Both the position numbers and the translations under genes were made by a program. From NCBI GenBank assembly GCA_947630175.1, contig CANRGJ010000008.1:1-64000 (forward strand): DNA of 64,000 nucleotides. The letters run 5' to 3'. This DNA is from an uncultured Ruminiclostridium sp. GTDB taxonomy: Bacteria > Bacillota > Clostridia > Oscillospirales > Ruminococcaceae. Below, piece after piece: positions 1 to 64,000 of the stretch. The notes below the pieces were generated by a model. It had not been told where the DNA came from. It searched no databases and saw nothing but the letters and a program-made list of their open reading frames with translations. Position 1 is the stretch's first letter. Every line of letters starts with the position of its first letter.

Positions 1-72
1 CACAGAAGTTAAGCTCGTTTGCGTCGAAAATACTTGGCTGGTAACGGCCCGGGAAGATAGATAATGCCGGCA
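1..72 (+). rRNA. rrf: 5S ribosomal RNA, 3' part
   Basis: The window opens inside a 5S rRNA. The conserved CACAGAAGTTAAGC loop is at the very start, followed by the expected 3' half ending near GCCGGCAC. The 5' part lies outside the window. The end is approximate because the terminal pairing partner is missing. It sits at the end of an rRNA operon, upstream of three tRNAs, a normal Firmicute arrangement. Confidence 0.9.
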
Positions 73-80
73 CTATACTG

Positions 81-102
81 AAAAACCACGGCTGTGGTTT
101 TT
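81..102 (+). terminator. Hairpin after 5S rRNA
   Basis: A nine-base-pair stem (AAAAACCAC with GTGGTTTTT) with a 4-nt loop lies just after the 5S gene and ends in a T-run. It probably terminates the rRNA operon or marks a processing site before the tRNAs. Confidence 0.6.
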
Positions 103-150
103 CGCTGTTTCTGCTGTTTTTAAGCAGGAGCAGTTCCTGTCTGATATCAC

Positions 151-215
151 AATTTCCATAAGGGAAATTCAAGTGATATTGGATCGTAGTTTCGCAAGGC
201 GAAACTACTATGCAC
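151..215. repeat. 65-bp direct repeat, copy 1
   Basis: First of two identical 65-bp copies in the 5S-tRNA spacer. Each contains two small palindromes, one around TTTCC ATA GGGAAA and one around GTAGTTTCGC / GCGAAACTAC. Copy 1 ends in TATGCAC, the same bases that begin tRNA-Lys in copy 2, but no tRNA follows here. The AGTGATATTGGA inside the copy also pairs with TCCAATATCAC just downstream, at 222-232. Confidence 0.9.
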
Positions 216-252
216 AGCATTGTCCAATATCACGGTTTTGCGCAGCAAAATG

Positions 253-317
253 AATTTCCATAAGGGAAATTCAAGTGATATTGGATCGTAGTTTCGCAAG
301 GCGAAACTACTATGCAC
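253..317. repeat. 65-bp direct repeat, copy 2, overlapping tRNA-Lys
   Basis: Second perfect copy of the 65-bp unit. Its last four bases (GCAC) are the first four bases of tRNA-Lys. The 37-bp interval between copies holds TCCAATATCAC and a TTTTGCGCAGCAAAA palindrome. The duplication may carry a spacer processing hairpin, or may have arisen by slippage or element insertion. Confidence 0.9.
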
Positions 318-389
318 CTTTAGCTCAGTTGGTAGAGCAACTGACTCTTAATCAGTGGGTCCAGGGTTCGAGTCCCTGAAGGTGTACCA
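314..389 (+). tRNA. tRNA-Lys (anticodon CTT)
   Basis: A complete cloverleaf can be drawn. The acceptor stem GCACCTT pairs with AAGGTGT, with one G-U pair at the end. The D-loop is TAGCTCAGTTGGTAGAGCA, the anticodon loop is CTCTTAA with anticodon CTT, and the T arm contains GGTTCGAGTCC. The CCA is encoded. It reads AAG. Confidence 0.97.
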
Positions 390-448
390 ATTCAGCACCC
401 TTAAAAGGGTGCAAATTTTTAAAAAGCTTTCCTGTGGGAAAGCGACAC

Positions 449-523
449 GGCCCGTTGGTCAAGCGGTTAAGACATCGGCCTCTCACGCCGGTAACGGGGG
501 TTCGATTCCCCCACGGGTCACCA
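449..523 (+). tRNA. tRNA-Glu (anticodon CTC)
   Basis: The acceptor stem GGCCCGT pairs with ACGGGTC. The anticodon stem CGGCC... closes the loop holding CTC, and the T arm is GGGGGTTCGATTCCCCC. The CCA is encoded. It reads GAG. It is followed by two hairpins, AGCGGCTGAGCCGC and a CGCCCCGC / GCGGGGCG stem. Confidence 0.97.
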
Positions 524-588
524 GCGGCTGAGCCGCACCGACGCGCGCCCCGCAACAGCGGGGCGTAAAGTTTTATTTATGTGAATAT

Positions 589-664
589 GGGCTCGTAGCT
601 CAGTTGGGAGAGCGCCGCGTTCGCAACGCGGAGGTCGAGGGTTCGAACCCCTTCGGGTCCACCA
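589..664 (+). tRNA. tRNA-Ala (anticodon CGC)
   Basis: The cloverleaf has anticodon loop TTCGCAA with anticodon CGC, reading GCG. The acceptor stem GGGCTCG pairs with CGGGTCC and contains the G3-U70 wobble pair, the main alanine identity element, so alanine is the safe reading. The CCA is encoded. Confidence 0.97.
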
Positions 665-715
665 GCGGCTGAGCCGCTACAACACGCTCCAAGAACACAG
701 GAGCGTGTTTTTTAT
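664..715 (+). terminator. Two-hairpin terminator after tRNA-Ala
   Basis: A short AGCGGCTGAGCCGCT hairpin is followed by a strong stem (AACACGCTCC with GGAGCGTGTT, 681-710) and a T-run. This ends the rRNA/tRNA transcript. Very similar two-hairpin modules recur at 8586-8639 and 10609-10668. Confidence 0.85.
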
Positions 716-866
716 ATTCATCACCCAAAAATCTTTTTCATCACAATCCCACAGCACAAATTGTGCCAAAAAGATATTATGCCTGTGATCGGTTGTACAA
801 AGCCGTTTGCGGGCATAAATCCTGTAAAAGACGGGATGTGTGTATCGTTTTTTGTTAAATTACATC

Positions 867-895
867 TTGCTTTTAAATAATTTATTTAGTATAAT
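867..895 (+). promoter_or_regulatory. Promoter of the Agr-like two-component operon
   Basis: TTGCTT at 867-872 and TATAAT at 890-895 are separated by 17 bp, about 25 bp upstream of the response-regulator start. The stretch 716-866 shows no gene. Confidence 0.7.
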
Positions 896-919
896 ATCAG
901 CAAAAGGCGGTGACAGTTA

Positions 920-1633
920 ATGATCAGAATTGCAGTTTGTGATGACGTTCGGGAAGTCGTTATGCAGATAAATGACTATCTTTATGAATATCAGGAACAA
1001 AAAAACGAAAAGTTGAACATAAATAATTTTTATGATGCTGAGAAATTATGGGATTTTTTGAAAACCAACCACTGCGATTTGATAATCCTTGATATAGAAC
1101 TTGTTAATATGAACGGCATTGAGCTGGGCGTGCGAATCAGGACCGAATTGAACGATCAGGACATAAAAATAATCGTTATCTCAGCCATGGAAAATTACTA
1201 CAAGCAGCTTTTTGATATTCAGCCTTTAAATTTCCTCCTTAAGCCGATAGATAAAACAAAATTCTTTAAAGTGATCGACTTGGCAATACGGCTTGTGGAA
1301 AAAAAGGATCATATTTTTATATTTAAAATCAAGGAAAGCACATACAGGCTCAAAGTCAAAGATATCTTGTATTTTGAAAGCTTTAAACACAACATAAAAA
1401 TTGTTACAACAAGCGGAGATTATGAGTACAGATCGGGATTTTCTGAAGTAATGGAACAACTGTCTGATTTTGGATTTATACAGGTTCATAGATCGTATAT
1501 TATAAATTACGACCAAACAAAGAATATCGATTATGATAGGGTGGTTATGTCAAATGGTGTTGAAATACCTATCAGCAGAGATAGAAGAAAAGAAACGCGC
1601 GAAACTTTTTTAAAATTGGGAGAAAGCAGATAA
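920..1633 (+). CDS. LytTR-family response regulator, AgrA-like
   Basis: A 237-residue response regulator. The N-terminal receiver domain has the acidic pair D8/D9, the likely phosphoacceptor D58 (in ILDIE) and K108 (in LLKPID). A LytTR DNA-binding domain fills residues about 135-235, with the family pattern of strands and YFES/VHRSYIIN-like segments. Such regulators bind paired direct repeats spaced about two helical turns apart. SD AGGCGG precedes the ATG. The stop overlaps the start of the sensor kinase by one base, so the two are translationally coupled. Base composition is clearly AT-rich, like the rest of this island. A likely target site lies at 2967-3031. Confidence 0.93.
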   Translation: MIRIAVCDDVREVVMQINDYLYEYQEQKNEKLNINNFYDAEKLWDFLKTNHCDLIILDIELVNMNGIELGVRIRTELNDQDIKIIVISAMENYYKQLFDIQPLNFLLKPIDKTKFFKVIDLAIRLVEKKDHIFIFKIKESTYRLKVKDILYFESFKHNIKIVTTSGDYEYRSGFSEVMEQLSDFGFIQVHRSYIINYDQTKNIDYDRVVMSNGVEIPISRDRRKETRETFLKLGESR

Positions 1634-2922
1634 TGATGCTGTTTACCGCTTATAATATCACATACTTGCTGTCACAGGCATTGGGTGTTTTTGCTGTATA
1701 TAAATTGATGAGAGCTTTTTTTGAAAAAAGAATTGTCAGAAAAATAACAGAAGTAATTTTTTACATAATACATTATATTGTGATAGCGTCAGTTTACTTG
1801 TTTATAAACATTCCGATAGTAAACTTTATTGTAACGCTTCTGTCATATTTTTTGTTAGCGTTTTTATATCAATCGTCGGTTAAGAAAAAAGTTTTTGTCA
1901 GCTTAGTGGTATTTGTTTTTGGAATATGCATCGAAATGCTGATCGTTACGTTGACAGGATATATAAATTTTCCAATCAGTGAAGTTAATAACTATAATTC
2001 AATATTCGGTATAGTTGCGGCTAACGTTTTGCTGTTTGTTTTTTCTATTATAATAAACGGCTTTAAAAACATAAAAAATGATATGGAGATACCAAAGTCA
2101 TTTTGGGTAGTTTTGTTAATAGTTCCAATTTCGTCTTTATTTGTTTTGGTAATGTTTTTTCAGTCTAAGGAGCTTTCAATTTATGAAATCGGTTCATCAG
2201 TAGCTGTAATTCTGATAATGAATTTTACCGTATTCTTTTTATTTGACAGAATAGCTAAGCTGTATAAAGAAAAACGAGAAAGCGAATTTATACGACAGCA
2301 GAATGAATATTATGTAAATCAGCTGACAGTTACAGAGGATCTGTATGAAACGTCAAAAGAAATGAGACACAATATAAAAAATCATTTGCTTACAGTTCTT
2401 TCATATGTAGAAAACAGTAAAAATGATGAAGCAAGAAAGTATATTTCAGACATTATAGATTTTTACCAAAACAAAACAGAATTTGTACATACAGGCTACC
2501 CTCCGATTGACGGTTTATTAAATTATAAGCTTCAGTCTGCATTTGAAAATGGTATTAAAATCAGCGCTAAAACGTCTTTGCCGTCAGATTTAAGCCTTTC
2601 GTCCTTTGACCTAACTGTCATTTTGGGAAATTTGATTGACAATGCATTGGAAGCAGCTATGTCTGTTAATGAAAATCGATTTATAGATTTTAAAATGGAT
2701 TATTCAAAGGGAATGATGATCATACAAATATCTAATCCATATAGCTGCGACGTAAAAATGGAGAACGGAAAAATTATTACTTCCAAAAAGGACAAAGTCA
2801 ATCATGGCTTAGGCTTAAAAAGCGTCAATGAAGTCTTAGAACGATATAATGGAATGACAAAAATTGAAGCTGACGGAAATATATTTACAATAACGGCTGC
2901 GCTATATCTGAAACAAAATTGA
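1633..2922 (+). CDS. Sensor histidine kinase, AgrC-like (GHKL ATPase)
   Basis: A 429-residue membrane kinase. About six hydrophobic segments fill residues 1-205. They are followed by a dimerisation helix with the phosphoacceptor motif EMRHNIKNH (H246) and a GHKL ATPase domain with an N box (LGNLIDNALEAA, around N337) and a glycine motif NHGLGLKS. This layout is that of AgrC-type peptide receptors. No AgrB processing protease or AgrD pro-peptide gene is visible in the window, so the signal is unknown. It is coupled to the regulator by a TAATG overlap. Confidence 0.92.
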   Translation: MMLFTAYNITYLLSQALGVFAVYKLMRAFFEKRIVRKITEVIFYIIHYIVIASVYLFINIPIVNFIVTLLSYFLLAFLYQSSVKKKVFVSLVVFVFGICIEMLIVTLTGYINFPISEVNNYNSIFGIVAANVLLFVFSIIINGFKNIKNDMEIPKSFWVVLLIVPISSLFVLVMFFQSKELSIYEIGSSVAVILIMNFTVFFLFDRIAKLYKEKRESEFIRQQNEYYVNQLTVTEDLYETSKEMRHNIKNHLLTVLSYVENSKNDEARKYISDIIDFYQNKTEFVHTGYPPIDGLLNYKLQSAFENGIKISAKTSLPSDLSLSSFDLTVILGNLIDNALEAAMSVNENRFIDFKMDYSKGMMIIQISNPYSCDVKMENGKIITSKKDKVNHGLGLKSVNEVLERYNGMTKIEADGNIFTITAALYLKQN

Positions 2923-2926
2923 CTGT

Positions 2927-2963
2927 AATGGGTTCAACGGATTATCCTTTGAACCCATTTTTC
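2927..2963 (+). terminator. Terminator after the sensor kinase
   Basis: An 11-bp perfect stem (AATGGGTTCAA with TTGAACCCATT) is followed by a T-run, five bases past the kinase stop codon. Confidence 0.85.
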
Positions 2964-2966
2964 TAT

Positions 2967-3031
2967 TCGTGCCGTTAACATATACATTTCGTGCCAATTA
3001 TATTGACAACGAAGTTGACACTATATAAAAT
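2967..3031 (+). promoter_or_regulatory. Promoter with LytTR-type direct repeats
   Basis: TTCGTGCCGTTA (from 2967) and TTCGTGCCAATTA (from 2988) are direct repeats offset by 21 bp. They end just before a promoter with TTGACA at 3003-3008 and TAAAAT at 3026-3031, spacing 17. Paired direct repeats offset by two helical turns next to a -35 box are the known layout for LytTR regulators such as AgrA. The promoter reads toward the lipoprotein gene at 3192. The leader contains a CCTATAA...TTATAGG inverted repeat (3079-3116). Confidence 0.6.
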
Positions 3032-3191
3032 GAATTATGTCGTTATATTGTTTATACATAAGTATGTGCAGATCATTCCTATAAGTGTTTTTACCGAAGC
3101 TATAATGATAGTTATAGGTAAGGTTAAAAATAATATGTTTCAAAAAAATAATTAACCAAGTTTAATTGATTTTCAGGAGAGGTAAAGTTCT

Positions 3192-3821
3192 ATGAGGTGT
3201 TCAAAACAAAAAAGAGCAAAGGTTGCTTGGGTAAGAAAAGTAGTTTCCGTTTTGCTTGCTTTAACAATAATATGCGGACTGACAGGCTGTGCGCAAAACA
3301 ACAAGTATGACGCAATGCTGCATAATGAGCACTTTGATATTGATGAAGTCAGAAAAGACATTTATGTCAAAGGAGTGACTTTTGAGCTCCCTAAAAGAGT
3401 TGGCGACCTTGAAAAAGAATGGACATATGAAAAATATCAGCCGTCGCCATATGTTGACGGAACGGGAGGGGCAACTTTTTTCTATAACGGAGAAGAGATG
3501 TTTTACGCGGGAGTGAGTGACTTTGAGAACGGCGATGAAAAGAACGGCATGCTCTATGATATTATGCTTGAAACAAGCGACTGTTCCATTGGCGGAATAG
3601 TACCCAATGTTACTACCAAAAAAGAAGTGGTAGAAAAATACGGAGAGCCAAACAGCACAAACTCTTATGAGGATAGGCATCTGTACAGGTATATTTACGG
3701 TGTAAAGGATGAAAACCAGCCGCTTTTCAAGATACAACACAGCCAAATGTTTACGGTGGTATTTTATGATGATACTGATATTGTGCAGTCTGTAAGGGTT
3801 GTTTACACGGATTTGCGGTAA
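3192..3821 (+). CDS. Predicted lipoprotein of unknown function
   Basis: A 209-residue protein. A basic N-terminus and hydrophobic segment end in a lipobox (LTGC, cysteine near residue 34), so it should be lipid-anchored outside the membrane. I do not recognise the mature domain. It contains a segment IGGIVPNVTTKKEVVEKYGEPN that resembles the short SmpA/BamE-like 'threshold' motif seen in many small lipoproteins, but that is only a resemblance. SD AGGAGAGG precedes the ATG. It lies downstream of the LytTR-type promoter and is the best candidate target of the two-component system. Confidence 0.8.
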   Translation: MRCSKQKRAKVAWVRKVVSVLLALTIICGLTGCAQNNKYDAMLHNEHFDIDEVRKDIYVKGVTFELPKRVGDLEKEWTYEKYQPSPYVDGTGGATFFYNGEEMFYAGVSDFENGDEKNGMLYDIMLETSDCSIGGIVPNVTTKKEVVEKYGEPNSTNSYEDRHLYRYIYGVKDENQPLFKIQHSQMFTVVFYDDTDIVQSVRVVYTDLR

Positions 3822-3887
3822 TTAAGAGAAGATATTAAAACGGCAGATATGGAAAATGACGTAAAGCTGTTTGCGCAAGCTATTTAA
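3822..3887 (+). pseudogene. In-frame coding remnant after the lipoprotein stop
   Basis: Directly after the TAA of the preceding gene the same frame stays open for 21 codons (LREDIKTADMENDVKLFAQAI) with protein-like composition, then stops. It may be the tail of an originally longer protein cut by a stop, or the remnant of a lost next gene. The rest of the interval to 4019 holds no gene. Confidence 0.3.
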
Positions 3888-4019
3888 AAAATCACTATGC
3901 AGTGTATAGCTCAGCAAAGGGTATAGGTACAACAATTTACGGTTAACGAACTAATTTTTCAGATTTTGTCCATCAGTAACGTTTTCCTGCGGTATGACAG
4001 CCGTTTAATATGCCTTATG

Positions 4020-4052
4020 ATCAGGGGAAGCCGCATAATGGATTTCCCCTGA
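4020..4052 (+). terminator. Hairpin upstream of the second lipoprotein
   Basis: A ten-base-pair stem (ATCAGGGGAA with TTCCCCTGAT) is followed by a T-rich stretch. It could end the upstream transcript, or act as a leader hairpin for the gene at 4084. Confidence 0.5.
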
Positions 4053-4083
4053 TCGATTTTGTTTGATTATATTGGTAATTAAA

Positions 4084-5280
4084 ATGAAAAAAATATTTGT
4101 CTTAATTATTGGTCTTTTAATTTGCGCTTTAACTTCATGCAGCAGCGACAGCGTCAATAATAACGTTGAAGGTCCATCTGATTTGATACTTACGCCATCG
4201 TCGGGCTATCGTTATATTTATCGTACCGACTGTACGTCCGGGCTTCTTCATAAAAAGGACGGCGCCTTTCTTTGGTATTATGATTATGCCGGTGATGTTG
4301 ATATACCGCTGTGTTCAAATCCTTCATGCTCTCATGACAGTAAAAGCTGCTATTCTTTTTTCCCTGGTTGGACTTTTACCTGCAATAATAAAATTTTTTT
4401 AATTTCAGTTGAGGATAATTGGTCTGAAACAGATGGCTTTAAATGTTATACTACTGTAACTGTTGCGGATTTGTATGAACAAACACGCTGTGATGTTCTG
4501 AGGATAGATTATGAAGCTACCCATTCTTATGCTTATGGAAATAAGCTGTTTCTTGTTTGCAAGGAAGGATATTACAATGACGGCGAATCTTTGTGGGAGA
4601 GCCCTGCAATGGGACGTATTTATTTAATAGAAATATCTCTTGATACCACGGAGATAACATATCGGTCAGAATGTCTTGCTGACGGTTATTTCGCAGACGC
4701 AGAGCTTTGGGGCGTCTTTGATAATGAGCTGTATTTCAAAACATATTGGTCAGATAATTTTGACAATGACAAAAACACCGATTTTTTATATCAGCCGTCC
4801 ATTAATAAATACTTTAAATATGTTTTGTCAAATCACGAAATTATTGACAAAGGCGATTATGAAAATTTTATGTTTATCATATCGAATGATTGTATGATAA
4901 CTTATGATAAAGGAACAACAAGCTTTGTGACGCCGGAGAAAACTTGCAAGCTCACATCAGAGATACAAACGGATACTACGCCGATATATCCTCTGTTTGA
5001 AACGAATAATGCGGTATATTTTACTGTTTATGGAAATGCTTTCAGTATATTCAAATATGATCTTGTGGCAGAAAAGCTGTATGAAGCGGAATATGCGGAA
5101 CTGCAAAATAACACGCTTGCCGCTGTTAGGGAGAACGGATATGTTTTTGTAACAGAAGATGAAGAAGCATATACATTAAAAAAAGAGGATATGTTATTTT
5201 CTGAAATAGACAACAACAGATACAACGAAGTATGTGAGAAATGGAAGTCCGCGGCAGAGAACGATAATAGTGTAATATAA
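4084..5280 (+). CDS. Predicted lipoprotein, Cys-rich beta-propeller-like family
   Basis: A 398-residue protein starting MKKIFVLIIG. The signal peptide ends in a lipobox (ALTSC). A TTG 21 bases upstream is in frame but less plausible. After the anchor comes a cysteine-rich motif PLCSNPSCSHDSKSC (around residues 75-90), then strand-rich repeats with aromatic residues. This layout matches a family of clostridial surface lipoproteins whose function I do not know. The upstream SD is weak. It lies in the AT-rich island, between the two-component system and the ABC transporter. Confidence 0.75.
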   Translation: MKKIFVLIIGLLICALTSCSSDSVNNNVEGPSDLILTPSSGYRYIYRTDCTSGLLHKKDGAFLWYYDYAGDVDIPLCSNPSCSHDSKSCYSFFPGWTFTCNNKIFLISVEDNWSETDGFKCYTTVTVADLYEQTRCDVLRIDYEATHSYAYGNKLFLVCKEGYYNDGESLWESPAMGRIYLIEISLDTTEITYRSECLADGYFADAELWGVFDNELYFKTYWSDNFDNDKNTDFLYQPSINKYFKYVLSNHEIIDKGDYENFMFIISNDCMITYDKGTTSFVTPEKTCKLTSEIQTDTTPIYPLFETNNAVYFTVYGNAFSIFKYDLVAEKLYEAEYAELQNNTLAAVRENGYVFVTEDEEAYTLKKEDMLFSEIDNNRYNEVCEKWKSAAENDNSVI

Positions 5281-5284
5281 TGCC

Positions 5285-5440
5285 AATGCTTATCTTTGTG
5301 AGGGATATAGTGAAGAAAATAATCTGTTGTCTTATATTGCTTGAAGAATAAAAAAACTTATAGAAGAAAATGGACTGTATAATATAATTGATGAATTGCA
5401 ATCACAATATTTTTCGTATATCTTGGCAAAAGGAGAATAA
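5285..5440 (+). pseudogene. Broken remnant of a small gene
   Basis: One frame reads NAYLCEGYSEENNLLSYIA, a TGA stop at 5342-5344, then RIKKLIEENGLYNIIDELQ and on to GE before a TAA at 5438. The composition is protein-like on both sides of the internal stop, and no start is available upstream because a TAA lies at 5273. This looks like the 3' end of a decayed gene that directly preceded the ABC transporter ATPase. Confidence 0.55.
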
Positions 5441-5441
5441 G

Positions 5442-6182
5442 ATGCAAATTCTCACACTCACCAACGTCAATAAACATTATAAACAAAAGCACGCACTTAA
5501 AAACTTCACCTACGAATTTCAAAACGGCATTTACGGTCTTCTCGGACCAAACGGCGCAGGAAAATCCACACTTCTCAATATAATTTCCGACAACATAACG
5601 GCTGACAGCGGCAGCGAAATAAAATGGAACGGAGAGAACATACGTGCTCTGGGCAGCAAATACCGTGCAGAATTAGGATTTATGCCGCAGCAGCAGTCTT
5701 TGTACGACACTTTCACCGCTGTAAGATTTCTCTCTTATATTGCTGCGCTTAAAGGTCTTTCAAAATCAAAAGCAAAAACAGAAATTCCTCGGGTTTTGGA
5801 AAAGGTGGAGCTGTCTGAATATAGTAAACATATCGGCGGTTTTTCCGGCGGTATGAAACAGCGCCTTTTAATAGCGCAGGCACTTCTGGGTGACCCAAGG
5901 CTGATACTTCTTGATGAGCCCACTGCCGGACTTGACCCGAAACAGCGTGTTATAATCCGCCGCCTTATAGAGAGTCTTCGTGAAAAGGCGATCGTGATAG
6001 TTTCCACCCACATTGTTTCTGATGTTGAGAGCATAGCCGACCGCATAATTATTCTTAAGGACGGCGAAATAAATGCTGATGGAACAACGGAAAGCCTTAT
6101 TGCAAGGCTTCCCGATCATTGCGGAAAAAATCTGGAAAATGTTTATATGCAGCACTTTGGGGATAAAGAATATGATACTTAA
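5442..6182 (+). CDS. ABC transporter ATP-binding protein
   Basis: A 246-residue ABC ATPase. Walker A is GPNGAGKST (around residues 36-44), followed by a Q-loop, the signature SGGMKQR and Walker B LILLDEPTAGLDP, then the switch histidine in VSTHIVSD. The architecture is that of ABC-2 type exporters (BcrA/NatA-like) that move peptides or drugs. I start at ATG 5442 with SD AGGAG. The in-frame ATG at 5388 lies in the preceding remnant. The end overlaps the permease start by 11 bases. Confidence 0.93.
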   Translation: MQILTLTNVNKHYKQKHALKNFTYEFQNGIYGLLGPNGAGKSTLLNIISDNITADSGSEIKWNGENIRALGSKYRAELGFMPQQQSLYDTFTAVRFLSYIAALKGLSKSKAKTEIPRVLEKVELSEYSKHIGGFSGGMKQRLLIAQALLGDPRLILLDEPTAGLDPKQRVIIRRLIESLREKAIVIVSTHIVSDVESIADRIIILKDGEINADGTTESLIARLPDHCGKNLENVYMQHFGDKEYDT

Positions 6183-8325
6183 AAATGAGCTTTTTAAATT
6201 ATTTTCAAAGAAGATTCTTTGGATTTTAATTATCATTCTTTTATTGATAAATGTGCTGTCTCTTATATTTACGGGAAGCGATTTAGGTGATGAAAATTAC
6301 GGTATTCCCGACAGCGCTTACAGCCGTATGCAGTCCGACCTTTCGAATATAGCTGTGCAGGAACGTCTTTCTTTCGTGGAAGAAAAGATATATGAGCAGG
6401 AGGTGTATTCCGCCTTATCATCTGCAAAAAACTTTTCGGAGGACTTACTTTTTTCGGTTTTTCCCATTCTTCAGGAAGATAGAGCACAGAAGTACATATC
6501 ATACTACTCTGCAGGCGCAGCCACAGCACCCTATACCGGAGACAGCGATACCGAGCAGCGATTTCTGGCAAATATTCTGGATCAGATGAACATTGTTTAC
6601 GGTTACAATGATTACTTAGACGAGATACAGAAACAAGCTGACCATATGAGCGCTTCTGCTGTTTTTGGGAACACAAATACTTTCGGAAGAAGAAATATAG
6701 AAAAAACAGCCGCAGTCTATGCAAACGTAAAAAAACAGGAATTGCCCTTTTGTATAACCGAAAATATTGTGTTTGCATTGAATGCTCCCCTGATGGATAT
6801 CTGCTCTGTTTTAGTCACATTATACGCCGCACTCGTCTTAATTTGCGACGAACGTGAAAATGGCACTTTTTCGCTGTTCAGAACACTGAAAAAAGGGCGC
6901 GCAAAGCTGATGCTTGTAAAAATTATTGCCCTCTTTATTTTCTGCACGGGATCCGCAGTATTATTTATAACAAGTGATCTTATTGTCGGAGGCGCTCGCT
7001 TTGGCTTTTGTGATCTAAATATACCCATACAGTCGGTGCAAGGGTTTATAGAATGCATATTTGATATAAGCCTGTGGCAGTATCTGCTTATTTATCTGGC
7101 GGCAAAATCATTTTCCTATTTTATTATTTCAATGATTACTTTCTTTGCAGGAACCGTCGCCAAAAATAATATAGCAGTTTACACCGTTGTTGGCGGGATC
7201 ATTGTGATCGAATGGATTTTATATTTTTTCATAGACAGCCTTTCGGTACTCGCTCCTTTGAAATATATAAACATAGTTTCTTTGACCCAAACAAATGATA
7301 TATTGGGGTCTTACCGAAACATAAATATATTTGAGCAAGCGCTGAGCCTTGAAGCGATATCAATAGCTCTGGCTCTTACATTGATCGCGTGTTTGGTATG
7401 CGCCACAGTCATTATATTTTCAAGGCAAAAAAACACTGCTTATTCAACGTTCGGATTATCAACCGTCTTATCCCGTATAAAACCTTTTGACAGACGTATT
7501 TCCGTTTCTTTATTTTATCACGAAGCGTACAAAATATTTTTTACAAATAAGGGCGCTTTGGTTTTAGTAATTATGGTGATTTTGTGCCGGACTATGTATG
7601 CGAATTTTTATATCGAGCATGATGAGACGGACGGATATTTTCGGCAATATGTCAGCGAACACGGCGGAAAGATAACGGCGGAAATCAGCGAATTTGTGAC
7701 AACAGAATCGTTGAGGTTTGAGCAGTTGTCACAGGAAAGCGAAATTGCATCTGAAATTGCTCTTCGTCCGCGCAACGGCTTTGAAGTTTTTCGGGAGCGA
7801 TATACATATGCAAAGGAAAATTCTGCGGAAATAGTTTATGATACAGGTTACAATCTGCTTTTCAGCATAAAAACAATATTGCGGCAGCTTATTTTTATGC
7901 TTATTTTTATGTGTATTATATCGGCGCCCTCATTTGCCTGTGACAGCAAAACGACCATGCTTATAAATTCTACCCCAAAAGGGAGAAAACAGGACATTTT
8001 GGTGCGCATACTCATATACGGAATTACAACAACTGCAATGTTTGTTATTTCGCATATGCCGATATTGATAAAGATTTTGCAACACTATGGTACAGACGGC
8101 ATAAATTCAGGTGTAAAAAGCATAAATGCATTACAAAATTTTTCTTTAGATATTACTGTTTTGGAATATATGATACTGCAATATGCCGTCTTGCTCACAG
8201 CGACTTTTATCGCCATGACAATAATGTTGTGGATATCGCATAGAATGAAATCCGTCAATGCATGTATGATTTTGTTGCTTGCAATTTTTGTTGTTCCATG
8301 TGCGATGACGCTGATGTTGATGTAA
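6172..8325 (+). CDS. ABC-2 type transporter permease, double-length
   Basis: A 717-residue membrane protein. It begins with MILKNELFKLFSKK, a helix, an extracytoplasmic loop of about 170 residues, and a block of about five helices. Around residue 440 the pattern restarts with LFYHEAYKIFFTNKG, another single helix, a loop and more helices. It therefore looks like two fused permease halves, which would make one polypeptide sufficient with an ATPase dimer. The substrate is not evident. A peptide or bacteriocin-like exporter is possible given the Agr-like neighbour. The start at 6172 overlaps the ATPase gene. Confidence 0.85.
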   Translation: MILKNELFKLFSKKILWILIIILLLINVLSLIFTGSDLGDENYGIPDSAYSRMQSDLSNIAVQERLSFVEEKIYEQEVYSALSSAKNFSEDLLFSVFPILQEDRAQKYISYYSAGAATAPYTGDSDTEQRFLANILDQMNIVYGYNDYLDEIQKQADHMSASAVFGNTNTFGRRNIEKTAAVYANVKKQELPFCITENIVFALNAPLMDICSVLVTLYAALVLICDERENGTFSLFRTLKKGRAKLMLVKIIALFIFCTGSAVLFITSDLIVGGARFGFCDLNIPIQSVQGFIECIFDISLWQYLLIYLAAKSFSYFIISMITFFAGTVAKNNIAVYTVVGGIIVIEWILYFFIDSLSVLAPLKYINIVSLTQTNDILGSYRNINIFEQALSLEAISIALALTLIACLVCATVIIFSRQKNTAYSTFGLSTVLSRIKPFDRRISVSLFYHEAYKIFFTNKGALVLVIMVILCRTMYANFYIEHDETDGYFRQYVSEHGGKITAEISEFVTTESLRFEQLSQESEIASEIALRPRNGFEVFRERYTYAKENSAEIVYDTGYNLLFSIKTILRQLIFMLIFMCIISAPSFACDSKTTMLINSTPKGRKQDILVRILIYGITTTAMFVISHMPILIKILQHYGTDGINSGVKSINALQNFSLDITVLEYMILQYAVLLTATFIAMTIMLWISHRMKSVNACMILLLAIFVVPCAMTLMLM

Positions 8326-8743
8326 GGTGTTTCTTTAATGATCTCTTTTTTAGCGCGGCTTTTGACTCCTCATATTAGGATATGAGTCAATTACATAATA
8401 TAATAAGCTTATTTTGAACTTGGGAATCACGATATATAAATAATGAAATCCTAAAAACAACTAAGGCAAATCTGGCAGACGAATAATGTGAAAGCGAGGA
8501 ATCACCTATAAAACTTAAATTATATCCGGAACTTAAAAAAGGGTGTTCGCTGAATCGCAAAATATTTTTAGTCAAAACATAACATCGGCGTGACGCCGGA
8601 CCCAACACGCTTCCATAACACGGGAGCGTGTTTTTTATGTCAATCACCTCCTTTCATGCCGAGCAGAACCCTTATTGTTTTTTCAAAAACCAACGTCGTT
8701 TAAGTACCCCTCAGCTAAAACATAGAAAAAGGCAATCCGCCGT
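8326..8743. other. Gene-poor right edge of the AT-rich island
   Basis: There is no convincing gene. An inverted repeat TGACTCCTCATAT / ATATGAGTCA lies at 8364-8389. Between about 8415 and 8578 one frame has protein-like words (EILKTTKANLADE, stop, then PIKLKLYPELKKG) that may be coding debris. The terminator module follows. Confidence 0.4.
8586..8639 (+). terminator. Two-hairpin terminator module, second copy
   Basis: A CGGCG-TGA-CGCCG hairpin is followed by a stem (AACACGCTTCC / GGGAGCGTGTT, 8604-8634) and TTTTTTAT. The second hairpin and its T-tail match the one after tRNA-Ala (681-715) almost base for base. No obvious gene immediately precedes it. Confidence 0.7.
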
Positions 8744-8772
8744 TTGACTTATCGTGAATTTTGTGCTATAAA
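8744..8772 (+). promoter_or_regulatory. Promoter of the diguanylate cyclase gene
   Basis: TTGACT at 8744-8749 and TATAAA at 8767-8772, spacing 17, about 95 bp upstream of the start codon. Confidence 0.65.
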
Positions 8773-8866
8773 TAAATATATAAAAAGTTATTTTTTACAG
8801 CTTGCTGTTCCGAAAGCAGGCGGCGGCTATGATGAACACACTTAAATCCTGAATCAAGGTGAATAT

Positions 8867-10513
8867 ATGGACAAACAAAAAAACCGTATTTTCCGGCTCC
8901 TGCCCGACGTGATCGCTTTGTTTGTGATCGCGTTGCTTATGGTAGTAGCTGTACTCTGTTTCGACGCGCCGAAAAAGCATTATTCCGAAACGGTAACGGA
9001 TCTTATGACCCGGTGGCAGGCTGACGACGGCACTATCTGCTCGCTGGATAATTTGCCGAAAGGCGATCTGGTGCTGACCCGCGGGATTTCGGATATTGAC
9101 GTAAAGGATCAGCGCTTATGCCTGAAAAGTGTCGATACTTTTTTCACAGTGTCCGCTGACGGCGCGGTGATATACACTTATGCGCCCGAGCAGCCGACGT
9201 TTCTGGGAAAATCCTACGGTATGGACCTGCACATGATACCGCTGCCACAGGGGACAAAGGAACTGACCCTTTACGTACGTCCGCTTTTCCAGGATACTCC
9301 TGCCGCCCTCAAGGACGCGGCTGTGGAAGACGCGGGACTGTATATGGGGGATATGTATAAAAAGGCGCTGCCTGACTTTTCCGTCTGCCTTATAATGTTT
9401 ATGTTCGGGCTGATAATGCTGTTTATCGGTATCACCGCCAGAAATCTCAAAAGCGGCGATAATCTGAACTTTTTTGCCCTCGGCACGTTTGCGATACTTG
9501 TAGGACTCTGGTCGATAAACGAGACTTATCTCCTGCAGGTTTTGACCCAGTTTCCCGCGCTTATCAAATTTCTGAATTATATGTGCCTTATCTTCATTGC
9601 CTATCTGCCTGTTTCCTTTACCGCAAGCGCAACAAATCACAAAAATACCGTGCTACTGAAAATTCTCCAATGTCTGATAACAGCTAATTTTTTGCTGACG
9701 CTTGTGCTGAACGCTTCGGGCATTTGCGATATTTACTATTTACTGCCGCTTTCTCAGGCGATAATCGTGGTCGCCGTGTTGATGACAGTTTATCTGATAA
9801 TCCGCGCCGTCCGAAAGAAAAGTATCAACAGGCAGTTTGCCAGAACGCTGATCTTCGGAATGGGAGCCGCCGTTATCGGCGTGATGATCGACCTTATCCG
9901 ATATATCGAGAACAAAAACGGTATGCTGGGAACAAGCGCCTTTACCAGAGTTGGTGTATTGCTGTTTTTGCTTGTGGTGGGAATTTATCTCATTCGTGAG
10001 CGCAACCGTCTTACTATGGAGCATGACAGGGCGCAGCTTATGGAGAAAATGGCGTATACGGATTGCCTCACTGAGCTGAAAAACCGTATCGCATTCAGCG
10101 AAAAGGAGAACGAAATACGCAGTAACGCAATTCCCGCTATGATAGTGCAGTTTGACGTTAATATGCTGAAAAAGGTCAACGACGCCTACGGTCATGCGGC
10201 GGGCGACCGCCACATCATTGCGGCGGCGCACGTTTTGCGGGACAGCTTTGCGCAGATCGGCACCTGTTATCGTACAGGCGGCGATGAATTTATCGTAGTT
10301 GCCGAACGGGGCGGCGAGGCTGAAACAAAGCTGGCGCTTGCAGAAATGCAGAAAATGGTGGACGAATATAACGAAAACGAGAATCCTCCCGTCCGGTTAC
10401 AAATCGCATACGGATACGCCCCGTATGAACCGCCTGATGCATTGACGGAAGCGGAGCGTCTTGCCGATCAGAGAATGTATGACTGCAAAAAGAAAATGAA
10501 AGCTGTGGGTTGA
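8867..10513 (+). CDS. Membrane diguanylate cyclase (7TM-type sensor + GGDEF)
   Basis: A 548-residue protein. One N-terminal helix is followed by an extracytoplasmic beta-rich segment (about 40-165) and seven or so helices (about 170-375), a 7TMR-DISM-like layout. A cytoplasmic GGDEF domain follows, with the intact motif GGDEF at 471-475 and the substrate-binding region DVNMLKKVNDAYGHAAGD. It should make cyclic di-GMP from two GTP in response to an external ligand. I see no RxxD inhibitory site before GGDEF. ATG has SD AAGGTGA. GC content is back to the chromosome norm here. Confidence 0.9.
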   Translation: MDKQKNRIFRLLPDVIALFVIALLMVVAVLCFDAPKKHYSETVTDLMTRWQADDGTICSLDNLPKGDLVLTRGISDIDVKDQRLCLKSVDTFFTVSADGAVIYTYAPEQPTFLGKSYGMDLHMIPLPQGTKELTLYVRPLFQDTPAALKDAAVEDAGLYMGDMYKKALPDFSVCLIMFMFGLIMLFIGITARNLKSGDNLNFFALGTFAILVGLWSINETYLLQVLTQFPALIKFLNYMCLIFIAYLPVSFTASATNHKNTVLLKILQCLITANFLLTLVLNASGICDIYYLLPLSQAIIVVAVLMTVYLIIRAVRKKSINRQFARTLIFGMGAAVIGVMIDLIRYIENKNGMLGTSAFTRVGVLLFLLVVGIYLIRERNRLTMEHDRAQLMEKMAYTDCLTELKNRIAFSEKENEIRSNAIPAMIVQFDVNMLKKVNDAYGHAAGDRHIIAAAHVLRDSFAQIGTCYRTGGDEFIVVAERGGEAETKLALAEMQKMVDEYNENENPPVRLQIAYGYAPYEPPDALTEAERLADQRMYDCKKKMKAVG

Positions 10514-10519
10514 TACGAT

Positions 10520-10551
10520 AAACGGCACGGAAACGCACCTTCGTGCCGTTT
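10520..10551 (+). terminator. Terminator after diguanylate cyclase
   Basis: A perfect stem AAACGGCACG / CGTGCCGTTT follows seven bases after the stop, with a short T-rich tail. Confidence 0.8.
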
Positions 10552-10608
10552 CTTCCTTAAAGGAAAAAGTACGATTTAACGAGCTTTAAGGAGCCATTGC
10601 AAAGAAAA

Positions 10609-10668
10609 AGCGGCTAAGATTTTTAGCCGCTTCAGCACGCTTTCGAAACACGAGAGCGTATTTTTACG
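10609..10668 (+). terminator. Two-hairpin module, third copy
   Basis: The stem AAGCGGCTAA / TTAGCCGCTT is followed by ACGCTTTCG...CGAGAGCGT and a T-run. The order and core words repeat the module seen after tRNA-Ala (AGCGGCT hairpin, then ACGCT hairpin). Confidence 0.5.
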
Positions 10669-10691
10669 TCCTGCCGATAACAGAGCATTTA

Positions 10692-10720
10692 AAATCAAGA
10701 AATCCCGCAAAAGCGGGATC
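10692..10720 (-). terminator. Terminator of the minus-strand secreted-protein operon
   Basis: On the minus strand, the stem GATCCCGC / GCGGGATT is followed by a T-rich tail, 27 bases past the stop of the gene ending at 10747. Confidence 0.6.
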
Positions 10721-10746
10721 TCCGATTTTTACAGCTTGTGAAGGCT

Positions 10747-11238
10747 TTATCCCGTCACCTGAACGGTGAAGGTCAGAGTATCCGAATAATTGCCCGCATA
10801 TTCGGCGTATTCCCCCGACAGCGCTGTTTCAAAGTCAAGGGTCGCCCAGCCCGAGGTTTCCCCCGCCAGCACGGTGAGTATCACAATATCCTCCTGGGCG
10901 TTGATATCATGTCCGTTCACCTTCATTCCGTACTCTATATATCCGCTGTCGTTCACCATCTTAAAGCCGTTGAGACTGCTTACCGATATGCCCAGCTTAC
11001 TGCCCTTGTTAAGCAGGACGTCGCTTGCCATAAGCGCTCTTGCCACAGTTTTTTCGCTGTCGGTAAAGGTCACGCTTGCGGGAATCGTCACCTTGTAGTT
11101 GACGTCCGCGTTATAGCTTACGCTTATAGAGCCGCTGCTTTCGGTATCTCCGCCTGTTATTTCCTCCGCTTTTACGCCTTGCGGCGAGATAAGCGTCAAC
11201 GACAATGCAAGAACAGCAAGCAGAAATTTTTTAAACAT
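10747..11238 (-). CDS. Small secreted protein with beta-sandwich-like repeat
   Basis: A 163-residue protein with a clear signal peptide (LLAVLALSLTLISPQGVKA, cleavage near residue 24). The mature part has YKVTIPASVTFTD and ends in YAGNYSDTLTFTVQVTG, a pattern typical of Firmicute surface-protein and pilin-like beta domains. There is no LPXTG anchor and no lipobox, so it is either released or held by its partner. It is encoded second in a two-gene operon, 23 bases after the membrane protein at 11262-11783. SD GGGGGAT. Function unknown. Confidence 0.75.
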   Translation of the reverse strand: MFKKFLLAVLALSLTLISPQGVKAEEITGGDTESSGSISVSYNADVNYKVTIPASVTFTDSEKTVARALMASDVLLNKGSKLGISVSSLNGFKMVNDSGYIEYGMKVNGHDINAQEDIVILTVLAGETSGWATLDFETALSGEYAEYAGNYSDTLTFTVQVTG

Positions 11239-11261
11239 TGTTATCCCCCATCTGCAAGATC

Positions 11262-11783
11262 CTATTCAGCCGTCAGACGCGCTATAATGTCGGCGTTGTT
11301 GGTGGGAGTCAGCCCGTCCGTACGATAAGGCTGGATATGGATAACGGCGTTGTACTCGCCCTTTTCCAGCGGAGCAGAAAGAGTGATCTTCTCTATCCTT
11401 TTTCCCGCCTCAACCAGGGCGGAGGTATACAGGGAGCGATAACTGCCGTCTATCTCCACTTTAAGCTCAAAGGTCAGATAGTAAAGACCGTCGTTTTCTT
11501 CGGGATTGAAAAAGTTCACCGTTACCTCGGTTTCATCGGCGGGAATAATAAGCGCCGCCACTCCCGGAATTGTAACTCCCTGATGAGACGTTTCGCTTTC
11601 CCCGCCGCCGCTTTGGTCGGTTTCCTCGTTAAATTCCACCCCGCCGATAAAGCCATTTTCACGCCTTGAAACTAAAAAATGACCTGCCAGCCCGCCGAGA
11701 ATAAATACCATTATCATAAGCAGGATCATTATTACGGTCTTTATTGTTTTTTCCCTCTTTTTGCTTTCACCGTCTGTGTTCAT
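11262..11783 (-). CDS. Single-pass membrane protein with extracytoplasmic domain
   Basis: A 173-residue protein. A charged cytoplasmic N-terminus (KKREK) is followed by one helix (about 16-36) with a GGLAGHF small-residue motif, a Gly/Ser/Glu-rich linker (about 50-67) and a beta-rich domain of about 105 residues. The domain resembles the fibronectin-like or pilus-accessory folds encoded beside the preceding secreted protein family. It forms an operon with that gene. I do not recognise a named family. Confidence 0.7.
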   Translation of the reverse strand: MNTDGESKKREKTIKTVIMILLMIMVFILGGLAGHFLVSRRENGFIGGVEFNEETDQSGGGESETSHQGVTIPGVAALIIPADETEVTVNFFNPEENDGLYYLTFELKVEIDGSYRSLYTSALVEAGKRIEKITLSAPLEKGEYNAVIHIQPYRTDGLTPTNNADIIARLTAE

Positions 11784-11811
11784 ACAACGCCGCGCCTTTC
11801 ATTTTTGTATT

Positions 11812-11831
11812 GCGGGGAATTTCTTCCCCGC
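11812..11831. other. Hairpin in the divergent region 11784-11990
   Basis: A palindrome GCGGGGAA / TTCCCCGC lies between the two divergently transcribed units. No minus-strand promoter with good boxes was found here. Confidence 0.4.
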
Positions 11832-11990
11832 TAATATGATATGCGGGACAGGGAGAGGACGTTATACCCGTTATTTTCAGCATTACACAGCCCTGAGCAG
11901 CGCCAGCCTGCTCCATTCTGCGGGAGTTTTAATATGAAAAAATCTTCTCTTCTCAAAAGTTACAATTTGATTACAATCAATGCGAAAATA

Positions 11991-12019
11991 TTGACATAAA
12001 AACAAAAACACCTTATAAT
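11991..12019 (+). promoter_or_regulatory. Consensus promoter of the twin-lipoprotein/GH27 unit
   Basis: A perfect TTGACA at 11991-11996 and a perfect TATAAT at 12014-12019 are separated by 17 bp, 30 bp before the lipoprotein start. This is one of the strongest promoter matches in the window. Confidence 0.85.
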
Positions 12020-12049
12020 TAAAGCAGAAAGCGACAAAGGGGGACGGGT

Positions 12050-13687
12050 ATGAAGTTGAAAACGGCTGTGGCGGCGGTATGCTGTATGCTGCTTTTTTCC
12101 GCCTGTGGGAATTACGGCGGGGAGATAATTATCCCCGAGCCTGAGATAACAACCACCGACGAGGAAATCATCAGATTTTCTTCCTTTGTCCCTCTTATAA
12201 TGCCCGAAAAGGACGATGAGAAATATTCTGAATATGCCCAGATGATAGGCGAGGAACGGTGCATACCGGGCTATGTTTATCTTTATCAGGAAAGGACTCT
12301 TGACCCTGAAAAGAGCAAGCTGCTGCTTTTGGTGGACGAAAGGGTGGACCGTGAAATCGGGCTGTATCAGGAATATTTCTCCACCTCTGAGAAAAGGTAC
12401 GTTTACTGCGTGTCGGAGGACAAAAAGCGCCTTATTGCGGCGGACAAGGTCAGCGGTCAGGTAATTGACGTGTATACCTGCACGGAAAATGAGATAGAAA
12501 TGTTCACCAACGCTTCCTCTAATAAATCGCAAGGCACCGTACACGGCACCGAATACATCTTTTTCAAGGACGGAGGGCGGCTGGTATTTGTAGACAGCGC
12601 CGCCGCCAAAGCGCAGGTTGTGGAAAGCGAAAACGGAATATCCGACATTAAAGTGGGAAAAACGTTTGCCGAGGAAAGAGTACAGATTGGCGTGCGTTCG
12701 CCTTATTATTGCGAGGAATGTGATATATCGGGATTGCTGTGGGCGGACGACAGCGGGCAGTATTACTGGTACCACCCTCACCTTGGAGAAAATCAGCCTG
12801 TTGATTACGCCGCCCTTTACGACCCGCTTTATCTGCACAGTGACTTTTGCTGGAGATTTAAGGTTACAGGCGGAGAAGCCGAATATATGACTGACAATGA
12901 CAATGACGAATTTTTTTCATGCTCCGAAACGCAGCCCTTTGAAGAGGAAAATTTTGAAAAGGCGGAGCTGTATCTCCGTGACAGGGAAACAGGCGAAGCA
13001 ACGCTTTTGCTGGACAATTTAGCTTACGGCTGGGAGGATACGCAGAAAAATATTTTTGCCCTTGTAAAAGACGACGGGGGAGATAAGCTGGTCAAAATCG
13101 ACGTATGCACAGGAAAATCAAGCGACGCATATATTCCCGAAAGCGGAAGTCTGGATTATTCCGCAAATTCTTATACCGACGAAGTATCGTACTATGTTTT
13201 GAGGGACAAAAACAGCTTTGTCGTTTTCAGCAATTCCAAAGACGGCGTAATCAGAACTCTCAGCTTTGACGAAAACGACAAGCTGAAGGATTTTGCATAT
13301 ACAAACCACGATATGCTTTTGCAGGTGAACGATGAGCTTTTCACTATGCATATTCCGACTCTGGAAACGCAGCTGCTGTTTGCCGTTCCCGACGGGGTCA
13401 GCCAGATCAGGACAAAACCTTACGGCTCCCTTTACGGCGGAGATCCCGCAGAGCTTTCCTATTCGGAGTATTTTCCCGAAGAGGATCTCAGCGACGCATA
13501 TTACTGCGATGACTGCGCGGAGCATAGCGAATATTTTGAATATTTCATCTGGGAGGACGAAAAGGGGAACTGGTCCTGGTATCACTTCCATTCACGGGAG
13601 CAGACGTCAGTGCTTCCCGTGGTAAAGCACGGCGTTCTTCCCGACGGTCAATTGCTTGACGTTGAATACGTGAGGGAGAAAAAATGA
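12050..13687 (+). CDS. Lipoprotein with two CxxC...HxH modules, paralog 1
   Basis: A 545-residue protein with a signal peptide and lipobox FSAC (cysteine near residue 19), then NYGGEIIIPEPE. Two modules share the plan CxxC, 18-23 residues, W-Y-H-x-H. In the first they are C221/C224 and H242/H244 (WYHPH). In the second they are C486/C489 and H512/H514 (WYHFH). The intervening sequence is strand-rich and propeller-like. The pattern suggests an extracytoplasmic metal-binding module, though this is inference. The stop overlaps the start of its paralog by four bases (ATGA). Function not known to me. Confidence 0.8.
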   Translation: MKLKTAVAAVCCMLLFSACGNYGGEIIIPEPEITTTDEEIIRFSSFVPLIMPEKDDEKYSEYAQMIGEERCIPGYVYLYQERTLDPEKSKLLLLVDERVDREIGLYQEYFSTSEKRYVYCVSEDKKRLIAADKVSGQVIDVYTCTENEIEMFTNASSNKSQGTVHGTEYIFFKDGGRLVFVDSAAAKAQVVESENGISDIKVGKTFAEERVQIGVRSPYYCEECDISGLLWADDSGQYYWYHPHLGENQPVDYAALYDPLYLHSDFCWRFKVTGGEAEYMTDNDNDEFFSCSETQPFEEENFEKAELYLRDRETGEATLLLDNLAYGWEDTQKNIFALVKDDGGDKLVKIDVCTGKSSDAYIPESGSLDYSANSYTDEVSYYVLRDKNSFVVFSNSKDGVIRTLSFDENDKLKDFAYTNHDMLLQVNDELFTMHIPTLETQLLFAVPDGVSQIRTKPYGSLYGGDPAELSYSEYFPEEDLSDAYYCDDCAEHSEYFEYFIWEDEKGNWSWYHFHSREQTSVLPVVKHGVLPDGQLLDVEYVREKK

Positions 13688-15249
13688 TGAAAAAGCTTCT
13701 TTTGCTTATGTCGGCGGTGTGTCTGATTTTGTCTTCCTGCTCAAATTACGGCGGGGAGATAGTGATACCCGACCCCGACCTGATAATCACGGAAGACGTG
13801 ACGGAGATATCCGAATTTTCCCCCATAATAATGCCCGAAAAAGACGATGAAAAATTTCAGGAATACGCCGAAGTTATAGGAGAAGAAAACTGTATCCCCG
13901 GTTACGTTTATTTGTATCAGAAAAGGCTCGACCCCACAAACAGCAAGCTGACCCTGCTGATCCCTCAAAGAGTGGACAGAGCCGCGGGGCTTTTCCAAAG
14001 CAGAGATCAAAGCGGCAGCTTCCGCTACGTTTACTGCCTTTCCGAGGACAGAACGAAGCTGATAAGAGCAGACAAGACCACGGGAGAAACGGAGGATTTC
14101 ACCTGCAAGGAGGGAGAAATAGACCTGCTGGTGGGCACCGATAATATTGGGTCAGGCACGGCGGAGAAAAACGACTTTCTCTTTTTCAAGGCGGGGAACA
14201 CTTGCTACGTTCTGGACGGAGTTCAGGGGAAGATAATCCGTCATTTTGAAAGCCCAAACGGCATAAGCGATATAAAAAGCGGCTATGACTTTGCTATGGA
14301 AAGAGCGCAGGGCGGCGTTGACGACCCCTTTTACTGCGAGGAATGCGGCGCGTCAGGCGTGCTGTGGGAAAACGACAGCGGCCGCTACTACTGGTTCCAC
14401 CCTCATTCGGGAACAAATCAGTATATTGATTTTGAAAGCGTTTATTACCCCTTTTACAGCGTAAGCGAGCTTCGGTGGAAGTTTTTCCCTGATGAAAGCG
14501 GCAAAGGCGACGACAGCTATATTTTCGATAGGGAATATCATCTTCAGATACCCTCAGGCGCTTTTGAAAACAGCGCATTAAAAAAGGCACAGCTTTTGGT
14601 GTACAACAGACGCACAGGGGAAAGCACGGTTTTGCTGGACAATGTAGTAGACGCTGATGATTCGGGCAATATTACGGCGATAGTAAGGGACGACAGCGGC
14701 GAACGCCTCCAGACGGTGAACGCAAACGACGGAACGGTGAAAACCATATATAAGACCACGGAGGGAACGCTGAGCATTTTGTTTTCCGACGATTCAAAAG
14801 CGGCTTTTTCCGACGGGAACAGCCTTATGGCGTATTTCTTCAGACAAAAGACAACAAAAACCTTCGACGGTCTTACGACCGACGAGGACATATCAATATA
14901 CAGGTTTGAGGATCTTGACCTGCTGAAAACAAAGGATACGCTGTACAAGCTGAATTTCGGTGAAATGACCGCAGAAAAGCTGTTTGGATATGACAACGGT
15001 ATGAGCAGACTGAGGCTTATCAACGGGGAAGAAAGAAATTCACTGCAAACCTGCTTTCCCGACGAGGATTTTTCCGATTCATACGAATGTGCGGAGTGCA
15101 AGAAAACACTTCAGACCGCCCCGCCTTTCATCTGGGCGGACGATAACGGGAGTTGGTACTGGTACCACCCCCATTCGGGAGAGATAACTGCGGTGGACGT
15201 GCAGACCTACGCGGAATACGACGACCTGTACTATATAAAAGAAAAATAA
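13684..15249 (+). CDS. Lipoprotein with two CxxC...HxH modules, paralog 2
   Basis: A 521-residue tandem paralog of the preceding protein. It shares the lipobox (LSSC), the post-anchor words NYGGEIVIPDPD, the IIMPEKDDEK and IPGYVYLYQ segments and both modules. The module residues are C218/C221 with H239/H241 (WFHPHSG) and C469/C472 with H495/H497 (WYHPHSG). Divergence is substantial, so the duplication is old, yet the Cys and His positions are kept in all four modules. It is translationally coupled to paralog 1 and lies 24 bases before a GH27 gene, which suggests a glycan-related surface role. Confidence 0.8.
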   Translation: MMKKLLLLMSAVCLILSSCSNYGGEIVIPDPDLIITEDVTEISEFSPIIMPEKDDEKFQEYAEVIGEENCIPGYVYLYQKRLDPTNSKLTLLIPQRVDRAAGLFQSRDQSGSFRYVYCLSEDRTKLIRADKTTGETEDFTCKEGEIDLLVGTDNIGSGTAEKNDFLFFKAGNTCYVLDGVQGKIIRHFESPNGISDIKSGYDFAMERAQGGVDDPFYCEECGASGVLWENDSGRYYWFHPHSGTNQYIDFESVYYPFYSVSELRWKFFPDESGKGDDSYIFDREYHLQIPSGAFENSALKKAQLLVYNRRTGESTVLLDNVVDADDSGNITAIVRDDSGERLQTVNANDGTVKTIYKTTEGTLSILFSDDSKAAFSDGNSLMAYFFRQKTTKTFDGLTTDEDISIYRFEDLDLLKTKDTLYKLNFGEMTAEKLFGYDNGMSRLRLINGEERNSLQTCFPDEDFSDSYECAECKKTLQTAPPFIWADDNGSWYWYHPHSGEITAVDVQTYAEYDDLYYIKEK

Positions 15250-15273
15250 AATTTACAAAAACGGAGGAATACT

Positions 15274-16536
15274 ATGGAGCTTAAAACTGCACCTATGGGC
15301 TGGAACAGCTGGGACTGCTGGGGAGCGTCGGTGAATGAGGATACAGTTCGCAAAAACGCCGAATATATGGCGAAAAATCTGAAAAAATACGGCTGGGAAT
15401 ACGTTGTGGTGGACATTCAGTGGTCCTCCGCCGAAGCGGACAGCCACGAGTACCACCCCTTTACCCCTCTTTGTATGGACGAATATTCACGGCTTATCCC
15501 CGCAGAGAACCGTTTTCCCTCCTCGGCGGGAGGAAAGGGCTTTGCTCCCCTTGCGCAGTACGTTCATTCTCTGGGTCTGAAATTCGGCATTCATATTATG
15601 AGGGGAATACCGAGACAAGCAGTCCACGCCGCCTGCCCAATTCTGGGCTCTGACAAGAACGCAAGGCAGATAGCACGGACCGACAGCATTTGTATGTGGA
15701 ACACCGATATGTACGGAGTTGACCCTGACAAAGAGGGCGCAAGGGAATATTACGACAGCATTTTCAGCCTTTATGCCTCCTGGGGCGTGGATTTTATAAA
15801 GTGCGACGACATCGCAAGGGAATTTCCCTCTGCGGAAAAGGAGCTTGTAATGCTCAGCGAAGCGCTTCACGCCTGCGGCAGAGATATGGTACTGAGCCTG
15901 TCCCCGGGCCCTGCTCCTCTGGAAAAGGCGGAGCTTTTAAAGCAGGTATCAAATATGTGGAGGATAACCGACGATTTCTGGGACAAGTGGGACTTGCTGT
16001 ACAATATGTTCGAGCGTGCGGAAAAATGGTGCGTCCATACGGGAAACGGTCATTTCCCCGATGCGGATATGCTGCCTGTGGGAGCGATACTCCAGGACTA
16101 CGGCAGGGAAAACCGCACGAAATTCACCGAAGACGAGCAGGTTACTATGCTGACTCTCTGGAGCATTTTCCGTTCGCCGCTTATGATAGGCGGGGATATG
16201 CAGGAGGGGCTTGACGACTTCACCTACGCCCTCTTAACCAACGAAAATATTCTGAAAATGCACAAAAACGCCCGCCATTCTCATCAGGTGTGGCGCAGAG
16301 AGCTTGGCGGGAACGAGTATATTTTGTGGGCGGCGGCAAGCGCCGAGGGCGGAACTTATGCGGCAATATTCAACGCAGGCGAAAATAGCGGGACGGCGGA
16401 GATACCTGTTTCCGATCTGGAAATAGACGTCTTTTCACAATGCACCGAGCTTTGGAGTAGGGAAAATATCCCCGCCGCAGATATAATAAAGGTGAACCTT
16501 TCAAGCCACGGAGCAAAGGCGTTTTACATAAAGTGA
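15274..16536 (+). CDS. GH27 family alpha-galactosidase-like enzyme
   Basis: A 420-residue (beta/alpha)8 glycoside hydrolase that begins with the family's PMGWNSWDCWG. The nucleophile is expected at D178 in DFIKCDD and the acid/base at D234 in RITDDFWD. A small C-terminal beta domain follows. GH27 enzymes remove alpha-galactose (or alpha-GalNAc, or beta-L-arabinopyranose) from glycans. There is no signal peptide, so it acts in the cytoplasm on imported oligosaccharides. SD GGAGG precedes the ATG, and it closes the transcript that starts with the twin lipoproteins. Confidence 0.9.
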   Translation: MELKTAPMGWNSWDCWGASVNEDTVRKNAEYMAKNLKKYGWEYVVVDIQWSSAEADSHEYHPFTPLCMDEYSRLIPAENRFPSSAGGKGFAPLAQYVHSLGLKFGIHIMRGIPRQAVHAACPILGSDKNARQIARTDSICMWNTDMYGVDPDKEGAREYYDSIFSLYASWGVDFIKCDDIAREFPSAEKELVMLSEALHACGRDMVLSLSPGPAPLEKAELLKQVSNMWRITDDFWDKWDLLYNMFERAEKWCVHTGNGHFPDADMLPVGAILQDYGRENRTKFTEDEQVTMLTLWSIFRSPLMIGGDMQEGLDDFTYALLTNENILKMHKNARHSHQVWRRELGGNEYILWAAASAEGGTYAAIFNAGENSGTAEIPVSDLEIDVFSQCTELWSRENIPAADIIKVNLSSHGAKAFYIK

Positions 16537-16562
16537 ACGGGTAAATATTTGATTGCTATCAA

Positions 16563-16590
16563 AAAAGGGACTGTTAAACAGTCCCTTTTA
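16563..16590. terminator. Bidirectional terminator between GH27 and the RNHCP gene
   Basis: A perfect stem AAAAGGGACTGTT / AACAGTCCCTTTT sits between two converging genes, with T-runs on both strands. Confidence 0.85.
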
Positions 16591-16602
16591 GTTATGAGAT
16601 TA

Positions 16603-17028
16603 TTATTTTATTTTTCCGTCCCCTGCCATAAGGCTTGTCAGCTCCTCTATCCGTTCAATTGGGAAAGGCGGCTGACATAACGGCTTCAGCGCTATCGACA
16701 TCAGCTTCATCGGATTGTCGTCAGCGGCGACGCAGTTGCTTGAAAGCTTTCCGCAGCGGCGGCAGCGGTGGATTATCGCCCACTCGCCGTTTTTTCTTAC
16801 CCATACCGCAACGGCGTCCATTATCCCGCCGCAGTCCGCCTCCCTGTCGCCGGGCTGATCGTCAAGATGCAGGCTTGAAAGGCAGTTGGGACAGTGGTTG
16901 CGGTGATTTACGCCTGAGCCTTCCGCAACGACTGTTCTGCCGCATACTGCGCAGACAAACACATCGTCGCAGGGGTGATTTTTATAATAACCTTTCTTAT
17001 AGCTTTTCCGCTTGTTTTCGCGGTTCAT
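16603..17028 (-). CDS. RNHCP domain protein
   Basis: A 141-residue cytoplasmic protein. It carries the signature HRNHCPNC that names the RNHCP domain, plus a first zinc-ribbon-like pair (FVCAVCG) and a third (HRCRRCG). That gives three C-x2-C knuckles and several His, so zinc binding is likely. The molecular role of the family is not established as far as I know. SD CGGGAGG is 9 bases before the ATG and is embedded in an unusual leader (17029-17190) that can pair it away. Confidence 0.85.
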   Translation of the reverse strand: MNRENKRKSYKKGYYKNHPCDDVFVCAVCGRTVVAEGSGVNHRNHCPNCLSSLHLDDQPGDREADCGGIMDAVAVWVRKNGEWAIIHRCRRCGKLSSNCVAADDNPMKLMSIALKPLCQPPFPIERIEELTSLMAGDGKIK

Positions 17029-17190
17029 AGAGTGATTCCTCCCGTAACAGCAGTTTTATGACTTCGGGAGGTAAGACAGTTCAAACCTCCCACTTAAACT
17101 GCTATCACCGTGTTTTCGTTCTTGTGTTTCAAAAAGAACCCTCCTTTTCAAAAAATTTTACGGTTTAACGACCGTTCGTCCTGTAAGCCT
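17029..17190 (-). promoter_or_regulatory. Switch-like structured leader of the RNHCP gene
   Basis: Reading the minus strand, GGGAGGT (17091-17085) can pair with ACCTCCC (17072-17066). The same CCTCCCG can instead pair with the gene's SD region CGGGAGG (17044-17038). An outer stem AGCAGTTT (17103-17096) / AAACTGCT (17056-17049) encloses the first hairpin. The two pairings exclude each other, so one exposes and the other hides the SD. A 12-codon ORF ends inside the outer stem's 5' arm. No T-run follows, so control would be at translation. Confidence 0.55.
17094..17132 (-). CDS. 12-residue upstream ORF (leader peptide candidate)
   Basis: A TTG start with an excellent SD (AAGGAGGG at 17146-17139, spacing 6) opens a 12-codon frame, MKHKNENTVIAV, then TAA. 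A ribosome finishing this ORF would cover the 5' arm of the outer leader stem and so change which hairpin forms. It is too short to test by homology. The perfect SD and the placement are the evidence. Confidence 0.45.
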   Translation of the reverse strand: MKHKNENTVIAV

Positions 17191-17210
17191 CCTTTCCTGT
17201 TGATAAATAA

Positions 17211-17239
17211 AATATATCATATTAACTCGGTATTGTCAA
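17211..17239 (-). promoter_or_regulatory. Promoter of the RNHCP transcript
   Basis: On the minus strand TTGACA (17239-17234) and TATATT (17216-17211) are separated by exactly 17 bp. It lies immediately past the end of the GH127 gene, so the RNHCP gene has its own promoter. Confidence 0.75.
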
Positions 17240-17242
17240 CAC

Positions 17243-19141
17243 TTACCCCCTGTTCATCCACACCCTCATCTGATTTTCCCCTCGGTTGCCCCAGGTGAAG
17301 TATGGCACGGCGACGGCAGTGACAGGCGTCCTTTTGGGAGCGTCCTCGCTGTAAAGCCCGTCGATATCCTCTGTTTTCAATGCGCTTACCGATATCTTAA
17401 CAGTTCCCCCAAGAAGCACCTCGTCATACGGCTGAACTCTCGCCTCTCCCGCCGTGTCGAGGGACAGCGAAACCACGTCTCCGCCGTTGTCCGCCCCCTC
17501 AAAGCAGTACACCAGCGGCCCTCTGGCAAGAGCGACCATTCCGCTTATATCGTGGAGCTTGGCGGAGGGATAGATAAAGCGGGGCGAGCCGTCAAGCGTC
17601 AGCGTTATCCTGTCGCCGTCGGAAACATCAACGTAAATATAGCCGTTTTTCGGAGCAAGGCTTATCTGCTCGTCATTTCTAGTTACCGAAAATACCTTGC
17701 TCCAGCTCGGTATTCTCACTGCAAGGGTTTTCCCGCCCTTTACCACCGTGTAATTCACTGTAAGCTCATAGGGATAGCCCGTTTCACAGGTGATCTTCCC
17801 GCCATTCTGGAAATCAACGCTCCCAGCGGCAAAAAGGTGGCAGAACATCGTGCTTTCGTCCTCACCGTAGGCGTATTTTCCCAAGGAGGAAATAAGCCTT
17901 GCCGCATTGGGAGGACAGCAGGCGCAGGCATACCATTTCGGGCGCTGAGGCAGGTCGTGGCGGTGAGTGGGGGAAACGCCTGAAATCCCTGGGATAACTT
18001 CAAGGGGATTGACGTAGAAAAACCGCTTTCCGTCAAGCTGTATCCCCGCTAAAACAGTGTTGTAAAAGGCTCTTTCCATTATATCGGCGTATTCGCCTTT
18101 CACCTCGTTTTTCAGCATAGCGAGAGCGAAAAACATAAGCCCTATCGACGCGCAGGTCTCGCAGTAGGCGGTGTCGGGCGGCAGGTCGTAGTCCACGCTG
18201 AACGCCTCTCCGTGAACGGTAGAGCCTATCCCGCCTGTCAAGTACATACGCCGTTTCACAATGCTGTCCCAAAGGCGGCGGCAAGCGGCAAGCAGCTCCT
18301 TGTCCCCGCTTTCTGCGGCAAGCTCCGCCATTCCCGTGTAAAGATATACCGCGCGCACTGCGTGTCCCACGGCGTCGGTCTGCTCACGGACAGGTCTGCC
18401 GCACTGCCTGTATTCGTTGTCGGCGGGGTCGGAGCCCCACACTGTCCAGTCCCGCTTTTCAGCCTCTCTTTTGTAAAAGTCGGTATCTTTGCCCCGCTGA
18501 TCTATAAAATATTCCGCAAGTTCAAGGCACTTTTTTTCGCCTGTCGCCCTGTACATTTTCAGCAGGGCAAGCTCCACCTCAGGGTGACCGGGAACGCCGC
18601 CGTGCTTTTGCGTGATGAAAATATCGTAGATATGCTGAACGTTTTTCAGCATTACCTTAAGCAGTTTGTCCTTTCCCGTGGATTCTCTGTAAGCGACAGC
18701 CGCCTCCATCATATGCCCTGCACAGTAAAGCTCATGTGCCTCCAGCAGGTTCGTCCAGCGCTTTTCTCTGTCCTTTATGGTGAAGTACGTGTCAAGATAT
18801 CCGTCCTCGTCCTGTGCGGCGGCAATTATCTCAATAAGCTCGTCTGCGGTCTTTTCAAGCTCCTTGTCGGGAAAGAGCGCCAGCGAATATGCGGCCGCCT
18901 CCAGCCACTTTGCCGCATCGCTGTCCTGAAATACCATGCCGTAAAATCCGTCCCCTACGTCTTCTCCACGCAGGGCTTTCCCCGCGTTGACAAAATTCGC
19001 TATAACGTGACTTTTTTCGGTATCGGGCGCCTTGTCGCACAAAACGCTGTATTGATAGGGTATGACTACGTCCTTTATCAGCCTTTGGTATTTTCCGATA
19101 AAGCCCTGGGAACGGTAGGCGGTCTGGGATACGCTTTCCAT
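17243..19141 (-). CDS. GH127 beta-L-arabinofuranosidase-like enzyme
   Basis: A 632-residue protein. The family's zinc-cysteine catalytic site is recognisable: C327-E328-x-x-C330 in YCETCASIG, and C408/C409 in YACACCPPN. In characterised GH127 members one of these cysteines is the nucleophile, with Glu and the other Cys holding zinc. Such enzymes remove beta-L-arabinofuranose from plant glycoproteins. There is no signal peptide. I start at ATG 19141 with SD GAGGAG. An in-frame start 72 bases upstream overlaps the promoter. Confidence 0.9.
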   Translation of the reverse strand: MESVSQTAYRSQGFIGKYQRLIKDVVIPYQYSVLCDKAPDTEKSHVIANFVNAGKALRGEDVGDGFYGMVFQDSDAAKWLEAAAYSLALFPDKELEKTADELIEIIAAAQDEDGYLDTYFTIKDREKRWTNLLEAHELYCAGHMMEAAVAYRESTGKDKLLKVMLKNVQHIYDIFITQKHGGVPGHPEVELALLKMYRATGEKKCLELAEYFIDQRGKDTDFYKREAEKRDWTVWGSDPADNEYRQCGRPVREQTDAVGHAVRAVYLYTGMAELAAESGDKELLAACRRLWDSIVKRRMYLTGGIGSTVHGEAFSVDYDLPPDTAYCETCASIGLMFFALAMLKNEVKGEYADIMERAFYNTVLAGIQLDGKRFFYVNPLEVIPGISGVSPTHRHDLPQRPKWYACACCPPNAARLISSLGKYAYGEDESTMFCHLFAAGSVDFQNGGKITCETGYPYELTVNYTVVKGGKTLAVRIPSWSKVFSVTRNDEQISLAPKNGYIYVDVSDGDRITLTLDGSPRFIYPSAKLHDISGMVALARGPLVYCFEGADNGGDVVSLSLDTAGEARVQPYDEVLLGGTVKISVSALKTEDIDGLYSEDAPKRTPVTAVAVPYFTWGNRGENQMRVWMNRG

Positions 19142-19180
19142 AATTTTTGCTCCTCGTTTCAGATAATAAGAGATACAAAT

Positions 19181-19210
19181 ATTATAATACGGACAGCCTG
19201 CGGCTGTCAA
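19181..19210 (-). promoter_or_regulatory. GH127 promoter with an embedded palindrome
   Basis: On the minus strand TTGACA (19210-19205) and TATAAT (19186-19181) are 18 bp apart. A palindrome ACAGCC-TGC-GGCTGT (19193-19207) overlaps the -35 box and spacer and would suit a repressor. The regulator is unknown. Confidence 0.7.
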
Positions 19211-19220
19211 CATATGTGGA

Positions 19221-19409
19221 AAAAAGTAAACCTCTCTGTTCTGAGTAACAGAGAGGTTTATGTATAGTAATTCTGGATTTTCACCGTCCGAAAAGAGGCG
19301 AGGTCGGCGCGGCGCTTAGGAAAGCAGCAGTCGACATATGCTCCCGTTCGGCAGTACGTCTTTTCGTCAATGGGCGGCTGTCATCATATTTTACCCGAAT
19401 TAGCGGTAT
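19221..19409 (-). ncRNA. Free-standing structured small RNA, family not assigned
   Basis: The minus strand has a perfect promoter (19444-19416) and a perfect 13-bp terminator (AAACCTCTCTGTT / AACAGAGAGGTTT, 19259-19228) followed by ACTTTTTT. The transcript of about 189 nt has no ORF with an SD. TAATTCGGGT (19402-19393) pairs with ATCCAGAATTA (19278-19268) as a terminal stem with one bulge. CGAAAAGA (19366-19359) pairs with TCTTTTCG (19296-19289) further in. The length and rod-like form resemble 6S RNA, but I cannot confirm that. GH127 downstream has its own promoter, which argues against an attenuator. Confidence 0.6.
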
Positions 19410-19415
19410 GAATAT

Positions 19416-19444
19416 ATTATAACTCCCATTGAAAAAATTGTCAA
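19416..19444 (-). promoter_or_regulatory. Consensus promoter of the small RNA
   Basis: On the minus strand TTGACA (19444-19439) and TATAAT (19421-19416) have exactly 17 bp spacing, so both boxes and the spacing are ideal. It is not followed by an SD-plus-start codon before the terminator at 19228-19259. Confidence 0.85.
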
Positions 19445-19555
19445 CAGAAAAAAACGGCTTAGGCGGGAATTTTTTGCGTCAAGCTTACCACAATAGGTTT
19501 TAAGCGGGTTTTAGCTTAGGCTGAAAAAAAGTTCAGCTATTTTTTACAAATTCTC

Positions 19556-19584
19556 TTGATTTATTTGAAACTTTAATGTATAAT
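19556..19584 (+). promoter_or_regulatory. Promoter of the PilZ-GGDEF unit
   Basis: TTGATT at 19556-19561 and TATAAT at 19579-19584, spacing 17, about 90 bp before the PilZ gene. Confidence 0.7.
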
Positions 19585-19674
19585 ATAATAGTATACTTAT
19601 CTGTTGTCAAACAAGGGACCAATATTCCTGTTGAAAATAATATGAAATAATCTGTTTTGAGGTGAGGCAGACAA

Positions 19675-20346
19675 ATGATCTCAAAAGAACGAGTAGGAAA
19701 GGCAGAGGTGCTTGACGGCGAGGGCAAGCTGCTCGTGTCGGCCGAGGGGGAGCAGTTTGGTATAGCTGTTCTTACCAACAAGGTGACAGGGCGCAGCGAG
19801 ACCGTGCTTACCGTCAAGGGCGACGGACTGCCGGAACTTCCCCGCAACAGCGAGGTATCGGTAATTCTGTATATGACCACGGGAGAAAGGATAAAATATC
19901 CCGCCTTTGCCCGCCAGTCCACGGCTCAGCAAATGGACGTAGTGGTGAGGACCGCAAGAGGGCAGGTCATGGAGGAGCGCAGAAAATACTATAAAGTGCA
20001 GACCGACCTTGACTGTGTGATAAACGCTATCGACAGGGGAGGAGTACAACACATACTGAAAACGCCCGCAGTGGCGAAGATAAAGGACATCAGCATAGGC
20101 GGAATGTTCCTTTGCATATGCGACGAGGACCTGCTGACCAACGACAAGCTGTTCCTTACGGTAGATATGAAGGGCAACGCAGTTGACGTTTCCGCCGAGA
20201 TATTAAGGCTGCAGGAGACCGCCGACGGCGAAGTGATAGGCTACGGCTGCAGATTTATCAACGTTGCTCCCTCCACGGAGGAAAATTTTGCAAAGTATGT
20301 GTTCCAGGTGCAGCTTGACAAGCTGAACGACGATAAAAAACAATGA
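19675..20346 (+). CDS. PilZ domain protein, YcgR-like
   Basis: A 223-residue protein with an N-terminal beta domain (1-95) of the flagellar-brake type and a C-terminal PilZ domain. The c-di-GMP motif is present as ERRKYYK (R102, R103 and K107, where the usual last residue is Arg) and DISIGG (138-143). It is followed 75 bases later by a GGDEF protein, so receptor and synthase may be made together. ATG with SD AGGTGAGG. The Lys in place of the second motif Arg could weaken ligand binding. Confidence 0.85.
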   Translation: MISKERVGKAEVLDGEGKLLVSAEGEQFGIAVLTNKVTGRSETVLTVKGDGLPELPRNSEVSVILYMTTGERIKYPAFARQSTAQQMDVVVRTARGQVMEERRKYYKVQTDLDCVINAIDRGGVQHILKTPAVAKIKDISIGGMFLCICDEDLLTNDKLFLTVDMKGNAVDVSAEILRLQETADGEVIGYGCRFINVAPSTEENFAKYVFQVQLDKLNDDKKQ

Positions 20347-20421
20347 AGGCGCAGGCGTAACGCAGTGCGTTCCTTCGGAAAAATAAGAGGCACGTCCTCA
20401 TAAAAACGGAAGGGAAAAGCT

Positions 20422-22416
20422 ATGAAGCTGAAAACCATTTTCAAGATACTGATAGTGACGTCTATCGTTTTGCCCGCGCTTATCGTGGGAGTTGTGGGAA
20501 CGTCGCTCTACACCGGCTTTTACACCGATATGCTGGTGGAGGATTCCGCCGCTGCGGCTTACGTTGAGGCAAAAACTCAGTCGCTCTTTTTCGAGAGCGT
20601 TGAGGGCGAGCTGTCAGTTCTTGCGAAAAACGACGACATCAGGCACGCCGCAGGCGGGGATTACACCGCCATAAAGGACAGGGTAGACAGTATCATAAGC
20701 GATATTGCCGCAGGCGAAAACGTCATTGACGTGCTCATCACCGACAGCAACGGCAACGTTATAACCAACGCCAAAAGCGAGATCCCGCTGGCGCAGACGC
20801 TGTTTGAGGGCTACGACGACGATATGAAAAATGCTGCGGGCAACGGCGGCGTTTACATAAGCCCGCTGTTCGTGGACGATTCAAAATACGGCACGCATAT
20901 CGTGTACGTTACTCAGGCGGTAGCGGCTCCCACAGGAGCGACAGGCTATATCGCGGCGGCGCTTGACGCTGCGAAGCTGAATGAAAGCCTTGCAAATGCC
21001 ACTTTCTTCAAAAACGAAGGAAAGATAATGCTGATAGACGGCAAGAAAAACAAGATAAACGCAGGCGGAGAAATAGCCCGTGACGGCGAGGGCGTTGCGG
21101 TGAGAGAATTTACCGATGAAATGCTTTCCGCTTTAAGCGAGGAAAAGAGATTTATCTCCTTCTCTGAGGGCGGATACTGCGGCTCTTACGGCAGAATAGA
21201 AAACAGCGACTGGGTATGGGTAGGAACTTACCCCATCTCCAGCGCCACGGGCGAGCTTGTGTTCCCGCTTATGTTCGGCTACGTGGTTCTGAGCGCGTTT
21301 CTGGTAATCGACGCATTGATAGCGTTTGCAATTTACCGCCGCGCAATTTCGCCCATAGGCACCATAACCGCCACTATGTCGGAGATAAATGCGGGCGACC
21401 GCACCAAGCGCCTGCCCAACTTCTCCACTTATGAATATCAGATAGTAACCGAGGCGTTCAACGACCTGCTGGACGACGCATACGTATCCGAGGACGTACA
21501 CAGGACTATCGCGGAGCTTTCCAAGAATTTACTGTTTGAGTGGGACATTGAAACAAAGAAAATGTACCTTTCCAAAAACTTCAGCCAGGTATTCGACTTT
21601 GATGCGTCGGCAGTTACCCTTACGGACGGCAACTTTATTGATTCCATAATGGACGAAGGCGACGCAAAGCATTACGTCAGGGATATGAACGCATTGCTGA
21701 ACAACGACCGTGAAAAGGTCGAAAGCGAGTACCTTATGAAGAATAAGGACGGCAGCGACATCTGGATAGAGCTGAAGGTAAAAGCAGTAGTCAGCAAGAA
21801 CGGCACAATAAACGGAGTTATAGGCGTTCTCACAGATATCACAGGCAAGAAGAACACATCTCTCCAGCTTTCACAGAAAGCAAGCTACGACTTCCTGTCA
21901 CAGCTTTACAACAGAAGCACCTTCCTGCGTGAGCTGCAAAAGATAATCGACAGAAGAAGACCCGAAGAGACCTTCGCTATCTTCTTCATCGACGTGGACG
22001 ACTTCAAGTTCATCAACGACCGTTACGGTCACAACGTGGGCGACGAGGTAATCAAGTACGTTGCCGACCTGCTGAAGGACTGCATAGGCGATAAGGGCAT
22101 AGCGGGACGCTTCGGCGGCGACGAATTTGTACTTTGCTCCACCGACTCCGAGCTTTCCGAAAACAGCAGTGATTTTGCAATGAGCATTATCGACAAGATG
22201 TATTCGGGCTACAAGTGCGAAGCGGCAGGCGCTATCCTTAACGTTCAGGTTTCAATAGGTATTTCCCTTATCAACGAGAACGGCGCTGACGCCGAAACGC
22301 TGGTAGGTCAGGCGGACGAGGCGATGTACTTCGTTAAGAAGAACGGTAAGGCAAACTACCACATTTACGAGCCTGACAGCGGAAGCGGACTTGATTCCGG
22401 CAATACGATATTCTGA
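20422..22416 (+). CDS. Cache-HAMP-PAS-GGDEF diguanylate cyclase
   Basis: A 664-residue membrane protein. An N-terminal helix (about 8-30), an extracytoplasmic Cache-like sensor (about 35-285) and a second helix (about 290-312) are followed by a HAMP-like segment (RRAISPIGTITATMSEI), a PAS domain (about 365-480) and a GGDEF domain with the motif at 565-569. The substrate region DVDDFKFINDRYGHNVGD is intact. It should synthesise c-di-GMP on an external cue. No RxxD inhibitory site is seen before GGDEF. It lies with the PilZ gene under one promoter and ends at a strong terminator. Confidence 0.9.
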   Translation: MKLKTIFKILIVTSIVLPALIVGVVGTSLYTGFYTDMLVEDSAAAAYVEAKTQSLFFESVEGELSVLAKNDDIRHAAGGDYTAIKDRVDSIISDIAAGENVIDVLITDSNGNVITNAKSEIPLAQTLFEGYDDDMKNAAGNGGVYISPLFVDDSKYGTHIVYVTQAVAAPTGATGYIAAALDAAKLNESLANATFFKNEGKIMLIDGKKNKINAGGEIARDGEGVAVREFTDEMLSALSEEKRFISFSEGGYCGSYGRIENSDWVWVGTYPISSATGELVFPLMFGYVVLSAFLVIDALIAFAIYRRAISPIGTITATMSEINAGDRTKRLPNFSTYEYQIVTEAFNDLLDDAYVSEDVHRTIAELSKNLLFEWDIETKKMYLSKNFSQVFDFDASAVTLTDGNFIDSIMDEGDAKHYVRDMNALLNNDREKVESEYLMKNKDGSDIWIELKVKAVVSKNGTINGVIGVLTDITGKKNTSLQLSQKASYDFLSQLYNRSTFLRELQKIIDRRRPEETFAIFFIDVDDFKFINDRYGHNVGDEVIKYVADLLKDCIGDKGIAGRFGGDEFVLCSTDSELSENSSDFAMSIIDKMYSGYKCEAAGAILNVQVSIGISLINENGADAETLVGQADEAMYFVKKNGKANYHIYEPDSGSGLDSGNTIF

Positions 22417-22431
22417 AATTAGTATAATAAG

Positions 22432-22467
22432 AAAAAGTGCTGATAAATTTTATCAGCACTTTTTTAT
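22432..22467. terminator. Bidirectional terminator between the GGDEF and Rrf2 genes
   Basis: A long perfect stem AAAAAGTGCTGATAAA / TTTATCAGCACTTTTT with T-runs on both strands separates two convergent operons. Confidence 0.88.
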
Positions 22468-22483
22468 TTTAAAAATAACGTTT

Positions 22484-22900
22484 TTACTTAACCAGCTTAT
22501 CAAAGGTCTGTTGTTTCAGATAATCCTTTACAAGCTGAGTTACCTCCGCAAACACGCGGCGGTAATTGCAGGGCAGACCGTCGCTGCCGCAGCCGCAGCT
22601 GTATTCGTCGGAAAGACAGCGGCTGAAACGATATTCTCCTTCCACCGTTTCAATAACGTCGTAAATGGAGATATCGGCAGGGGAACCCGCCAGCTCATAC
22701 CCGCCGTAGACCCCCTTGTAGCTTTTGACTATCCCGCCGCTTACCAGCTTGCGCAGTATTTTCAGCGCAAAGCGGGGAGGAACTTCCGTCCTGCTTGAGA
22801 TAGTGCCTGCGTCAAGCCGCTTTTTCTCTCCCGTTTCCCGTTCCTTGGCGAGAGCGTTCACTATTCTCACTGCGTAATCCGTTTCAAGTGTTATATGCAT
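22484..22900 (-). CDS. Rrf2 family transcriptional regulator
   Basis: A 138-residue regulator with an N-terminal winged helix (ITLETDYAVRIVNALA..., recognition region VPPRFALKILRKL, wing GGYELAG). A cysteine cluster CLSDEYSCGCGSDGLPC (around 95-111) is placed where IscR/NsrR-type members bind an iron-sulfur cluster, so redox, nitric oxide or Fe-S sensing is plausible. It is the last gene of the dgt-dnaG-rpoD operon, 48 bases after rpoD, with SD AGAGGA. The target genes are not visible here. Confidence 0.88.
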   Translation of the reverse strand: MHITLETDYAVRIVNALAKERETGEKKRLDAGTISSRTEVPPRFALKILRKLVSGGIVKSYKGVYGGYELAGSPADISIYDVIETVEGEYRFSRCLSDEYSCGCGSDGLPCNYRRVFAEVTQLVKDYLKQQTFDKLVK

Positions 22901-22948
22901 TTATAAATATCCTCTCTATGTAAGGAGCTTTCCAAACGTCAAACGATA

Positions 22949-24031
22949 TCAGTCAAGAAAGTCCTTCAGCTTTTTGCTTCTGGAAGGGTGGCGCAGCTTG
23001 CGCAAAGCCTTGGCCTCTATCTGGCGTATGCGCTCACGGGTGACGTCAAAACGCTGTCCCACCTCTTCAAGGGTCCTGGACCTGCCGTCCTCCAGACCGA
23101 AACGCAGGCGCAAAACCTTTTCTTCACGCTCGGTAAGAGTACCGAGGACTTCGTCAAGCTGTTCCTTAAGCAACGACAGCGACGCCACCTCTGCGGGAGC
23201 AGGGGCAAGCTCGTCGGGGATAAAGTCGCCCAGGTGGCTGTCCTCCTCCTCGCCGATAGGCGTTTCAAGGGAAACGGGGTCCTGACTTATCCTGAGTATC
23301 TCCCTAACTCTGTCAACAGGCAGGTTCAGCTCGTCTGCTATCTCTTCAGCGCTGGGCTCGTGTCCGTTTTTGTGGAGGAGCTGGCTGGAGGTCTTTTTCA
23401 CCTTTGTTATTGTTTCCACCATGTGAACGGGGATACGGATAGTCCTTGCCTGGTCGGCAATGGCTCTTGTTATCGCCTGCCTTATCCACCATGTGGCATA
23501 GGTGGAGAACTTGTAGCCCTTGCGGTAGTCGAACTTTTCCACCGCCTTGATAAGTCCCATATTCCCCTCCTGTATCAGGTCAAGGAACTGCATACCGCGC
23601 CCTACGTATCTTTTTGCTATGCTGACTACCAGTCGCAGGTTCGCCTCGGTCAGGCGCTTGCGTGCGAACTGGTCGCCCTGGCACTTGCGCTCGGCAAGCT
23701 CGATCTCCTCTTCGGGAGTGAGCAGGGGGACTCTGCCTATCTCCTTGAGATAGATCTTTACAGGGTCGTCGATGGTGATACCCTCGGCGGCAAGCGACGC
23801 GTCGTCGTCCTCCCCTGTAAATTCAAGGGCGCTGTCCAGGTCCTCGTCTGCAATGAAATCGTCCACGATCTCGATATTGTTGCTCTCGAAGTCGTCGTAC
23901 AGCCTGTTTATCTGCTCTACGTCAACGTCCTGATCCTCAAGCGCGTCGTTTATCTCCTTTGTGGTGAGCTTTCCCTCCTTTTTGCCGTGTTCAAGAAGCT
24001 CGTCGATAACGTTTTTTCCGTTTTCCGTCAT
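22949..24031 (-). CDS. rpoD: RNA polymerase primary sigma factor
   Basis: A 360-residue housekeeping sigma-70. Region 1.2 begins near [12 protein letters not shown]. Region 2 contains [19 protein letters not shown] and the -10 reading segment [13 protein letters not shown]. Region 3 follows, and region 4 ends with the -35 helix-turn-helix [20 protein letters not shown]. Length and lack of a large non-conserved insert fit the Firmicute SigA form. It sits 20 bases after dnaG in the classic Gram-positive dnaG-rpoD arrangement. Confidence 0.97.
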
Positions 24032-24051
24032 ATTTTGCCGTTCCTTTCTTA

Positions 24052-25812
24052 TCAGGTCTTTTTGGTTTTTTCTTTCCTCAGCTTTTCCATCTGCTCCAGT
24101 AATTCGCTGTCCGTCATCTCCTCAGGTTTTTTACCGAAGTATTTGTCATGATATTTTTCCAGTACGGTTATGTACTCGTAAAGGCGTTCTTTCTGGTAGG
24201 GAAGAAGGTTATTTTCGCTTATTATACCCGTTATTCTTCCCACCTCCTCCGCTGAAAATTCGTCGCCGATGGAGGATATATCAAGCGAATCCCCGTTTTT
24301 AATGCGGTTTGCGATGATACTGTACATTTTTTTGTATAATTCCGTGGGGAAATGCTCCGCAGTTATACGCTCCTCCACCCTTTTCAGATAATCTGGGGAG
24401 TGGAGCATAAAGGCGATTATCCCTCTCTGTGCCTTGTCCTCTGGGGACAGATTCAGCTCTCTCACAGTCTGCGAATTGCGGCCGGGATTTATTATCTCCT
24501 GACGTTCCTGCTTCTGAGCTGTTTTGCTGTTGTAGCGGCGGCGCTCCTCCACCGCCTTTTCTATCTCGGCGGGGGTCATACCGCACAGCTTTGCGGTATC
24601 GCTGACATACACCATACGGTCTATCCTGCTTTCCACCTGAGCCAGCAGGACTATTGCCTTTTTCAGATAGGAGGCGCGTCCCTCGGGGGAATCCATATCA
24701 AGTCCTATGGTCAGCTTTTTAAGCTCAAAGCTGATAGCTCCGCCCGCCTGCCTTAACAGCGTCCTGAAGCCGTCGGGTCCGTATTTTTTAACGTATTCGT
24801 CAGGATCCTTTGCCCCTGTCATCTGCAAAACTCTTGCGTCAACGCCTGCGTCGCTCAGCAGGTTTATGGCTTTCATCGTCGCCTTTTGCCCTGCTCCGTC
24901 ACTGTCGTAGCTTATCACCACTTCCTCGCAGTATTGCCGCATAAGCCGTGCCTGTTCGGGGGTTATCGCCGTTCCCAGCGTCGCCACGGCGTTGTCGAAG
25001 CCTGCCTGATTAAGGCTGATAACGTCCATATACCCCTCGCAGAGAATGAGGAATTTTTCCTTTGTGTTCTTTGCGAAATTCAGACTGAACAGATTGCTCC
25101 TCTTGTGGAACACTGCCGTTTCATCGCTGTTCAGATATTTTGCGGGAGCGTCAGGCTCCAGCGTTCTCCCGCCGAAAGCGATTATATTCCCCCGCCTGTC
25201 TATTATGGGGAACATAACGCGATGCCGGAATTTGTCGTAGGTGTTATTGCTTTTCTGGCTTCTCACCAGCAGGGCGGCGTCGATAAGCTCCTGCTCACGG
25301 AAGCCTTTGGAAAGCATATGCTTTTTCAGCGCTCCCCACTCGTCGGGGGCGTAGCCGAGACCGTATTTTCGTATGGTATTCTCGGAAAGCTGACGTTCAC
25401 GAAGATATATCCAGCCCTCACGCCCTTTTTCCGAGATAAGCACGTCACGGTAAAATCTTGCCGCCTCACGGTTTATCTCCAGCATACGCTGTTTTATCAT
25501 AGAGGTTTTGTCCCCGCCGTCGTCGGGCATAGGTATCCCCGCCCGCTGAGCCAGAAACTTAACGCTCTCAACGTAGTCAAGGTGTTCCATAAGGCGGATA
25601 AAGTTTATCACATCTCCGCCCGCCCCACAGCCGAAGCAGTAAAAGCTCTGACTGTCGGTGTAAATGTGGCAGGAGGGAGTTTTTTCCGAGTGGAAGGGGC
25701 AAAGGCACACATTGTCCCGCCCCGCCCTTTTAAGAGGAAGGTAGGAGGCGAAAACGGAGGATATTTCATTGGCGTCCTTCACCTGTTCAATGAACTGTTC
25801 GGGCAACGGCAT
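24052..25812 (-). CDS. dnaG: DNA primase
   Basis: A 586-residue primase. The N-terminal CHC2 zinc finger is [11 protein letters not shown]...[11 protein letters not shown] (about 38-65). The Toprim core has [11 protein letters not shown] for the catalytic Glu and [11 protein letters not shown] for the metal-binding Asp pair. A C-terminal region of about 150 residues would contact the replicative helicase DnaB. It makes RNA primers at replication forks. ATG with SD GGAGGTG. It lies 32 bases after dgt. Confidence 0.97.
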
Positions 25813-25844
25813 ATATTCTCACCTCCAGTTGATTCAAAATCGGT

Positions 25845-26843
25845 TCAATAAGCTATCCAGGGCTTCGGGATAAACAATTCTTTAAATAGATCCACGGCGT
25901 AGTCGTCGGTCATTCCCGAAATATAGTCGCAGACTGCACGCTGAACGCCGTATTCCTCCCCCAGCCTTACGTACAGGGGCGGCATTTCCTCAGGCTTTTC
26001 GCAGAAATGACCGAACAGATATTCCACCACCTTGCACGCTTTTTCCTTTTCGGGAGTGGCGGCGGAGGAATAGTAAACGTTCTGGAACATATAGCTCCTT
26101 AACAGGTCGTGAGCCGCCTGAGTTTCGGGGTCGTAGGTTATTTCAGGCTTGTCGGCGCTGTTTTTGATTATGGACGTGATGAGGGAGGTTATGCGCTGGG
26201 ATTTTGTGTGTCCCAACAGATCGGTCGCCTCACGGGGAAGCTCCTCCTCCGTCAATACGCCGCCTCTTATGGCGTCCTCTATGTCGTGGTTGATATAGGC
26301 TATCTTGTCGGAAAACTTCACCACCACGCCCTCCAGCGTCTGAGCAGTCATATTGGTGTGACAAAGTATGCCGTCCTTCACCTGAGGGGTGAGGTTAAGC
26401 CCCTGTCCGTCCTTTTCCACCACCTCGACCAGCCTTACGCTTTGCTCGTAATGCTTGAACCCGCCGCACAGCTTGTCCAGAACTCTTTCCCCGTCGTGTC
26501 CGAATGGGGTGTGACCTAAGTCGTGTCCCAAGGCTATCGCCTCGGTCAGGTCCTCGTTCAGCCGCAATGCCCGTGCTATGGTGCGGGCGATCTGGGATAC
26601 CTCAAGGGTATGGGTCAGGCGGGTGCGGTAGTGGTCGGATTTGGGGATAAGGAAAACCTGTGTCTTATGCTTTAATCTTCTAAATGAATTGCAGTGGATT
26701 ATTCTGTCCCTGTCCCGCTGAAAGTCGGTGCGTATGGGGCAGGGCTCCTCTTCCCGCATACGTTTTCCTGCGTCAGCGCTTTTGCAGGCGTATGGGGAGA
26801 GCATTATCTCTTCGTTTTTTAATGTGACCTCTCTTGGAAGCAT
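25845..26843 (-). CDS. dgt: dGTP triphosphohydrolase-like HD protein
   Basis: A 332-residue HD-domain phosphohydrolase. The metal motif is RLTHTLEVSQIAR with GHDLGHTPFGHDGE. An N-terminal segment IRTDFQRDRDRIIHCNSFRRLKHKTQVF is typical of deoxynucleotide triphosphohydrolases. It would cleave dNTP to nucleoside and triphosphate, adjusting dNTP pools. It is first in the dgt-dnaG-rpoD-rrf2 operon, an order common in Clostridia. The exact substrate (dGTP or another dNTP) cannot be read from sequence. Confidence 0.9.
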   Translation of the reverse strand: MLPREVTLKNEEIMLSPYACKSADAGKRMREEEPCPIRTDFQRDRDRIIHCNSFRRLKHKTQVFLIPKSDHYRTRLTHTLEVSQIARTIARALRLNEDLTEAIALGHDLGHTPFGHDGERVLDKLCGGFKHYEQSVRLVEVVEKDGQGLNLTPQVKDGILCHTNMTAQTLEGVVVKFSDKIAYINHDIEDAIRGGVLTEEELPREATDLLGHTKSQRITSLITSIIKNSADKPEITYDPETQAAHDLLRSYMFQNVYYSSAATPEKEKACKVVEYLFGHFCEKPEEMPPLYVRLGEEYGVQRAVCDYISGMTDDYAVDLFKELFIPKPWIAY

Positions 26844-27076
26844 TTATGTCAAGTCCTTTCGGTGAGCGTAATTTGCCTTTCTGTTTATATATACCTTTTT
26901 TGTGTTGCTTTCTCCTTTATTTTTGACAGAATTTTTTAATTTTCAGCGTGTTACACAAAAATTGCAGGTGGAATTTGTCGGAAATAGTTAGAGTGTGAAG
27001 AAAAGGGTGGGTGGTTTGTGGATTTTTTTGTTGTGGGGCACTGTTGTACAGGGAAGGTGGCGGGCTCAGAGAGGGT
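26844..27076. other. Gene-free upstream region of dgt
   Basis: No gene is visible. The dgt promoter probably lies here but I found no pair of boxes with good spacing on the minus strand. The right part (27048-27076) is the weakly paired outer flank of the palindromic element. Confidence 0.4.
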
Positions 27077-27217
27077 GTTGTGCTGGTCTGGGGGCGGCGA
27101 AGCCGCGGTCTGCGCACGAAGTGCGCAGACCTGATGATTTTGCAAAGCAAAATCATCACTTTTGTTTGGGCTTCGCCCAAACAAAAGGCGGCTTCGCCGC
27201 CCCCAGACAAGCACAAC
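27077..27217. repeat. Three-palindrome repeat element, copy A
   Basis: A 141-bp element. The outer arms, GTTGTGCT then a 21-bp arm at 27086-27106, pair perfectly with 27188-27208 and AGCACAAC at 27210-27217. Inside are three perfect palindromes in a row: 27107-27131 (GGTCTGCGCAC core), 27132-27158 (TGATGATTTTGC core) and 27159-27187 (CTTTTGTTTGGGC core). The whole could form a four-way cruciform or RNA. Copy B lies at 36442-36588 in the opposite orientation. Confidence 0.85.
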
Positions 27218-27327
27218 TTTTCGTACCCCACCGCCTTCCCTCCAAAGTTGGTACTCACATACATTCTTTCCACATTTAAATCAACAGCAAACACTTATAT
27301 AGTCACCGTGTATATGTATAAAAACAA
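27218..27327. other. Gene-free spacer between repeat A and the operon terminator
   Basis: No ORF with an SD is seen. The first 25 bases continue the imperfect inverted repeat of element A. Confidence 0.5.
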
Positions 27328-27351
27328 AAAGCAGACTTAAAAGTCTGCTTT
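27328..27351 (-). terminator. Terminator of the VTC-flavodoxin operon
   Basis: The stem AAAGCAGACT / AGTCTGCTTT is followed on the minus strand by TTTTTGTTTTT. Confidence 0.8.
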
Positions 27352-27408
27352 CTGCATATAAAATTGTAATTGTGGATTTTGGAATTAAGCGGACAGATAA
27401 ACTTGAAT

Positions 27409-27936
27409 TTATCGAATAAACCCATGTAGTGCCATTTTAACTGGTTCAATATCTATTACACTATCTTTCATTGTTTGCTGATACAAGTGGCGTTCGATAC
27501 CCAGAACATGATGTGAATAAGAAGTACCCTCAAACCATTTTTCAAAACACCTTATGAAATCTGGTGATTCTTTCTTGCTTCCATAGACGCCGATAATAAA
27601 AAGTCTCTCCACAAAGGATATATATTCATTTTCATGGTGCATGAAGAAGTCTTGGCTTCTTTCGTTAAAGCCGAAATATAGGGAGGAAGGATTTCCGCAA
27701 TACATCGGAACAAGCAGAATTATTTTTTCATAGCTCTCAAAACTGCTATAAAGGCGGTAAACATCATCGTCTCGATATCTGCATTGTGTTTTGAAACACT
27801 CATAACCGCAATTACTGCACCCGTGTGTGTTCAAATCCTTATAATAAATCACTTTATCTTGCGGCGTCTTTATAAAATCAATAATTTGAGCACAATTACC
27901 AGTTTTTCGTGCTGAGAAAGAAACGAATAGTTTCAT
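27409..27936 (-). CDS. Flavodoxin-like / NAD(P)H-dependent FMN reductase-type protein
   Basis: A 175-residue protein starting MKLFVSFSARKTGNC, a flavodoxin-fold first strand and phosphate-binding loop. A cysteine-rich segment HGCSNCGYECFKTQC (about 48-62) resembles the one in small flavoprotein oxidoreductases of anaerobes, and LVPMYCGNPSS fits the second flavin loop. The electron partner is unknown. I choose ATG 27936 because SD CGAGGT is 5 bases upstream. An in-frame ATG at 28026 would add 30 residues that do not look conserved. It is last in the operon. Confidence 0.7.
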   Translation of the reverse strand: MKLFVSFSARKTGNCAQIIDFIKTPQDKVIYYKDLNTHGCSNCGYECFKTQCRYRDDDVYRLYSSFESYEKIILLVPMYCGNPSSLYFGFNERSQDFFMHHENEYISFVERLFIIGVYGSKKESPDFIRCFEKWFEGTSYSHHVLGIERHLYQQTMKDSVIDIEPVKMALHGFIR

Positions 27937-28058
27937 TTCATACCTCGTTAAATTCCGATTTACCTTTCCCATCGTCTTATCAGTCTGAGCTTTTTGCCTA
28001 TGTCCTATCAGTTCATATACTTCCATTTTTCATCAACTGCTGCCGCCCACACAAAAAC

Positions 28059-28523
28059 TCACTTCCCCAACAGCCTGTCGATCTCTCTCCCCAACACTTG
28101 TTTCATCATCTCAAGCTCTTCACTGTCAGGCTTGTTATCCTCAGAATACATTTTCTCTCTCGGATACCACCAGACAGGACCTTTGCCGTTGTTTCCAAAG
28201 CCGTCAAGGTCGCCGTTTACCCTGGGAAACAAATGCCAGTGCAGATGTGCGTCGCCGTTGCCAAGACACTCATAATTCATCTTTTCTGCGCCGAACGCTT
28301 TTGCAACAGCCTCCGCCACAATAGTCATCTCATCAAGAAACCTTGCTTTCACGTCGTCTGTCAATTCAAAAAGCTCCGTCAGATGCTCCTTCAGCAGGAA
28401 TAAAGCGTACCCCTTAAAATGCTGATTGTCGCCTAAAACGACGTACCCAGTATCAAGCTCTCTTACAAAGTACGGGTTAGTCCCCGCTTTTATCATCTGT
28501 ATCCTGTCACATATTATGCACAT
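28059..28523 (-). CDS. HIT family hydrolase/transferase
   Basis: A 154-residue histidine-triad protein. The catalytic motif is present as DAHLHWHLFPR (HxHxH, about 110-120), with CIICDR at the N-terminus in place of the usual zinc-finger start. HIT proteins hydrolyse or transfer nucleotidyl groups from mono- and dinucleotide substrates. ATG with SD GGGA. It lies between DUF4956 and the flavodoxin-like gene on the same strand. Confidence 0.88.
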   Translation of the reverse strand: MCIICDRIQMIKAGTNPYFVRELDTGYVVLGDNQHFKGYALFLLKEHLTELFELTDDVKARFLDEMTIVAEAVAKAFGAEKMNYECLGNGDAHLHWHLFPRVNGDLDGFGNNGKGPVWWYPREKMYSEDNKPDSEELEMMKQVLGREIDRLLGK

Positions 28524-28553
28524 CAGTTTCTCCCAAAAACGAACCGCCGTTTA

Positions 28554-29237
28554 TCAGTTCATATACTCCCCGTTATACTCCAGCAGAGTGACGGCTGAAA
28601 CCCCTTTGACCGTTCTGAACCGTGATGTGCTTGAAGTATCGTTGCGCACTATCTTTATTTCCACAGTAAGCTCCGTGCCGCTGTCGGTGAGAGTCTTGCT
28701 TTTCAGCTTATACTTCATACCGCCAAGCAGAGCGTTCACCTGCTCTTCCGCCTCGTCATTGTAGCTTATTATCAGGAGGTAATTTTTCTTTTCTCTTTTG
28801 CAAAAGTGCATAACTATGTAGATAACGGAAATTATCACCGTTCCCACCAGCGCCACGAAGTAAAGCCCTGCGCCGCAGGTAAGTCCCGCCGCTATTCCCC
28901 AGAAAAGAAATCCAATGTCCAGCGGGTCCTTGACCGCCGAGCGAAAACGCACGATGGACAATGCGCCCACCATACCGAGGGAAAGCACTATGTTTGCGCT
29001 TATGGTCATTATGATAAACGAGGTTATCACCGTGATGAGTATCAGCAGAATGTTGAAGTTGTCGCTGTATACGACCCCTCTGTAAAAGAATCTGTACACC
29101 AGATAGATCATAACACCGCACATCGTCGCCGCCAGCATACATATAAGTATGTGGGGAAGAGTGAGGTTCGCAAGCTGCTGCGACAGGTCAAGACTGCCGC
29201 CCAGCTCCTCCAGCAGATTGTCCACCATAAGACGCAT
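28554..29237 (-). CDS. DUF4956 membrane protein
   Basis: A 227-residue protein. Three or four helices (about 28-145) contain the conserved segment LGMVGALSIVRFRSAVKDPLDIGFLFWGIAAG that marks DUF4956. A cytoplasmic C-terminal domain follows (about 150-227). The family is frequently encoded next to VTC polyphosphate polymerase domains, as here, and its function is unsettled. ATG with SD GGAGG. The gene starts 21 bases after the VTC gene ends. Confidence 0.88.
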   Translation of the reverse strand: MRLMVDNLLEELGGSLDLSQQLANLTLPHILICMLAATMCGVMIYLVYRFFYRGVVYSDNFNILLILITVITSFIIMTISANIVLSLGMVGALSIVRFRSAVKDPLDIGFLFWGIAAGLTCGAGLYFVALVGTVIISVIYIVMHFCKREKKNYLLIISYNDEAEEQVNALLGGMKYKLKSKTLTDSGTELTVEIKIVRNDTSSTSRFRTVKGVSAVTLLEYNGEYMN

Positions 29238-29258
29238 AAATTTTTCCTCCTTTTATTG

Positions 29259-29960
29259 TTACGCTCCGAAAACGTGCCGTGAAACGGCGCCTTTGTCGGA
29301 GCACAAGACAAATTTCGACACCGATTCCCTCGTTATGGGAATACCGCTTAAAAGCTCCTGTATATGAACGGGAAGAAATTCGTCATATTTTATCTCAAGA
29401 ATTATGCTCCCGTCATCGAATATCCGATAAAAATTCGGCTTTTTGTTCAGCGGGTCAAGAACGTCGGCGGTGGAAAGCTCCATATCAAAGGTGATACGCA
29501 CGTTTCCTGCACCGAAAACATACGCCTCCCGCTTGTAGTCCACCAGAACAGCGGGACTTTGCCTTACGAGCCTGTCGGAAATGTAAAATTCCTCCGCTGC
29601 TCCCCCAAGCTCCCGCAAAAATTCCCTCTTGCCCGAAAGCAGGTCGTTGTATTGTGGAAAGCTGAGCCTTGACGAGCGCTTGCATACCAGCTCGTCCTTT
29701 TTCTCCTTTACCTCAAGTCGGATAAATTCGGGGGACAGGTCGTAATACCGCACCCTGTACTTCTTCCTCACGTCAAGCCCCAGCGCCTTGTCGTTGTAAG
29801 CACTGCGGTAAACGTCGTCAAAATAAAGGCTCGTTATGCGGTAAACGCCGTCTTTTCCGTTGCCGTCGGGTTTCATCGCCGCCTTCAGCCGCTGGCGCAG
29901 GATATGGTAAAAGCCGCTGTTTATTATGTACTTGTATTCGTGACGGAATCTTTTTTCCAT
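29259..29960 (-). CDS. VTC domain protein (polyphosphate polymerase type)
   Basis: A 233-residue VTC/CYTH-tunnel domain. The N-terminal RHEYKYIIN, the basic strand VRYYDLS, the metal-binding ExK in LEVKEKKDE, and ILEIKYDEFLP near the end fit the family in which eukaryotic Vtc4 makes polyphosphate from ATP. In bacteria it often pairs with DUF4956 and sometimes with CotH. It is first in a four-gene minus operon under the promoter at 29996-30024. Catalytic activity is inferred from the family. Confidence 0.88.
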   Translation of the reverse strand: MEKRFRHEYKYIINSGFYHILRQRLKAAMKPDGNGKDGVYRITSLYFDDVYRSAYNDKALGLDVRKKYRVRYYDLSPEFIRLEVKEKKDELVCKRSSRLSFPQYNDLLSGKREFLRELGGAAEEFYISDRLVRQSPAVLVDYKREAYVFGAGNVRITFDMELSTADVLDPLNKKPNFYRIFDDGSIILEIKYDEFLPVHIQELLSGIPITRESVSKFVLCSDKGAVSRHVFGA

Positions 29961-29995
29961 AATGTTCTCCTGCGGTTTTTAATAGTAGTGTGATA

Positions 29996-30024
29996 AGTAT
30001 AACACGAAAGCAAAATTTTTTCAA
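29996..30024 (-). promoter_or_regulatory. Promoter of the VTC operon
   Basis: On the minus strand TTGAAA (30024-30019) and TATACT (30001-29996), spacing 17, are 36 bases before the VTC start codon. Confidence 0.75.
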
Positions 30025-30190
30025 TCTTTTTAGGGAATTTTGTATATTTTGTGTAAAAATAACGTAAAAATCGAGGAGGAGCCGACTTGACGCAAAAAGG
30101 TTATGTGGGAAAACAATATCTGCACGGTCAGATACTTTGCAGGTCAAAAATATTTATTTTTATAATGCCTGTAAATTTCCTTAAAAAACA

Positions 30191-30219
30191 AAAAGTGTTC
30201 CCAAAAAGGGAACACTTTT
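30191..30219 (-). terminator. Terminator of ppdK
   Basis: A perfect 12-bp stem AAAAGTGTTCCC / GGGAACACTTTT is followed on the minus strand by TTTTTGTTTTTT, 22 bases past the ppdK stop. Confidence 0.9.
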
Positions 30220-30241
30220 TAATATTTGTTTTGTATTCAGC

Positions 30242-32866
30242 TTACTTGCTGCTCTTTATAGCCGCCTGCGCCGCCGCAAGTCTTGCGATGGGCACACGGA
30301 AAGGTGAGCAGGAAACGTAAGTCAGACCCAGCTTGTGGCAGAACTCAACGGAGGAAGGATCGCCGCCGTGTTCACCGCATATACCTACATGCAGCTCGGG
30401 ACGGGTAGCCTTGCCCAGCTTGATAGCCATTTCCATCAGCTTGCCTACGCCTGTCTGGTCCAGCTTAGCAAATGGGTCGTTCTCGAATATCTTAGCGTCA
30501 TAGTAAGCGTTCAGGAACTTGCCTGCGTCGTCACGGGAGAAGCCGTAAGTCATCTGAGTCAGGTCGTTTGTACCGAAGCAGAAGAATTCAGCTTCCTTAG
30601 CGATATCGTCAGCGGTGAGAGCCGCACGAGGAATTTCGATCATAGTGCCAACTTCGTACTTCAGGTCGCTGCCCGCGTTCTTAATCTCTTCGTCAGCAAC
30701 TGCAACAACGATGTCCTTAACGTACTTCAGCTCTTTCAGCTCGCCTACCAGAGGGATCATTATCTCAGGAACGATGTTCCAGTCGGGATGAGCCTTCTTA
30801 ACGTTCAAAGCCGCACGGATAACTGCTCTTGTCTGCATCTTGGCAATTTCGGGATACGTTACCGCCAGACGACAGCCGCGGTGACCCATCATGGGGTTGA
30901 ACTCGTGGAGGGAAGAAATGATGTTCTTGATAGTTTCAACAGGCTTGCCCTGTGCCTTTGCAAGAGCCTCGATGTCAGCCTCTTCGGTGGGAACAAACTC
31001 GTGGAGAGGAGGATCCAGGAAACGAATTGTAACAGGGTTGCCTTCAAGAGCCTCATACAGCTTCTCAAAGTCACTCTGCTGCATAGGCAGAATCTTTTCA
31101 AGAGCAGCTTCTCTCTCTTCAACGGTGTCGGAGCAGATCATCTCACGGAAAGCGGCAATTCTGTCAGCCTCGAAGAACATATGCTCTGTACGGCAAAGAC
31201 CGATACCCTCTGCGCCAAGCTCACGAGCCTTCTTTGCGTCGGTGGGAGTATCTGCGTTGGTGCGTACCTTCAGCACTCTGTACTTGTCAGCCCAAGCCAT
31301 AATTCTGCCGAACTCGCCTGCGATGGTAGCGTCAACAGTGTCGATAACGCCGTCGTAGATGTTACCGGTAGAACCGTCAATGGAGATCCAGTCGCCCTCG
31401 TGGAAGGTCTTGCCTGCCAGAGTGAACTGCTTGTGCTCTTCGTCCATAGCGATCTCGGAACAGCCTGATACGCAGCAGGTGCCCATACCGCGGGCAACAA
31501 CGGCAGCGTGAGAGGTCATACCGCCTCTTACTGTCAGGATACCCTGAGAAGCCTTCATACCTGTGATATCTTCAGGAGAAGTCTCAAGACGGACCAGAAC
31601 TACCTTTTCGCCTCTTGCCTTCCAGGCTTCTGCGTCGTCGGCGGAGAATACGATCTTACCGCAGGCAGCGCCTGGAGATGCGCCAAGACCCTTGCCGATA
31701 GGAGTAGCAGCTTTCAGCTTAGCCTGATCGAACTGAGGGTGGAGCAAAGTGTCAAGGTTTCTGGGGTCTATCATCAGAACAGCCTGCTGTTCGGTTATCA
31801 TACCCTCGTCAACCAGATCACAGGCGATCTTGAGAGCAGCCTTAGCGGTTCTCTTGCCGTTTCTGGTCTGGAGCATGAACAGCTTGCCGTGTTCAACGGT
31901 GAACTCCATATCCTGCATATCTCTGTAATGATCTTCCAGAGTCTGGCAAACGTCCTTGAACTGAGCAAAAGCGTCAGGAAACTTTTCAGCCATCTGAGCG
32001 ATAGGCATAGGAGTACGAACGCCTGCAACAACGTCCTCGCCCTGTGCGTTTGTAAGGAACTCGCCCATCAGCTTCTTTTCGCCGGTAGCAGGGTCACGGG
32101 TGAACGCAACGCCTGTACCACAGTCATCGCCCATATTGCCGAACGCCATCATCTGTACGTTTACGGCAGTACCCCAAGAATAGGGAATATCATTGTCACG
32201 GCGGTAAACGTTAGCTCTGGGGTTGTCCCAGCTTCTGAATACGGCCTTTACTGCGCCCATAAGCTGTTCCTTAGGATCGGTGGGGAAGTCCTCGCCTATC
32301 TTGTCCTTGTATTCAGCCTTGAACTGGTTAGCCAGCTCCTTCAGGTCGTTTGCGTCAAGCTCTACGTCCTGAGTAACGCCCTTCTTTGCCTTCATCTGGT
32401 CGATAAGCTCTTCAAAATACTTCTTTCCGACTTCCATAACTACGTCGGAGTACATCTGGATAAATCTTCTGTAACAGTCATATGCCCATCTGGGGTTGCC
32501 GGATTTTTCAGCGAGAACTTCAACGACTTCCTCGTTCAGACCCAGGTTCAGGATAGTGTCCATCATACCGGGCATTGACGCTCTTGCGCCTGAACGGACG
32601 GAAACCAGCAGAGGGTTCTCTTTATCTCCGAATTTTTTGCCGACTTTCTGCTCCAGTATTTCGATATTCTTCATAATTTCGGCAAAAATCTCATCATTTA
32701 TCGTTCTGCCGTCCTCGTAATACTGGGTGCATGCTTCGGTGGTAACGGTAAAGCCCTGGGGAACGGGTAGACCGAGTCCTGTCATTTCCGCAAGGTTCGC
32801 ACCCTTACCGCCCAGAAGCTCACGCATATTAGCGTTACCTTCGTTGAACTGGTAAACATACTTCAT
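30242..32866 (-). CDS. ppdK: Pyruvate, phosphate dikinase
   Basis: An 874-residue enzyme interconverting pyruvate, ATP and phosphate with PEP, AMP and pyrophosphate. The N-terminal ATP-grasp domain begins KYVYQFNEG and includes GGKGANLAEM. The swivelling domain has the phosphohistidine in GGMTSHAAVVARGMG (around 455). The C-terminal PEP/pyruvate barrel contains MIEIPRAALTADDI and the Cys proton donor in HVGICGEHGG. I start at ATG 32866 (MKYVY) with SD GGAGG. The longer in-frame start adds 18 poorly supported residues. Anaerobic Clostridia use it in PEP metabolism. Confidence 0.96.
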   Translation of the reverse strand: MKYVYQFNEGNANMRELLGGKGANLAEMTGLGLPVPQGFTVTTEACTQYYEDGRTINDEIFAEIMKNIEILEQKVGKKFGDKENPLLVSVRSGARASMPGMMDTILNLGLNEEVVEVLAEKSGNPRWAYDCYRRFIQMYSDVVMEVGKKYFEELIDQMKAKKGVTQDVELDANDLKELANQFKAEYKDKIGEDFPTDPKEQLMGAVKAVFRSWDNPRANVYRRDNDIPYSWGTAVNVQMMAFGNMGDDCGTGVAFTRDPATGEKKLMGEFLTNAQGEDVVAGVRTPMPIAQMAEKFPDAFAQFKDVCQTLEDHYRDMQDMEFTVEHGKLFMLQTRNGKRTAKAALKIACDLVDEGMITEQQAVLMIDPRNLDTLLHPQFDQAKLKAATPIGKGLGASPGAACGKIVFSADDAEAWKARGEKVVLVRLETSPEDITGMKASQGILTVRGGMTSHAAVVARGMGTCCVSGCSEIAMDEEHKQFTLAGKTFHEGDWISIDGSTGNIYDGVIDTVDATIAGEFGRIMAWADKYRVLKVRTNADTPTDAKKARELGAEGIGLCRTEHMFFEADRIAAFREMICSDTVEEREAALEKILPMQQSDFEKLYEALEGNPVTIRFLDPPLHEFVPTEEADIEALAKAQGKPVETIKNIISSLHEFNPMMGHRGCRLAVTYPEIAKMQTRAVIRAALNVKKAHPDWNIVPEIMIPLVGELKELKYVKDIVVAVADEEIKNAGSDLKYEVGTMIEIPRAALTADDIAKEAEFFCFGTNDLTQMTYGFSRDDAGKFLNAYYDAKIFENDPFAKLDQTGVGKLMEMAIKLGKATRPELHVGICGEHGGDPSSVEFCHKLGLTYVSCSPFRVPIARLAAAQAAIKSSK

Positions 32867-32924
32867 TGGGGTGATCCTCCTAAATTTTTTTCTTCTCATC
32901 GGCATTGACTGCCTTAACATTATT

Positions 32925-32953
32925 ATTATAACAGATACGGTTACAAATTTCCA
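32925..32953 (-). promoter_or_regulatory. Extended -10 promoter of ppdK
   Basis: On the minus strand TGGAAA (32953-32948), 17 bp, then TATAAT (32930-32925) preceded by TGT, an extended -10 that compensates the weak -35. Confidence 0.65.
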
Positions 32954-33012
32954 GTGTTTTTTTAAAAAAACAGTAAAATTTTTCCTGACATTTTTTTCAC
33001 TTGTTACAAAAC

Positions 33013-34146
33013 CTATCTTTCGTTCACTACTTCAACTATCTTCCCCTTTCTCACCGCAATTCTGGGAACTCTTGAGGAAACGGCGCATATCACCTCGTTG
33101 CTTATCGTGCCTATGCTGTCGGCAATGTAGTCAAGGCTCGTTTCCTTAAAATCGTCGCTGTACAGCTTGACCTCGTCCCCTAACTTTGCGTTTGCACCCG
33201 TAACGTCTATCATCATCTGATCCATGCACACCCGCCCTCTTATGGGGCAAAGCACGCCGTTCACCGCCGCAAAGCCCTTGTTTGACAGCAAACGTGAATA
33301 TCCGTCCGCATAGCCTGTGGGAACTACCGCTATAAGCTGCTGGCTGTCGGTGGTATAAGTCCGCCCGTAGCCTATATCCGTGCCTTTTGGTATAACTTTC
33401 AGCTGATCTATCCTGCTTTTCAAGGTCATCACCTGCTTCAGCGGCAAGGTATTTTTCACCGCCGTATTTGGCGACAGACCGTAGAGTATCAGCCCCGGTC
33501 TGATCCAGTCCGCCTTCATATCCGCATGAAAAGCAATGCCGCCGCTGTTTTGGCAGTGTATGGGAACATTCAGCGTTTTTGCAAGAGAACTCAGCTTTTC
33601 GTATTGCTTTTGTGTAAAGCCCTCGCTTTCCCCGTCAACGCCGTCCGCCACCGCAAAATGGGAGTACGCTCCCGTTATTTCAAGGTTTGGCAGGGCGGCT
33701 ATCTCCTTTATTTCTTCCTCCGTCCTGACGCCGACCCTTGACATTCCCGTATCAAGGGCGATATTCGCTTTTATTTTGACATTTTTCGACAAAGCAAAAT
33801 CATTTATCCTGCGGGCAAATTCCACACTTCCCGCCGTCACCGTCAGGTTTAGCTTTATGATACCCTCAAAATCCTCCTCGTTTATGTAGCCGAACACCAG
33901 CAGAAAGCAGTCGTTGTCCCCGATTATCTCACGCAGACGCTCCGCCTCGTGAAAGTTGGACACCGCAAAACGCCTTATCCCGAGGCGGTAGTATTCCTTG
34001 TCACATATAACGTCGGAATGACCGTAGGCGTTTGCCTTTACGATAGCAACAACTTCCTTGTTCGGACACATCGCCTTTATGCTCTCAAGATTAAAGTCCA
34101 GAGCGTCCAGATCTATCTCCGCCCAACAGCGCTTTAAAAAATTCAT
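33013..34146 (-). CDS. alr: Alanine racemase
   Basis: A 377-residue fold-type III PLP enzyme supplying D-alanine for peptidoglycan. The PLP lysine is K37 in IVKANAYGH. The second catalytic base is the Tyr of GYGRTY (around 265), and RGRVCMDQMMIDVT is the family's conserved stretch in the C-terminal beta domain. It has its own direction with ppdK downstream. ppdK has a separate promoter. Confidence 0.95.
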   Translation of the reverse strand: MNFLKRCWAEIDLDALDFNLESIKAMCPNKEVVAIVKANAYGHSDVICDKEYYRLGIRRFAVSNFHEAERLREIIGDNDCFLLVFGYINEEDFEGIIKLNLTVTAGSVEFARRINDFALSKNVKIKANIALDTGMSRVGVRTEEEIKEIAALPNLEITGAYSHFAVADGVDGESEGFTQKQYEKLSSLAKTLNVPIHCQNSGGIAFHADMKADWIRPGLILYGLSPNTAVKNTLPLKQVMTLKSRIDQLKVIPKGTDIGYGRTYTTDSQQLIAVVPTGYADGYSRLLSNKGFAAVNGVLCPIRGRVCMDQMMIDVTGANAKLGDEVKLYSDDFKETSLDYIADSIGTISNEVICAVSSRVPRIAVRKGKIVEVVNER

Positions 34147-34176
34147 AAGCTACTTTGCTCCTTTTACTTGTAATTC

Positions 34177-34205
34177 TTGTCATAATGTGGTAAAATAAAT
34201 AAAAT
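34177..34205 (+). promoter_or_regulatory. Promoter of the LCP-like/rimM/trmD unit
   Basis: TTGTCA (34177-34182), 17 bp, TAAAAT (34200-34205), 74 bases before the start codon. Confidence 0.65.
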
Positions 34206-34278
34206 ACACAATCAATATTATACATCAAACGGCGTTGAAATACAATACTTCACAAAATCTGAAAGGCAAAAAATTCCT

Positions 34279-35166
34279 ATGGCAGTAAAAAAGAGAAGAA
34301 GCAACTGGTATATTTATCTGATAACCTTTGTTGCGGCTGCGGCGATAGCAGCAATGGGACTTTCAATTTTCTGGGACATACTCTTTCCCCCAAAGACCCA
34401 CACCTACACCGGCGGGATAAGCAGCGACCGCCCCGGCGCGGAAAACAATATGACCACGCTTTATATGCTGGCGGAGCAGGCGGCGTCAGTGCCGAACCGC
34501 TTTATGATAGTGCGGTATCAGCCTGCCGACGACGCAGTGATATGCATACCCCTAAGATCGGAGCTTGTCGCCTCGGCGTCGGGAGGAAAAACGGGAACGC
34601 TGACCCAGCTTTATTCCTCAGGCGGAGTCCAGGCGGTGCTCCAGGGAGTACAAAACACTGTTGGCGTCACCTGCGACAGCTACGTGAAGTTTGACCGCGA
34701 CAGCTTTATCTCAATGGCGGACGCTATCGGAAAGGTGCAGGTGAGCCTGCCCTACGACGTATTTGCCGCCGACGGTAGCGTGCTGTTCGAGGCGGGAAAT
34801 CACCAGATGAACGGCAACGACCTTTACACCTATATAAATTACGACAACGTAAATTACGGCGAGGATTATCAGAGCCTTGTGCTTGGCTCGGTCGCCGTTT
34901 CAATAGCAAACAGCAATCTTCACGGGCTTTCCGCCACAGTCCTTCAAAGCTATTTTTCCCGCTTAATGAACACGGTGGACACCGATATCACCCTTGAGGA
35001 CTACACCTCAAGACAGCAGGCGTTCCTGTTCACCAGCGTGGAAAGCTATAATCCCGGGCAGTATTACATTCCCTACGGAGAGCTTGCCGACGGGCAGTTC
35101 ACCCTTTCTCCCGACTGCAAGCTGACCATTTCCCAGCGCCTCAAGCTGGACGAGGAAGAAAAGTAA
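34279..35166 (+). CDS. Divergent LytR-CpsA-Psr (LCP)-like membrane protein
   Basis: A 295-residue protein with one N-terminal helix (about 10-32) and an extracytoplasmic domain. The layout, with FMIVRYQPADDAVICIPL, GGVQAVLQGVQNTVGVTCDSYVKFD and the LPYDVF...GNHQMNG segment, follows LCP phosphotransferases, which attach polymers to peptidoglycan. The usual IPRD after the first strand is replaced by IPLRSE, so a metal/pyrophosphate ligand may be missing. It may be an inactive or regulatory member. It is followed 13 bases later by rimM. Confidence 0.7.
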   Translation: MAVKKRRSNWYIYLITFVAAAAIAAMGLSIFWDILFPPKTHTYTGGISSDRPGAENNMTTLYMLAEQAASVPNRFMIVRYQPADDAVICIPLRSELVASASGGKTGTLTQLYSSGGVQAVLQGVQNTVGVTCDSYVKFDRDSFISMADAIGKVQVSLPYDVFAADGSVLFEAGNHQMNGNDLYTYINYDNVNYGEDYQSLVLGSVAVSIANSNLHGLSATVLQSYFSRLMNTVDTDITLEDYTSRQQAFLFTSVESYNPGQYYIPYGELADGQFTLSPDCKLTISQRLKLDEEEK

Positions 35167-35179
35167 GGACGGTGAGCCG

Positions 35180-35713
35180 ATGAAAAAACGCTTTCTTGAA
35201 GCGGCAAAGCTCACCAAGACAGTGGGACTGCGGGGCGAGCTGAGAGCGCAGCTTTACTGTGACGACTGTTCCTTGCTGACGGAATTTGACCTTTATCTGG
35301 GAAAAGAGCATACCCCTGTAACGGTGACCTCCGCCGTTGCGCTGAAAAACGATATGTGCAGAGTCAAGATAAAGGGGATAAACACCGTTGAGGAGGCTCA
35401 ACCCCTGGCAGGAAAAATGCTATATCTGGACAGGGAGGACGCCCAGCTGCCCCCCGACACCTGGTTTATTGCGGATATAATAGGGCTTCCCGTTTACGAC
35501 ATCGACAGCGGCGTTAGGTACGGCGTTATCGACGAGGTACTGCAAAACGGTCCCACCGACGTATATTCCATAAAAACGGAGAGGGGAAAGCAACTTCTTT
35601 TCCCCGCTATCCCCGAAGTGCTTGTAAATGTTGATATAGATGGGGAGAAGATACAGATACGCCCGCTGGAGGGCTTGTTTGACGAGGATAACGAGAGCGA
35701 TAATGAGAATTGA
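35180..35713 (+). CDS. rimM: 16S rRNA processing protein RimM
   Basis: A 177-residue 30S maturation factor. The N-terminal RimM barrel starts AAKLTKTVGLRGELRA, and the C-terminal PRC-barrel has the typical WFIADIIGLPVYD and LFPAIPEVLVNVDI. It helps assemble the 30S head, binding near S19. It overlaps trmD by 11 bases, the common rimM-trmD pair. Confidence 0.95.
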   Translation: MKKRFLEAAKLTKTVGLRGELRAQLYCDDCSLLTEFDLYLGKEHTPVTVTSAVALKNDMCRVKIKGINTVEEAQPLAGKMLYLDREDAQLPPDTWFIADIIGLPVYDIDSGVRYGVIDEVLQNGPTDVYSIKTERGKQLLFPAIPEVLVNVDIDGEKIQIRPLEGLFDEDNESDNEN

Positions 35714-36386
35714 CATAGCTACCCTTTTTCCCGATATGTGCGAGGCGGTGCTGTCGGAAAGCATTGTGGGACGGGGCAGGAAAAACGGCTTTGTGACCAT
35801 AGAATGTCACAACATAAGGGACTACACCCTGGACAAGCACCGCAAAGTGGACGACAAAGCCTACGGCGGCGGAACGGGAATGGTGCTTATGCCCCAGCCC
35901 GTATACGACTGTATCATTGCCATAAAGGAAAAGGCGAAAGCAAGCCGTTCGCGGCTAATCTACCTTTCCCCCCAAGGGAAAACGCTGACTCAGGAGCTTG
36001 TGAAGGAGCTTGCGGCGGAGGAACATTTGATACTTCTCTGCGGGCATTACGAGGGGATAGACCAGCGTGTTCTGGACGAATTGCAGGTGGAAGAGATTTC
36101 CGTGGGGGATTATGTGGTGACAGGCGGCGAGCTCCCTGCGCTTATGCTTGCTGACGCAGTTACAAGACTTCAGGAGGGCGTTCTCCCCAACGAGGACGCA
36201 TATTCCATAGAGAGCCATTACAACGGCGTTCTGGAGTATCCCCAGTACACCCGCCCCGAAGTGTGGAGGGACAGAAAAGTCCCCGAGATACTGCTTTCGG
36301 GACATCACGAGAACATTGAAAAGTGGCAGAAACAGCAGTCGGAGGAGGTCACAAAGCGCAAGCGGCCTGATTTGCTGGAGGAATGA
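35703..36386 (+). CDS. trmD: tRNA (guanine37-N1)-methyltransferase
   Basis: A 227-residue SPOUT methyltransferase that makes m1G37 to prevent frameshifting. It starts MRIDIATLFPDM. The trefoil knot that binds AdoMet includes LICGHYEGIDQRV (here LLCGHYEGIDQRV) and IGDYVLTGGELPA (here VGDYVVTGGELPA). The longer in-frame start at 35640 lies inside rimM. The pair is coupled by overlap. Confidence 0.96.
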   Translation: MRIDIATLFPDMCEAVLSESIVGRGRKNGFVTIECHNIRDYTLDKHRKVDDKAYGGGTGMVLMPQPVYDCIIAIKEKAKASRSRLIYLSPQGKTLTQELVKELAAEEHLILLCGHYEGIDQRVLDELQVEEISVGDYVVTGGELPALMLADAVTRLQEGVLPNEDAYSIESHYNGVLEYPQYTRPEVWRDRKVPEILLSGHHENIEKWQKQQSEEVTKRKRPDLLEE

Positions 36387-36441
36387 GCTTTTTGTTGCGG
36401 TGATTTTTATGTGATGTAAAGGGAAAGCGGCGGCTTTACGG
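36387..36441. other. Spacer and left flank of repeat B
   Basis: No gene and no simple terminator for trmD is seen. The palindromic element that follows may serve that purpose. Confidence 0.4.
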
Positions 36442-36588
36442 GAAGAAGTGCGAACAGCGGGGCGGCGAAGCCGCCTTTTGTTCGGGCGCAGCCCGAACAA
36501 AAGTGCTGATTTTGCTTCGCAAAATCAGCAAGTCTGCGCACTTCGTGCGCAGACTGCGGCTTTGCCGCCCCGCCGTTTGCACTTCTTC
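36442..36588. repeat. Three-palindrome repeat element, copy B (inverted)
   Basis: A 147-bp element. The outer arms GAAGAAGTGC / GCACTTCTTC, and a GCGGGGCGGCG...CCGCCCCGC stem (36457-36474 with 36556-36573), enclose three palindromes at 36475-36503 (CTTTTGTTCGGGC core), 36504-36530 (TGCTGATTTTGC core) and 36531-36555 (AGTCTGCGCAC core). Relative to copy A the order is reversed. Each core differs from copy A by paired changes that keep the stem, for example TTTGGGC/GCCCAAA against TTCGGGC/GCCCGAA. Confidence 0.85.
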
Positions 36589-36803
36589 TGTTTGACGCAT
36601 CACACTCTCCGCCGCCTCTGAACCGCCATTCTTTACCTTTCAAGACCGATTTTCCGCAATTTGTCATATCTTGCCGACAAAACGTCCGTCTGACATCAGA
36701 ACCCCTTTGTCCGTGGAAAACTTTTGGTTGCCTGCAACATATAGTTACAAAAAACATTAAGCAAATTGCACAAAACTGAAATTTTAACAGCCGTCAAAGT
36801 GTT
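36589..36803. other. Gene-free region upstream of ptsH
   Basis: No ORF with an SD and no clear RNA structure is visible in this stretch. Confidence 0.5.
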
Positions 36804-36829
36804 GTTTTGTGAAAAAATAATCACAAAAC
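36804..36829. promoter_or_regulatory. Operator-like inverted repeat upstream of ptsH
   Basis: GTTTTGTGA and TCACAAAAC are nine-base perfect arms separated by eight A/T-rich bases, 24 bp before the ptsH -35 box. It resembles a Rex-type TTGTGA...TCACAA site, but the spacing is two bases too long. The binding protein is unknown. Confidence 0.45.
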
Positions 36830-36852
36830 ACAAAAAATCTTCAAAATGACAG

Positions 36853-36881
36853 TTGACTAAAATGATTTTTGGATATATACT
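36853..36881 (+). promoter_or_regulatory. ptsH promoter
   Basis: TTGACT (36853-36858), 17 bp, TATACT (36876-36881), 72 bases before the ATG. Confidence 0.75.
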
Positions 36882-36953
36882 GTATTAGTAATTGAAAAAA
36901 TATACAAAACAGAGAGAATATCTCAGCAAAAAATTCATACGGAGGAAACAACT

Positions 36954-37217
36954 ATGTTTGCAAAAGAAGTGGAGGTAAAAAACTCAGTCGGTCTGCATGC
37001 AAGACCTGCAACCTTTTTTATTCAGAAAGCAAATGAGTACAAATCTTCCATCTGGGTTGAAAAGGAAGAAAGAAGGGTAAACGCCAAGAGCCTTCTGGGC
37101 GTTCTTTCACTGGGTATCGTAGGCGGGACCACCATTCGTGTTATCGCTGACGGTTCGGACGAGCAGCTTGCCGTTGAGGGACTTATCAAGCTGGTTGAAA
37201 GCGGCTTTTCCGAGTAA
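36954..37217 (+). CDS. ptsH: Phosphocarrier protein HPr
   Basis: An 87-residue protein. The PTS phosphorylation site is H15 in VGLHARPAT. The regulatory serine is S46 in NAKSLLGVLSLG, the target of HPr kinase in Firmicutes. With both sites present it is a true HPr and not Crh. It relays phosphate from enzyme I to sugar permeases and, as P-Ser-HPr, helps CcpA in catabolite repression. SD GGAGG. It is followed by its own terminator, with no ptsI downstream. Confidence 0.95.
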   Translation: MFAKEVEVKNSVGLHARPATFFIQKANEYKSSIWVEKEERRVNAKSLLGVLSLGIVGGTTIRVIADGSDEQLAVEGLIKLVESGFSE

Positions 37218-37232
37218 TTTTTACGGCTTCAT

Positions 37233-37264
37233 AAGCAACCGCTCTGGGAGCGGTTGCTTTATTT
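37233..37264 (+). terminator. Terminator of ptsH
   Basis: The stem AAGCAACCGCTC / GAGCGGTTGCTT is followed by TATTTTA, 16 bases past the stop. Confidence 0.85.
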
Positions 37265-37276
37265 TAGAGGAAAAAG

Positions 37277-37987
37277 ATGAAATTCAAGGAAAAAAATAAA
37301 TTTTTGCAGAAATTTGTCGCCTGCCTTACGGCGGCTCTGCTGGCGTCGTCGTTTTGCGGCTGTTCTCCTGAGAGCGCCGCCTACAAGAGCATAGACGGCT
37401 ACGAGGAGGCGGCGAACGCAAAAAAGCTGTACGCCGCGCTTGACAGCGGGCATCTCACCACGGTGGACAATTCCACAGGAAATACCACAATGGAATTTTC
37501 CTTTATGTATCGCCCCGACGGAAACCTGATGTACAGCAGTATGAGCAGCGAGGGTGATCAGGTGCTGTACGAGTTTCACAACGGCTCAGAGATAAACCGC
37601 AGAGAGGGCGGCTCAACGGATTGGACCTTCATTTTGCAGGGGGAGGAGGGCTATTACACCTATACCCGCGACGACCCGCACCCCTACACCACCGAGGGCG
37701 TCATTTCCGTCAACGCCTACGCCCTAACCGACAGCAAGGTGGAGGACGCAGAGGGCGGGAAGAAGATAACCTTTTACTACGACCCCACTCAGCTTGCCTC
37801 CGCTTTGGCGGAGCTTGGGGAGCTGCAAAGCTTTGAAAGCACCATCTGGCTGAACTCCGAGGGCTATTGCTTCCGCCTTGACCAGAAAGCGGTGTTTGAC
37901 AACGGCGGCAAGGAGGAGGTTTCCGACTTCTCAATGTACATCGATCAGATGAATGAGATAACTCAGCTATCCCGTCCCGAGATCTGA
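37277..37987 (+). CDS. Predicted lipoprotein of unknown function
   Basis: A 236-residue protein. A basic N-terminus and hydrophobic core end in SFCGC, a lipobox, so it is an anchored extracytoplasmic protein. The mature part is strand-rich (FSFMYRPDGNLMYSS, VLYEFHNGSEINRR, WTFILQGEEGYYTY) and looks like a LolA/outer-surface-type beta sheet, but I cannot name the family. It has a start with SD GAGGAAAAAG. It lies between ptsH and the ribosomal cluster. Confidence 0.75.
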   Translation: MKFKEKNKFLQKFVACLTAALLASSFCGCSPESAAYKSIDGYEEAANAKKLYAALDSGHLTTVDNSTGNTTMEFSFMYRPDGNLMYSSMSSEGDQVLYEFHNGSEINRREGGSTDWTFILQGEEGYYTYTRDDPHPYTTEGVISVNAYALTDSKVEDAEGGKKITFYYDPTQLASALAELGELQSFESTIWLNSEGYCFRLDQKAVFDNGGKEEVSDFSMYIDQMNEITQLSRPEI

Positions 37988-38099
37988 CGCTTGTATATTA
38001 TAATAGTATATGCAGGTGGTTTGTAATAATTGCACAAAATTATCCAAAATTTGACGTGAAATTTCTACATGCAAATTTTGGATTTTTTTGAAAATACTG

Positions 38100-38128
38100 T
38101 TGTATTAAACAGGCGTTTGTGGTAAAAT
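38100..38128 (+). promoter_or_regulatory. Promoter of the S10 ribosomal cluster
   Basis: TTGTAT (38100-38105), 17 bp, TAAAAT (38123-38128) preceded by TGG. It begins a leader of about 360 nt before rpsJ. Confidence 0.65.
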
Positions 38129-38134
38129 ATCATT

Positions 38135-38494
38135 TGCACGACTGCGGACGGACGTCCGAGTATGTGCGGCAACTGCTTGATAATGCGATGATGCCGGAGG
38201 TTGCGGCACCATGCCGGTAATTTCGGCGGAGTATGTTCGCTCTCGAAGCGGGCGGAAACAAAGCGTTCAGAGCAGACGAGCCTTCATAAACCGATAAATA
38301 CAGTCCGAAAGGAGCGCAGGCTTTGCAGGGAAGGACCCGCATTAAGCGGATACCCCCGTTGCCGTTCCGACGGACGCATTTTAAGGGGAATAAAGAAACG
38401 CTCGGAAGCGTGTGCACAAGTTACAAACTTGCAAACGCTTTGTATCACTGCATTTATGCAGGTGCTTTCAATTTAACGAAAGGAGAAAACGAAA
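38135..38494 (+). other. Long 5' leader of the S10 cluster
   Basis: A gene-free 360-nt leader with several local stems, for example GGACGGACGTCC, GCCGG...CCGGC, CCGTTGCCGTTCCGACGG and CAAGTTACAAACTTG. It ends with SD AAGGAG. Ribosomal operons are commonly autoregulated through such leaders (L4 in E. coli). Which protein would bind here is unknown, and I do not recognise a named leader family. Confidence 0.5.
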
Positions 38495-38806
38495 GTGGCA
38501 GTTAAGGAAAAAGTCAGAGTTAAGGTAAGAGGCTATGACCACACCGTAGTCGACGCGGCGGCAGCTAAGATAGTTGAGACCGCAAAGCGCACAGGCTCCC
38601 GTGTTGCAGGCCCCGTGCCCCTTCCCACAGACAAGGAAGTGGTTACCATTCTCCGCGCCGTACACAAGTACAAGGACAGCCGTGAACAGTTCGAACAGAG
38701 AACTCACAAGCGCCTTATTGACGTGCTCAGACCCACCAATAAGACCATTGAGGCTCTTCAGAACCTGGAGCTTCCCGCAGGCGTTGAAATTTCCATGGAT
38801 ATCTAA
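38495..38806 (+). CDS. rpsJ: 30S ribosomal protein S10
   Basis: A 103-residue S10, first gene of the cluster. It has a GTG start with [21 protein letters not shown] at the start and the conserved hooked loop [36 protein letters not shown] are present. S10 also acts in antitermination with NusB in other bacteria. Confidence 0.97.
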
Positions 38807-38956
38807 CAGGTATCAACCTTTCGGAAATTCAGGGAGTTAAGTAAGCGGATATGAAAATCACATTTCACCCCGTTTACCTCTAACCAAGGCAGATACGCTG
38901 CACTTGGTCATGTTGCTCAAAAGGCAACCAATAACCATGAAAGGAAAGGTCAGAAA

Positions 38957-39589
38957 ATGACAAAAGGTTTAATCGCAAAGAAAATCGGTATGACACAGAT
39001 TTTCGACGAGAACGGCAAGGTCGTTCCCGTAACCGTTGTTGAAGCGGGGCCTTGCGTCGTAGTTCAGAAGAAGACCGCCGAGAACGACGGTTACGACGCT
39101 GTTCAGCTTGGCTTCGGGGATATTTCCCCCAAGGCGGTGAACAAGCCTGCTCAGGGACATTTCAAGAAGAACGACGTTGCGTTCAAGAGATTTCTTAAAG
39201 AATTCAGACTGGACGACACAAGCGCCGTAAACGTAGGCGACGTTCTGAAAGCCGACGTTTTTGCCGCAGGCGACGTTATCGACGTCAAGGGCACCAGCAA
39301 GGGCAAGGGCTTCCAGGGTGCAATCAAGCGCCACAATCAGCACAGACTGAAGGAAACTCACGGTACAGGCCCTGTTACAAGACAGGCAGGCTCTATGGGA
39401 GCTTGCTCCAGCCCTTCAAGAATTTTCAAGGGCAAGGGTATGGCAGGTCATATGGGCGCTGAAACAGTTACCGTACAGAATCTCACAGTCGTAAAGGTAG
39501 ACGCTGAAAACAATCTTATCGCAATAAAGGGTGCAGTTCCCGGTCCCAAGGGCGGACTGGTATGCATCACCGACGCGGTCAAGGCTTAA
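38957..39589 (+). CDS. rplC: 50S ribosomal protein L3
   Basis: A 210-residue L3. It opens [24 protein letters not shown]. The loop reaching the peptidyl transferase centre contains the [23 protein letters not shown] stretch. A 150-base spacer with two small stems (ACCAAGG.../CTTGGT and GTTGC/GCAAC) separates it from rpsJ, longer than is usual in this operon. Confidence 0.97.
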
Positions 39590-39606
39590 GGGAGGAGGAT
39601 TTTATT

Positions 39607-40230
39607 ATGGCAAAAGTATCTGTTTATGATATGAACGGCAAGGCTGTCTCCGAACTTGAGCTTAACGACGCTGTATTCGGCATCGAGCCCAGCGAAAGCG
39701 CAATGCATCAGGCGGTAGTAAATTACCTCGCCAATCAGCGCCACGGCACACAGTCCACACTGACAAGAACAGAAGTCAGCGGCGGCGGAAGAAAGCCCTG
39801 GCGTCAGAAGGGAACGGGTCACGCAAGGCAGGGTTCTACCAGAAGCCCTCAGTGGCGTCACGGCGGCGTTGCTCTGGGACCTAAGCCCAGAAGCTACACC
39901 TACACCCTTAATAAGAAAGTAAAAAGACTTGCTCTGCTCTCCGCATTGTCCTCAAAGACTCAGGACAACGAGATCGTTGTTGTAGACGCCATCAAGACCG
40001 ACGAATACAAGACGAAGACTATCGTCAATATGCTGAAGGCTCTGAACGCTGACGGAAAGACCCTTATCGTTCTGGACAGCGTTGACGCAAAAGTTATAAA
40101 GAGCGCAGGCAATATCCCCGGCGTAAAGACCACACAGGCAAACACACTGAATGTTTACGACATTCTCAATTGTGAAAAGCTTGTTATGGTAAAGGGCGCC
40201 GTTGAAAAGATAGAGGAGGTATATGCGTAA
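39607..40230 (+). CDS. rplD: 50S ribosomal protein L4
   Basis: A 207-residue L4. The long basic loop [19 protein letters not shown], which lines the exit tunnel, is intact. The start at ATG 39607 has SD GGAGGAGG. The in-frame start 45 bases upstream lies within rplC. L4 is the classical autoregulator of this operon in E. coli. It ends with a one-base overlap (TAATG) with rplW. Confidence 0.96.
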
Positions 40231-40529
40231 TGGAAAAGACAGTACAGGACATCATCATTCGCCCCATTATCACCGAGAACTCCATGGACGCGCTTGCTGA
40301 TAAGAAATATACCTTCGAAGTGCTGAAAAGCGCAAACAAGATCGAGATAAAGAAAGCTGTTGAACAGCTTTTCAAGGGCGTCAAGGTGGCAAAGGTGAAC
40401 ACTATGAACGTCCGCGGTCAGAAGAGAAGAATGGGCAGGAACGAGGGCTACACCTCCGCATGGAAAAAGGCGATAGTTACTCTTGCTCCCGATTCCAAGA
40501 CCATTGAATTCTTCGACGGTATGATTTAA
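40230..40529 (+). CDS. rplW: 50S ribosomal protein L23
   Basis: A 99-residue L23, located at the tunnel exit where trigger factor and SRP dock. It has [25 protein letters not shown] and the basic loop [19 protein letters not shown]. It is coupled to rplD by overlap. Confidence 0.97.
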
Positions 40530-40548
40530 GTAAGGAGTGTGAGATAAA

Positions 40549-41382
40549 ATGGCTATAAAATCCTACAAGCCCACGACCAACGGCCGCAGGGGCATGACAG
40601 TAATTGATTACAGCGGTTTATCCAAGGTCGCTCCCGAAAAGAGTCTGCTTGAAACCGTAAAGAAGCACGCAGGCCGCAACAGCTACGGCAGGATAACCGT
40701 AAGACATCACGGCGGCGGCAACAGACAAAAATACAGAATAATCGACTTCAAGAGAAACAAGCTTGGTATGGACGCCGAGGTAAAGACTCTTGAATACGAC
40801 CCCAACAGAACGGCTTTCATCGCTCTGGTACAGTATGAGGACGGCGAGAAGAGATACATTCTCGCTCCCGACACCTTAAAGGTAGGCGACAAGGTAAGAA
40901 GCGGCGCTGACGCCGACATCAAGCCCGGCAACGCACTTCCTATGGCAAATATCCCCGTCGGTACCGTTATCCACAACATCGAGCTCCACCCCGGCAAGGG
41001 CGCACAGCTTGTGCGCTCCGCAGGAAATATGGCGCAGCTTATGGCTAAGGAAAACGGCTACGCAATGGTAAGACTTCCCAGCGGTGAGCTGAGAAACGTT
41101 CCCGAGAACTGTATGGCTACCATCGGAGTTGTTTCCAACGCTGACCACGCCAACGTAAATCTGGGTAAAGCGGGACGCACCCGTCATATGGGAACAAGAC
41201 CTACCGTAAGAGGTTCAGTTATGAACCCCAACGACCACCCTCACGGCGGTGGTGAAGGTAAGTCCCCTGTGGGCAGACCCGGACCTGTTACTCCTTGGGG
41301 CAAACCCGCTATGGGCTACAAGACCCGCAAGACTAAGAACAGCACCGATAAGTTCATCGTTAAGAGAAGAAACGGCAAATAA
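40549..41382 (+). CDS. rplB: 50S ribosomal protein L2
   Basis: A 277-residue L2. The N-terminal [16 protein letters not shown], the RNA-binding core and the C-terminal [22 protein letters not shown] loop, which carries the conserved His near the catalytic centre, are present. It is followed by a 190-base insertion-like spacer before rpsS. Confidence 0.97.
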
Positions 41383-41416
41383 TTACAACTACCGCAATTG
41401 TTAATAAGCACCGAGG

Positions 41417-41533
41417 AGTCTGACGGTACAGTGAAAGGTGCAGAGGTAAGGCTGATAATCCGAAGCTGAAAATTCAGATAAGCGCCGCAGGCGCACCTCA
41501 ACTTTCAACTGTACACTGTCAACTGTCAACTGC
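41417..41533. repeat. MITE-like inverted repeat inside the S10 cluster, copy C1
   Basis: The left arm has GGTACAGTGAAAGGTGCAGAGGT and the right arm ACCTCAACTTTCAACTGTACACTGTCAACTG, so the ends are imperfectly inverted. Small palindromes (GCTGAAAATTCAG, GCGCCGCAGGCGC) lie between. The words CAACTTT-CAACTGTACACTGTCAACTGTC recur in copy C2 at 50045-50181. It separates rplB from rpsS without disturbing either. Confidence 0.7.
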
Positions 41534-41574
41534 CTGTCGGCGCGTTAACTTGCAATTGAAAGGAAAAAACAAAT

Positions 41575-41850
41575 ATGAGCAGAAGCATCAAGAAGGGGCC
41601 ATATGTGCAGGAGGCTCTGTACAAGAGAGTTCTCGCCATGAATGAAACAGGCGAGAAGAAAGTTCTCAAGACCTGGAGCCGTTCAAGCACGATTTTCCCC
41701 GATTTCGTCGGACATACCTTTGCGGTACACGACGGCAGAAAACACGTTCCCGTTTATGTCACCGAGGATATGGTAGGACATAAGCTGGGTGAATTTGCTC
41801 CCACAAGAACTTTTAAAGGTCACGTGGGCAGCAAGACCACTAAGAAGTAA
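41575..41850 (+). CDS. rpsS: 30S ribosomal protein S19
   Basis: A 91-residue S19 with [14 protein letters not shown], the [30 protein letters not shown] core and the basic tail. It is on the 30S head, contacting S13 and tRNA. SD GAAAGG is 12 bases upstream, after the repeat insertion. Confidence 0.97.
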
Positions 41851-41863
41851 GGAGGAGTAACGT

Positions 41864-42199
41864 ATGGAGGCAAGAGCAGAACTGAAGCACGTTCGCATTT
41901 CCCCCCGCAAGGTGGGCATCGTGCTTGATCTGATCAGAAACAAGCCCTGCGACGTAGCAATGGCAACTCTCAGAAATACGCCCAAGGCAGCAAGCGAGCC
42001 GCTTATGAAGCTTCTCAAGTCCGCTATGGCAAATGCGGAGAACAATCACAATATGAACGTGGGAAGCTGCTATGTATCCCAGTGCTGGTGCGGCGAGGGA
42101 ATAACCCTCAAAAGAATAAGACCCGCAGCAAAGGGAAGCGCACATCGCATTTTGAAGAGAACATCCAACATCGTTTTGGTTGTCAAGGAAGCAGAATAA
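41864..42199 (+). CDS. rplV: 50S ribosomal protein L22
   Basis: A 111-residue L22 that lines the exit tunnel with L4. It starts EARAELKHVRISPRKV, and the beta-hairpin with ITLKRIRPAAKGSAHRILKRTS is intact. SD GGAGG. Confidence 0.97.
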   Translation: MEARAELKHVRISPRKVGIVLDLIRNKPCDVAMATLRNTPKAASEPLMKLLKSAMANAENNHNMNVGSCYVSQCWCGEGITLKRIRPAAKGSAHRILKRTSNIVLVVKEAE

Positions 42200-42211
42200 G
42201 GGAGGATAACA

Positions 42212-42964
42212 ATGGGACAAAAAGTCAATCCACACGGTCTCAGAGTGGGTGTCATCAAGGATTGGGATTCTCGCTGGTTTGCGGGCAAGGCAACCTTCGG
42301 TGATACGCTGATCGAAGATCACAAGATCCGTGAGTACCTGAAGAAAAAGCTGTACAAGGCAGGCGTTCCCGACATTGAGATCGAACGCGACGCCGCCAGA
42401 GTAAAGGTACACATTCACTGCGCAAAGCCCGGTATGGTCATCGGTCAGAAGGGCGCAGAGATCGAAAAGCTCAGAACAGAGCTGGAAAAGATGACAAACG
42501 GCAAGCCCGTGAACATCAATATAATCGAAGTCAAGAACCCTGATATGAACGCTCAGCTCATCGCTGAGAACATCGCATCTCAGCTTGAGGGACGTGTAAG
42601 CTTCCGCAGAGCTATGAAGTCCTGCATAGGACGCACTATGAAATGCGGCGCAAAGGGTATCAAGACTATGGTAAGCGGCAGACTTGGCGGCGCTGAGATC
42701 GCACGTACCGAGAGCTATCACGAGGGAACCATTCCCCTGCAGACTCTCCGTGCGGACATTGATTACGGCGTAGCAAGAGCTCATACCACCTACGGTGTTA
42801 TCGGCGTAAAGGTATGGCTGTACAAGGGCGAGGTCCTCAAGGGCGAGATAGGCAAGGAAAGAAACACCGAAAAGCCTGCAAGAAGATCCCGTGACAACCG
42901 TGATAACCGTGAAAGAAGAAATTCAAGACCCAGAACAGAAAGAAAAGAAGGGGGTAAAGAATAA
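42212..42964 (+). CDS. rpsC: 30S ribosomal protein S3
   Basis: A 250-residue S3. The type II KH domain has the [14 protein letters not shown] loop, and the C-terminal S3 domain contains [28 protein letters not shown]. After that comes a charged Arg/Asp/Asn-rich tail of about 35 residues with [10 protein letters not shown] repeats, a little longer than in many relatives. It overlaps rplP by one base. Confidence 0.96.
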
Positions 42965-43386
42965 TGCTCCTTCCAAAGAGAGTTAAGCACCGCAGAGTGC
43001 AGAGAGGTCGTATGACCGGTAAAGCGACACGCGGCAACGTGGTATGCTACGGCGAATACGGCTTGCAGGCTCTTGAGCCCGCATGGATCACCAGCAACCA
43101 GATCGAGGCAGCCCGTATCGCTATGACACGTTATATCAAGCGTGGCGGTCAGGTATGGATAAAGATTTTCCCCGACCTGCCTGTTACCAAAAAGCCTTTG
43201 GGTACTCGTATGGGTTCCGGTAAAGGCGCTCCCGAATACTGGGTAGCAGTGGTAAAGCCCGGCAGAGTTATGTTTGAAATTGCAGGGGTGAGCGAAGATG
43301 TAGCACGTGAGGCTATGCGTCTTGCGATGCACAAGCTGCCCATCAAGTGCAAGTTCGTCAAGAAGGAAGAAGGAGGCGAGCAGTAA
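42964..43386 (+). CDS. rplP: 50S ribosomal protein L16
   Basis: A 140-residue L16 near the A-site tRNA elbow. It has [25 protein letters not shown] and [29 protein letters not shown]. It overlaps both rpsC and rpmC by one base, giving coupled translation of three genes. Confidence 0.97.
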
Positions 43387-43589
43387 TGAAGGTTACAAAG
43401 GAAATCAGAGAGCTCAGCGAAGCCGAGCTGAACAACAGAGAGACCGAGCTGAAGCAGGAACTGTTCAACCTCCGTTTCCAGCTTGCCGTGAACCGTCTGG
43501 AAAATCCCATGAGGATCAAAGCGGTCAAGAGGGAAATCGCAGTTATCAAGACGATCCGCCGTCAGCGCGAGATCGAGGCAAATAAGTGA
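43386..43589 (+). CDS. rpmC: 50S ribosomal protein L29
   Basis: A 67-residue, two-helix L29 at the tunnel exit next to L23. It starts [15 protein letters not shown], with [31 protein letters not shown]. The start at 43386 overlaps the rplP stop. An in-frame start 39 bases upstream is inside rplP. Confidence 0.96.
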
Positions 43590-43606
43590 GAGGGGAGGAA
43601 CGACCT

Positions 43607-43867
43607 TTGGAAAACACAAGAAACCTTAGAAAAACAAGAGTTGGCGTTGTGGTAAGCAACAAGATGGACAAGACCATTGTTGTAGCCCTGAAGGACAATG
43701 TTCGCCACCCCTTGTACAAGAAGATAATCAAGCGCACCATCAAGCTGAAAGCTCATGACGAGGAAAACACCTGCAACGTGGGCGATAAGGTTAAAATTAT
43801 GGAAACAAGACCTCTGTCCAAGGACAAGAGATGGCGTCTTGTAAGCGTTCTTGAGAGATCGAAGTAA
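43607..43867 (+). CDS. rpsQ: 30S ribosomal protein S17
   Basis: An 86-residue S17, OB-fold, with [21 protein letters not shown] and [31 protein letters not shown] choose the TTG at 43607 because SD GAGGGGAGG is 8-9 bases upstream. The GTG at 43586 overlaps the rpmC stop and lacks an SD. Confidence 0.93.
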
Positions 43868-43890
43868 GATAACGGAAGGAGTAAGAACCA

Positions 43891-44259
43891 ATGATACAAA
43901 TGCAGACACGCCTGAAAGTGGCTGATAACACCGGCGCAAAAGAGCTGATGTGCATCAGGGTGCTGGGCGGCACACGCAGAAAGTACGCTAATATCGGCGA
44001 CGTTGTAGTAGCTTCCGTTAAGAAAGCAGCGCCCGGCGGCACTGTAAAGAAGGGCGACGTTGTAAAGTGCGTTATCGTCCGCAGCGCAACAGGCGTAAGA
44101 CGTGACGACGGCACCTACATTCGTTTCGACGAGAATGCGGCTGTTCTGATAAAGGAAGACAAAAACCCCAGAGGCACCCGTATATTCGGACCTGTGGCGA
44201 GAGAGCTCCGTGATAAGGAATATATGAAGATCCTGTCCCTTGCTCCCGAGGTACTTTAA
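43891..44259 (+). CDS. rplN: 50S ribosomal protein L14
   Basis: A 122-residue L14, starting [27 protein letters not shown] and ending [11 protein letters not shown]. It is at the subunit interface and is the RsfS binding site. SD GGAAGGAG. Confidence 0.97.
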
Positions 44260-44271
44260 GGAGGAGTTGGC

Positions 44272-44586
44272 ATGAACGAATTACACGTTAAAAAAGGCGA
44301 CGAAGTAATGATCATCTCCGGTAAGGACAAAGGCAAAAAGGGCAAGGTGCTGGAAATTTCCCCCAAAGAGGGAAAGGTCATCGTTGAAGGAAGAAATATG
44401 GTGACCAAGCACGTCAAGCCCCGCAGACAGGGTCAGCTGGGCGGTATCGTCAAGGCTGAGGGCGCACTTTACGCCTGCAAGGTAATGCCTGTCTGCCCCA
44501 AGTGCAACAAGCCCACCAGAGTAGGTCACAAAGTCGAAGGCGACAAGAAGATAAGAGTTTGCAAGCATTGCGGCGCAGCGCTGTAA
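44272..44586 (+). CDS. rplX: 50S ribosomal protein L24, zinc-ribbon form
   Basis: A 104-residue assembly-initiator L24. The KOW motif is GDEVMIISGKDKGKKGKVLEI. The C-terminal extension carries CPKCNKPTRVG and CKHCG, two C-x2-C pairs that make a zinc ribbon present only in some lineages. SD GGAGG. Confidence 0.96.
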   Translation: MNELHVKKGDEVMIISGKDKGKKGKVLEISPKEGKVIVEGRNMVTKHVKPRRQGQLGGIVKAEGALYACKVMPVCPKCNKPTRVGHKVEGDKKIRVCKHCGAAL

Positions 44587-44663
44587 TTGCTAAGCCCCAA
44601 CATCAGATGAAAGGGCAGGATAAAGTAATTTCCTGCTGTCATCGGTAAGGAGAAATAAAAGCT

Positions 44664-45203
44664 ATGTCAAGAATGAAAACCTATTATAAGGAAACAGTTG
44701 CTCCTGCGCTTTACAAGAAGTTTGAGTACAAAAGCGTAATGCAGATACCCAAGCTGGACAAGATCGTTGTAAACGTAGCCTGCGGCGAAGCCAAGGATGA
44801 CCACAAGAAGGTAGACGCCATTATGGCTGACCTTTCCGCGATAACCGGTCAGAAGCCCGTTATCTGCAAGGCGAAAAAGGCTATCGCAAACTTCAAGCTG
44901 CGTGAAGGCAACATCATCGGCGTTAAGGTAACCCTCAGAGGCGAATCTATGTACGAGTTCCTCGACCGTTTCTTCAACGTGGCTCTGCCCCGTGTAAGAG
45001 ACTTCAGAGGTATCAACCCAAACAGCTTCGACGGCAGAGGGAATTACAGCGTAGGCGTCAAGGAACAGCTTATCTTCCCTGAGATCGATTATGAAAAAAT
45101 CGACAAGATCCGTGGTATGGACATCAACTTTGTTACCACCGCAAAGACCGACGAGGAAGCAAGAGAGCTGCTTGCCCTTATGGGCGCTCCATTCTCCAAG
45201 TAA
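44664..45203 (+). CDS. rplE: 50S ribosomal protein L5
   Basis: A 179-residue L5 that binds 5S rRNA in the central protuberance. It has [45 protein letters not shown] and the C-terminal [28 protein letters not shown]. It is separated from rplX by a 77-base spacer. Confidence 0.97.
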
Positions 45204-45228
45204 GGTCAGATAAGAAAGGAAGCTATAC

Positions 45229-45414
45229 ATGGCAAAGAAATCAATGATTGCAAAGCAGCAGCGTCCTGCAAAGTTTTCCACCAGAGCTTACAATAGATGC
45301 AAGCTGTGCGGAAGACCCCATGCTTACCTCCGTAAGTACGGAATTTGCAGAATTTGCTTTAGAGAGCTTGCTTATAAGGGACAGATCCCCGGCGTCAAGA
45401 AAGCAAGCTGGTAA
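45229..45414 (+). CDS. rpsZ: 30S ribosomal protein S14, zinc type
   Basis: A 61-residue S14. It has the short, zinc-binding form with CKLCGRP and CRICFRE, two C-x2-C pairs, as in most Firmicutes and anaerobes. It has [24 protein letters not shown] at the start. SD AAAGGAAG. Confidence 0.96.
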
Positions 45415-45540
45415 GAAATCGACCCAAGACGGCAAGAGCGTGACGCTGCGCAGAAAAAACATTCTTGACGCAGGATATGCGGCGGCGCTTTGCGCTAACT
45501 ACCGGCTTTATCTCTGAAATTAAACAGGAGGACGCAGAAA

Positions 45541-45939
45541 ATGCAGATCACCGACACTATCGCAGATATGCTCACAAGAATCCGCAATGCGAATTCCCAG
45601 AAGCATCCCACTGTCGATATCCCCTGCTCCAATATGAAGAAGCAGATAGCCCAGATTCTCGTTGACGAAGGCTATATCAAAAACTTCCGCATAATCGAGG
45701 ATAACAAGCAGGGCATTATCAGAATTACTCTGAAATACACTGAAAACAGACAGCAGGTCATCACAGGGCTCCGCAGAGTCAGCAAGCCCGGCCTGAGAAT
45801 TTATTCGAACTCCAAGGATATGCCCAAGGTAATGAAGGGTCTGGGAATAGCTATCGTTTCCACCTCCAAGGGCGTTATGACCGACAGGGCGGCAAGAGCA
45901 GCTCACGTCGGCGGCGAAGTCCTTGCGTTCATATGGTAA
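45541..45939 (+). CDS. rpsH: 30S ribosomal protein S8
   Basis: A 132-residue S8. It has [18 protein letters not shown] and ends [26 protein letters not shown], including the conserved STSKG RNA-binding loop. In E. coli S8 represses the spc operon. SD AGGAGG. The 126-base spacer after rpsZ holds no gene. Confidence 0.97.
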
Positions 45940-45952
45940 GGAGGAACAGGAT

Positions 45953-46498
45953 ATGTCAAGAATAGGTAGAGCCCCCATCACTGTTCCTGCCGGCGTTGAA
46001 GTCACAGTTGACGGCAATGCAGTGACCGTAAAGGGACCCAAGGGCACCCTTACAAAAGAATTCAAGCCTTCCATGACCATTAAGGTAGAGGGAGGAGTAG
46101 TTACCGTTTCCCGTCCCGACGACGAGAATATGAGCCGTGCGCTCCACGGACTCACCAGAACACTGATAGCCAATATGATAGAAGGCGTTACAAACGGTTA
46201 TCAGAAGGTGCTGGAGATAAACGGCGTAGGTTACAGGTGCCAGAAGCAGGGCAAGGAACTGAACCTTACTCTCGGCTTTTCCCACCCCGTTGTACTCAAG
46301 GACACCGAGGACATCACCATGGAAGCTCCTCAGCCCAACCAGATAATCATCAAGGGCATCGACAAGCAGAAGGTAGGCCAGTTTGCAGCAGAAGTGCGCA
46401 GCATACGTCCTCCCGAACCCTATAAGGGCAAGGGCATAAAGTATGCCGACGAGGTTATCCGCCGCAAGGAAGGCAAAGCCGCTAAGGGCAAGAAGTAA
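45953..46498 (+). CDS. rplF: 50S ribosomal protein L6
   Basis: A 181-residue L6, two homologous domains near the factor-binding site. It starts [17 protein letters not shown]. It contains [23 protein letters not shown] and the C-terminal [28 protein letters not shown]. The start at 45953 has SD AAGGAGG. Confidence 0.97.
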
Positions 46499-46511
46499 GG
46501 GGTGAACGAAA

Positions 46512-46871
46512 ATGAAAAAGATAATCGATAAAAAGGCAAACAGAGTAAAGCGTCACAAGAGAGTAAGAGCTAAGATCAGCGGTACTGCTCAGTGCCCACG
46601 CCTTAACGTTTTCCGTTCCGCCAAGCACATCTACGCTCAGCTTATAGACGACACGGCGGGAGTTACCCTTTGCTCCGCCTCCACTTTGGAAAAGGGCTTT
46701 GAGGGCTTCGGAGGAAATGCCGAGGCTGCCAAGAAGGTGGGACTTGCACTGGCTGAAAAGGCTAAGGACAAGGGTATCACCGAAGCAGTATTCGACCGTT
46801 CCGGCTACGTATATCACGGCAGAGTAGCGGCGCTTGCTGAAGGCGCCCGTGAAGGCGGACTGGATTTCTAA
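46512..46871 (+). CDS. rplR: 50S ribosomal protein L18
   Basis: A 119-residue L18 that binds 5S rRNA with L5. It has [31 protein letters not shown] and ends [26 protein letters not shown], the family's highly conserved tail. SD GGGGTGA. Confidence 0.97.
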
Positions 46872-46887
46872 TAAGGAGGAAAAAACT

Positions 46888-47388
46888 TTGGCACTTATAG
46901 ACGCATCTAAACTTGAGCTTTCCGAAAAAGTCGTTGCTATCAACCGAGTAAGCAAGACTGTTCAGGGCGGACGTATCATAAAGTTCAGCGCGCTTGTGGT
47001 AGTAGGCGACGGAAACGGAATCGTAGGCTTCGGTCTTGGAAAATCCATAGAAGTTCCCGACGCTATCCGCAAGGGCATTGAGGACGCCAAGAAAAATCTT
47101 GTCAAGATATCTCTGAAGGGAACCACCATTCCCCATGAGGTAGTGGGCAAATACGGCGCAGGCGCAGTTCTGATGAAGCCTGCTCCCGAAGGTACCGGCG
47201 TTATCGCAGGCGGTCCCGTTCGTTCCGTTATCGAAATGGCGGGAATAAAGAACATAAGGACAAAATCCCTTCGTTCCAACAATCCCTGCAACGTGGTAAG
47301 AGCTACTATGGCGGGACTTGTTTCACTGAGAGACGCCGAGCAGGTAGCTGCGCTCAGAGGCAAGACAGTCAAGGAAATTTTTAACTGA
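46888..47388 (+). CDS. rpsE: 30S ribosomal protein S5
   Basis: A 166-residue S5. The double-stranded RNA-binding domain has [35 protein letters not shown], and the C-terminal domain [38 protein letters not shown] choose TTG 46888, 8 bases after SD AAGGAGG. An ATG at 46834 would lie within rplR. S5 takes part in decoding fidelity. Confidence 0.95.
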
Positions 47389-47407
47389 TTGAAAGGCGGA
47401 GAGCAAA

Positions 47408-47584
47408 ATGGCAAAGAAAATCAAACTTGTAAAATCCTTGGTCGGACGTAAGGACAGCCACATCGCCACCGCGAATTCCCTCGGACTTCGCAAGATAGGC
47501 GACGTTACCGTTCAGCCCGACAATGCCGCAACAAACGGCAAAATAAAGCATATCGGCTATTTGGTCGAGGTTACCGAAGCGTAA
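47408..47584 (+). CDS. rpmD: 50S ribosomal protein L30
   Basis: A 58-residue L30, starting MAKKIKLVKSLVGRKDSH and ending IGYLVEVTEA. It has the family's SLGLRKIG core that binds rRNA. SD AAAGGCGG. Its short size makes it easy to miss, but position between rpsE and rplO confirms it. Confidence 0.95.
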   Translation: MAKKIKLVKSLVGRKDSHIATANSLGLRKIGDVTVQPDNAATNGKIKHIGYLVEVTEA

Positions 47585-47614
47585 CGAATGAAAATCAAGG
47601 AGGTGTAACTCAAA

Positions 47615-48061
47615 ATGAAGCTGCACGAATTATCTCCCGCACCCGGCTCCACCAAAGAGGTAAAGCGCATCGGACGCGGACACGGCTCAGGCTGGGGCAA
47701 GACTGCCGGCAAAGGTCATAAGGGTCAGTGGGCACGTTCCGGCGGCGGTGTAAAGCCCGGATTTGAGGGCGGTCAGACAAAGCTCGCCATGCGTATCCCT
47801 AAGCGTGGTTTCAATAATAAGAACTTCGCCACCGTTTACGCTACCGTAAACGTATCCGATCTTGAAGCGAGATTTGAAAACGGCGCTGAGGTTGACGAGG
47901 CCGCTATCATAGCGTCCGGACTTGTTAAAAAGACCTTTGACGGAATTAAAGTGCTGGGCAGAGGCGAGATCACAAAATCTCTCACAGTAAAGGCTGCTAA
48001 ATTTTCCGAGAGCGCAAAGGCTAAAATCGAAAGCGCAGGCGGAAAGGCAGAGGTGATCTAA
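47615..48061 (+). CDS. rplO: 50S ribosomal protein L15
   Basis: A 148-residue L15. The glycine- and basic-rich N-terminus [37 protein letters not shown] is the loop that threads into 23S rRNA. The globular end has [26 protein letters not shown]. It is followed at once by secY. Confidence 0.97.
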
Positions 48062-49366
48062 GTGTTTGACGTATTCCGTAACGCATGGAAAATCACCGAT
48101 CTGCGTAAAAAGATACTCTACACACTGTTCATCGTACTGATTTTCCGCTTTGGCGCAAGCATATTTGTTCCTTTTCTGGATTCAGCCCAGATTGCAAGCG
48201 TGCTTGGAATGAACAGCAACGACGGAAACCTGTTCTCCTACTGGGACCAGATGACCGGTGGCTCTTTGAGCAACGGTACACTGTTCGCAATGTCCATCAC
48301 GCCCTACATCAACGCGTCCATCATAGTTCAGCTGCTGACTGTTGCCATCAAGCCCCTTGAGCGTCTTGCCAAGGAAGGCGACGAGGGCAGGAAAAAGCTG
48401 AACAAGATAAACAAATTCGTAGCTCTGGGTCTGGCGATATTCCAGGCGATAGCCTTCTATATCACCCTTCGCAACGGCAACGTTGTAAAGTACACCAACG
48501 GCTTCGACGGCGTTCTTGCAGCGATAACGATAGTCGTCTGCTTTGTGGCGGGCGCGTCGCTTATTATATGGCTGGGCGACCAGATAAGTGAAAAGGGTAT
48601 CGGCAACGGTATTTCAATAATCCTGTTTGCCGGTATCGTATCGAGGATCCCCGATGATATTTACGGTCTGTTTATGACCATTCAGACGGAGGGACTCAAA
48701 AACGCAATATTAGTTCCCATTATTCTTATAATCTACGTAGCGATGATAGCTTTCGTAGTCCTGATGACCAACGCGGAAAGACGTATCCCCGTCCAGTACG
48801 CAAAGAGAGTTGTCGGCAGAAAGATGTACGGCGGTCAGTCCGCTTACATTCCCATAAAGGTTGCGATGTCAGGCGTTATGCCTATCATCTTTGCAATGTC
48901 CATTATGTCCCTGCCCTCAACTATCCTGTACTTCTTCCACATTGACGGAACAGGCACGTCCTTCTGGGACGGCGTTGTAAGACTGTTCAGCACTTCAAGC
49001 TGGCTGTATGCGATACTGTACTTCGTGCTTATCATCGGATTTAACTACTTCTATGTAGCTATCCAGTTCAATCCCATTCAGATCGCCAACGACCTGAAGA
49101 AGAACAACGGCGCTATCCCCGGATACAGACCGGGACAGCCCACAGTAGATTTTATCCAGAATTCCCTTTCCAAGATAACTCTTATCGGCGCTATATTCCT
49201 GGGATTTGTGGCGATATTCCCCATAATTTTCCAGAACGTAACGGGCATAAGAGGACTGTCACTGGGCGGCACTACAATACTCATTATAGTAGGCGTTGCT
49301 ATTGAGACCATGCGCACTCTTGAAAGCCAGATGATGATGCGTCATCACAAGGGCTTCCTTGAATAA
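48062..49366 (+). CDS. secY: Protein translocase subunit SecY
   Basis: A 434-residue protein-conducting channel with ten helices. The N-terminal FDVFRNAWKITDLRKKILYTL, the plug and second helix region (GSLSNGTLFAMSITPYINASIIVQL), the conserved cytoplasmic loop RRIPVQYAKRVVGRK that contacts SecA or the ribosome, and the RPGQPTVDFI loop are all present. The start is GTG, directly abutting the rplO stop, so it depends on coupled translation. SecE and SecG are not in the window. Confidence 0.97.
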   Translation: MFDVFRNAWKITDLRKKILYTLFIVLIFRFGASIFVPFLDSAQIASVLGMNSNDGNLFSYWDQMTGGSLSNGTLFAMSITPYINASIIVQLLTVAIKPLERLAKEGDEGRKKLNKINKFVALGLAIFQAIAFYITLRNGNVVKYTNGFDGVLAAITIVVCFVAGASLIIWLGDQISEKGIGNGISIILFAGIVSRIPDDIYGLFMTIQTEGLKNAILVPIILIIYVAMIAFVVLMTNAERRIPVQYAKRVVGRKMYGGQSAYIPIKVAMSGVMPIIFAMSIMSLPSTILYFFHIDGTGTSFWDGVVRLFSTSSWLYAILYFVLIIGFNYFYVAIQFNPIQIANDLKKNNGAIPGYRPGQPTVDFIQNSLSKITLIGAIFLGFVAIFPIIFQNVTGIRGLSLGGTTILIIVGVAIETMRTLESQMMMRHHKGFLE

Positions 49367-49411
49367 TTTCCGAGAAGAAGGCGCAAGCCTTATGCGAGAA
49401 AGGATAACAGT

Positions 49412-50044
49412 ATGAATCTGATATTTTTAGGCGCTCCCGGGGCGGGCAAAGGCACTCAGGCAGAGATAGTATGCGACAAGCTGGGCATTCCCGCCATCTC
49501 CACGGGCAATATGCTCCGTGAGGCAGTAAAGAACGGAACTCCCGCTGGTCTTGCCGCAAAGGAATATATGGACAGAGGCGACCTTGTTCCCGATGAAGCC
49601 GTTATCGGCATACTCAAGGACAGGATCGCTCAGGACGACTGCAAAAAGGGTTTTATCCTTGACGGCTTCCCCAGAACGGTGGAGCAGGCTGAGGCTCTTG
49701 ACAAAATGGGAGTCAACATTGACAAGGTAATTGAGATAAGCGTCCCCGACGAAAAGATAATCGCCCGTCTTTCAGGCAGGCGCGTATGCGAGGGCTGCGG
49801 CGCTTCCTATCACCTTGACTACAAGCCCACCAAGGTGGAGGGTATCTGCGATTCCTGCGGAGCCAAGGTGGTACAGCGTGTTGATGACAAACCCGAGACC
49901 GTTCTTTCAAGACTTGAAACTTACCGTGAAAAGACTGCTCCCCTCAAGGGCTACTACGAAGCAAAGGGCAAGCTTGTAACGGTAGAAGGTCAGGAAGAGA
50001 TAGCCGACACCGCAAAGCTCACTTTAGCGGCAATAAACAGTTAA
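49412..50044 (+). CDS. adk: Adenylate kinase
   Basis: A 210-residue enzyme for AMP + ATP = 2 ADP. The P-loop is GAPGAGKGT (7-15), AMP-binding FPRT is in LDGFPRTVEQA, and the LID carries a structural zinc site CEGCGASYH...CDSCG, the Gram-positive form. SD GAAAGG. Its place after secY is the standard order. Confidence 0.97.
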   Translation: MNLIFLGAPGAGKGTQAEIVCDKLGIPAISTGNMLREAVKNGTPAGLAAKEYMDRGDLVPDEAVIGILKDRIAQDDCKKGFILDGFPRTVEQAEALDKMGVNIDKVIEISVPDEKIIARLSGRRVCEGCGASYHLDYKPTKVEGICDSCGAKVVQRVDDKPETVLSRLETYREKTAPLKGYYEAKGKLVTVEGQEEIADTAKLTLAAINS

Positions 50045-50181
50045 AAGTGTAAAGTTCAAAGTGCAGAGTTAAAAGTGGAAGCTGCTCCGCAGCAGATTAA
50101 AATGAGCAAATGTCATTCCAATTCGTTTTGCGAAGCAAAGCACCACAACTTTACACTGTCAACTGTACACTATAAACTGAC
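50045..50181. repeat. MITE-like inverted repeat between adk and map, copy C2
   Basis: The left arm AAAGTGTAAAGTTCAAAGTGCAGAGTT and the right arm ACTTTACACTGTCAACTGTACACT are imperfect inverted copies. Short palindromes GCTGCTCCGCAGC, AATGAGCAAATGTCATT and TTCGTTTTGCGAA lie between. It shares the ACTGTACAC/CTGTCAACTG words with copy C1 at 41417-41533. Confidence 0.7.
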
Positions 50182-50196
50182 AAGCGGGGTAATGAA

Positions 50197-50952
50197 TTGA
50201 TCCAGGTTAAATCTGCAAAAGACATTGTTTCAATGATGAAAGCCTGCGAGCTTTCTCAGCAGGCTCTTATGTATGCGGGGGAAGTGCTGAAAGCGGGAAT
50301 GTCCACCTACGAGCTTGACCGCCACATTCACGATTTTATCGTGAAGCACGGCGGAAAGCCTTCGTTCCTCGGACTTTACGATTTTCCCGCCAGCGCCTGC
50401 ATTTCCGTGAACGAGGAGCTTATCCACGGTATTCCCAATAAGCATAAGATAATCCGCGAGGGCGACATCGTTTCTGTTGACGTGGGAGCGTTCGTGGAGG
50501 GATTTCACGGCGACAACGCCTACACCTTTACAGTTGGAGAGGTGGACGAGGAAACAAAGCGTCTGCTCAAAGTCACCGAGGAGAGCCTTTACAAAGGTAT
50601 CGAACAGGCGAGAAAGGGAAACCGCATAGGCGATATCGGAAACGCCGTTCAGACCCACGTTGAAGGAGCAGGCTACTACGTTGTGAAAAGATATATCGGT
50701 CACGGCGTTGGACGGGATATGCACGAGGACCCTGAGGTCCCCAACTACGGAAAGCCCGGCAGGGGCGTAAGACTTGTTCCCGGAATGACTATCGCCATCG
50801 AGCCTATGGTAAACAGCTCCACCGAGCAGGTGAAGGTGATGGGCGACAAATGGACGGTAGTTGAGGGCAACGGCAAAATGTGCGCTCACTTTGAGCATAC
50901 CGTTCTCATAACCGACGGCGACCCCGTGATAATGACCTTAACAAGTCACTGA
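50197..50952 (+). CDS. map: Methionine aminopeptidase, type I
   Basis: A 251-residue enzyme that removes the initiator Met. The metal ligands are in VSVDVGAFVEGFHGDNAYTF (two Asp), YIGHGVGRDMHEDP (His) and MTIAIEPMV plus FEHTVLIT (two Glu). The start is TTG at 50197. An ATG five bases upstream is out of frame and stops at once. The SD CGGGG is moderate and comes right after the repeat C2. Confidence 0.95.
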   Translation: MIQVKSAKDIVSMMKACELSQQALMYAGEVLKAGMSTYELDRHIHDFIVKHGGKPSFLGLYDFPASACISVNEELIHGIPNKHKIIREGDIVSVDVGAFVEGFHGDNAYTFTVGEVDEETKRLLKVTEESLYKGIEQARKGNRIGDIGNAVQTHVEGAGYYVVKRYIGHGVGRDMHEDPEVPNYGKPGRGVRLVPGMTIAIEPMVNSSTEQVKVMGDKWTVVEGNGKMCAHFEHTVLITDGDPVIMTLTSH

Positions 50953-50971
50953 AAGAAAAACGGTTGAAAAA

Positions 50972-51232
50972 ATGGAATTTGAAAAAGGCACCGTGGTCAT
51001 AAGCAAGGCAGGACGTGACAAGGGCTATTATATGGTAGTTCTTGACGAAGCTGACGGCTACGTTATCGTAGCCGACGGCAAGGAACGTCCCCTTGACAGA
51101 CCAAAGCGCAAAAATCCCAAGCACCTGCAAAAAACCAACCGCAGGTTGAGTTTGGAGCAGTTGACTGATAAAAAGCTCAGAACCACTCTGAGAGATCAGA
51201 GTCTCTCCTTTAGAGGAAAGGAAATATCGTAA
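50972..51232 (+). CDS. KOW domain RNA-binding protein, L14e-like
   Basis: An 86-residue basic protein. The N-terminal KOW/SH3-like fold reads [39 protein letters not shown], followed by a lysine-rich region ([16 protein letters not shown]). This small gene between map and infA is common in Firmicutes. Its exact function is unknown, though ribosome or rRNA binding is likely. The map-infA interval is tight, and infA starts two bases after its stop. Confidence 0.9.
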
Positions 51233-51233
51233 T

Positions 51234-51452
51234 ATGTCCAAAGAAGATGTAATCGAAGTTGAAGGCGTAATTCAGGAAGCATTGCCCAACGCAATGTTCA
51301 ACGTGAAGCTTTCCAACGGTCACGTTATTCTGGCGCACGTCAGCGGAAAATTGCGTATGAACTATATACGCATACTTCCCGGCGACAAGGTGACTATCGA
51401 AATGTCCCCTTACGACCTGACAAAGGGCAGGATAACGTGGAGAGCTAAGTAA
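51234..51452 (+). CDS. infA: Translation initiation factor IF-1
   Basis: A 72-residue OB-fold protein that blocks the A site during initiation. The sequence [22 protein letters not shown]...[30 protein letters not shown] is textbook. It starts two bases after the KOW gene, with SD AGGAAAGG inside that gene's end. Confidence 0.97.
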
Positions 51453-51472
51453 TTCAGGAAAGGAAGATTACA

Positions 51473-51586
51473 ATGAAAGTAAGACCTTCTGTAAAGCCTA
51501 TGTGCGACAAGTGCAAGGTAATCAAACGCAAGGGCAGGGTAATGGTCATCTGCAAGGACCCCAAGCATAAGCAGAGACAGGGCTGA
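51473..51586 (+). CDS. rpmJ: 50S ribosomal protein L36, zinc type
   Basis: A 37-residue L36 with the zinc ligands C11, C14, C27 and H32. It starts [27 protein letters not shown]. Its shortness keeps it below usual ORF cut-offs, but the position between infA and rpsM is standard. Confidence 0.96.
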
Positions 51587-51629
51587 GCCTCGGCGTTCAA
51601 CTCAATTTTATGAAAGGAAAAAGAAAACT

Positions 51630-51998
51630 ATGGCAAGAATTGCTGGTGTGGATCTTCCCAAGGAAAAGCGCGTAGAGATAGGACTTACCTACGTTTACGG
51701 TATTGGCAGAAAATCCGCAAATGACATTCTGGCAGCGGCAGGCGTAAATCCCGACACCCGTGTCAAGGATCTGACCGACGAAGAGGAAGCCAAGATCCGT
51801 GAGGTCATCGACGCCAACTACCGCGTAGAGGGCGACCTGCGCCGTGAAGTTGCGCTGAACATCAAGCGTCTGGTAGAAATCAACTGCTACCGCGGTATCC
51901 GTCATCGCAAGGGACTTCCCGTAAGAGGACAGAGGACCAAGACCAACGCAAGAACACGCAAGGGACCCGCTAAGACCATCGCTAACAAGAAGAAGTAA
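51630..51998 (+). CDS. rpsM: 30S ribosomal protein S13
   Basis: A 122-residue S13 with [30 protein letters not shown] and the basic tail [20 protein letters not shown] (here [19 protein letters not shown]). It contacts P-site tRNA and bridges to the 50S. SD GAAAGGAAA. Confidence 0.97.
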
Positions 51999-52029
51999 TC
52001 CATAAGAAAATCAGAAAGGAAGCTATTAA

Positions 52030-52434
52030 ATGGCAGCTAACAAAGCTAATGTTAAAAAGGCAGGACTGCGCCGCCGTGACCGCAAGAACATCGAAAACGG
52101 CTCCGCACATATCCAGTCTACTTTTAACAATACGATCGTTACTATCACCGACCTTCAGGGCAACACCCTTTCATGGGCGAGCGCAGGCGGTCTGGGCTTC
52201 AGAGGAAACAGAAAGTCCACTCCTTTCGCTGCTCAGTCTGCCGCTGAAACCGCAGCTAAAGCAGCTATGGTACACGGACTGAAAACCGTTGAGGTTTACG
52301 TAAAGGGACCCGGCGCAGGACGTGAAGCAGCTATCAGAGCGCTTTCCGCCGCAGGACTTGAAGTAAAGATGATAAAGGACGTCACTCCTATACCCCACAA
52401 CGGTTGCCGTCCCCCCAAGAGGAGACGCGTATAG
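52030..52434 (+). CDS. rpsK: 30S ribosomal protein S11
   Basis: A 134-residue S11 on the 30S platform. It contains [43 protein letters not shown] and ends [18 protein letters not shown], the invariant tail. SD AAAGGAAG. It is followed by two spacer stems (CTGAGC.../GCTCAG and TCGGGT/ACCCGA) before rpsD. Confidence 0.97.
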
Positions 52435-52508
52435 TCTGAACTGAGCGTCGTTGCTCAGCGTCGGGTCTTTACCCGATACAACATCAATAAACGGAGGATT
52501 TTTACACA

Positions 52509-53105
52509 ATGGCAGTAGATAAAACACCTGTGCTTAAAAGATGCAAAGCACTTGGAATAAGCCCCGCAGTTCTGGGTTACAGCAAGGAAACCAACAGAAA
52601 GGGCAACGGTAATCCCCGCAAGAAGGTTTCCGAATACGGAATGCAGCTTAAAGAAAAGCAGAAGTTGAAATTCATTTACGGCGTGCTGGAAAAGCAGTTC
52701 CATCACTACTATGAAATGGCTATCAAGGAAGAGGGCGTTGCAGGTGAAAACCTGATAAAGATCCTTGAAAGCAGACTTGACAGCGTAGTATTCAGAATGG
52801 GTCTTGCAGTTACCCGCCGTGAGGCAAGACAGCTTGTAGGTCACGGTCACTACACCGTGAACGGCAAGAGAGTTGACATTCCTTCTTACAGAGTAAAGGC
52901 AGGAGATGTTATCGCCCTGTCCGAAAAGAGCAAGAAGAGCCCCAAGTTCGCTCAGATAGCGGAAGCTACCGACGGCAGACTTATTCCTGTATGGCTGGAT
53001 ATGAACAAGGAAGCGCAGAGCGCCACTGTTACCCGTCTCCCTCAGAGAGATGAGCTGGACTACGAGATCCAGGAACAGCTGGTAATCGAGTTGTACTCCA
53101 AATAA
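52509..53105 (+). CDS. rpsD: 30S ribosomal protein S4, zinc-free form
   Basis: A 198-residue S4. The S4 RNA-binding domain is LESRLDSVVFRMGLAVTRREARQLVGHGHYTVNGKRVDIPSYRVKAGD. The N-terminal region has only C12, so this is the C-minus form lacking the zinc cluster. It nucleates 30S assembly. SD CGGAGG. Confidence 0.97.
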   Translation: MAVDKTPVLKRCKALGISPAVLGYSKETNRKGNGNPRKKVSEYGMQLKEKQKLKFIYGVLEKQFHHYYEMAIKEEGVAGENLIKILESRLDSVVFRMGLAVTRREARQLVGHGHYTVNGKRVDIPSYRVKAGDVIALSEKSKKSPKFAQIAEATDGRLIPVWLDMNKEAQSATVTRLPQRDELDYEIQEQLVIELYSK

Positions 53106-53347
53106 TTTCATATTCAAAGGTGCAGTTATTTTTAATTTGCAATCCCGAGATCGCAATTTAAAATTAACCGGGGCAGCAGCCGGCTGCCCGGAGGAAAGGT
53201 TTTTGCTGATATTTTGTTTGTTTTGGAAAAAAACGGCAAAACTCTATTGGGAACCTTACTCCAGTTTTCTGCCGAAAGCGGCGGAAACCCTGAGCATAAC
53301 AACAATGATCGGATATTCCGATCCCGAACAGCAGGAGGGTTATAGGA
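53106..53347 (+). other. Spacer between rpsD and rpoA with stem-loops
   Basis: 242 bases with no gene. It contains GGGCAGC-AGCC-GGCTGCCC (a strong stem at about 53172-53191), a pair of ATTTGCAATC / GATCGCAATTT half-palindromes and ATCGGATATTCCGAT just before the rpoA SD AGGAGG. It could set rpoA-rplQ level or contain a processing site. No clear promoter boxes were found. Confidence 0.45.
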
Positions 53348-54307
53348 ATGCTTGAAAAAATAGAAAAGCCCGAAATCGAAACCGTAAAGCTCAGACCCGA
53401 CGGAAAATACGGAATGTTTACCCTTGAGCCTTTGGAATGTGGTTTCGGAAACACACTCGGCAACAGCCTGAGACGTGTGCTGCTTTCTTCTTTGCCCGGA
53501 GTAGCGGTCACCAGCGTTAAGATCGAGGGCGTACAGCACGAGTTTTCCACCATTCCCGGCGTAAAGGAAGACGTAACTGAAATTATACTGAACATCAAGG
53601 GCCTTATCGCCAAAATGTACGGCGAAAGTCCCAAGACGGTCTATATCGAGGCGGAAGGCGAATGTGAAGTAATGGCGGGGGACATCAAGACCGACAGCGA
53701 GATCGAGATACTTGACCCCGGAATGCACATCGCCACCCTTACCGCAGGAGCAAAGCTCTATATGGAGCTTGTCTTTGACAGGGGAAGAGGCTATGTGAGC
53801 GCCGAAAAGCATAAGGCGCAGGCAAACAACCAGCTCCCTATCGGAGTTATCGCCGTTGACAGCATCTACACTCCCGTTCTCAAGGTGAACTATTCCGTTG
53901 AGAACACCCGTGTAGGTCAGCGCACCGACTACGATAAGCTGGTGATCGAGGTCTGGACGGACGGAACTATTTCCGCCAAGGAAGCTGTAAGCTACGCCGC
54001 AAAGGTACTTTGCGAGCATTTGCAGCTTTTCGTCGACCTGTCAGATGAGGCAAGCCAGCCCGAAGTTATGGCTGAAAAGGACGACAAGAGCAAGGACAAG
54101 ATACTTGAAATGACTATCGAGGATCTGGAGCTTTCCGTTCGTTCCTTCAACTGCCTGAAGCGTGCCAACATAAACACCGTGGAGGACCTTATCAGTATGA
54201 CTCCCGAGGAAATGATGAAGGTGCGCAACCTGGGCAAGAAGTCCTACGACGAAGTAAGAGCCAAGCTCAATTCACTGGGTCTTGACCTTGCGGAGTCCGA
54301 GGAATAA
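53348..54307 (+). CDS. rpoA: RNA polymerase alpha subunit
   Basis: A 319-residue alpha subunit. The N-terminal dimerisation and assembly domain ([23 protein letters not shown]) is joined by a linker rich in Asp/Lys ([13 protein letters not shown]) to a C-terminal domain with [42 protein letters not shown] that binds UP elements and activators. SD AGGAGG. Confidence 0.97.
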
Positions 54308-54359
54308 GATCCCTGCGGTCAGACGACCACAAACTCTGTAAGAAAGGAGTAAAAGCACA

Positions 54360-54692
54360 ATGAGAAAACTGGGAAGAACCAGCGACCATAGAAAGGCAAT
54401 GCTTAGAGCAATGGTGACCTTCCTTCTGGAAAACGGCAAGATCGAAACTACCGTAACCAGAGCCAAGGAAGTGAAGAACGAAGCTGAAAAGATGATAACT
54501 CTGGGCAAGAACACCGACCTTCACAGCAAGCGTCAGGTTTTCGCTTACATCACCAAGGAAGAGGTAAGCAAAAAGCTGTTTGACGAGATAGCTCCCAAGT
54601 ATGCAGACAGAAAGGGCGGCTACACCAGAATAGTAAAGGTAGGCCCAAGACGCGGCGACGCGGCTGAAATGGCTATCATCGAGCTTGTGTAA
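54360..54692 (+). CDS. rplQ: 50S ribosomal protein L17
   Basis: A 110-residue L17, a short form with [38 protein letters not shown] and the end [23 protein letters not shown]. It is the last gene of the alpha operon. SD GAAAGGAG. Confidence 0.97.
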
Positions 54693-54706
54693 GCGATAAT
54701 AAAAAA

Positions 54707-54736
54707 TAAAAGGACGGAAAAATCCGTCCTTTTTTG
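54707..54736 (+). terminator. Terminator of the ribosomal cluster
   Basis: A perfect stem AAAAGGACGGA / TCCGTCCTTTT with a T-run, 15 bases past the rplQ stop. Confidence 0.9.
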
Positions 54737-54737
54737 C

Positions 54738-54908
54738 TTTTTTCGACAAAGTCGAAAAAAGCTATGAGGGAACCCCTGATGGGTTCCCTCATTACTCCCT
54801 CCTGCATCGGCTCCGCTACGCTCACGAAATTACAAATACGCTTTTAAAGCGCATTTGTAATTTCTGCGCCGATAGAAGAATAAAATTCGAGGCAAAGCCC
54901 CGAATTTA
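54738..54908. repeat. Cluster of four hairpins between convergent operons
   Basis: Four near-perfect palindromes follow one another: TTTTTTCGAC / GTCGAAAAAA, ATGAGGGAACCC / GGGTTCCCTCAT, GAAATTACAAATACGC / GCGCATTTGTAATTTC and AAATTCG.../CGAATTT. The third is enclosed by a CATCGGC / GCCGATA-like pair. One or more probably terminate the minus operon. The density exceeds what termination needs. Confidence 0.65.
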
Positions 54909-54914
54909 TTATTT

Positions 54915-55400
54915 TCATACATTAAAAAATATTTTCATCAGCCTTATCCCCGTTTTCGTCCTGAAAATATTTTCAAGCGCCGCCTTGACAGCTTCCCTTG
55001 ACGCATTGTCCTCATACAGATTTACCAGAAAATCCGCCTCAACAAGTATCTGATAGTCAAGACCGTCAATGCCGTCATAAGTGTGATGATGAGCAACGAG
55101 CCACAGCACATGCTGAATTATTTTCTCGTCAAAGCCGCACTTTTTAAGCAAAGGTTCAGCCACGGCAGGACCCTCCTGCTCCTGCAATTTCCCGCCGCAC
55201 TGCCCGTACTTCTCCTCCGCAGGCTTTATCCCCACGTCGTGAACTACCGCCGCAGCCTCAAGAGTCAGAAGCTCCTCGCCGTTCATTCCCTCCGCAGTGC
55301 CGATAAGCCTTGCAAATTCGTGTACCTTTATGAAATGCTGTATCCGTTTCGGGTCGCCGAAGAAAAACTCGGCAGTTTCAAAAATCAGTTTATCTATCAT
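54915..55400 (-). CDS. HD domain phosphohydrolase-like protein
   Basis: A 161-residue protein. The HD motif AAAVVHDVGI, the upstream HFIKVHEFARL histidine and HHHTYDGIDG further on are the metal ligands of the superfamily. It probably hydrolyses a nucleotide or phosphate ester, though the substrate is unknown. I start at ATG 55400 (MIDKLIFE), just after the GH2 stop. A longer in-frame start lies inside the GH2 gene. It is last in the GH95-SLOG-GH2 operon. Confidence 0.8.
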   Translation of the reverse strand: MIDKLIFETAEFFFGDPKRIQHFIKVHEFARLIGTAEGMNGEELLTLEAAAVVHDVGIKPAEEKYGQCGGKLQEQEGPAVAEPLLKKCGFDEKIIQHVLWLVAHHHTYDGIDGLDYQILVEADFLVNLYEDNASREAVKAALENIFRTKTGIRLMKIFFNV

Positions 55401-55401
55401 A

Positions 55402-58400
55402 TCATTCAAACCTGAACCAGTCAAAATCAAAGTTGGATCCGGGCATAAACACAAAGCTGAGATTTGTCACCCTGCCCGCTATCTTTTCAAGAGCAAAGCT
55501 CTTTTCGCAGTATTCGCCGCTTTGGGGGAATTTCACAAGCTGCGTCTGCTGTTCCGCCCCCTCGCAAATGTAGCGTATCTGAACGGGATTTTCCGCATTG
55601 GGAGTTCTTCCGCAAATAGTTATCCTGCTCACGCCCTCGCCGAAATCAAGGTCGTTGAAGCCGATAACCACGTTGTTTCCGATTTTTTCTATCTTATTTT
55701 CATTTACCGTGAAATCGTCGCCGTAAATTTCGTCGTATTCTCCCGTATGAACGGTAGAGAACGCCCTGTTCAGCTTTTCAAACTCAAACCCGCCGAAAAT
55801 GCAATTGCGGCTTATCACAAAGGAGATCGAAACATTCCCCTTAACGCGCTTTTCAAGCTGAAAGTCCAGAGGATAGAACCTGTCCCACCCGCTGTTTGCG
55901 GGGAAGTGAAGAGTATCTATGAGCTCAGGCTCCGTGCTTTCGTCGTCGGGGTTTCCGTACCACATCTCAACGTCCAGCACGTCCCCGGTGTGACCGAGGT
56001 AAAGCGTCATCTTGTCGCTGCCGAAGCTGCCGAAATCAACGTTTTCAAAGCCGATAACTGTGCGTCCATTTATTCCCGAGACCGCCCCTCTGTCAACTAC
56101 GTTGGGAGTTACGTTGGAAAAATCCCACAGACTTGCGGAAACAAAGGAGTAGGGGTCGGTGACCGCCTGCCCCAGTCCCTCTGCGGTAAAGCACAGGTCG
56201 CTGATTATCTCAGGGTGGTCAAAGCCGTTGTTTATCTCAGCACGCAGGATAAACGAGCCGTCGCCCTTTGCGGTAACTATGGCTCCGCCCTTTTCCGCCC
56301 TGACTTCAGCGACAGGGCTGGGCATACCGCTTTCCAGCACGCATTTCCAGATGATATCTCTGAAATCCGCATTTTCGGGGAATACCTGCGCAGATACGAA
56401 AGCGGAAGGCTCATCTGCGTTCAGCGTCGTCTTGTCAGCTTTAAGGGCAATTTTCCTTGCGGAGATATTTTCATTTTCAGGCTGGATATAAACGGGGAAC
56501 TGAGGCTGAGGCTTTGCAGTGCCAGCGGGAATTTCGCATTTTTCGGCGGTAAGCACCAGCCTTGCGGTGGGAATGCCCTTTGATGAAACGGCAATATTTA
56601 TGTCCCCGCTTTCAAAGGTAGCGCCAATTATGGCGGTGATCATACCGCTGAACAACCGCTTGCTGTTCCCCTTGTAGCTGTCCATATCGGTGGAGTCGCC
56701 GCTGTCAAGCCCAAGAAGCCGTCCCGCACCCGATACATCAACTCTTACTCTGTTTCTTGCGTTGGCGACAAATTCGCCGTTTTCGTCCATTGCCGCAATG
56801 CGCAGGTAGATAAGGTCCCTGCCGTTCGCCTTAAGACTGGCGGTTTCGGGGATTATCTCCAGCGACGCCGTTTCCCCGAAGGACGCCTTCCTGTCAAATG
56901 CCACCTCGACGCCCTTTTTGTCATACGCCCTTGCGATAAGAACGCCCTTTTCATATTTCAGCTTCCAGCTTCCGTGAAGAACGCTTCCGTGAGCAAGGTC
57001 GATATGCTGTCTTCCCAAGGATTTTCCGTTAAAGAACAGCTCCACGTCCTCTACGTTGGAGTACGTGAGCACCTCTATCTCCTGCCCCTCGTTGAAATCC
57101 CAGGAGGGAAGTATATGTACGAAGGGACTCTTTTTCCCGTCCGTCCAGACGGAACGGTAGAAATAATAGCTGTTCTTGAACAGTCCCGCCGTGTCCACAA
57201 TGCCGAAGTAGGAATTTTTCGTGCTGTAAGGCGTAGGCTCGCCTATGTAGTCAAAGCCCGTCCACACGAATTGTCCGCCGCAGAAGTCGCAGTCCCTGTC
57301 CATTATCCACGCCTTTTCCATAGGCTTTCCCCAGCCCACGCAGCTGTTTCCCATATCGCTGCACTGAAGGTCCTCGTGGGTCAGAATTGAGGCGGAGGCG
57401 GGAAGATGATATATCCCCCTTGAACGCACGGCGGAGGAAGTCTCGCTGCCGTAAATGAACCAGTCGGGATATTTTTTGCGGTGTTCTTCATAGTATTGCT
57501 CGGCATAGTTGTAGCCGCCCTGCTTAAGATAGTCGGAAACCGTCTGTGCAGGTCCCCAGGCAAGGAAGTTTGAAGCTATGGTGGGAATAGCGTTGCCCTC
57601 GGGATCGTATTCAAGAACTGCCTCAGTCAGCATTTTCGCCGTTTCAAGTCCCTCAGGGGAATTTGTGTCGCCTATCTCGTTTCCGATAGACCACATAATA
57701 ACGCAGGGGTCGTTCCTGTCCCTTTTCACCCAGGATTCGATGTCCTTTTTGTACCACTCCTTGAAAAATCTGGCGTAGTCGTTGGTGTTTTTGGGATACA
57801 CCCACATATCGAAGCTTTCCGTGTCCATCAGTATGCCCATCTCGTTGCACAGCTCCACAAGCGCCTTTGCGGGCATATTGTGACTTGTGCGTATAGCGTT
57901 TACGCCAAAGCCCTTTAAAATTTTAAGCTGTCTTACCAGCGCAGCCCTGTTCACCGCAGAGCCAAGCGCACCCTGGTCGTGGTGCAGGCATACGCCGTGG
58001 AGCTTCTCTTTCCTGCCGTTTATGAAAAATCCTTCGGGAGTAAATTCCACAGTCTTCAGACCGAAAGCGTTCTCCTGAACGTCAGCTACCTCTCCGTCCT
58101 TTTTCAGCACGGTCCTCAGCGTATACAAATTTCCCTTGTAAATGTCCCACAAAACGGGGTCGTCTATCGTCATAACGCAGCTTTCCCCTGCGCCCTGCGC
58201 AACGACTGCGCCTTTTTTGTCCAGAATTTCGTGGAACAGCTCGCCCCTGCCGTTTATCTCAGCGGACGCTTTTACGTTCCACACGCCGTTTTCAAGGCGA
58301 GGGCGTATATAAACGCTGTTCAGCGCGATATGGTCGTTATTCCTCAGCAGGAGGGAAACGTCGCGGAAAATTCCCGCCCCGCTGTACCAGCGGGTGTTGG

Positions 58401-58773
58401 GCGCTTTGTACCTCACCTGAATGTGCACCACGTTTTCTCCCTCGGTCAGCAGGTCGGTGATATCAAAGCTGAAAGCGGAATAGCCGTATTTCCAGTCCCC
58501 CGCCGCCTTGTGATTGACGTAAACGGTGCTGTCCATATAAACGCCGTCAAAATTTATGTAAACTCTGCCCCCAAGCATATCGGAGCCGACCTGAAATTTC
58601 TTTCTGTACCAGCCGTCCCCCGAGGCGTAAAGATCTCTCGTATCTCCTATCAGCCAGTCGTGAGGCACCTCCACCTCCGTCCAGTCTGCATTGTCGGCGG
58701 AATTTATGTCAAGGGCGTCGTTTTCGCAAAGGCTGAATTGCCACCCGTCGTTCCACAAAAGATTTTTGTACAT
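55402..58773 (-). CDS. GH2 family glycoside hydrolase (beta-galactosidase type)
   Basis: A 1123-residue enzyme. The sugar-binding N-domain begins WNDGWQFSL...VEVPHDW. An Ig-like domain and the TIM barrel follow, with acid/base Glu in IMWSIGNEIGD and nucleophile Glu in FIYGSETSS. QFVWTGFDYIGEPTPY fits the family's aromatic wall. A DUF4982-like domain and two or more Ig/CBM-like beta domains fill the C-terminal 450 residues, making it longer than LacZ. No signal peptide, so intracellular. It lies 15 bases after the SLOG gene. Confidence 0.93.
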   Translation of the reverse strand: MYKNLLWNDGWQFSLCENDALDINSADNADWTEVEVPHDWLIGDTRDLYASGDGWYRKKFQVGSDMLGGRVYINFDGVYMDSTVYVNHKAAGDWKYGYSAFSFDITDLLTEGENVVHIQVRYKAPNTRWYSGAGIFRDVSLLLRNNDHIALNSVYIRPRLENGVWNVKASAEINGRGELFHEILDKKGAVVAQGAGESCVMTIDDPVLWDIYKGNLYTLRTVLKKDGEVADVQENAFGLKTVEFTPEGFFINGRKEKLHGVCLHHDQGALGSAVNRAALVRQLKILKGFGVNAIRTSHNMPAKALVELCNEMGILMDTESFDMWVYPKNTNDYARFFKEWYKKDIESWVKRDRNDPCVIMWSIGNEIGDTNSPEGLETAKMLTEAVLEYDPEGNAIPTIASNFLAWGPAQTVSDYLKQGGYNYAEQYYEEHRKKYPDWFIYGSETSSAVRSRGIYHLPASASILTHEDLQCSDMGNSCVGWGKPMEKAWIMDRDCDFCGGQFVWTGFDYIGEPTPYSTKNSYFGIVDTAGLFKNSYYFYRSVWTDGKKSPFVHILPSWDFNEGQEIEVLTYSNVEDVELFFNGKSLGRQHIDLAHGSVLHGSWKLKYEKGVLIARAYDKKGVEVAFDRKASFGETASLEIIPETASLKANGRDLIYLRIAAMDENGEFVANARNRVRVDVSGAGRLLGLDSGDSTDMDSYKGNSKRLFSGMITAIIGATFESGDINIAVSSKGIPTARLVLTAEKCEIPAGTAKPQPQFPVYIQPENENISARKIALKADKTTLNADEPSAFVSAQVFPENADFRDIIWKCVLESGMPSPVAEVRAEKGGAIVTAKGDGSFILRAEINNGFDHPEIISDLCFTAEGLGQAVTDPYSFVSASLWDFSNVTPNVVDRGAVSGINGRTVIGFENVDFGSFGSDKMTLYLGHTGDVLDVEMWYGNPDDESTEPELIDTLHFPANSGWDRFYPLDFQLEKRVKGNVSISFVISRNCIFGGFEFEKLNRAFSTVHTGEYDEIYGDDFTVNENKIEKIGNNVVIGFNDLDFGEGVSRITICGRTPNAENPVQIRYICEGAEQQTQLVKFPQSGEYCEKSFALEKIAGRVTNLSFVFMPGSNFDFDWFRFE

Positions 58774-58788
58774 TATGCTTTTCTCCTT

Positions 58789-59490
58789 TTATTCGTCTTC
58801 GTCTTCGTCGTCAGCTTCGTTTGTGCCGTTTCCGATGACGTATTCAGCGCCGTAGCGGCCCGGGTCCTGCCTATAATAATTAAGCGGGGCCGAAGTTGAA
58901 ATGATTTTTTCGGTATCCTCGGGACCTTCTATAAGCTCAATATGCGTAAGCAGTCTTGGGTGTATCACGATGATTTTTTTCTTCTGCTGTTTGGCGTATG
59001 CCACGGTGTTTGCGGTGCCGCCCTTCTGCCCGTCGTAAACTGCCAGCAAAAGGGAGCTGTTGTCCACCATATAGCGGTTCCTCACCTGCATACAGCCCTT
59101 GTAGTATTCGGAACAGCTGACGTACTGACAGCCGTTGCTGTCGTCGATTATCCTTTTCAGCCTGCGGCGCTGTTCCTCGTCCCACGCCTTTGTGTAGTTA
59201 AAGCAGGGCAGGCACACAACGTGTTCGATACGCATTTCGTTCACAAGGCGTATCCTCAGCTCCATTATCACTTCCGCCGCCAGAAGGTCGCAGCCCTGCG
59301 CCCCTCCCGTGAGGAACTTCCTGTACCCCGCCTTTATCAGCCGCATATATTCTGCCTCGATATTTTTTCTCAGCGCCAGCGCGTCGGGGGCGGAAAGATC
59401 GTTCCCGAAGGACAGCTTTTGCGGGCGGTAACCCGTAAAGGCGGCTATTTTATTTTTGTCGGTTATGACCGTTCGTTTAATTCTTCCCAT
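58789..59490 (-). CDS. SLOG family protein (DUF1273/YpsA-like)
   Basis: A 233-residue Rossmann-like protein. AAFTGYRPQKL at the start and FLTGGAQGCDLLAAEVIMELR are the SLOG nucleotide-binding loops, followed by LLAVYDGQKGGTANTVAYAKQQKKKIIVI. It ends in an acidic tail (EADDEDEDE). SLOG domains bind nucleotide-derived ligands, and YpsA homologs affect cell division and stress in Firmicutes. Its role in a glycosidase operon is unclear. It is encoded between GH95 and GH2. Confidence 0.85.
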   Translation of the reverse strand: MGRIKRTVITDKNKIAAFTGYRPQKLSFGNDLSAPDALALRKNIEAEYMRLIKAGYRKFLTGGAQGCDLLAAEVIMELRIRLVNEMRIEHVVCLPCFNYTKAWDEEQRRRLKRIIDDSNGCQYVSCSEYYKGCMQVRNRYMVDNSSLLLAVYDGQKGGTANTVAYAKQQKKKIIVIHPRLLTHIELIEGPEDTEKIISTSAPLNYYRQDPGRYGAEYVIGNGTNEADDEDEDE

Positions 59491-59575
59491 AAATTTTTCC
59501 GTAAACCTTGTCGCTTTCGCCGTGTGGTATTTACCTGCTCTGAACGATGCCGATAAAACTGAGCCTTTTTACCCG

Positions 59576-61909
59576 TCAGAACTCAAACTCATAAACTCCG
59601 TTTTCCTTGCAGGACAGCGAGGTTATCCCGTTTTCATACGAGAAACCGCATTCCTCTCCTGCTGAAAGCACCCTTGCGGGCTTGCAGTTTATCTTCAGCG
59701 TTCCGCCTCGCTTTGACAGAACGGTGAGCTTGGTGGGCTTTTTATCCCTCCACTCGCAGTCAAGCACGAAGCCGCCCCTTGCGCAAAGCCCTTCAAATTT
59801 TCCGTCCTTCCAGGCGTCAGGCAATGCCGCCAGCAGATTTACAAATCCCTCGTGGCTTTGCAGCAGCATTTCCGCAATTCCCGCGCTTCCGCCGAAATTC
59901 CCGTCAAGCTGGAACGGCGGGTGAAAATCAAACAGATTCACAAAAGTACAGCTTGACAGCAGCCCGCTGAAAATGGAGTACGCCCTGTTGCCGTCCCCCG
60001 TCCTCGCCCACAGGTTCAGCTTGTATGCCCTCGCCCAGCCTGTGGATTCGTCTCCTCGGTGATTGAGGGTATTTATCGCGGCATTCATCAGGTCGGGCGT
60101 TTCGTGGGTTATCGCCTTTCCGGGATAAAGCCCCATAAGATGACTGATATGGCGGTGATTGGGCTGTATCTTCGAGGTGTCGAAATCCTCCCTGTCCTCC
60201 TCGAACCATTCCTTTATAAGCCCGCTTTTGCCTATATGATAGGGCTTTAAAAGCTCCACGTCACGCTTTATCTTTTCTCTCAGCTCCTCATCTCTGCCGA
60301 GGATCTCGCTCACCTTTATAAAATCACGGTAAAGCTGTTCTATAAGCGCCTGCTCATAGGTATTTCCGATAGTTACAGGTCCGTGTTCGGGGGAATAGGT
60401 GGGGGTTGATACCAGCCTTTCCTGCTTGTCGTCATATATCAGCCACTGACTGTAAAACCTGACGCTTTCCAGCATAATGGGATAAATGCGCTTTTCAAAA
60501 TAATCCTTATCTTCTGTAAATTCGTAGTATTCCCAGATATTCTGCATCAGCCACGCCACCGCCGCCGTTGACCAGCCCCAGTAAAAATCCCAGCCGGGAG
60601 CGGTCCAGCCGAAAATGTTGACTGAGGTGTGAGCCGTCCAGCCGTTTTCGGGATTGTTCTCGTCTGAAGCTATGTTGTAATATTCCTTTGCGGTGACGCG
60701 TCCCGCAGGGCGCAGAGCGTCAAGAAAATCCACCAGCGGGAACGCCGTTTCCGCCAGATTTGTGTTGTACGCTCCCCAGTAATTCATTTGCAGATTGACG
60801 TTTATGTGATAGTCGCAGTTCCATGGGGGAGTGTTGCTCTCGTTCCATACCCCTTGCAGATTTGCGGGGAGGGAACCAACCCTTGAGCTTGAAATGAGCA
60901 TATATCTTCCAAATTGGAAATACAGCTCCTCCAGCATTGAGCGGCAGTTCATATCTCCGTCCTTATACCCCTTTACAAGCTCATCGGCAGGCAAAGGCTC
61001 GCCGCATACGCCGTTCAGCGCTACCTTACAGCGATTGAAAAGCTGAGTGTAGTCCTTTTCGTGTTGGGAGTAAAGCGCATCGTATCCCGCGTTTACCGCC
61101 TTTTCAAGCCTGCTTTTAACGGCGATAGCAGGGTCAGCACCGCTTCTGTAATTCTTATAAAAGTCGGGACTGTAATCAGTTTCTGCGGTGAAGTAAATAA
61201 CCGCGCTGTCAGCGCCTGTTATCTTCAGCTTATCCCCGTGAGCAGTCACATTCCCGCCCTCAGCCGAAACGCAAAATCCCCCGCAGTAGCGAAGTCCGTT
61301 ATCAGGAACAGCACCGTCAAGCCACAGGAAATTTCCCTCCGCTTTTACTTCGCCTCCTTGATATTCCCCAAGGGAAAGTACGGAATTTATTTTTCCCGCC
61401 TTGTCAGCGGACAGCTTTATGCAAATTACGTTTGAGGGATAGTTGGCGAACGCTTCCCTCGTATAATGAACTCCGTCGGCGGCAAAGCGGGTAGTGAATA
61501 CCGCCCTGTCCATATCAAGCTCTCGGAGATAATCAGAAACGCCCTTTTCGTCAATATCCTGCTCTATGTAAAGGTCGGCTAAAAGCTGATACGCTCCCGA
61601 ACCGTCCATTTCTCCCGTAAGATAGGGCAAAAGCTCCAGCGCCTGCTGGTATTTTCCCTCATAAAGCAGCGTTTGCACCTGCTTTACGTAAGGATAGGCG
61701 TTTTTCTTGTTCCCGCCGTAATAGTCGGGTCGGGATTCTGACGGTCCGCCTGTCCAAAGCGTTTTTTCGTTCAGCACCACCTTTTCCTTTGAGATACCGC
61801 CGAAAAAGCTTGCGCCGAGATAACCGTTGCCGATAGGCTGACAGTGCTGTTCCCACTTTGCGAAATCCCCTGCCTGGGTGAATTTTACAGCGTTTCTAAG
61901 AAAGTCCAT
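59576..61909 (-). CDS. GH95 family alpha-L-fucosidase/galactosidase
   Basis: A 777-residue enzyme. The N-terminal beta domain has QPIGNGYLGASFFGGISKEKVVLNEKTLWTGGP. The (alpha/alpha)6 barrel holds NLQMNYWGAYNTNLAE (two Asn that activate water) and FQLDGNFGGSAGIAEML (catalytic Asp). GH95 releases alpha-1,2-L-fucose or alpha-L-galactose from mucin or plant glycans. There is no signal peptide. It is first of the four-gene minus operon, behind the promoter at 61953-61981. Confidence 0.92.
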   Translation of the reverse strand: MDFLRNAVKFTQAGDFAKWEQHCQPIGNGYLGASFFGGISKEKVVLNEKTLWTGGPSESRPDYYGGNKKNAYPYVKQVQTLLYEGKYQQALELLPYLTGEMDGSGAYQLLADLYIEQDIDEKGVSDYLRELDMDRAVFTTRFAADGVHYTREAFANYPSNVICIKLSADKAGKINSVLSLGEYQGGEVKAEGNFLWLDGAVPDNGLRYCGGFCVSAEGGNVTAHGDKLKITGADSAVIYFTAETDYSPDFYKNYRSGADPAIAVKSRLEKAVNAGYDALYSQHEKDYTQLFNRCKVALNGVCGEPLPADELVKGYKDGDMNCRSMLEELYFQFGRYMLISSSRVGSLPANLQGVWNESNTPPWNCDYHINVNLQMNYWGAYNTNLAETAFPLVDFLDALRPAGRVTAKEYYNIASDENNPENGWTAHTSVNIFGWTAPGWDFYWGWSTAAVAWLMQNIWEYYEFTEDKDYFEKRIYPIMLESVRFYSQWLIYDDKQERLVSTPTYSPEHGPVTIGNTYEQALIEQLYRDFIKVSEILGRDEELREKIKRDVELLKPYHIGKSGLIKEWFEEDREDFDTSKIQPNHRHISHLMGLYPGKAITHETPDLMNAAINTLNHRGDESTGWARAYKLNLWARTGDGNRAYSIFSGLLSSCTFVNLFDFHPPFQLDGNFGGSAGIAEMLLQSHEGFVNLLAALPDAWKDGKFEGLCARGGFVLDCEWRDKKPTKLTVLSKRGGTLKINCKPARVLSAGEECGFSYENGITSLSCKENGVYEFEF

Positions 61910-61952
61910 AGCTTTCGCCTTTCAAAATTACGTTTATATAATACACACAATA

Positions 61953-61981
61953 ATTATACCATTATCTGAGTTGATAGTCAA
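61953..61981 (-). promoter_or_regulatory. Promoter of the GH95 operon
   Basis: On the minus strand TTGACT (61981-61976), 17 bp, TATAAT (61958-61953), about 45 bases before the GH95 start. It is divergent from the nadE promoter. Confidence 0.8.
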
Positions 61982-62003
61982 TGTAAAAACCCGCAAAAAC
62001 AGG

Positions 62004-62032
62004 TTGCATTTTATGTGAAAAAATGCTAAAAT
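62004..62032 (+). promoter_or_regulatory. Promoter of nadE
   Basis: TTGCAT (62004-62009), 17 bp, TAAAAT (62027-62032) preceded by TGC, an extended -10. Confidence 0.7.
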
Positions 62033-62065
62033 AAAATTGTATGATTATGTTTTTAAGGAGCGCTT

Positions 62066-63925
62066 ATGAAGGACGGATTCATAAAGGTGGGAACAGCCAC
62101 CCCGAAGATAAAGACCGCGGACACGCATTACAATGCCGACAGCATAATTTCCTGCATCGAGCAGGCGGCAGAAAAGGGAGCAAAGCTGCTTGTCCTCCCC
62201 GAATTATGCCTTACAGGCTACACCTGCGGGGACTTGTTTTTGCAGAAAACGCTGATAGACAGCGCATGGGAACAGCTTTTGCGGATAAAGGACAAAATTG
62301 CCTCTCTTGAGATAATAGCCGTCATGGGACTTCCCGTTTTACAGGGAGGAAAGCTGATAAACGCCGCCGCCGTCCTTTACGGCGGGGAGATACTGGGCGT
62401 TGTGGGAAAAAGGTATCTTCCCAACTACAACGAATTTTACGAGAAACGGCACTTTTCCCCCTGCGAGGACGCACCTGTGATATTCCGCTGTAAAGAGCTT
62501 CCCGAATTTTCTTTCGGCGTTGAGATATGCGAGGACTTATGGGCGGCTCAGCCCCCGTCGGAACAGCTTGCGGCGGCGGGAGCGCACGTTATATTGAACC
62601 TCAGCGCCAGCAACGAGATGATAGGCAAGGCGGAATACCGCCGTTCCCTTGTGACAGGGCAAAGCGGACGGCTCATATGCGGCTACCTTTATTCCTCCGC
62701 AGGAGACGGTGAAAGCACCACGGATATGGTATTCTCAGGTCACAGCCTTATAGCGGAGAACGGCGCCCTGCTTGCGGAAACAAAGCTGTTTGAAAACGAA
62801 ATGCTGATAAGCGAGATAGACGTGTTGAAATTAGCGGGAGAAAGGCGGAAAAACACCACCTTCCCCGCAGAGCAAACGGTCAGCACCGTGGAATTTTCCA
62901 TGCCCCTGTCCGAAACGAAGATAACACGCTTCATCAGTCCATCTCCCTTCGTTCCTCACGACGACGGCGACAGAGCAAAGCGCTGTGAAAACATTCTCCT
63001 TATGCAAAGCGCAGGACTTCAGAAGAGAGTGGAGCATACAGCGGCAAAAAGCCTTGTGATAGGCATTTCGGGCGGACTTGACAGCTGTCTTGCTCTGCTT
63101 GTCAGCGTCAGGGCTATGGACAGGCTGGACCACTCCCGCAAGGACGTCATAGCGGTGACTATGCCCTGCTTTGGCACAACCTCCCGCACGAAAAACAATG
63201 CTGTTTCCCTGTGCGAGGCTCTGGGAGTCAATCTCCGTGAAACGGACGTCACAAAGTCGGTAGAACAGCACTTTCTTGACATCGGCCACGACCCGCAAGA
63301 TCAGAACGTCGTCTACGAAAACGCTCAGGCGAGAATACGCACCCTCGTGCTTATGGATATTGCCAATGAAACAGGCGGGCTTGTGGTGGGAACGGGCGAT
63401 CTGTCCGAGCTTGCTCTGGGCTGGGCGACCTACAACGGCGACCATATGTCTATGTACGGCGTCAACGCAGGCGTTCCCAAGACCCTTGTGCGGCATATAG
63501 TCCGCTATTACGCCGATTCCGCCGAAAGCGAAGATCTGCGCAGAGTGCTGTATGATATACTTGACACTCCCGTCAGCCCCGAGCTCCTCCCCGCAGAAAA
63601 CGGTGAGATAAGTCAGAAAACTGAAGATCTGGTAGGACCTTATGAGCTGCATGACTTCTTCCTGTATTACGCCGTGCGCTGGGGATTTTCTCCCAAAAAG
63701 GTCTATCGCCTTGCAAAGCTGGCTATGGAGGGGAGATATGAGGACGAAGTGATTTTAAAGTGGCTGAAGAGCTTTTACCGCCGCTTTTTCGCACAGCAGT
63801 TCAAACGCTCCTGCCTGCCTGACGGACCTAAAATAGGCTCGGTGACCCTTTCGCCCAGAGGCGACTGGAGAATGCCCTCCGACGCCTGCGCAAATATCTG
63901 GCTGAAAGAGCTGGAGGAGCTGTAA
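62066..63925 (+). CDS. nadE: NAD+ synthase, glutamine-hydrolysing
   Basis: A 619-residue two-domain enzyme converting nicotinic acid adenine dinucleotide to NAD+ with ammonia from glutamine. The N-terminal nitrilase-like glutaminase has catalytic Glu in LPELCLTGYTCGD (E46), Lys in KRYLPNYNEFYEKR and C155 in EICEDLW. The synthetase domain starts with the P-loop ISGGLDSCLALL (S335), with TGDLSELALGWATYNGDHM as the conserved NaAD-binding part. SD AAGGAG. It overlaps the next gene by one base. Confidence 0.96.
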   Translation: MKDGFIKVGTATPKIKTADTHYNADSIISCIEQAAEKGAKLLVLPELCLTGYTCGDLFLQKTLIDSAWEQLLRIKDKIASLEIIAVMGLPVLQGGKLINAAAVLYGGEILGVVGKRYLPNYNEFYEKRHFSPCEDAPVIFRCKELPEFSFGVEICEDLWAAQPPSEQLAAAGAHVILNLSASNEMIGKAEYRRSLVTGQSGRLICGYLYSSAGDGESTTDMVFSGHSLIAENGALLAETKLFENEMLISEIDVLKLAGERRKNTTFPAEQTVSTVEFSMPLSETKITRFISPSPFVPHDDGDRAKRCENILLMQSAGLQKRVEHTAAKSLVIGISGGLDSCLALLVSVRAMDRLDHSRKDVIAVTMPCFGTTSRTKNNAVSLCEALGVNLRETDVTKSVEQHFLDIGHDPQDQNVVYENAQARIRTLVLMDIANETGGLVVGTGDLSELALGWATYNGDHMSMYGVNAGVPKTLVRHIVRYYADSAESEDLRRVLYDILDTPVSPELLPAENGEISQKTEDLVGPYELHDFFLYYAVRWGFSPKKVYRLAKLAMEGRYEDEVILKWLKSFYRRFFAQQFKRSCLPDGPKIGSVTLSPRGDWRMPSDACANIWLKELEEL

Positions 63926-64000
63926 TGTACTTTCACGCCTCCTCAGTCAAGGGGATAACGGTTTTACAGCCGAGAATCTCCAATCACAACACCCCGCTGG
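63925..64000 (+). CDS. Start of a conserved hypothetical gene, cut by the window end
   Basis: The ATG overlaps the nadE stop (TAATG), and the frame stays open to the window end, giving MYFHASSVKGITVLQPRIS and NHNTPL. This opening resembles a small conserved family of Clostridia (YFHAS...L.PR.SNH). Function unknown. SD GAGGAG lies in the end of nadE. Confidence 0.65.
   Translation, partial: MYFHASSVKGITVLQPRISNHNTPL

Follow-up and report, generated by a model that had tools for sequence, protein, structure and literature searches.

The RNHCP-domain gene at 16603-17028 of the window (the whole 64,000-nt stretch analysed here; minus strand, 141 aa, PF12647, E 8.6e-37) is preceded by a leader at 17132-17029 (minus strand) that combines a short upstream ORF (uORF), a hairpin (H1) and a CCTCCCG strand able to pair with the SD of the gene. 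This arrangement raises the question of whether the leader controls translation of the gene, what signal it would read and which other genes share it.

Architecture of the leader

Upstream of the leader, a promoter-like element on the minus strand (TTGACA, 17239-17234; 17-nt spacer; TATATT, 17216-17211) was described previously as a consensus promoter. The resemblance holds (11/12 matches), but such sites are about as frequent in the surrounding 2.5-kb stretch as in shuffled sequence (2 observed vs 1.3 ± 1.2), and a promoter at this place is plausible rather than proven. The element was also seen at loci L002 and L032, with a more diverged copy at L003. A gene for a GH127 beta-L-arabinofuranosidase (17243-19213, minus) ends just upstream of it. 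Between the element and the uORF lies a small hairpin (ACGGT-CGTTAA-ACCGT, 17175-17160) with a T run shortly after; we rejected it as a minus-strand terminator, as three such hairpins occur in the 2.5 kb compared with 3.3 by chance and L003 keeps the hairpin without the T run. Elsewhere in the window, a match to the S10-Clostridia ribosomal protein leader (RF03136, 46.7 bits) was observed at 38180-38261.

The remaining features are all on the minus strand. The uORF follows its own SD (AGGAGGG, 17145-17139), starts with TTG and runs for 12 codons to a TAA stop (17132-17094; peptide MKHKNENTVIAV), with homologous uORFs in 62 RNHCP leaders. Its 3' end supplies the 5' strand of a helix, H0 (GCAGTTTAAG, 17102-17093), and the 3' strand of H0 (TTTGAACTGT, 17085-17076) lies in the loop region of H1; both strands were placed by a constrained OFF fold and by co-variation. 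The SD-like 5' arm of H1 (GGGAGG, 17091-17086) occupies columns 26-31 of our alignment A2. Opposite it, CCTCCC (17071-17066) can act either as the 3' arm of H1 or as an anti-SD, according to the pair counts for H1 and for SD:anti-SD, and its extended form CCTCCCG (17071-17065) is complementary over 7 nt to the gene SD (CGGGAGG, 17044-17038). The ATG start codon of the RNHCP gene is at 17028-17026. RNAfold further placed an 8-bp outer stem (AGCAGTTT, 17103-17096, with AAACTGCT, 17056-17049) across the uORF end, with weaker co-variation across the family. The 12-codon ORF with its SD, the two competing partners of CCTCCCG and the outer stem overlapping the small ORF were all part of the preliminary description, and each was recovered at the same place in the sequence. 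A thermodynamic fold had been suggested there as a check: RNAfold of 17026-17124 gave -35.1 kcal/mol compared with -19.9 ± 3.2 for shuffles (z -4.8; 0/200 as low).

Occurrence upstream of RNHCP genes

RNHCP matches were detected in 36/71 genomes of the genus and, at E ≤ 1e-35, in 47/394 genomes of the order. Further loci were the best 80 of 574 on named genome contigs, with titles mostly of Clostridia, Lachnospiraceae and Oscillospiraceae. The leader was present at 62 of the 148 RNHCP loci examined, a non-random sample in which the best matches were kept and three loci are exact duplicates of others. This count comprises 57 leaders from a loosened detector, raised to 62 after hand additions and corrections; the uORF was identified in 55 by the detector and in seven entries by hand (five leaders added, two uORF starts corrected). 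Two loci, L036 and L037, seem to hold decayed or rearranged leaders and were excluded.

None of 18 divergent second-paralogue loci (bit score up to 110) carried the leader. A cluster of MarR-type genes was found at 21 RNHCP loci, none of them with the leader; 20/21 members lie upstream of RNHCP, and the winged-helix/MarR match was obtained for one representative, the one lying downstream. At 10 loci, one of which has the leader, a Mor-type HTH gene precedes RNHCP. RNHCP genes were also observed in unannotated human-faecal phage records (MT836270.1, MT836461.1, MT836031.1 and MT835506.1; 50-75% identity at 87-100% query coverage).

A second, different leader (class 2) was observed on the RNHCP genes of L045, L080, L082 (the same as L126), L110, L124, L129 and L061. 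Its uORF starts 257-338 nt upstream of RNHCP and encodes MSAIRK, MSAVRK, MSAICK, MSAIR, MFAIRK or MSHIRR, each followed by a stop. In L045 and L110 the uORF is followed by AGGACAATAAAAA, whose exact complement, TTTTTATTGTCCT, stands just after a terminator-like hairpin, and the class-2 leader looks like a transcription attenuator. Scanning six of these leaders gave no Rfam match at gathering, and BLAST with that of L110 returned nothing in plasmids and short scattered matches in 42/291 genomes; the class-2 uORF was not found in the seven loci checked out of 20.

Co-variation of alternative pairings

Across 43 aligned leaders, CCGGGAGG, CCTCC and GGAGG were invariant or nearly so. The RNAalifold consensus corresponded to an OFF fold, consisting of the hairpin GACC[GGGA]GGTT and a CCTCC:GGAGG pairing lengthened by a variable stem (H2), with two-sided sequence changes in 6/14 pairs. 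Counted on A2, which had also given rise to the OFF fold, OFF positions were paired in 93.4% of cases compared with 90.2 ± 0.6 in shuffles (0/500 as high) and showed 37 two-sided cells compared with 16.0 ± 5.0 (0/500); pairs in which both sides had changed (6 vs 4.0, reached by 49/500 shuffles) were not clearly above expectation. The competing H1 gave 77.4% compared with 74.7 ± 0.6 (0/500 as high) and 15 two-sided cells compared with 8.1 (1/500), and its pairs with two-sided change (6 vs 4.5, reached by 80/500) were likewise not clearly in excess.

Because H0 varies in length, we also compared the pairing of each leader's own strands with that of strands swapped between leaders (60 RNHCP leaders, 2000 permutations), a test that ignores phylogeny but has controls of the same relatedness. 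H0 gave the strongest signal (z -9.9), alongside H2 with the SD (-8.6), H2 (-8.2), the upper and lower parts of H1 (-5.6 each) and the outer stem (-3.4); control pairings stayed flat (-0.2 and +1.0). The swapped-strand, fold-energy and peptide tests omitted loci L002 and L032, which hardly differ from L001. Both pairings open to CCTCCCG thus co-vary among leaders. The outer stem proposed earlier as partner of the uORF end does co-vary, but the H1 loop, through H0, which had been missed, is the stronger partner.

At the family level the SD is sequestered in the uninduced fold, as judged from the consensus fold and from 40/60 MFE folds of RNHCP leaders, and the ON fold was lower in 20/60. The window leader is predicted to be ON without a ribosome (ON -35.1 vs OFF -23.9 kcal/mol; H1 1.00) and, by 11.2 kcal/mol, favours ON most strongly among the 60. 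A pseudoknot with H0 and H1 formed simultaneously was discarded, since inspection by eye of a few leaders left only 0-3 nt to cross a helix of at least 8 bp.

Conservation of the uORF peptide

Conservation at the uORF end extends to the peptide. Among the 42 RNHCP uORFs whose stop lies immediately ahead of H1, the penultimate residue was Val (31), Ala (9) or Ile (2), with GTG, GTA, GTT and GTC all used as Val codons, and a codon-shuffle test gave an in-frame z of -7.6 compared with -0.3 and -2.8 in the other frames. A further 17 RNHCP uORFs continue past GGGAGG, one base out of frame with the first group, and in most of these I-V/A sits at almost the same position (Ile 14/17, Val/Ala 16/17). 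That the residues persist despite the shifted frame argues for conservation at the level of the peptide. In the codon-shuffle test, the read-through group yielded a weak signal (z -3.5 in frame 0, then -1.6 and -3.2, the last in frame +2). L009, whose stop lies inside the H1 arm, was placed in neither group. The comparison of homologous leaders that had been put forward as able to refute the preliminary description turned out in its favour: 62 leaders have a uORF, the alternative pairings co-vary and the C-terminal part of the peptide is conserved.

One leader family before RNHCP, GNAT and RsgA genes

A covariance model built from RNHCP leaders alone (R1) matched 81/394 genomes of the order (E ≤ 0.01), 42/381 of the class (E ≤ 0.001) and 6/199 of the phylum (E ≤ 1e-4). 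At E ≤ 1e-6, the 52 places in the order preceded RNHCP (15, of which 10 belong to the model's own alignment), GNAT (36) or RsgA (1) genes. The 18 places examined of 19 new ones in the class (all except G506:C49, E 6.4e-12) preceded RNHCP (5), GNAT (10) or RsgA (3), and the four new places in the phylum GNAT (2) or RsgA (2). All 74 examined places at this threshold therefore lie before RNHCP (20), GNAT (48) or RsgA-type GTPase (6) genes, and this holds for 64/64 places once the 10 training sequences are removed, 54 of them GNAT or RsgA. In none of the 74 was the downstream gene an rRNA methyltransferase. Weaker matches were mixed, including further GNAT and RsgA genes, two cat-like genes, and unrelated genes or none. 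Gene assignments rest on Pfam for L171 (GNAT), L184 (RsgA) and a fusion at L012, and on translated sequence and motifs for the others. For GNAT, the family libraries gave NCBIfam matches below cut-off only (RimI at E 5.8e-5) and, in PHROGs, a generic acetyltransferase (E 9e-33). At L257 the leader precedes a GNAT frame seemingly without its usual start. The earlier attribution of the leader to the RNHCP gene is thus correct as far as it goes, but the leader is not specific to RNHCP.

The GNAT and RsgA leaders reproduced the features of the RNHCP set. The uORF detector was passed by 51/58 model matches, six of which were dropped as near-duplicates. Among the 45 non-redundant leaders the swapped-strand test gave z -9.2 for H0, -3.8 and -6.2 for upper and lower H1, -4.2 for H2 and -7.6 for H2 with the SD, with a control of 0.0. 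Thirteen GNAT leaders have GAAAGG as SD and, in most cases, GAGAGG/CCTCTC arms, such that the SD pairs with a mismatch. The 51 leaders encode 39 distinct uORF peptides, MKKNNTLEIVR followed by a stop being typical; GNAT uORFs, not all of them independent, carry Glu/Asp at codon -4 in 45/46 and Ile at codon -3 in 40/46. A motif of roughly E-I-V is common to RNHCP, GNAT and RsgA leaders.

These results bear on three other accounts of the leader. Similarity by chance or inheritance, with no regulatory role, would fit the promoter match and the terminator-like hairpin, which alone are no commoner than in shuffles; with co-variation against flat controls in two separate sets, and the leader standing before three gene families, we regard it as exceedingly improbable. 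Autoregulation, through binding of the downstream gene product to its own leader or an effect of that product on uORF translation, draws some credit from the known action of RsgA-family proteins on the small subunit of the ribosome. We consider it improbable, as one leader family before three unrelated protein families means that no single product could be a common repressor, and the leaders show no conserved core of the kind expected for a protein site beyond the switch strands.

The third account is a ligand-binding riboswitch with an incidental small ORF; a ligand had been offered in the preliminary description beside a ribosome on the leader peptide as the agent that selects the pairing. 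Alternative SD pairing and a conserved GNRA-topped hairpin are features it would explain. The conserved strands in the aligned leaders were GGGAGG, CCTCC, the SD and this hairpin, and no further core was seen. The 58 GNAT/RsgA matches were not picked by their uORF, yet 51 carry one; conserved residues vary synonymously, and the strands of H0 and H2 vary freely while pairing, unlike a ligand pocket. Rfam 15 gave no match over the leader in the window, at 12 loci (gathering) or at eight loci (E ≤ 1), the four matches in the last scan all lying off the leaders (one tRNA and three weak). Because the uORF peptide is conserved while helix sequences change freely, a ligand is the less likely signal and a riboswitch quite improbable, and it is the ribosome on the leader peptide that comparison and folding calculation favour.

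Predicted effect of ribosome position

The leader is probably a ribosome-operated translational attenuator working like the erm and cat leaders, judging from the comparative evidence and the folding models. In the OFF state, the uORF 3' end would pair with the strand after GGGAGG (H0, topped in most leaders by an ACC[GGGA]GGT-like hairpin), and CCTCCC would be free for the gene SD. In the ON state, a ribosome halted some 3-4 codons short of the uORF end, on the conserved E/V - I/S - V/A motif, would break H0 and leave GGGAGG free to take CCTCCC (H1), releasing the gene SD. A ribosome at the last codon or stop would cover GGGAGG and the SD would stay hidden, such that the leader would read whether ribosomes stall at the peptide motif. 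We infer that ribosomes stall at the motif and that a ribosome-targeting antibiotic or comparable stress on translation would cause this.

The dependence on position emerged from folding calculations in which a ribosome footprint was imposed on 96/111 leaders, with P sites given in nt from GGGAGG; 15/51 GNAT/RsgA leaders without GGAGG near the start were excluded, 13 of them with GAAAGG facing CCTCTC. Ribosome-free leaders were divided (H1 0.44, SD:anti-SD 0.52). With the leading edge at +11, P sites at -17/-14 (E/V and I/S codons) gave H1 of 0.79/0.86 and SD:anti-SD of 0.16/0.10, and P sites at -8 (last codon) and -5 (stop) gave 0.04/0.00 and 0.80/0.89. The position predicted to induce thus coincides with the conserved motif of the peptide. 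The outcome varies with the footprint assumed, as an edge at +15 moved the ON positions to -20/-17 and left -14 mixed (H1 0.33). With an edge at +12, 44/54 leaders that were not ON alone became ON at -17 or -14, and 10/96 still lacked H1 with a ribosome at these positions. Mean SD accessibility rose only from 0.18 to 0.37-0.40, a small gain because other pairings touch the SD. Geometry alone accounts for the OFF effect of a terminating ribosome in the model, but not for the ON effect.

The strong OFF effect of a terminating ribosome is also what a simpler sensor of uORF occupancy would require. In such a sensor, translation to the stop hides the SD, and whenever the uORF is translated less (through slow elongation, a shortage of amino acids or fewer ribosomes) H1 can form and the gene is turned ON, with no peptide-specific stalling. 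The window leader behaves in this manner in the calculation, as a ribosome near the uORF end switches it OFF, rather than a stall switching it ON; possibly this leader is leaky, or its outer stem counts for less in the cell than in the calculation. Against occupancy sensing stand the conservation of the C-terminal peptide beyond the RNA columns in the larger group and its presence in leaders of unrelated genes. In addition, 51/96 ribosome-free leaders were OFF (SD:anti-SD >0.5), and the absence of a ribosome would not induce these. We therefore judge occupancy sensing unlikely, though it deserves attention, and retain stalling at the motif as the working account.

Relation to known attenuators

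In erm leaders such as ermC/ermCL, a short uORF is followed by segments that pair as 1:2 and 3:4 or as 2:3 with the SD in the last segment, and stalling on the uORF, involving a short nascent chain with hydrophobic residues, releases the SD. The present leaders share all of these attributes of the scheme, the stall at the level of the proposed mechanism; they differ in the uORF peptide (roughly x-E-I-V-x), in the genes (RNHCP, GNAT and RsgA) and in having the H1 GGGAGG in the apical part of H0. The cat leaders, which mediate translational attenuation of chloramphenicol acetyltransferase, likewise place a CCTCC:GGAGG hairpin before an acetyltransferase gene, but GNAT differs from CAT in fold family. 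The two cat-like R1 matches were weak (L274, E 3.3e-5, PF00302 E 7.6e-90; L227, E 2.2e-4, assigned by eye from the protein), and L274 has only the SD hairpin in common with the model, an E-I-V uORF not being seen by eye.

In the available parts of the respective articles, ermCL is reported with an Ile at position 9 (Ile9; PMC12121999), and the toiL uORF of Escherichia coli topAI-yjhQP, together with the whiB7 uORF cited there, resembles our leaders in hiding or releasing a ribosome-binding site and sensing several ribosome-targeting antibiotics (PMC12121999). toiL differs in sequence, genes and phylum, and in E. coli it is coupled to Rho. Similarly, the accessible text of PMC8632094 describes uORFC-6-1, a uORF candidate upstream of hflX in Bacillales, thus before the gene of a ribosome-acting factor and with a proposed response to antibiotic stalling; the gene is another and the proposed effect is on transcription. 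The portions available of two articles on uORF candidates (PMC11109978 and PMC6429828) do not mention RNHCP, RsgA or GNAT genes. Our literature searches on RNHCP, MSAIRK, RsgA and GNAT attenuation, with subscription journals and preprints mostly outside their range, found no description of the leader. The statement in the preliminary description that no attenuator had been described for RNHCP genes thus stands in the literature searched and in Rfam. The class of mechanism is known, and in these same sources the RNA family, the peptide motif and the three-gene set were not found.

RNHCP, the ribosome and a candidate regulon

For RNHCP itself, an uncharacterised zinc-finger protein, we found no assigned function, a full-text search for the name giving two chemistry papers only. 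It matched nothing in NCBIfam or PADLOC, its match in PHROGs reached only E 0.0038, and no solved structure came closer than E 0.1. Its associations point to the ribosome. The gene at L012 (466-1887) encodes an RsgA-RNHCP fusion (PF03193 and PF12647), L175 has the order leader-RNHCP-GNAT, L259 has leader-RsgA with a GNAT gene further downstream on the same strand, and a Vibrio plasmid carries TetR-RNHCP-rsgA. Candidate RsgA-RNHCP fusions, known only as open frames of 471-508 aa, were observed in G298, G347, G161, G355 and G399. On a Streptomyces plasmid (L268, 4524-5994), two RNHCP genes lie beside an FBP_C zinc-finger gene, FBP being the FusB/EF-G-binding type. Taken together, the shared ribosome-reading leader, the fusion with RsgA, and the RNHCP-rsgA, RNHCP-GNAT and RsgA-GNAT neighbourhoods place RNHCP in ribosome stress.

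As to the inducer, we lean towards something antibiotic-like, with a ribosome-targeting antibiotic as our best guess. In Streptomyces coelicolor, according to the part of PMC7157823 available, the WblC/WhiB7 regulon, raised by translation-targeting antibiotics, includes 16 GNATs, and RsgA/EngC (SCO6149 and SCO5211) is named among the activated gene/paralogue pairs, apparently with one of the two RsgA paralogues in the regulon. It is conceivable, although we hold this with slightly more doubt than confidence, that RNHCP, the RsgA-type GTPase and GNAT make up a so far undescribed regulon in Clostridia and their relatives that is attenuated gene by gene, each gene with its own copy of the same leader-peptide sensor (roughly T-x-E-I-V). 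Such a regulon, a counterpart of the actinobacterial WblC/WhiB7 response, would act against a single class of agents that stall ribosomes, and the ribosome would be where RNHCP acts.

For a protein to which our searches found no function assigned, a role in ribosome stress is a placement open to direct test. Should an antibiotic be the inducer, the leader family would mark three gene families as candidates for tolerance in anaerobes and would provide a natural reporter for finding the agent.
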